From a virus: a stretch of DNA of 20,598 bases. The notes below the pieces were generated by a model, which saw only the letters and a program-made list of their open reading frames with translations, made no database searches and was not told the DNA's origin. The translations under genes were made by a program, and so were the position numbers. The stretch covers positions 1 through 20,598 of the IMG/VR virus record IMGVR_UViG_3300034198_011652. One strand, 5' to 3'. Below, piece after piece: positions 1 to 20,598 of the stretch (position 1 is its first letter; every line of letters begins with the position of its first letter).

Positions 1-1907
1 ATGATGAAGCGGCAAAAGAAGGTGGAGTTAATTCAATATATAATGTAAACTCATTAACAGAACAAATAAAAGCTTTAAAGACATCATTTACAAATTTTAT
101 CACTGGTACTGAAGAAGATTTGTTAGGTGCAGTTAATAAGGCACAAGAAGGTTTGATAAGTTGGGACAACTCCACTAAAAGTCTGTTAAGAAGTATGAGT
201 GGATTCATTCCATTTGTTCAAAAAACGGAAGATGGGATAGTAAAAACTAGCGATGCGGTAAATGATTTAAAAGGAAGATTAGAAGGTGCATTTTTTAATG
301 TGCAAGAAATCGGAGGGACTTTTAAAGATGTCACAGACACGGTCGAAGGTTTAGCAAACAATATGGGTAGAATGGTAAACCCATCTCAAACAACTATGGA
401 AAACATGGTTATTTTTACTAAATCCACAAAATTGGCGTCTGCAGATGTTGCATCCATGGTGACTAATATTATACGTTATGGTGGAACACAAGATGAGGCA
501 TTAGCAACAATGACTAGTATTGCTAACGAAGCAAGACTTGTTGGTTTAAATACCACTAAATACATGAAAGACGTAAACACTAATTTAAAACTTGCAGATG
601 GATTTGGGTTTAAAAATGGGGTAACAGGTGTTAGAGAAATGGTTAAGCAAGCCGAAATGTTAAGAACGGAAATAGATAAAATAGGTGCGTCATCATTACA
701 AAACAAAGTATTAACACCTGAAGGAGCGATTGAAGCCGCGGCAGGATTCCAAATGTTAGGTGGATCAGTAGGCGCACTTGCAGATCCATTTCAGTTATTA
801 AATATGGCTCAAAATGATTTAGCGGGGTTACAAAAAGAATTAGTTAATTCGACTAAATCTGCATATGTGTTTAATAGTGAAACAGGTGAATTTAAAGCAT
901 CGACGGAAGATTTGTATCGTTTAAGACAACAAGCAGAATTAGTTGGTGGTAATTTTGATGAAATGGCAAGGGCTGGTAGAGAGGCGGCAAAATTAGATTT
1001 TATTGCTTCTAAAATGAGTTTGGATGGATTATCTGAAGGTCAAAAAGGATTAATTGCGTCTTTAGCTCAAATAGATAAAGGAGGTAAGGTAACAGTAGAT
1101 TTACCTGGTTTCGAAGAAGGGGGTGAGTCATTAGAAAAATTGGCAAATAATGCTAATTTTAAAGCGGCTTTAGATGAATATGCAAAAAATCAAGATAAAA
1201 CTGAAAAAGAAATTGCGGCAGGACAATTAACTATATCTGAAACACAGGCTAAAGATATAAACATTATTAAACATGCATTATTAGCTGACTTAGGCGTTGA
1301 AACAAGAAAGAGTCTAACAGATATGATAAGAAAAAGTAATGAAACATATAAAACTGCAACAGATGCTCTATCTAAAACAATACTACCTACCGCTAAAGAA
1401 GTTACAAAAGTAAAAACGAGTGTTCAGTCAGGTGAAATTACAGAAATAATACCACAAGAAACACAACGAAGAATGTTAAGAGGTGGTGATATGTATTTCG
1501 GTGATGATGGTAATGAACCTTTAATATCATCCGCAGGACAATTATATAAAGGATTACCTAATGATAAAATCGCTGTCGGAACTGACTTAGATACTTTTTT
1601 AAACCAAAGCATGTCCTTAATGGATACATTAAATAATAAACAAAACTTAAATAATTATATAAACGAATCCACAACTAAAATTAATAATTTAAATACAAAT
1701 AGCGTTGTTACCGAAACTAAAAATGAACAAAAGGTCAATGGAAAAGTAGACATCAACATTAATTTAGGAGGAACAATCAACGGAGATCGAAACGCTAATC
1801 TTGAAGAAATATTTAAAGATTCAAGAATACAAAACCAAATTATGGAAACCGTGTTAACAAAACTTGAAAGTTATAAAAAACAACAAGGTGTTTTAACCAT
1901 TTCATAA
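1..1907 (+). CDS. Probable tail tape measure protein, 3' part (5' end outside window)
   Basis: The reading frame is open from the left edge (first full codon at base 3) to a TAA at 1905-1907, so this is the C-terminal ~634 residues of a longer protein; a TTG at 120 is an internal leucine, not a start. The sequence is rich in Ala, Lys, Glu, Thr and Asn with long helix-like stretches, low aromatic content and no clear enzymatic motif. The segment at about 830-1010 (FNSETGEFKAS, then RLRQQAELVGGNFDEMARAG) resembles tape measure proteins of Bacteroidetes phages as I remember them. A glycine-rich hydrophobic patch (GFQMLGGSVGALADPF, about 745-790) could be membrane-active. The C-terminus turns Asn/Thr-rich and ends in a short Lys/Gln helix. 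Position directly upstream of baseplate genes fits T4 gene 29, the ruler that sets tube length. It could instead be another long helical virion protein. Family is inference; the frame is certain. Confidence 0.6.
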   Translation, partial: DEAAKEGGVNSIYNVNSLTEQIKALKTSFTNFITGTEEDLLGAVNKAQEGLISWDNSTKSLLRSMSGFIPFVQKTEDGIVKTSDAVNDLKGRLEGAFFNVQEIGGTFKDVTDTVEGLANNMGRMVNPSQTTMENMVIFTKSTKLASADVASMVTNIIRYGGTQDEALATMTSIANEARLVGLNTTKYMKDVNTNLKLADGFGFKNGVTGVREMVKQAEMLRTEIDKIGASSLQNKVLTPEGAIEAAAGFQMLGGSVGALADPFQLLNMAQNDLAGLQKELVNSTKSAYVFNSETGEFKASTEDLYRLRQQAELVGGNFDEMARAGREAAKLDFIASKMSLDGLSEGQKGLIASLAQIDKGGKVTVDLPGFEEGGESLEKLANNANFKAALDEYAKNQDKTEKEIAAGQLTISETQAKDINIIKHALLADLGVETRKSLTDMIRKSNETYKTATDALSKTILPTAKEVTKVKTSVQSGEITEIIPQETQRRMLRGGDMYFGDDGNEPLISSAGQLYKGLPNDKIAVGTDLDTFLNQSMSLMDTLNNKQNLNNYINESTTKINNLNTNSVVTETKNEQKVNGKVDININLGGTINGDRNANLEEIFKDSRIQNQIMETVLTKLESYKKQQGVLTIS

Positions 1908-1949
1908 TTATAAAAATACTTTTTTATCTATTTATCATAAAAAGACTAA

Positions 1950-4900
1950 ATGGAAAGTCCGCTATCTTTTAATTCGACAGAAATATTTAGAAAAAAACTT
2001 TTAGTGAGGAATTTACCCCCATACAAAGTTTTAAACTCTTTTAGTGCTGATGATGTTATTTCTAATAAAGAAATAGTATTAGTTGACTACGCAATAGTAG
2101 ATTCACAACCATTAGAGAATATAGGTAACGAATTAGAAAAAAAATTATTTATTAAAAATAAATACAATCCCGAAAACACAAATGGCGATTTTGGTGATGT
2201 CGTATCAATTAATTTAGACAAAGGAACTGAAACTAATTTTGGAAATTATGATGTTTCTGATTCTATTGGAAGTAAATTAGAAAAAATTGGAGATTCACAA
2301 GAAACATTACTTTATGTTAAAAACTTATACGGACCTACTGAATATGAAAAAGGTTATGGTGATGTAGTTTTAATCAATAATGATTTAAATAGTAAAAGTA
2401 ATATTGGTAAATATGGGTATCCACTAACTATCAATAGTAAATTAGAACAGATTGGTAATACCCAAGAAATATCTTTAATAGTTAAAAACGTTTATAAACC
2501 ATTAAATACGACAGATTTTGGTGACACGGTTTGGTTTATAAACAATGATCAAAATATTTTAACAACAGGGTCTGGTGAGTATGATATTAATGATACAACC
2601 AATAGTTACTTATACCAAATAGGAAACACGCAGGAAATTAATCATATTGTAAGAAATCTTTATAGACCAATCGGTCTTGGTGATTTTGGTGACACGGTGT
2701 GGTATATCAATAACGATCAAGTAATTTCTTCTGTTGGTCAAGGTGAATATGATATTAACGACACGACAAATAGTTTTTTATATCAAATTGGTAACACACA
2801 AGAAGTTTATCATAAAGTAATTAACAAGTATAAACCACTTACGTTTACCGATTATGGTAGCACAAGATATGATATTAATAATGTATTAACATTAAGTGTT
2901 AACCCACTTTTTGGAAATGATGGTGGTGAATATAATATTTCTGACACAAATAATAGTGAATTAGAATATGTTGGTAACAACCAAGAAATATTTTTATTTA
3001 CTAAAAACAAATATACACCTGAAAATGGTAATGACTACGGGGACACCGTGTGGTTTATTAATAATGATTTAATTTTAGGAACTAACGCTGGAAATTATAA
3101 TTATGGGGATACTATCGGTAGTCAGTTAGAAACTAAAGGAACAGATGAAAGAAATATATTATTTCCTATAAATCAATATGGACCTGAAAACACGCAAAGT
3201 CAAAACGAAGTTAATCCTAACGTTAATTTACAAACAAAACCAAATGAAGGTAACTACGGATACCCTGATAGTATTGGAAGCGATTTAGAAAATCAAGGTA
3301 TTGCTGAAAGACCGACATTAATTGTTGTGAATCAGTATGGGCCGGCAAACCCACTTAATGAACCACCAAACATTAACCAAAATTTACAAACACATTCTAA
3401 CGAAGGTGAATATGGTTTACCCGATTCTGTTGGAAGTGACATGGAGTTATTTGCAACACAAAAAGAAACTGATGCGTATGTTATTAACAAATATGTTACA
3501 GGTGTTGGTAAATATGAAGTTGTTAATTTAGATGATTTACAAACGTTAACTACAGGACTTCCTTATAGTAATACCGATTCGACTTTTGTATTTATACCAT
3601 CAACATATACACCAGTTAGTATTCTTACAAGTGATGATCCTAATGGTTCGGATGGTAATTTATCACAAGACTCGGCACTTGCAAATATTGCAGCAAAACA
3701 ATTACAAAAAGAATTTAAACATAGAGTTGCTCTTGAACTTTTACAACAAACTTTAGGTAAGATTAATTTATTTAATTCTAACGTTGATCCTGATACTGGT
3801 GAGGTATCTGCAAAACCTAATACCGATCCTTTTAATGCGATAGGATTACTTACAGGTAATATTCCAATTATTGCAAGAAATTATAGAATTACAAATCCTG
3901 ATTTATTTTTAGGTCAAGCAATTAATTTTGCCGCTAGGATAGCAGGAACATATTCACCATATTCATATATACCGGGAGAATATTTTGACTATCCTGATAG
4001 AAAAGGTGGTGGAATATTCAATAACCCACTATCACTTCTTGGTCAAGGTGTTGGGGCGATTTTTAGATCATTCCAACCAGCAAACCAATCGGCATCTGAA
4101 TTGTTTGTTGAATACACATCAGTTGCAACAAGAAGTTTATTGTGGACGATTTTAAAATACAACAACTATAGACCTGATTATAAAATTGGAAATAACTTAT
4201 TAGCACCTCCGGGTAATTTTTATATTGGAAATAGAAAATCACAATTAACAAATATCGTATCACCTGAAAATGAATTGGCGGGAGGTAAGTTCGGACAAGT
4301 TAATTTTGGACCTGTTTTATCATATGGTAGAATAGGTAAAGAATATGAAGGTGATCCTATAACAAATTTACCATTTGGATTAAATAGTAGATCCTATATC
4401 GATGGTTATGGAGGTGTTCAAGCAGGGTTTACTTGGATATCAAGTGATAACTATTTAGATCCAGGTCAATTAGTTGGTGTTGGACTTGAAAGAAAATTTG
4501 AAGATCCTAGTGTTTATAGTGTTAGTAACAATGACCCATCATATAATAAAACCAGATCTAATAACCAAACATTTAAAGATGGTTCGATTTTAGATATTAC
4601 ACAAAAACTTGTTGACGCTGGTAACAAATCACAATACCCACTTGAACATGTAGGGAATGCAATAAACCAAGTTTCAAAAGTATTCAACGATGGATACATT
4701 GAATTAACAAAAGGTTCAAGAGTTATTAGATACACGACAAAAAATTCTGAAGGTGCACAATCAATAACACCTGAAGGACTTGAATATTGTAGAATTTTTA
4801 CGAAAGATAGACCATATTCAAATTTTGACGAACTTCAAAAGACTGATGGTAATATTAGAAAATATACTAATTCAGTTTTAGATAATACATTTAATTTAAA

Positions 4901-7900
4901 TATTGCACCAAATAAAGGTGTCGATAAAGTTGAGTCAACGAATATTGTTGATGGTAAGGTTAAAAAATATATGTTTTCACTTGAAAATTTGGCTTGGAGA
5001 ACATCAAATAGACCTGGTTACACATATGAAGATCTACCTGCTTGTGAAAGAGGACCTAATGGAGGAAGAATTATGTGGTTTCCACCATATGATTTAAATT
5101 TTGATGAAAGTGTAAGAACACAATGGGAATCACATACATTTTTAGGTAGACCTGAACCGATATATACATATTCCGATACAAATAGAACAGGAACATTAAG
5201 TTGGAAAATTGTTGTCGATCACCCATCAATAATGAATGTTATTTTAGATAGAGAGTTGGAAAACGCAACTCCAGAATCCACAATAACAAAAGTTTTGGAT
5301 TCATTCTTCGCAGGATGTTTAAAATATGACCTATATACATTGGTGCAAAAATACCCAATGTTTACACCAAGAGATGTATTTGATGTTCAAATAGCTCAAA
5401 CACCGGAAGATGTTAAAAAAGTTGTCGATGATCAACCAAATGAAACTCCGGTAAAATCTGTTACAAATGATGGAACACCTGTAGTAAATAACACATCAAC
5501 AGGATCAACAATACCACCTAATACGGGTTCAACACCATCAACCGAAACAAAACCTGATTTATCAAAATTCCCTGATGTTGGATTTTATTTTCATAATGAT
5601 TTTCCTGATCCAAAAACACATAGAATATATGCGTCATCTGATTTTGAAAGTTGGTTTACTAAATATAAAAACCTTAAACCTGAATATTTTACAGGTGGTA
5701 ACGATGGTACTAGAAACTTTGGGGGTGCTGTTGGTAATAACATAATAAAATATGGTGATAACACCTATACTGACAGAACAAATGAAGTTTTATCATTATC
5801 TAATGATGACCAAGTTAAATATTTAGCAACTTATATTGATTGGAGAAAAGATGAGGTTGACAAATTTTTTACCTTTATTGAATCTGAATTTGATGAAGCT
5901 AAAAAATTCATGGTTGAGGCTGGTCAAATTTTGGACGGAGGTGACACCATCGACATTCAATTAATTGGAGGGGCATCATCTGTTAATGATAGTAATTACA
6001 ATGTGGATCTTTCTAAAAGAAGAATAGATGCTGTAATGCAATGGATGTTTAAATTAAAAACACCAAAAGGAACTACGTTTGAACAATATTATAAAGATAA
6101 AAAATTCAATATTGAAATGACCCCTAGTGGGGAAGTCGGAGCACCTTTAGAAGAAAAATATAAATATATTAATTGTTCTAAAGACTTTTTAAATATAAGT
6201 AATGAAGGTGTTACATCCATAAATGCTATGGCATGTAGAAGAACTAAACTTATTTTCAAAAAATCATCATACACACCACCAAAAGACTCAAACACTAATA
6301 ATACCACACAACAACCACAACAACAACAAACTGAATTACCATCATCGGTAATTAACCCAACAGGAGGTGAAGATGAAACACCTACTAATTTGAATAAACC
6401 AAAAGAAGAACTTAAATCTACACCGGCAACAAAATATCAAGATGTTAAGGTAAGACAAGATTTAACAAAAAGACTTGCAAGAAAACTTTTAACGGAGTGC
6501 AATTACTTTGAAATTATTAGACAAGAAAATCCAATGATATATGATGGATTAAAAAGTAAGTTAAAACATTTCCAACCGGTATTCCACTCTTTAACACCTG
6601 AAGGATTAAATTCAAGATTAACGTTCCTACAACAATGTATGAGACCTGGGGATACAATACCTACCGCATCACAAGGTGCGAATGGTGGTACGACATTATT
6701 ATACAACGATGTTACAAATAGTGCATTTGGAGCACCACCGGTATGTGTATTAAGAATCGGGGACTTTTTCCATACAAAAATAGTAATAGATAGTTTGACT
6801 TTAAAATATGATGAGGGAAGATTCGATCTAAATCCTGAAGGGATTGGGGTTCAACCAATGATTGCAAATGTTACTTTAGGATTTTCTTTCATTGGAGGTC
6901 ATGGACTTGCTCAACCTATTGCTAAATTACAAAACGCACTTTCATTTAATTATTATGCTAATACTGAAATGTATGATGAAAGAGCTGAAGTAACAGAAGA
7001 CATTTCAACAATATATGATGCTCAAACGCTGGATGATATAAAAAATTTATATGGTATTGTTTCACCAGCCGAAAGACCACAAACAAACGATGGTGGGGTA
7101 ACCATCGGAACAATAATGTCAACTACATTCCCAACACCTGATAGCACACAAGTTAACAAAGCGGGAACAATAAAATACCGATACAATATGAAAAACTTGG
7201 TGAACAAGGTAAAAGATTATTCAAACACGGTGTATAATAAATTATATGAATGTAATAAAACATTATTATTAGGTGGGTTATTAATTTTAACAAAAGATAG
7301 AAACTTTAAAGAAGGGTATTTTGACAACTTAACAGGTGATACATCACATCTTACTAATATTTTTGGTAGAGTAGATGGTATACAACAAAAAATACAAGAC
7401 ACTATTAATGGGGCGTTAGAAGATGTCGATAATGGTTATTGTCCTTTAATTTCTGATGTTGAATCTAAAAACTTTAAAAATTCAGAAATTAGAAAAATAA
7501 AAAATAGAATAAAAGAATTAATAAATGAAAAACAAGGAGAAATACTTGGGACTTTAGAAAATTATAATAATGATATTACAAAAATTGAATTAGAATTAAT
7601 TTCATTTATCGATCAATTAAATTATGTTTGTTCAGGAGTTGATGGATATATTAATACACAAGGAACCGTTTTTGCGTATACTTTAACAGGAAGAACATCA
7701 GGGGTTGATCCATCAAGCACTGCGACTGACACATTCTCAGAATTAAAAACTGACTATTACCAAGTTTCTACGGACTTAAATACTTTCATTAGTCAACTAA
7801 TAAGTAATGATATTATTGTTGAAAAAACTGATGAAGTCTACCAAAGTGATTTTGTTTTTAATAGTTTTATTGATGAACCTTCACGCATATCTGCTCCCGA

Positions 7901-8333
7901 TAATAGATTTTTTATTTTATTCGGAGGGGAAATACTAACTAGCCCATCAGGGTTTATATCAAAAGTAGTTCAACCAGTACAACAAGAACAAAGTAATGTT
8001 GAATGGAACACATACATAAGTCAGAAAGTAGGTTGGGACGTTTCTGTAAATATAAGTAATGGAACAGCATCAAATCAACCAACAGGAGGTGGATTATATA
8101 GTCAATATAAAATGTCTAAAGATATTACGGATAAAAGATTTGAAACATTTAAAACTACTTATTTCCAAGACAACATGGAAAATTATAAACCATTTAATTT
8201 AGATAAAGAAAGACTTTTAGATTATTCAAGTGAAATACCAACATCAAGTTCTTCTGAAACAAACTTGAAAAATGTTTGGTCTGATCTAAACTCAATTGAT
8301 GATAAATTTAATTTAAAGAAAAGTTTTTATTAA
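1950..8333 (+). CDS. Giant baseplate/tail-tube initiator-like protein with tandem repeats and OmpA-like domain
   Basis: 2127 residues; ATG at 1950 after an A/T-rich leader with no Shine-Dalgarno. Layout by residue: 1-50 N-terminal segment whose motif EIFRKKLLVRN resembles the repeat core; 60-545 about nine repeats of ~55 residues; 546-1060 unassigned, Gly/Tyr/Pro-rich; 1063-1145 a conserved-looking block (FLGRPEPIYTYSDTNRTG, then KIVVDHPS); 1160-1205 Pro/Thr/Asn linker; 1207-1437 OmpA-like domain; 1440-1490 Gln/Asn/Pro linker; 1598-1680 a block (RIGDFFHTKIVIDSLTLKY ... GVQPMIANVTLGFSFIGG ... LQNALSFNYYANTEMYDERA) resembling the tail-protein domain found near LysM modules in baseplate/tube-initiator proteins; 1840-1890 a helical, coiled-coil-like stretch. 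Placement right after the tape measure matches T4 genes 48 and 54, which cap and initiate the tube. I infer a fused virion protein at the baseplate/tube junction. The stop overlaps the next ATG (TAATG). The gene is certain; the role is moderately supported. Confidence 0.6.
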   Translation: MESPLSFNSTEIFRKKLLVRNLPPYKVLNSFSADDVISNKEIVLVDYAIVDSQPLENIGNELEKKLFIKNKYNPENTNGDFGDVVSINLDKGTETNFGNYDVSDSIGSKLEKIGDSQETLLYVKNLYGPTEYEKGYGDVVLINNDLNSKSNIGKYGYPLTINSKLEQIGNTQEISLIVKNVYKPLNTTDFGDTVWFINNDQNILTTGSGEYDINDTTNSYLYQIGNTQEINHIVRNLYRPIGLGDFGDTVWYINNDQVISSVGQGEYDINDTTNSFLYQIGNTQEVYHKVINKYKPLTFTDYGSTRYDINNVLTLSVNPLFGNDGGEYNISDTNNSELEYVGNNQEIFLFTKNKYTPENGNDYGDTVWFINNDLILGTNAGNYNYGDTIGSQLETKGTDERNILFPINQYGPENTQSQNEVNPNVNLQTKPNEGNYGYPDSIGSDLENQGIAERPTLIVVNQYGPANPLNEPPNINQNLQTHSNEGEYGLPDSVGSDMELFATQKETDAYVINKYVTGVGKYEVVNLDDLQTLTTGLPYSNTDSTFVFIPSTYTPVSILTSDDPNGSDGNLSQDSALANIAAKQLQKEFKHRVALELLQQTLGKINLFNSNVDPDTGEVSAKPNTDPFNAIGLLTGNIPIIARNYRITNPDLFLGQAINFAARIAGTYSPYSYIPGEYFDYPDRKGGGIFNNPLSLLGQGVGAIFRSFQPANQSASELFVEYTSVATRSLLWTILKYNNYRPDYKIGNNLLAPPGNFYIGNRKSQLTNIVSPENELAGGKFGQVNFGPVLSYGRIGKEYEGDPITNLPFGLNSRSYIDGYGGVQAGFTWISSDNYLDPGQLVGVGLERKFEDPSVYSVSNNDPSYNKTRSNNQTFKDGSILDITQKLVDAGNKSQYPLEHVGNAINQVSKVFNDGYIELTKGSRVIRYTTKNSEGAQSITPEGLEYCRIFTKDRPYSNFDELQKTDGNIRKYTNSVLDNTFNLNIAPNKGVDKVESTNIVDGKVKKYMFSLENLAWRTSNRPGYTYEDLPACERGPNGGRIMWFPPYDLNFDESVRTQWESHTFLGRPEPIYTYSDTNRTGTLSWKIVVDHPSIMNVILDRELENATPESTITKVLDSFFAGCLKYDLYTLVQKYPMFTPRDVFDVQIAQTPEDVKKVVDDQPNETPVKSVTNDGTPVVNNTSTGSTIPPNTGSTPSTETKPDLSKFPDVGFYFHNDFPDPKTHRIYASSDFESWFTKYKNLKPEYFTGGNDGTRNFGGAVGNNIIKYGDNTYTDRTNEVLSLSNDDQVKYLATYIDWRKDEVDKFFTFIESEFDEAKKFMVEAGQILDGGDTIDIQLIGGASSVNDSNYNVDLSKRRIDAVMQWMFKLKTPKGTTFEQYYKDKKFNIEMTPSGEVGAPLEEKYKYINCSKDFLNISNEGVTSINAMACRRTKLIFKKSSYTPPKDSNTNNTTQQPQQQQTELPSSVINPTGGEDETPTNLNKPKEELKSTPATKYQDVKVRQDLTKRLARKLLTECNYFEIIRQENPMIYDGLKSKLKHFQPVFHSLTPEGLNSRLTFLQQCMRPGDTIPTASQGANGGTTLLYNDVTNSAFGAPPVCVLRIGDFFHTKIVIDSLTLKYDEGRFDLNPEGIGVQPMIANVTLGFSFIGGHGLAQPIAKLQNALSFNYYANTEMYDERAEVTEDISTIYDAQTLDDIKNLYGIVSPAERPQTNDGGVTIGTIMSTTFPTPDSTQVNKAGTIKYRYNMKNLVNKVKDYSNTVYNKLYECNKTLLLGGLLILTKDRNFKEGYFDNLTGDTSHLTNIFGRVDGIQQKIQDTINGALEDVDNGYCPLISDVESKNFKNSEIRKIKNRIKELINEKQGEILGTLENYNNDITKIELELISFIDQLNYVCSGVDGYINTQGTVFAYTLTGRTSGVDPSSTATDTFSELKTDYYQVSTDLNTFISQLISNDIIVEKTDEVYQSDFVFNSFIDEPSRISAPDNRFFILFGGEILTSPSGFISKVVQPVQQEQSNVEWNTYISQKVGWDVSVNISNGTASNQPTGGGLYSQYKMSKDITDKRFETFKTTYFQDNMENYKPFNLDKERLLDYSSEIPTSSSSETNLKNVWSDLNSIDDKFNLKKSFY
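2127..3584 (+). repeat. Protein-coding tandem repeat array, nine units of ~48-61 codons
   Basis: Inside the 2127-residue protein, units begin near residues 60, 108, 163, 219, 275, 336, 391, 444 and 497 (bases 2127, 2271, 2436, 2604, 2772, 2955, 3120, 3279 and 3438). The recurring pattern is S-x-L-x-x-x-G-x-x-Q-E-x-x-x-x-V-x-N-x-Y-x-P, then a [DG]-[FY]-G-D-[TV]-V-W-[FY]-I-N-N-D segment, then G-x-Y-x-x-x-D-[TS]. Units 3 and 4 are nearly identical, with DNA phrases such as ttttggtgacacgg recurring exactly 168 bases apart (2516 and 2684). Units 7 and 8 form a diverged pair using NQYGP and a GYPDS/GLPDS ending. The last unit is degenerate. Alternating polar and aromatic residues suggest small beta-rich modules; that fold is inference. 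Confidence 0.85.
5568..6260 (+). other. OmpA-like peptidoglycan-binding domain within the giant tail protein
   Basis: Residues 1207-1437 of the 2127-residue protein. The core at residues 1334-1362 reads IDIQLIGGASS, then NYNVDLSKRRIDAV, matching the OmpA C-terminal pattern of a hydrophobic strand, G-x-A-S-S, then Y-N-x-x-L-S-x-x-R-x-x-x-V. The arginine that binds diaminopimelate in OmpA proteins corresponds to R1358. The usual T-D pair is replaced by A-S, as in the GxASxxG variants common in Bacteroidetes OmpA proteins. A strand-like start (GFYFHNDFPDP, residues 1211-1221) and an end (CRRTKLIFKK, 1429-1438) fit the fold boundaries. Linkers rich in Pro, Thr, Asn and Gln flank it on both sides, consistent with an inserted, independently folding module. 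It probably lets the tail tip hold murein during DNA injection (inference). Confidence 0.6.
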
Positions 8334-8653
8334 TGAATCAATATTATAATAGATATAAAGATTTTCTTATTAATGGTAAACAAACCGTGGTACCATATGT
8401 TACACTACCAAGTAGAGTGACGGATCAAAGATATGTTTACCGAAGAAACCAAAGTAGATTGGATAAAATAAGTGATGAAAAATATGGCGCACCATATTTC
8501 GGATGGTTAATACAAATGGCTAACCCCCTTTATGGTGGATTAGAAAATAATATTCCTGACGGAACAATATTAATTATACCTTTTCCGTTAACTGCTGCAC
8601 TTCAAGACTACAAATCTGCACTAGATACACATATTTTTTATTATGGCAGGTAA
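8333..8653 (+). CDS. 53: gp53-like baseplate wedge protein with LysM-like fold
   Basis: 106 residues. Residues about 33-86 (YVYRRNQSRLDKISDEKYG, then WLIQMANP, then IPDGTILIIPFP) match the LysM-like pattern of T4 gp53 and related baseplate proteins: a basic/aromatic start, R-L-D-x-I-[SA]-x-x-x-Y-G, a tryptophan-containing helix ending A-N-P, and a final x-I-P-x-G-x-x-L-x-I-P strand. In T4, gp53 locks neighbouring baseplate wedges around the hub. The protein is shorter than T4 gp53, which is near 200 residues, keeping little beyond the LysM core. The ATG shares its A with the upstream TAA (TAATG), and the last 11 bases overlap the next gene, so its translation is probably coupled to both giant neighbours and its dose matched to theirs. 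Alternative: a gpX/LysM-type hub adaptor. Confidence 0.7.
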   Translation: MNQYYNRYKDFLINGKQTVVPYVTLPSRVTDQRYVYRRNQSRLDKISDEKYGAPYFGWLIQMANPLYGGLENNIPDGTILIIPFPLTAALQDYKSALDTHIFYYGR

Positions 8654-11600
8654 GATATCAAAAAATAAAGGAATTGTTGTTGAAACAGAATACAATAATA
8701 TAGTAGTCGTAAACCCAAATCAAGTTTATGATGAAAATGGTATTGCAACAGAAAGATTGGTTGATCATGAAGATTTAGTATTTTATGCTAATTTAGAAAC
8801 ATTCATTATCCCAAGAACAAAACTTGCTATTGGTGAAAGCCAAGATTCACCGGTTATGAATAGCACTATTGCTAGTGTATTCGGTGGTGACGATGATTTA
8901 AAAATTAATTTTTTAAAACCAAAAGGAAAAAAATATTTCGATACAAGTTGGTCGGATCAATTAACAGGTGATAACTCAAGGGATCAACAAGGGATTAATC
9001 AAAAAAAAGAAAAGGTTGTAAATCAAAATGGTGTTGCATCATTTAAAAATTCGGTAATAGGAGTCGAAGATACACAACTATTAGGAATTAATTCAATTAA
9101 CGTTGATATTACTGGTGTAGGTATACCTGAAGTAACAATGGAATTGACGGACATTCAAGGAAGAGCACTTTTCGAACAAGGTGAAAACTCACTTTATTCT
9201 GCATTTTTTAATTTTCCATATCCGTTGTTTTATTTAACATTAAAAGGGTATTATGGTAAGGCGATAAAGTATCGTCTTTCTTTAAAATCATTTAATGCAA
9301 GATTCGAACCAAAAAGTGGAAGTTACGCAATTACCTTAAAGTTAATTGGTAAATTTACCGCAATATTATTTGATACACCATTATCATATGCTATCACAGC
9401 ACCTAAAATGTTTAATACTGAAATAACTATTACTGATACGGCAAATAACCAAGTAAAAAGTATTAACACATACAAAGGAAGACAAAAATTAGATGAAGTT
9501 TATGAAATATATAAAAATAAAGGTTTAATCGATAAAAATTTCCCACACTTATCGATTGAGGATTTTATTAATAGAACTCAAAATTATGTGCAAATTTTAA
9601 ATGAAGATTTAAAAAATAAAGCCGATTTTACAATATTAAATGATGTTTGGGATTTTAGACAAAATTTAGACGATTTAGAAAAATATGTTTATAGTGACTC
9701 ATTAACAAAATATTTAGACACTAGTAGTTTCTATGTTAATGATGGTTTAATTTATTATCCATTTAAAAAAGAAATAGATACACAAAAACAAGAAGATTAT
9801 AAAAGTAATATTGATAAACTAATTATTAATTACGTATCACTTTTAAAACTTAATGCCACTTTTGGTGATGGAGGTAAAAGACAAATTCCTGTCGATATAA
9901 AAAATATTACTAATATTTTAAAACCACTTGATATTGACCAGTGGTTGGAAAATGATAAAAATGTTTTAGACACATACTATTATAGGGTTGGTAAACAATT
10001 AGATTTAAATAATCCAAATGATAGAATTTTATTTGATAAATTTAAAGTTGATGAAACAATAAATAAACTTAGATTTACATTTCTTGATAATGAAACGGAA
10101 GAAATAAAAAATGATTATTCTTCATTTTTTGTGTTTGGTGATAAAAGAATTGCCGATGGATCTTACCAAAAAAATAGTTTTTTAGATAAAATAGATGTTG
10201 CTAAGAAAAAATTAACAACAAATGAAGAGGAGATTGAAGGTGATATTGCAAAAATTTTAGCAGATAGACAACTTAAAAATCCAAACGATGGTGGGTTAGG
10301 TTTCAAACCAACCATAAGAAATGTATTTGCAATAATATTTTCAGGGGTAGATGCGTTTTTAAGATTAATGGAGGATACACACCAAAGTGCTTGGGACGTT
10401 AGAGAAAACCCATCAAGATTATTATCTGTTATTCCACCTGAAAAAAGTTTTTCACCTGACGCATTAAAATCAATACAAAAAGGTAATGGACAATTAGATA
10501 AAGATAATGTTATTTATCCATGGCCGCTTTATTTTACAAAAGAAAAACAAACCGATGGTAGAGAATTATATACCATACAATACCCCGGAGATCCCAAAGT
10601 AATAAATCAAACAAAGGGATTTGACTATTCTATTTGGCCTGAAGTTGGTTTTGTTGAAGGATATTTAAAAGGTGCAACTGAAACCGCAAAACCGGTACAA
10701 CCTTCAGTTTACAATAATCCTTCTGATTATAATAAATACGTTTCGGCAAATGCGATTGAGTTCCCTTATCAGATTTTACCATACCAAGATTTGGCGATTG
10801 TTCCATTTTTATATGAATTATTTGAAAGAACTTACGTCATTTCTAATTACTTAAACTTTGATAAAGATAACATTTTAAAATATCAGATAGATAAATTCTA
10901 TGGGGATGCTGAAGCTTCAAACATAAGTAACAATGCTAGTAACAATATAGAATTAAACCAAATATTAAAAAACTATAAGTTCACCTATTCTACATTCATT
11001 AATACTCTTAAAAAAATATCTAATGATGGTGAGGGTGTTAGCTGGCAAACATATATCAGAAGTTTATTTAAAACCGAATATTTAAGTAATGAAATACCAT
11101 CATCAAACGAAGTGTTAAGTATTGATACATTTACTAATACCAATACAAATACACAAGAGTTACCATTATCAACTAATTTAGAATCATATTTAAAAAGCAC
11201 TGATTCATCTAAAAAATTGTTTACAGATCTTTACCCTTTTACTGATGAAACATGGTTAAATGCGAACACACAATTTAATACTTTTGATACGTTCAATAAT
11301 ACTATAAATGTTTTCACCTTTTCAGATGATAAAAAAACAATTACAAGATTAAACAAAAATGCTAATAGTGAAGACGTTTCTTTAATTAGTAATAAAGAAG
11401 TGTTTAATAATGGAGGTCAAAGTTATGTAAGTTACAATAATATTCCAATAAATGAAAAAAACGCACTAACCCTATACTATCAAGATAGAACGGATAAAAA
11501 GTTTTATGTAACAGAAAAAAAATTAGTATACAATAGTTCATATTCAGGAAATGTAGGGCAATTACAGACAACATCATTAATAAACACACCTTATTTTATA

Positions 11601-14600
11601 AACGCACTAATCAACGATGTTAATAATTTAAAAACTAATAACGACGGATCATTTGCGACGTTAGGGTATTTGTTTGTTAATTCACTACCATTACTTAATA
11701 CTACTGATAGTTTTAAAGACTTAAACCAAAGTATTGCTGCAAGTTTTAAAAAGTATTCATCAATACATCAAGTGCCATATGCTTGGGTTTTAAAATATGG
11801 TTCTATTTGGTATCGATATAAAAAATATATTAACGATGGGGTTGATATACTAACAAATGTTTGGAAAGACTTTGACTATAAAAACGCGTATGATCCAATC
11901 AACGGGTTAGTTAGTGCTCAATATGAAATAAAGACTGCAACATCAACAATACCATTTGTTTTAAAAACAGGAACGACTTTTGCGACAGGAACATATCTAA
12001 ATATGAATGTAGGGTTCTATCCAAAAGTTATTGATTCTGTTTATTATTATTTAACAAAAAACGATTTATTTACAGGATATACAAAAACTGATTTTGAAAA
12101 TTATTACAATGACGGATTAAGAGTTTGGTCAAACACTAATGCTAGGGTATTATTAAATTATAATTTTGATACAACTAATCCTAATACGTCTTTAAATAAA
12201 AATAGTTATTATCAGTTTAAATATGTTAACAATAACACACAAAACATTACTAACAATAACATTATATTATTCCCATCAACAGGAGGGATTCAAATAGATC
12301 AATCATACTTTGAATGTATAAACGATGATGGTAAACAAAAAATACCTTATGTTGATAATGTGTCAGCATTTAATGGAACATGTAGACCATTATGGGGGAG
12401 TTCAAACTTCGGATATTTTGATAACACATTAATTACTAAGCCATCACCTACTGAACTTATTTTAAATTTAAATGAAAATAAATCAATTGAAGATATATTT
12501 GCGTTATTTGACCCACAACTTTTAGATGAGTTTGAAAATATATTTTTAAATTTCTGTAAATACAATCCTAAAGCAGAAGAGTTAATTCTTAAAAAAGAAG
12601 TTACCGATCCGACATATAATAACCCTAATAAAGTTTCAAGTTTAAAATATAAAAGTTTATTTAACCAACTTAAAAATTTATTTGTAATTGATAAAACTGG
12701 TTTGGTGTTTACAAATACTGAATCACAAGATGGGTTAATGTTAGGTAAAAAACAAATAGAAACGTTTACATCATCATTAAATGATTTTTTAAATTTTGAT
12801 TGTATTATAAAAATCGGTAACCCTGGAAACTTTGACAGGTTATTGTTTAACTCATTTTCGACTAACACAGATTTTGTACCGGAATTTGATAAATTAACTT
12901 TTGACCCTTATGTTAGAGGTTCACTTCCTGGTGATTACATTGGAATATCTTTTGCAACAAGTATTACACAATACCCTGAAGAATGGAAAACATTGCAAAC
13001 CTATGTAGGGTTTTCAACTTTAGATTCTTTAAAATATGAAGGATTTAATTCTTATATTACAGATTTCTTTATTGATAACAATATAGCATTCACATCGGAT
13101 AATATAATAAAAACATACCCACTTATTAAAATTTATGCGACCCAAAAATTAAATGACCAAACATTAAATAAAACTAAGTTTGAAACTTTAATTAATGATT
13201 ACCTTACCGATAGAAAAGATTTACAAACCTCAGTATTGAATGAAACTTTTAGATATTTAAATGTAAATTTAAAAAACATACAAGTTACTACCAATACAAC
13301 ACCAGCGGCCGTTAGTGGTGATATTGTAAAATTAAGCACATATAATACATTAAAGGCATATAACGATAAATGGATTGCAGGATCTGATTTTGTAAATAAT
13401 ACAATTTTTGAGGACTTTTTATTTATGGATAGGGCTAATAGTGATATTGGAAATGACTTTGTTTTAGATATTGAAAAAGTAACTAAGTTATTAGACATCA
13501 ATATAAACCCAACAATTAATATGATGCAAATTGTCAGTAAAATTTTAACTGATAATTATTTCACATTTTTTGCAATGCCTGCTTATGTTAATTTTTATGG
13601 TCTACAAAAATCACAAACAAATGCGATACCTAAAGATTTAGACTTACCTAACTCTTTATTTGGGACACACCTACAAGTAGATTATTTGGATTCGTTACCT
13701 AAATTTTTATGTCTATACGTTGGTAATACTTCTGAATACCCAAAACCTAAAGAAAATTCTTTTATAAGATTTGGTGATGATAGTTTTGATTTAAGAGTTC
13801 CTGATAACCCATTATCTATTTCAGAAAATACTGATCGCGATCTTTCAAAATCAAATAAAGTGGTAGGATTTGCGGTTGATTTTGGTATACAAAATCAAAA
13901 TATGTTTAAAGATTTAAATTTAAATATGTCTGAAATGCAAAATACATCAGAATCTTTTAAAGTGATGTCTGATTTAGGATCATCGTCGTCAGGGGATAAA
14001 GTTGCACAGCAATCAGTTTCTTTATATAGTGTTTATAAATCAAGATCATATTCTTGTGAAGTAACATCTATGGGTAATACGATGATACAACCTACAATGT
14101 ATTTTACACTAAGACATGTGCCTATGTTTTATGGACCTTATTGGATTTATAAAGTTAATCATTCGGTTAATAAAACATCATTTACTACAAAATTTACAGG
14201 AAGCAGAATACCAAAATATTCATTACCAAAAGTTGATAATTTACTTTCTTTTGTAAATAAGAAAATTAATTCATCATATAAGGAAAAAATTAAAAAAGAA
14301 AAAACTCAAACACAAGTAGTAAAAGAAATATTATTAAATATTGATTCAAACGTAGGAACATTAAAATCACCACAGGAAACTTGTTTACAATTAACAAAAT
14401 ATCAAGATAAAGAATTTGTCGATGCTTTTGGAACTAAAAAAACTTTATCAGAATTAATTCAAGTGATAAAATCAAAAACTACTGACGTTGGATTAAGAAC
14501 ATTACTCACAGGAATGATTATTTCTGCACCATCAAATAGTTATGACGTAACATCGAAAGTAATTAATGCGGTAAATAATAATTTTTTCACTATTACAACA

Positions 14601-14972
14601 AATACAACATGGAATGGTAATTTGGAAAGTTATATAAATAAACAATGTTGTGTTAATATATTACAAAAAATAGCAACATTAGTAAGTTTTGATAATGTTG
14701 AAGATTCTATTAATTTTATTATTTCATATTATACCCCACAAATCCCAGTATTAAATAATTTATTATCATTAAATAACGGGGATAATGAAACTAAATATAG
14801 TAATGCTTGTTCGCAACTTTATGAAACAACATGGTATACTTTAGATGCCATTAGTAATGGGTGGTCAGCACAACAAATAAAACAAAATGTTACAAATAAT
14901 TACCAAAATCATTATTCTAATCACGATGAATTAATTGAAATATTTAGATTGGCTTATAATGAAGTTAAGTAA
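8643..14972 (+). CDS. Giant baseplate hub-like protein (gp27/gpD-type signatures)
   Basis: 2109 residues; ATG at 8643 lies 11 bases inside the preceding gene. Residues 145-262 (GINSINVDITGVGIPEV, then LYLTLKGYYG-like strands, KYRLSLKSFNARFEP, then YAITLKLIGKF) form a beta-rich block like the N-terminal barrels of hub proteins. Residues about 1738-1860 look like the C-terminal hub domain of gp27/gpD/XkdQ proteins: VDFGIQNQNMF, then SYSCEVTSMGNTMIQP, then VPMFYGPYWIYKVNHSV, then FTTKFTGSRIP, following the pattern mGN-x-x-I-x-P ... Y-x-I-x-x-V-x-H. Between them lie ~1470 Asn/Tyr/Phe-rich residues I cannot assign, and after them a ~240-residue extension. T4 gp27 is about 390 residues, so this is several times larger and probably combines hub with other baseplate functions. 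No lysozyme motif is visible. It follows a gp53-like gene, as T4 gene 5 follows gene 53. Confidence 0.58.
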   Translation: MAGKISKNKGIVVETEYNNIVVVNPNQVYDENGIATERLVDHEDLVFYANLETFIIPRTKLAIGESQDSPVMNSTIASVFGGDDDLKINFLKPKGKKYFDTSWSDQLTGDNSRDQQGINQKKEKVVNQNGVASFKNSVIGVEDTQLLGINSINVDITGVGIPEVTMELTDIQGRALFEQGENSLYSAFFNFPYPLFYLTLKGYYGKAIKYRLSLKSFNARFEPKSGSYAITLKLIGKFTAILFDTPLSYAITAPKMFNTEITITDTANNQVKSINTYKGRQKLDEVYEIYKNKGLIDKNFPHLSIEDFINRTQNYVQILNEDLKNKADFTILNDVWDFRQNLDDLEKYVYSDSLTKYLDTSSFYVNDGLIYYPFKKEIDTQKQEDYKSNIDKLIINYVSLLKLNATFGDGGKRQIPVDIKNITNILKPLDIDQWLENDKNVLDTYYYRVGKQLDLNNPNDRILFDKFKVDETINKLRFTFLDNETEEIKNDYSSFFVFGDKRIADGSYQKNSFLDKIDVAKKKLTTNEEEIEGDIAKILADRQLKNPNDGGLGFKPTIRNVFAIIFSGVDAFLRLMEDTHQSAWDVRENPSRLLSVIPPEKSFSPDALKSIQKGNGQLDKDNVIYPWPLYFTKEKQTDGRELYTIQYPGDPKVINQTKGFDYSIWPEVGFVEGYLKGATETAKPVQPSVYNNPSDYNKYVSANAIEFPYQILPYQDLAIVPFLYELFERTYVISNYLNFDKDNILKYQIDKFYGDAEASNISNNASNNIELNQILKNYKFTYSTFINTLKKISNDGEGVSWQTYIRSLFKTEYLSNEIPSSNEVLSIDTFTNTNTNTQELPLSTNLESYLKSTDSSKKLFTDLYPFTDETWLNANTQFNTFDTFNNTINVFTFSDDKKTITRLNKNANSEDVSLISNKEVFNNGGQSYVSYNNIPINEKNALTLYYQDRTDKKFYVTEKKLVYNSSYSGNVGQLQTTSLINTPYFINALINDVNNLKTNNDGSFATLGYLFVNSLPLLNTTDSFKDLNQSIAASFKKYSSIHQVPYAWVLKYGSIWYRYKKYINDGVDILTNVWKDFDYKNAYDPINGLVSAQYEIKTATSTIPFVLKTGTTFATGTYLNMNVGFYPKVIDSVYYYLTKNDLFTGYTKTDFENYYNDGLRVWSNTNARVLLNYNFDTTNPNTSLNKNSYYQFKYVNNNTQNITNNNIILFPSTGGIQIDQSYFECINDDGKQKIPYVDNVSAFNGTCRPLWGSSNFGYFDNTLITKPSPTELILNLNENKSIEDIFALFDPQLLDEFENIFLNFCKYNPKAEELILKKEVTDPTYNNPNKVSSLKYKSLFNQLKNLFVIDKTGLVFTNTESQDGLMLGKKQIETFTSSLNDFLNFDCIIKIGNPGNFDRLLFNSFSTNTDFVPEFDKLTFDPYVRGSLPGDYIGISFATSITQYPEEWKTLQTYVGFSTLDSLKYEGFNSYITDFFIDNNIAFTSDNIIKTYPLIKIYATQKLNDQTLNKTKFETLINDYLTDRKDLQTSVLNETFRYLNVNLKNIQVTTNTTPAAVSGDIVKLSTYNTLKAYNDKWIAGSDFVNNTIFEDFLFMDRANSDIGNDFVLDIEKVTKLLDININPTINMMQIVSKILTDNYFTFFAMPAYVNFYGLQKSQTNAIPKDLDLPNSLFGTHLQVDYLDSLPKFLCLYVGNTSEYPKPKENSFIRFGDDSFDLRVPDNPLSISENTDRDLSKSNKVVGFAVDFGIQNQNMFKDLNLNMSEMQNTSESFKVMSDLGSSSSGDKVAQQSVSLYSVYKSRSYSCEVTSMGNTMIQPTMYFTLRHVPMFYGPYWIYKVNHSVNKTSFTTKFTGSRIPKYSLPKVDNLLSFVNKKINSSYKEKIKKEKTQTQVVKEILLNIDSNVGTLKSPQETCLQLTKYQDKEFVDAFGTKKTLSELIQVIKSKTTDVGLRTLLTGMIISAPSNSYDVTSKVINAVNNNFFTITTNTTWNGNLESYINKQCCVNILQKIATLVSFDNVEDSINFIISYYTPQIPVLNNLLSLNNGDNETKYSNACSQLYETTWYTLDAISNGWSAQQIKQNVTNNYQNHYSNHDELIEIFRLAYNEVK

Positions 14973-15011
14973 ATTACTAAACATCGATATATTTATATAT
15001 AAAAAATAGTT

Positions 15012-15236
15012 ATGAACGTAAAAAATTTATTAGACGACTATCTTAAAAAAGATACTCGAATTAGCGAAAAAGAAGATGGTAACGGAAACAAACAAGTTTG
15101 TGATTTAGATACCGGAGATTGTTACACTATTAGAATGAAAGATGGTCTTATTGAAAGATTCGACAATACAATGAAAACTAATAGAGTATTAAAGGTTGAA
15201 ACTACTACGGGAGTTAAGACATTATTGAATGGTTAA
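15012..15236 (+). CDS. Hypothetical 74-residue protein
   Basis: I do not recognise this protein. It is small, charged and soluble-looking, with no signal peptide or membrane segment. The first ~20 residues form a Lys/Asp-rich helix (MNVKNLLDDYLKKD). Residues 22-55 look like beta strands (KQVCDLDTGDCYTIRMKDG, then LIERFD), with two cysteines five residues apart. The C-terminus continues as strands (VLKVETTTGVKTLL). ATG at 15012 is preceded by an A/T-rich leader (14973-15011) that holds a TATTTAT...ATAAAA motif also seen before two other genes. It ends 12 bases before the next gene, so the two are probably co-transcribed. It lies downstream of the baseplate genes and upstream of the terminator, which suggests a late or virion-associated role; that is weak inference. 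Confidence 0.7.
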   Translation: MNVKNLLDDYLKKDTRISEKEDGNGNKQVCDLDTGDCYTIRMKDGLIERFDNTMKTNRVLKVETTTGVKTLLNG

Positions 15237-15248
15237 GATATAAAAAAA

Positions 15249-15926
15249 ATGAATAGTATAGACAAAAAAATATTAGAAGAATTAAAAAGATTCAATCAGA
15301 TAAATTCTTATATCATTACCGAACAAGAAGCAACTCCACCGCCACCACCGGCAGAAGATGAAGCAACTACTCCTCCACCACCTGTTGATACAGCATTACC
15401 ACCAGCACCTGCAGACGCAGCGGCACCAGCAGCGACCGAAGTTCCTGAACCTATTGACGTTGCGGCTGACCCCGATGTTGAAGAAGTTGATGCGGAAGGT
15501 GAAACTATGGATGATGAAGGTGCTGAAGAATTGGATGTTACAGATCTTGTTGATACACAAAATGACATCAAAGAAAAACAAGATGAATTCATGGATGGTA
15601 TCTTTAGTAAGTTGGGTGAATTAGAAACAAAACTACAACACATGGATCAAATCATGGATAAAATTAATAGTTTGGAAACAAAATTTGATAAATACAGAGA
15701 AAAGACACCTGAAGAAAAACTAATGTTAAGATCTTTAGACTCATACCCATACAATCAAAAATTAACGGATTTTTTTGATGACAAGAAATCTGAAATGGAA
15801 GAAACAGGAAAAAATGAATATGTTTTAACTTCTGATGAGGTTGAAAACTTTTCACCTGGTGAAGTGAAAAAAACATTTAACCAATACGACATCGAAGACG
15901 ATGAAAACGATTTTGTAAAGTTGTAA
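15249..15926 (+). CDS. Hypothetical Pro/Ala-rich acidic coiled-coil protein
   Basis: 225 residues with strong compositional zoning. Residues 1-25 are a basic helix ending YIITEQ. Residues 26-68 are Pro/Ala-rich with runs of four or five prolines. Residues 69-102 are highly acidic (Asp/Glu/Val). Residues 103-150 form a heptad-like helix (KLGELETKLQHMDQIMDK, then INSLETKFDKY), probably a coiled coil. Residues 153-225 contain PEEKLMLRSLDSYPYNQ and an acidic end. The DNA for residues 26-68 (about 15324-15452) is visibly richer in G and C than anything around it. The I-T-E sequence at residues 23-25 fits the (L/I)-x-E cut pattern of T4-type prohead proteases, so the N-terminus could be removed during head maturation; this is speculative. 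It is the last gene before the 15940-15966 terminator. I cannot assign a function; a head scaffold, internal head or virion-associated protein are options. Confidence 0.75.
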   Translation: MNSIDKKILEELKRFNQINSYIITEQEATPPPPPAEDEATTPPPPVDTALPPAPADAAAPAATEVPEPIDVAADPDVEEVDAEGETMDDEGAEELDVTDLVDTQNDIKEKQDEFMDGIFSKLGELETKLQHMDQIMDKINSLETKFDKYREKTPEEKLMLRSLDSYPYNQKLTDFFDDKKSEMEETGKNEYVLTSDEVENFSPGEVKKTFNQYDIEDDENDFVKL

Positions 15927-15939
15927 AAACTTAATATAT

Positions 15940-15966
15940 AAGGGGGTTAAATTACCCCCTTTTTTG
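15940..15966 (+). terminator. Intrinsic terminator ending the tail/structural transcription unit
   Basis: An 8-bp stem (AAGGGGGT at 15940-15947 pairing with ACCCCCTT at 15954-15961) with a 6-base loop is followed directly by a T run ending at 15965. It begins 14 bases after the TAA of the 225-residue gene. The five consecutive G:C pairs stand out in this AT-rich window. It separates the structural genes from the replication genes. Confidence 0.9.
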
Positions 15967-15977
15967 TGCCATATTAT

Positions 15978-16008
15978 TTGACATTCTATAATTTTTACCT
16001 ATTATTAT
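15978..16008 (+). promoter_or_regulatory. Candidate promoter for the single-strand-binding protein gene
   Basis: TTGACA (15978-15983) is followed after 16 bases by TATTAT (16000-16005), with a second TATTAT at 16003-16008, giving a sigma70-like layout about 35-60 bases before the ATG at 16044. An alternative Bacteroidetes-type reading is TTTG at 15963-15966 with TAATTTTT at 15989-15996 (consensus TAnnTTTG, last base off), 22 bases apart. Because a terminator lies immediately upstream, a promoter is expected here; which element is used cannot be decided from sequence. Confidence 0.45.
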
Positions 16009-16043
16009 ACCAAGATAAAAGAGTAATAATTAAAAATTTATTT

Positions 16044-16901
16044 ATGACAAATTCAGTATTAGATTCAGTACTTGCGCAGTACGAAAAGAACACACAATCA
16101 AGTGGTTCACAGAAACAAAACATTTCACAAGAAGACAGATTGAAAAAGTATTTTTCAGCTACACTTCAAAAACATGAAAAATCAGGACAACGTAAAATCA
16201 GAATCCTACCTACAAAAGATGGTTCATCTCCGTTTGTAGAAGTTTGGTATCACGAGATCCAAGTAAACGGGCAATGGTTAAAATTGTATGACCCTGAAAA
16301 AAATGACAATGAAAGATCACCTTTAACTGAAGTTTATAATGAACTTATTAAAACAGGTAAGAAAGAAGATAAAGATTTGGCATCACAATATCGTTCTCGT
16401 TTGTTTTACATTGTAAAAGTTATCGATCGTGATAATGAACAAGATGGTGTTAAATTTTGGAGATTTAAACACAATTACAAAAACGAAGGTGTATTGGATA
16501 AAATCCTACCTATTTGGAAAGCTAAGGGCGATGTAACGGACGCTGAAAATGGTAGAGATTTAATTATCGAATTAACCAAAGCAAAAACCCCACAAGGAAA
16601 AGAATACACGGTCGTACAGACAATTATGTATGATGATCCTGCACCAATCCATACTGATAAAGATATTATGGACGGATGGGTATCCGACGAATTAACTTGG
16701 TTAGACGCATACTCTAAAAAACCTGTAGAATATTTAGAAGCCGTTGCAGTAGGTGAAACACCTATTTGGAATTCAGATTTGAAAAAATATGTTTATGGTG
16801 AGGATGCTGAAATTTCTCTTGGTGGAGCAAACAAAACAGAAGATACTCCTGTTGTTGACCCACAAGAAGGTGAGGCGCCTTCAGACGAATTACCATTCTA
16901 A
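16044..16901 (+). CDS. ssb: gp32-like single-stranded DNA-binding protein
   Basis: 285 residues from ATG 16044. An in-frame ATG at 15966 is rejected because it touches the terminator T run and its 26 extra residues are hydrophobic and translate promoter-like sequence. The fold signature follows T4 gp32: RKIRILPTKDGSSPFVEVWYH (49-70, compare gp32 VIRFLPSK ... FAILVNH), NGQWLKL (75-81, compare NGKWYIE), RSRLFYIVKVIDR (117-129, compare SYWANILVVKD) and VKFWRFKHNYKNEGVLDKI (136-154). The gp32 zinc-binding cysteines are absent; the CPVC site is SPLT at 92-95, and the protein has no cysteine at all. The C-terminus is acidic and ends DELPF, like the protein-interaction tip of bacterial SSB. It coats single-stranded DNA during replication and recombination. 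The gene lies between two terminators, so it is probably transcribed alone and strongly, as its stoichiometric role requires. Confidence 0.87.
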   Translation: MTNSVLDSVLAQYEKNTQSSGSQKQNISQEDRLKKYFSATLQKHEKSGQRKIRILPTKDGSSPFVEVWYHEIQVNGQWLKLYDPEKNDNERSPLTEVYNELIKTGKKEDKDLASQYRSRLFYIVKVIDRDNEQDGVKFWRFKHNYKNEGVLDKILPIWKAKGDVTDAENGRDLIIELTKAKTPQGKEYTVVQTIMYDDPAPIHTDKDIMDGWVSDELTWLDAYSKKPVEYLEAVAVGETPIWNSDLKKYVYGEDAEISLGGANKTEDTPVVDPQEGEAPSDELPF

Positions 16902-16909
16902 TTTAATTA

Positions 16910-16953
16910 AGCATGGGCACATATATAAACATAGTGTCCATGCTTTTCTTTTC
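16910..16953 (+). terminator. Intrinsic terminator after the single-strand-binding protein gene
   Basis: AGCATGGGCAC (16910-16920) pairs with GTGTCCATGCT (16934-16944) over 11 bp with one G:T wobble, around a 13-base loop, followed by a T-rich tract (16944-16953) broken by single C residues. It starts 9 bases after the stop codon. The interrupted T tract may allow some read-through into the recombinase gene 37 bases downstream, for which I see no clear promoter. Confidence 0.82.
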
Positions 16954-16981
16954 TAATAAAAAATTAACAACATCATAGACA

Positions 16982-17965
16982 ATGGCGATAAAGAAAAAAG
17001 AGATCTCTTTGGATTCAATCAAAGGTAAGTTCTCGACAAAAACAAAATATAAACCTGAAAGTTTCTATAATTGCGGTGAAGCGTTCATGGATGCTTGTGG
17101 ATTACCAGGACCTGTTATGGGTGGTATAAATATGTTTTTAGGTCACTCTAATACATCAAAAACCACAGCAATGATATTGGCGGCTGCTGATGCACAAAAG
17201 AAAGGTCATTTACCTGTATTAATTATTACTGAAAAGAAATGGTCTTGGGATCACGCGGTTGAATTAGGAATGGAAGCAGAAAAGAATGAAGATGGTGAAT
17301 GGGATGGAATGTTTATCTTTAATGATAGTTTTGATACTATAGAACAAGCAACAGACTTCATTAATGATATTTTAGATGCTCAAGAAAAGGGTGATATTCC
17401 ATATAATTTATTGTTCTTATGGGACTCAATCGGATCTATCCCATGTCAAATGACTTTTGAAGGTAAAGGTGGGGGTATGCACAACGCAAAAGTATTGGCA
17501 GATAAAATTGGTATGGGTATTCATTCAAGAATATCAAAATCAAAAAAAGAAGATTTCCCATATTACAACACATTGGTTGTTTTAAATCAACCTTGGGTAT
17601 TACTTCCTGACAATCCTTTTGGACAACCTGAAATTCAAGCAAAAGGTGGAACAGCTGTTTGGTTGGCAAGTAGTTTAGTATTCCTTTTCGGTAATCAAAA
17701 GAAAGCGGGTATTAGTCACATTGATGCAACCAAAAACGGAAGAAAGGTATCATTTGCGATTAGAACAAAAATATCTATTCTTAAAAACCACGTTAATGGT
17801 ATTGGTTATAAAGATGGAAAAATTATTGCCGTACCACATGGTTACATTTCTGACACAAAAGATAGTTTGGATAAATACAAAAAAGAATATTCAGACTATT
17901 GGATGACAAAAATGGGTGGTAATGACTATTCACTTGATGAATCAGTAGAAGAAGAGGTAGATTGA
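16982..17965 (+). CDS. uvsX: UvsX/RecA-like recombinase
   Basis: 327 residues; ATG at 16982; TGA stop. The RecA ATPase core is present: a Walker A-like loop GHSNTSKTT (54-62) in which Ser replaces the usual Gly before the Lys, a strand VLIITEKKW (79-87) carrying the likely catalytic Glu84, Walker B LLFLWDS (143-149) with Asp148, a flexible GKGGGMHNAK loop (161-170, L1 region), LVVLNQPW (198-205) and KGGTAVWLASSLVFLF (221-236, after L2). T4 UvsX likewise departs from the consensus P-loop, so the variant does not imply inactivity. The protein ends in an acidic tail (LDESVEEEVD), as RecA proteins do. It should form filaments on single-stranded DNA and drive strand exchange for recombination-dependent replication, working with the gp32-like protein encoded upstream. 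The next gene starts 26 bases later. The family is firm; UvsX rather than host-type RecA follows from length and context. Confidence 0.87.
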   Translation: MAIKKKEISLDSIKGKFSTKTKYKPESFYNCGEAFMDACGLPGPVMGGINMFLGHSNTSKTTAMILAAADAQKKGHLPVLIITEKKWSWDHAVELGMEAEKNEDGEWDGMFIFNDSFDTIEQATDFINDILDAQEKGDIPYNLLFLWDSIGSIPCQMTFEGKGGGMHNAKVLADKIGMGIHSRISKSKKEDFPYYNTLVVLNQPWVLLPDNPFGQPEIQAKGGTAVWLASSLVFLFGNQKKAGISHIDATKNGRKVSFAIRTKISILKNHVNGIGYKDGKIIAVPHGYISDTKDSLDKYKKEYSDYWMTKMGGNDYSLDESVEEEVD

Positions 17966-17991
17966 TTGTGAAACCATATAATGGTAAATAA

Positions 17992-18996
17992 ATGACAAAG
18001 ACTTTATTAATTGACGGAAATAATTTATTTAAAATCGGATTTCATGGTGTAAAAGATTTTTACCATGAAGGAAGACATGTGGGTGGTATATGGCACTTTT
18101 TAAATACAATTAGAAGATTCATAGAAGAACAGAATTTTAATAAAGTCGTTGTTATTTGGGATGGTGAAAATAATTCATCAGCAAGAAAACTATTCTACCC
18201 CCAATACAAAGAAAATCGTAGGGTTTATAAAAACTTTAATGAAGAATCCTACAACTCACAAAGAAATAGAATTAAACAATATCTTGAAGAAACATTTATC
18301 AGACAAATTGATATACCAGATAACGAAGCGGACGATTTAATTGCCTATTATTGTAAAATATCTGATAATGAAATGAAAACTATTTTTTCCGATGATAAAG
18401 ACCTCACACAGCTTATCTCCGATAAAGTGAGTATCTATTCACCATCACTAAAGAAAACCTATAAGAATGGGGATAAAATCAAAATGGATGAGGTTGAAAT
18501 ACCTCACCATAATATCTTAACTTATAAAATTATTTCTGGCGATAAATCAGATAATATTGATGGAATACAAAGTTTAGGTGAAAAAACACTTGTTAAATTA
18601 TTTCCCGAAATACTTGAAAATAAAGTTTCATTTAGCGATATTTTACTAAAGGCTGAAACTTTACTTAAAGAACAAAAAGAAAATAAGGTCTTAAAAAATT
18701 TATTAACCGGTAAAACCAAAACAGGAATATATGGTAATGAATTTTTTGAAGTGAATGAAAAAATAGTTGATTTATCTAACCCTTTAATTACAGAAGATGG
18801 AAAACAGATTGTAGAATTGTATTACTCCGAAAGTTTAGACCCTGAAGGTAGGGGGTATAAAAACTTAATGAAAATGATGATGGAAGACGGATTATTTAAA
18901 TACCTACCAAAACGAGATAACGAATGGGTTAATTTTTTAAAACCATACCTAAAATTAGCCAGAAAAGAAAAATCAATTTTTAAAACAAAAAAATAA
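17992..18996 (+). CDS. 5'-3' exonuclease / flap endonuclease (T4 RNase H-like, FEN superfamily)
   Basis: 334 residues. All the acidic metal-ligand motifs of the PIN/FEN family are present: LLIDGNN (Asp8), VVIWDGENN (Asp57), NEADDLIAYY (Glu112, Asp114, Asp115), FSDDKDLTQL (Asp134, Asp135, Asp137), and the helix-3-turn-helix DNA-binding segment ISGDKSDNIDGIQSLGEKT (181-199, with Asp184 and Asp187). Arg/Lys and Tyr residues between 65 and 96 (RKLFYPQYKENRR) form the usual arch region that threads the 5' end. The length is close to T4 RNase H (305 residues), and no polymerase domain is attached. The role is removal of RNA primers and 5' flaps from lagging-strand fragments. It sits between recombinase and helicase genes with small gaps, so it is probably in the same operon. 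The C-terminal ~60 residues are basic (KLARKEKSIFKTKK). Confidence 0.88.
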   Translation: MTKTLLIDGNNLFKIGFHGVKDFYHEGRHVGGIWHFLNTIRRFIEEQNFNKVVVIWDGENNSSARKLFYPQYKENRRVYKNFNEESYNSQRNRIKQYLEETFIRQIDIPDNEADDLIAYYCKISDNEMKTIFSDDKDLTQLISDKVSIYSPSLKKTYKNGDKIKMDEVEIPHHNILTYKIISGDKSDNIDGIQSLGEKTLVKLFPEILENKVSFSDILLKAETLLKEQKENKVLKNLLTGKTKTGIYGNEFFEVNEKIVDLSNPLITEDGKQIVELYYSESLDPEGRGYKNLMKMMMEDGLFKYLPKRDNEWVNFLKPYLKLARKEKSIFKTKK

Positions 18997-19001
18997 TTTT
19001 T

Positions 19002-19454
19002 ATGAAAGAACAAAATGAAATCACTAAAGTAGAATTTTTGATCACACTAAACAACAACTTTGTAGTTCAAAGATTTTTTAACGTTAAAGGATTTAACCCT
19101 AAAGCAAAAAATAGTATTGAACTATATGAAGAGGTTAAATCATTGGCGAATGATTTACAACAAAAATTAAGAAATAAGACGGTCTTTTATATGTTGGAAA
19201 ATAGATTCCAAATTGAAGAAGATCCATCTATTTTAGAAACATCAAATACAGATGGTCCTGAAAGATTTAACATAATTTTAAAGGTGGGATCAGAGACAAT
19301 TTGTCATAGAATAATCGATGCGAAATTATACCCGCCAAAGGTAAGATACACGCTGGATATACGCCCATCCATAAAAAGCATATTAGGATCTTTCGCTGAC
19401 ATTTTGTCAGACCAAAATATATCTACAGACTACATGAATTATTCATTAGCCTAA
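19002..19454 (+). CDS. Unrecognised 150-residue protein in the replication operon
   Basis: I do not recognise this family. ATG at 19002 lies 5 bases after the preceding stop (TAATTTTTATG), suggesting coupled expression with the nuclease; the stop is doubled (TAATAG). The sequence alternates strands and helices: TKVEFLITLNNNFVVQRFFNV (9-29), a helix IELYEEVKSLANDLQQKL (39-56), VFYMLENRFQI (61-71), FNIILKVGSETICHRIIDAKLYPPKVRYTLDIRP (88-121), and a C-terminal helix SIKSILGSFADILSD. There is one cysteine, no catalytic motif and no membrane segment, so it looks like a compact alpha/beta protein. Position between the flap nuclease and the replicative helicase suggests a replisome accessory, for example a helicase loader or mediator, but no sequence match supports this. 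Confidence 0.72.
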   Translation: MKEQNEITKVEFLITLNNNFVVQRFFNVKGFNPKAKNSIELYEEVKSLANDLQQKLRNKTVFYMLENRFQIEEDPSILETSNTDGPERFNIILKVGSETICHRIIDAKLYPPKVRYTLDIRPSIKSILGSFADILSDQNISTDYMNYSLA

Positions 19455-19495
19455 TAGTATTTATTATAAAATCAAACAATTAAACTCTAAAAAAT

Positions 19496-20598
19496 ATGTC
19501 AGACAAAAAGAACTTTGGATATCTTGGTAACACTTTTCAAATACAATTATTAAACAATATTATTACTTACAAAGATTTTTCAAATTCCATTCTTGAAGTT
19601 CTTGACCCACATTATTTTGACAATCAATATTTCAGAATTATTTGTCAAATGATAAAAGAGTACCATGTTAAATACGAACACACACCTAATTTTGACACGT
19701 TAGAACAATTAACAAAATCAGAAATCACATCACCTATGGCACAAAAAAGTGTATTAGGAATGATAGAAGAAGTTAAAAATGTGTCAGATGAAGGATCAAT
19801 ATTCGTACAAGAAAAAGGGTTAAAATTTTGTAAACAACAAGAGTTACAAAAAGTAATGACCAAAGCACAATCAATCATCGATAAAGGTGACTTTGAAAGC
19901 TATGATAAGTTAGAAGAGATGGTTAGAGGGGCACTACAAGTTGGTGAAGTGGATAAAGGAACACAAGATGTTTTCTTTAATTTAGATGATGTTTTGGATG
20001 ATGATTATAGACATCCCGTTCCAATAGGGGTACCTGGTATTGATAACCTATTAAAGGGTGGTTTAGCAAAAGGGGAGATTGGTGTAATACTTGCTCCGAC
20101 AGGTGTTGGTAAATCGACTTTCACCACAAAAATTGCAAATCACGCATTTAATCTTGGTTATAATGTTTTACAAATATTTTTTGAAGATAACCCAAAAATT
20201 ATTCAAAGAAAACATATTACCCTTTGGACAGGTATTCATCCAGATGATTTAACTGAAAACAAAGAAGAAGTATTTGCGGTGGTAAATAACATTAAAAACA
20301 CGAAAAAGAATAAGTTGATAATGAAAAAATTACCATCCGACACGGTCACTATTAATCAGATAAAAAATCAGATTAGAAAAATGATTGCTGAAGGGACAAA
20401 AATCGATGTGGTTATTTTGGACTATATTGATTGTTTAGTTCCTGACAAGAATCTTGGTGATGAATGGAAAAGTGAAGGATCTGTAATGAGGGGATTTGAA
20501 GCTATGTGTCACGAATTGGATATCGTAGGATGGACAGCAACACAAGGTAACAGAAACTCAATATCGTCAGATGTTGTAACAACAGACCAAATGGGTGG
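19496..20598 (+). CDS. dnaB: DnaB/gp41-like replicative DNA helicase, 5' part (3' end outside window)
   Basis: ATG at 19496 opens a frame that runs to the right edge, giving 367 complete residues. The N-terminal ~150 residues are helical (DnaB N-domain-like, with a linker near FESYDKLEEMVRGALQ). The RecA-fold motor follows: GVPGIDNLLKGGLAKGEIGVILAPTGVGKST (H1/Walker A at 200-208, Lys206), FFEDNP (catalytic Glu230), KIDVVILDYIDCL (Walker B at 302-314, Asp309) and GWTATQGNR (345-353, the Gln sensor motif). The DNA-binding loop segment DQMGG is just reached at the edge. As in T4 gp41, the product should form a hexamer that unwinds DNA 5' to 3' on the lagging strand. The upstream gap of 41 bases holds a TATTTATTATAAAA motif and no Shine-Dalgarno. 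A RadA/KaiC-type ATPase is less likely because the DnaB-like N-domain is present. Confidence 0.9.
   Translation, partial: MSDKKNFGYLGNTFQIQLLNNIITYKDFSNSILEVLDPHYFDNQYFRIICQMIKEYHVKYEHTPNFDTLEQLTKSEITSPMAQKSVLGMIEEVKNVSDEGSIFVQEKGLKFCKQQELQKVMTKAQSIIDKGDFESYDKLEEMVRGALQVGEVDKGTQDVFFNLDDVLDDDYRHPVPIGVPGIDNLLKGGLAKGEIGVILAPTGVGKSTFTTKIANHAFNLGYNVLQIFFEDNPKIIQRKHITLWTGIHPDDLTENKEEVFAVVNNIKNTKKNKLIMKKLPSDTVTINQIKNQIRKMIAEGTKIDVVILDYIDCLVPDKNLGDEWKSEGSVMRGFEAMCHELDIVGWTATQGNRNSISSDVVTTDQMG

Follow-up and report, generated by a model that had tools for sequence, protein, structure and literature searches.

An OmpA-fold domain related to that of PorE is embedded in a tube-initiator-type baseplate protein of a phage (P0001), and our analysis supports its placement between the two halves of the tube-initiator barrel of a contractile tail. 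P0001 is encoded in a virus record of 20,598 bases (IMGVR_UViG_3300034198_011652), which was analysed over its whole length and is called the window below. We give a probability of roughly one half to the reading that copies of this PorE-type domain form a collar at the tail-tube tip that docks to murein. The coordinates of the features are collected in Table 1.

Table 1. Features of the window, with positions counted from its first base (~, approximate residue numbers).
Feature	Positions	Strand	Basis or remark
P0001, tube-initiator-type baseplate protein with OmpA domain, 2127 aa	1950..8333	+	
First half of tube-initiator barrel and start of linker, residues 936-1140	4755..5369	+	
Pro/Thr/Asn/Gln-rich linker before the domain, residues ~1150-1199	5397..5546	+	sequence
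OmpA/PorE-like domain, residues ~1200-1446	5547..6287	+	family profile, structure model, fold matches
F1214-H1215, end of strand 1, putatively matching PorE Phe541-Asp542	5589..5594	+	motif matching
Pocket motif, residues 1334-1362: S1343 (Asp position), Y1350, N1351, L1354, R1358	5949..6035	+	
Loop with invariant C1409 and C1429-R1430 (C...AMACRR)	about 6174..6239	+	
Pro/Thr/Asn/Gln-rich linker after the domain, residues ~1447-1500	6288..6450	+	sequence
Second half of tube-initiator barrel, residues 1510-1700	6477..7049	+	
gp53/LysM-like baseplate wedge protein, 106 aa	8333..8653	+	phrog_7145, E 0.005 (homologues match more strongly)
P0002, hub-like protein, 2109 aa	8643..14972	+	L082 and L083 homologues end in endolysin-type domains

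The plus strand carries the end of a tape-measure-like gene, followed by the genes for P0001, the small gp53/LysM-like wedge protein and P0002. Replication genes lie 3' of P0002 (gp32-like, UvsX-like, exonuclease-like and helicase-like; the last two identities come from reading the sequence only). Obvious Shine-Dalgarno sequences were not seen for the genes of the window. P0001 had no useful match when the window proteins were searched against PHROGs, tblastn with the whole protein matched no isolate phage, and the OmpA domain alone as query gave no isolate match worth pursuing. In IMG/VR, P0001 has at least 596 relatives; the matches listed comprise 79 loci, and 64 distinct ones among these span the OmpA site. 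Distant relatives come from one MAG each of Bacteroidales, Paludibacteraceae and Mycoplasmatota and from a Prochlorococcus single-cell contig. The host of the window phage is likely a member of the Bacteroidota.

Two of the distant loci are referred to repeatedly. L083 (CACYXI010000001.1, 286,648 bases) is a contig of a Bacteroidales MAG with a related tail module, and its hub ends in an M15-type peptidase; it is probably a large phage or a provirus that was binned together with its host. L082 (QCKH01000012.1, 51,360 bases) is a contig from a single-cell genome of Prochlorococcus. Its tail module is of the same kind and includes an OmpA-like stretch as well as a hub of the endolysin type. This contig represents either a virus of the host or a co-sorted virus.

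The N-terminal part of P0001 (residues ~70-490, window 2157-3400) is a tandem repeat of ~55-60 aa (N.Y.P ... DFGDTVWFINND). There are eight N-x-Y-x-P units in the P0001 of the window and 1 to 9 in its relatives, so that the copy number at the N-terminus of this tube initiator changes readily.

An earlier note on this DNA had recognized an OmpA-like module in P0001 by its C-terminal signature, and this is borne out. The residue numbers given there are correct (G-x-A-S-S...YN..LS..R...V at 1340-1362, with R1358 as the Arg and linkers at ~1150-1200 and ~1440-1500). The domain extends beyond that motif, and an additional segment follows strand 1. When P0001 alone is compared to the Pfam OmpA family (PF00691), it scores 16.5 bits (E 0.011), and the excised domain scores 19.8 bits (E 0.0011). 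Both values are below the gathering cut-off (27.2 bits), so that a single-sequence test alone would leave the OmpA assignment doubtful. A phmmer search of the region against PDB gave no match. Among 60 relatives, 34 match Pfam OmpA at E<=0.01 (best 1.7e-6). The tube proteins of L083 (= L101) and L081 (= L093) score 26.8 and 23.1 bits, which is just under the cut-off, and the OmpA-like stretches in L082 and L084 were assigned by motif recognition only, without a Pfam match.

A profile of the 60 relatives retrieves OmpA, Pal, OprF, PorE and YfiB chains from PDB (best E 7.1e-8); of the 38 chains matched, one, at E 0.075, is evidently not of the OmpA type. The AlphaFold2 model of the domain has a pLDDT of 95.5 and a pTM of 0.92. 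Structure prediction and fold search, which the earlier note had proposed, gave an OmpA/Pal/PorE fold: PorE, Pal and OmpA lead the Foldseek matches, with PorE on top (best E 1.3e-3), and the structural neighbours are Pal, OmpA, PorE, TagL and MotB. Upon VIA alignment, 115 of 119 residues could be aligned to Pal (Z 9.9, the highest value). Among the matches listed, every one of the 64 distinct relatives covering the site contains the domain, and the mean column identity is 25%. Residues ~1200-1446 are thus confirmed as a domain of the OmpA/Pal/MotB fold, with the kinship established by profile and structure.

The setting of this domain in a tube initiator, also proposed earlier, is supported by several observations. 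The position of the P0001 gene, after the tape measure and before the gp53-like and hub genes, fits that of a tube initiator. In 64/64 relatives that show both genes, P0001 and P0002 are separated by a gap that would fit one small gene. In a low-confidence model of residues 560-1740 (pLDDT 57), the region 1001-1651 aligns to residues 3-158 of Pvc7 (VIA, Z 10.4, 145 residues, rmsd 3.9). The same model also aligns to Afp7 and other baseplate tube proteins, while its OmpA part (640-880 of the model) separately matches OmpA chains. Sequence profiles of the barrel halves gave only chance matches in PDB and no solved tube chain.

Both barrel halves align to immuto26A_236, a protein from Flavobacterium phage vB_FspM_immuto. 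The lead was a sub-threshold match of the first half only (E 0.9), which was later backed by profile comparison and gene order. With hhalign, the profile of the first half (936-1140) matches immuto26A_236 residues 541-605 (E 2.5e-5) and that of the second half (1510-1700) matches residues 623-690 (E 0.003). A stretch of 17 residues separates the two aligned segments in immuto26A_236, which has no OmpA insert. Because the halves flank the OmpA domain in P0001 and adjoin each other in immuto26A_236, the domain is best described as an insertion within the tube-initiator barrel. A sheath gene was found in 13 and a gp25 gene in 9 of the 14 long relatives, which points to contractile tails.

When PorE binds a murein fragment, diaminopimelate (DAP) is held by the side chains of Arg591, Asn584 and Asp576, while Phe541, Tyr583 and Ile587 provide hydrophobic contacts (PMC7192894). 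The corresponding residues of TagL are Asp, Asn, Leu and Arg (PMC8253398). D271 of AbOmpA is critical for DAP binding (PMC6572160). In Tp0624, where this Asp is lost to Ala and the Asn is also changed, DAP binding was not measurable (PMC5104382).

In the phage domains, Asn, Leu and Arg of the canonical motif TD(x)7NxxLSxxRA are present. R1358, for which the earlier note had proposed to check a location in the diaminopimelate pocket, aligns with the Arg that contacts the diaminopimelate carboxylate (AbOmpA R286, TagL R501, PorE R591) and is invariant in 64/64 relatives. According to the alignment of the relatives, N1351 and L1354 are each kept in 62/64, Y1350 in 54/64 and F1214 (matched by motif) in 60/64. 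The exception is S1343, which occupies the position of the DAP-amine Asp (AbOmpA D271, PorE D576). This position is S in 50, N in 11, D in 2 and Y in 1 of the 64 relatives, and the alignment is poor there in the D and Y rows. Asp is found at this position in 59/64 sampled cellular Bacteroidota domains versus Ser/Asn in 61/64 phage relatives. Five of the six stem-peptide contact positions are thus conserved far above the domain mean of 25%, and the sixth, acidic in PorE, is taken by a neutral residue that can form hydrogen bonds. With five positions kept and the Asp consistently changed, the phage pocket is neither canonical nor decayed, and canonical DAP binding is not to be assumed. The suggestion of a murein anchor or sensor is supported only in part: the Phe/Tyr/Asn/Ile-Leu/Arg positions argue for it and the replaced Asp argues against it.

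C1409 and C1429 are invariant in all 64 phage domains, whereas the PorE-like relatives lack them. As the corresponding part of the fold contains a disulphide in E. coli OmpA (PMC7192894), the two phage cysteines may possibly form one in the virion.

The OmpA-fold domain might instead be structural: as a spacer or docking piece of the baseplate, it would contact the wedge or the sheath-initiator proteins rather than murein. The loss of the canonical Asp throughout fits this explanation, as does the invariant Cys pair, which suggests a reshaped loop. Also, the product of the adjoining gene is gp53/LysM-like, an example of a baseplate component with a wall-binding-type fold; in gp53, the LysM-type fold is already used as a structural part of baseplates. 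However, the F/Y/N/L/R stem-peptide positions are kept in 54-64 of 64 relatives while most of the domain varies, and the linkers on either side look flexible. We regard a purely structural role as the main competing explanation, possible although on the unlikely side.

When the phage profile was searched against 61 Bacteroidota genomes, there were four full-length matches (E 1e-21 to 1e-25), the next one being partial (2.5e-10). The four proteins so matched are all cellular and contain TPR and PD40 propeller repeats, which is the architecture of PorE, and two of them are encoded adjacent to PorP/SprF genes of the type IX secretion system. They have in common with the phage domains a YF.ND.P start, a GYASP/GFASP motif with Ser and the domain end. 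In a phylogenetic tree, the PorE-like domains are sister to the main phage group at modest support (83/81); four more distant phage-type domains branch outside, the distant phage rows being long-branched. This type of domain occurs in 6/296 sampled Bacteroidota genomes. A search with the PorE-like profile, via back-translated patterns, detected no further viral relatives. As judged by sequence, the closest cellular kin found are the PorE-like domains of some Bacteroidota. In L097, L099 and L140, which are cellular OmpA-type domains of Bacteroidota, the motif reads GYASPEG or GYASAEG, with Ser in place of the DAP Asp; they represent a Ser-type OmpA subclass outside the PorE-like group.

These relatives bear on another explanation, namely that the pocket has an altered ligand. 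Instead of free meso-DAP, the pocket might recognise, for example, stem peptides that are amidated or cross-linked, or an envelope protein of the host located close to the type IX secretion apparatus; the PorE-like cellular domains with the same Ser may do likewise. The Ser form (GYASP) is one that the phage domains share with the PorE-like proteins, two of the four being encoded beside PorP/SprF, and the Asp is replaced consistently by Ser or Asn rather than at random, as if selected. This neighbourhood evidence comes, however, from few genomes, given the rarity of the domain type in the sample. We know of no ligand for any Ser-type OmpA domain. We consider such a change of ligand rather improbable.

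The earlier note had further suggested that the OmpA domain might stand in for a tail lysozyme of the gp5 type, and this part is disfavoured. Indeed, a recognised murein hydrolase was not detected in the hub of the window, P0002 (Pfam, PHROGs and PDB profile search), and the Phage_lysozyme and Glucosaminidase families are absent from the window and 14 long relatives. But the L083 hub, a homologue of P0002 (E 2e-30), extends into the M15-type peptidase; an endolysin match was obtained for the L082 hub; and the protein at the hub position in phage immuto contains a VanY carboxypeptidase. This immuto protein shows no direct BLAST similarity to P0002 and was paired with it through gene order alone. 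L083 and L082 each combine an OmpA-like stretch (Pfam 26.8 bits in L083, motif only in L082) with a hub C-terminus of the endolysin type. This coexistence of a murein hydrolase with an OmpA-like domain in distant relatives argues against lysozyme replacement. In addition, the window is a 20.6-kb fragment, and a lysin may be encoded elsewhere. To our knowledge, OmpA domains do not hydrolyse murein. Replacement of the tail lysozyme is therefore considered highly improbable.

The C-terminus of P0002 (window 14358-14969) is a fast-evolving module of ~204 aa with an NNN-F motif. A glucosaminidase lead came from the motif NNNLF.I, with matches in 3/32 relatives (best E 0.0026). We do not assign the module as a glucosaminidase-like lysin, as the PDB profile search was empty and PF01832 was absent from 15 records. 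A possible catalytic position is Glu in 13/47 relatives and Ala in the window. The module is possibly a decayed lysozyme- or glucosaminidase-like domain.

We return to murein docking, the reading which we prefer. The OmpA domain, inserted between the initiator barrel halves, would be carried on flexible Pro/Thr/Asn/Gln linkers. Several copies would form a collar around the tube tip (six, should the ring be hexameric like those of related machines). Contraction of the sheath would drive the tube through the outer membrane, and the OmpA domains would reach the periplasm. There, the Arg/Asn/Leu/Tyr/Phe pocket may grip the peptide stems of murein, with Ser/Asn altering rather than abolishing the binding. 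The tube tip would be held at the wall while the hub opens it. The OmpA fold and family profile, the insertion site, the presence in 64/64 relatives, the conserved pocket, the PorE-like kin and the sheath and gp25 genes argue for murein docking. Arguments against it are the loss of the DAP-amine Asp, the precedents of Tp0624 and AbOmpA D271, the use of a LysM-type fold in gp53 and the low pLDDT (57) of the barrel model. It is tempting to speculate, as a tentative extension that we hold at somewhat below even odds, that one widespread and barely cultured lineage of contractile Bacteroidota phages shares a PorE-type wall anchor with the type IX machinery of its hosts and presents it as a tube-tip collar, a murein clamp with a new ligand preference.

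Tube initiators and murein-binding domains of the OmpA type are both familiar, but the open-access literature searched contained no case of such a domain inserted into an initiator and having a PorE-like Ser/Asn pocket. Little is known, except in a few model phages, about how phage tubes pass through murein and are held there. The contractile-tailed phages that carry the domain are very common and almost uncultured, and a wall-anchor-type domain fixed in the tube initiator of several hundred environmental phage contigs (at least 596 relatives) would be a distinct and testable solution. The Ser/Asn pocket, common to phage and PorE-like proteins, points to an OmpA subclass with an apparently unexamined ligand.

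Among known systems, the OmpA_C-like domain of PorE from the type IX secretion system of Porphyromonas gingivalis (6TOP) is the top Foldseek match. The PorE-like proteins (TPR, PD40 and OmpA) have the whole ~220-aa domain in common with the phage, including the S..A...R end. From the PorE architecture (TPR, beta-propeller and OmpA), P0001 has only the OmpA part, which is inserted in a phage tube protein. PorE itself has the DAP-binding Asp576, whereas the phage and PorE-like Ser-type domains lack it. TagL, OmpA, Pal and MotB (PF00691) share the fold and the Asn, Leu and Arg of the DAP site with the phage domain. They are, however, envelope proteins with Asp in the DAP site, in contrast to Ser/Asn in a tail protein. 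Like the phage domain, domain D3 of Tp0624 from Treponema has an OmpA fold in which the Arg is retained but not the DAP Asp (PMC5104382). It differs by Asp to Ala and Asn to Glu/Gln changes, while the phage has Ser/Asn at the Asp position and keeps the Asn, and the settings are unrelated. R9ZWT8 from Cellulophaga phage phi17:2, annotated as a phage OmpA-domain protein, has an OmpA-type fold like that in P0001 (weak match, E 0.27), but it is a separate protein of 327 aa and apparently not part of a tube initiator. Phage immuto (Immutovirus) has the same gene order as the window (tape measure, immuto26A_236, gp53-like, hub); it lacks the OmpA domain in immuto26A_236, and it has the VanY carboxypeptidase in its hub. 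In the low-confidence model, the phage barrel halves align as one domain to each of Pvc7 (6j0n_b), Afp7 (6rao_G) and the T4 baseplate chain 5iv5_BE (probably gp48-like, from its chain length). P0001 differs from these initiators in that its barrel is split by the OmpA domain and is preceded by long N-terminal repeats.
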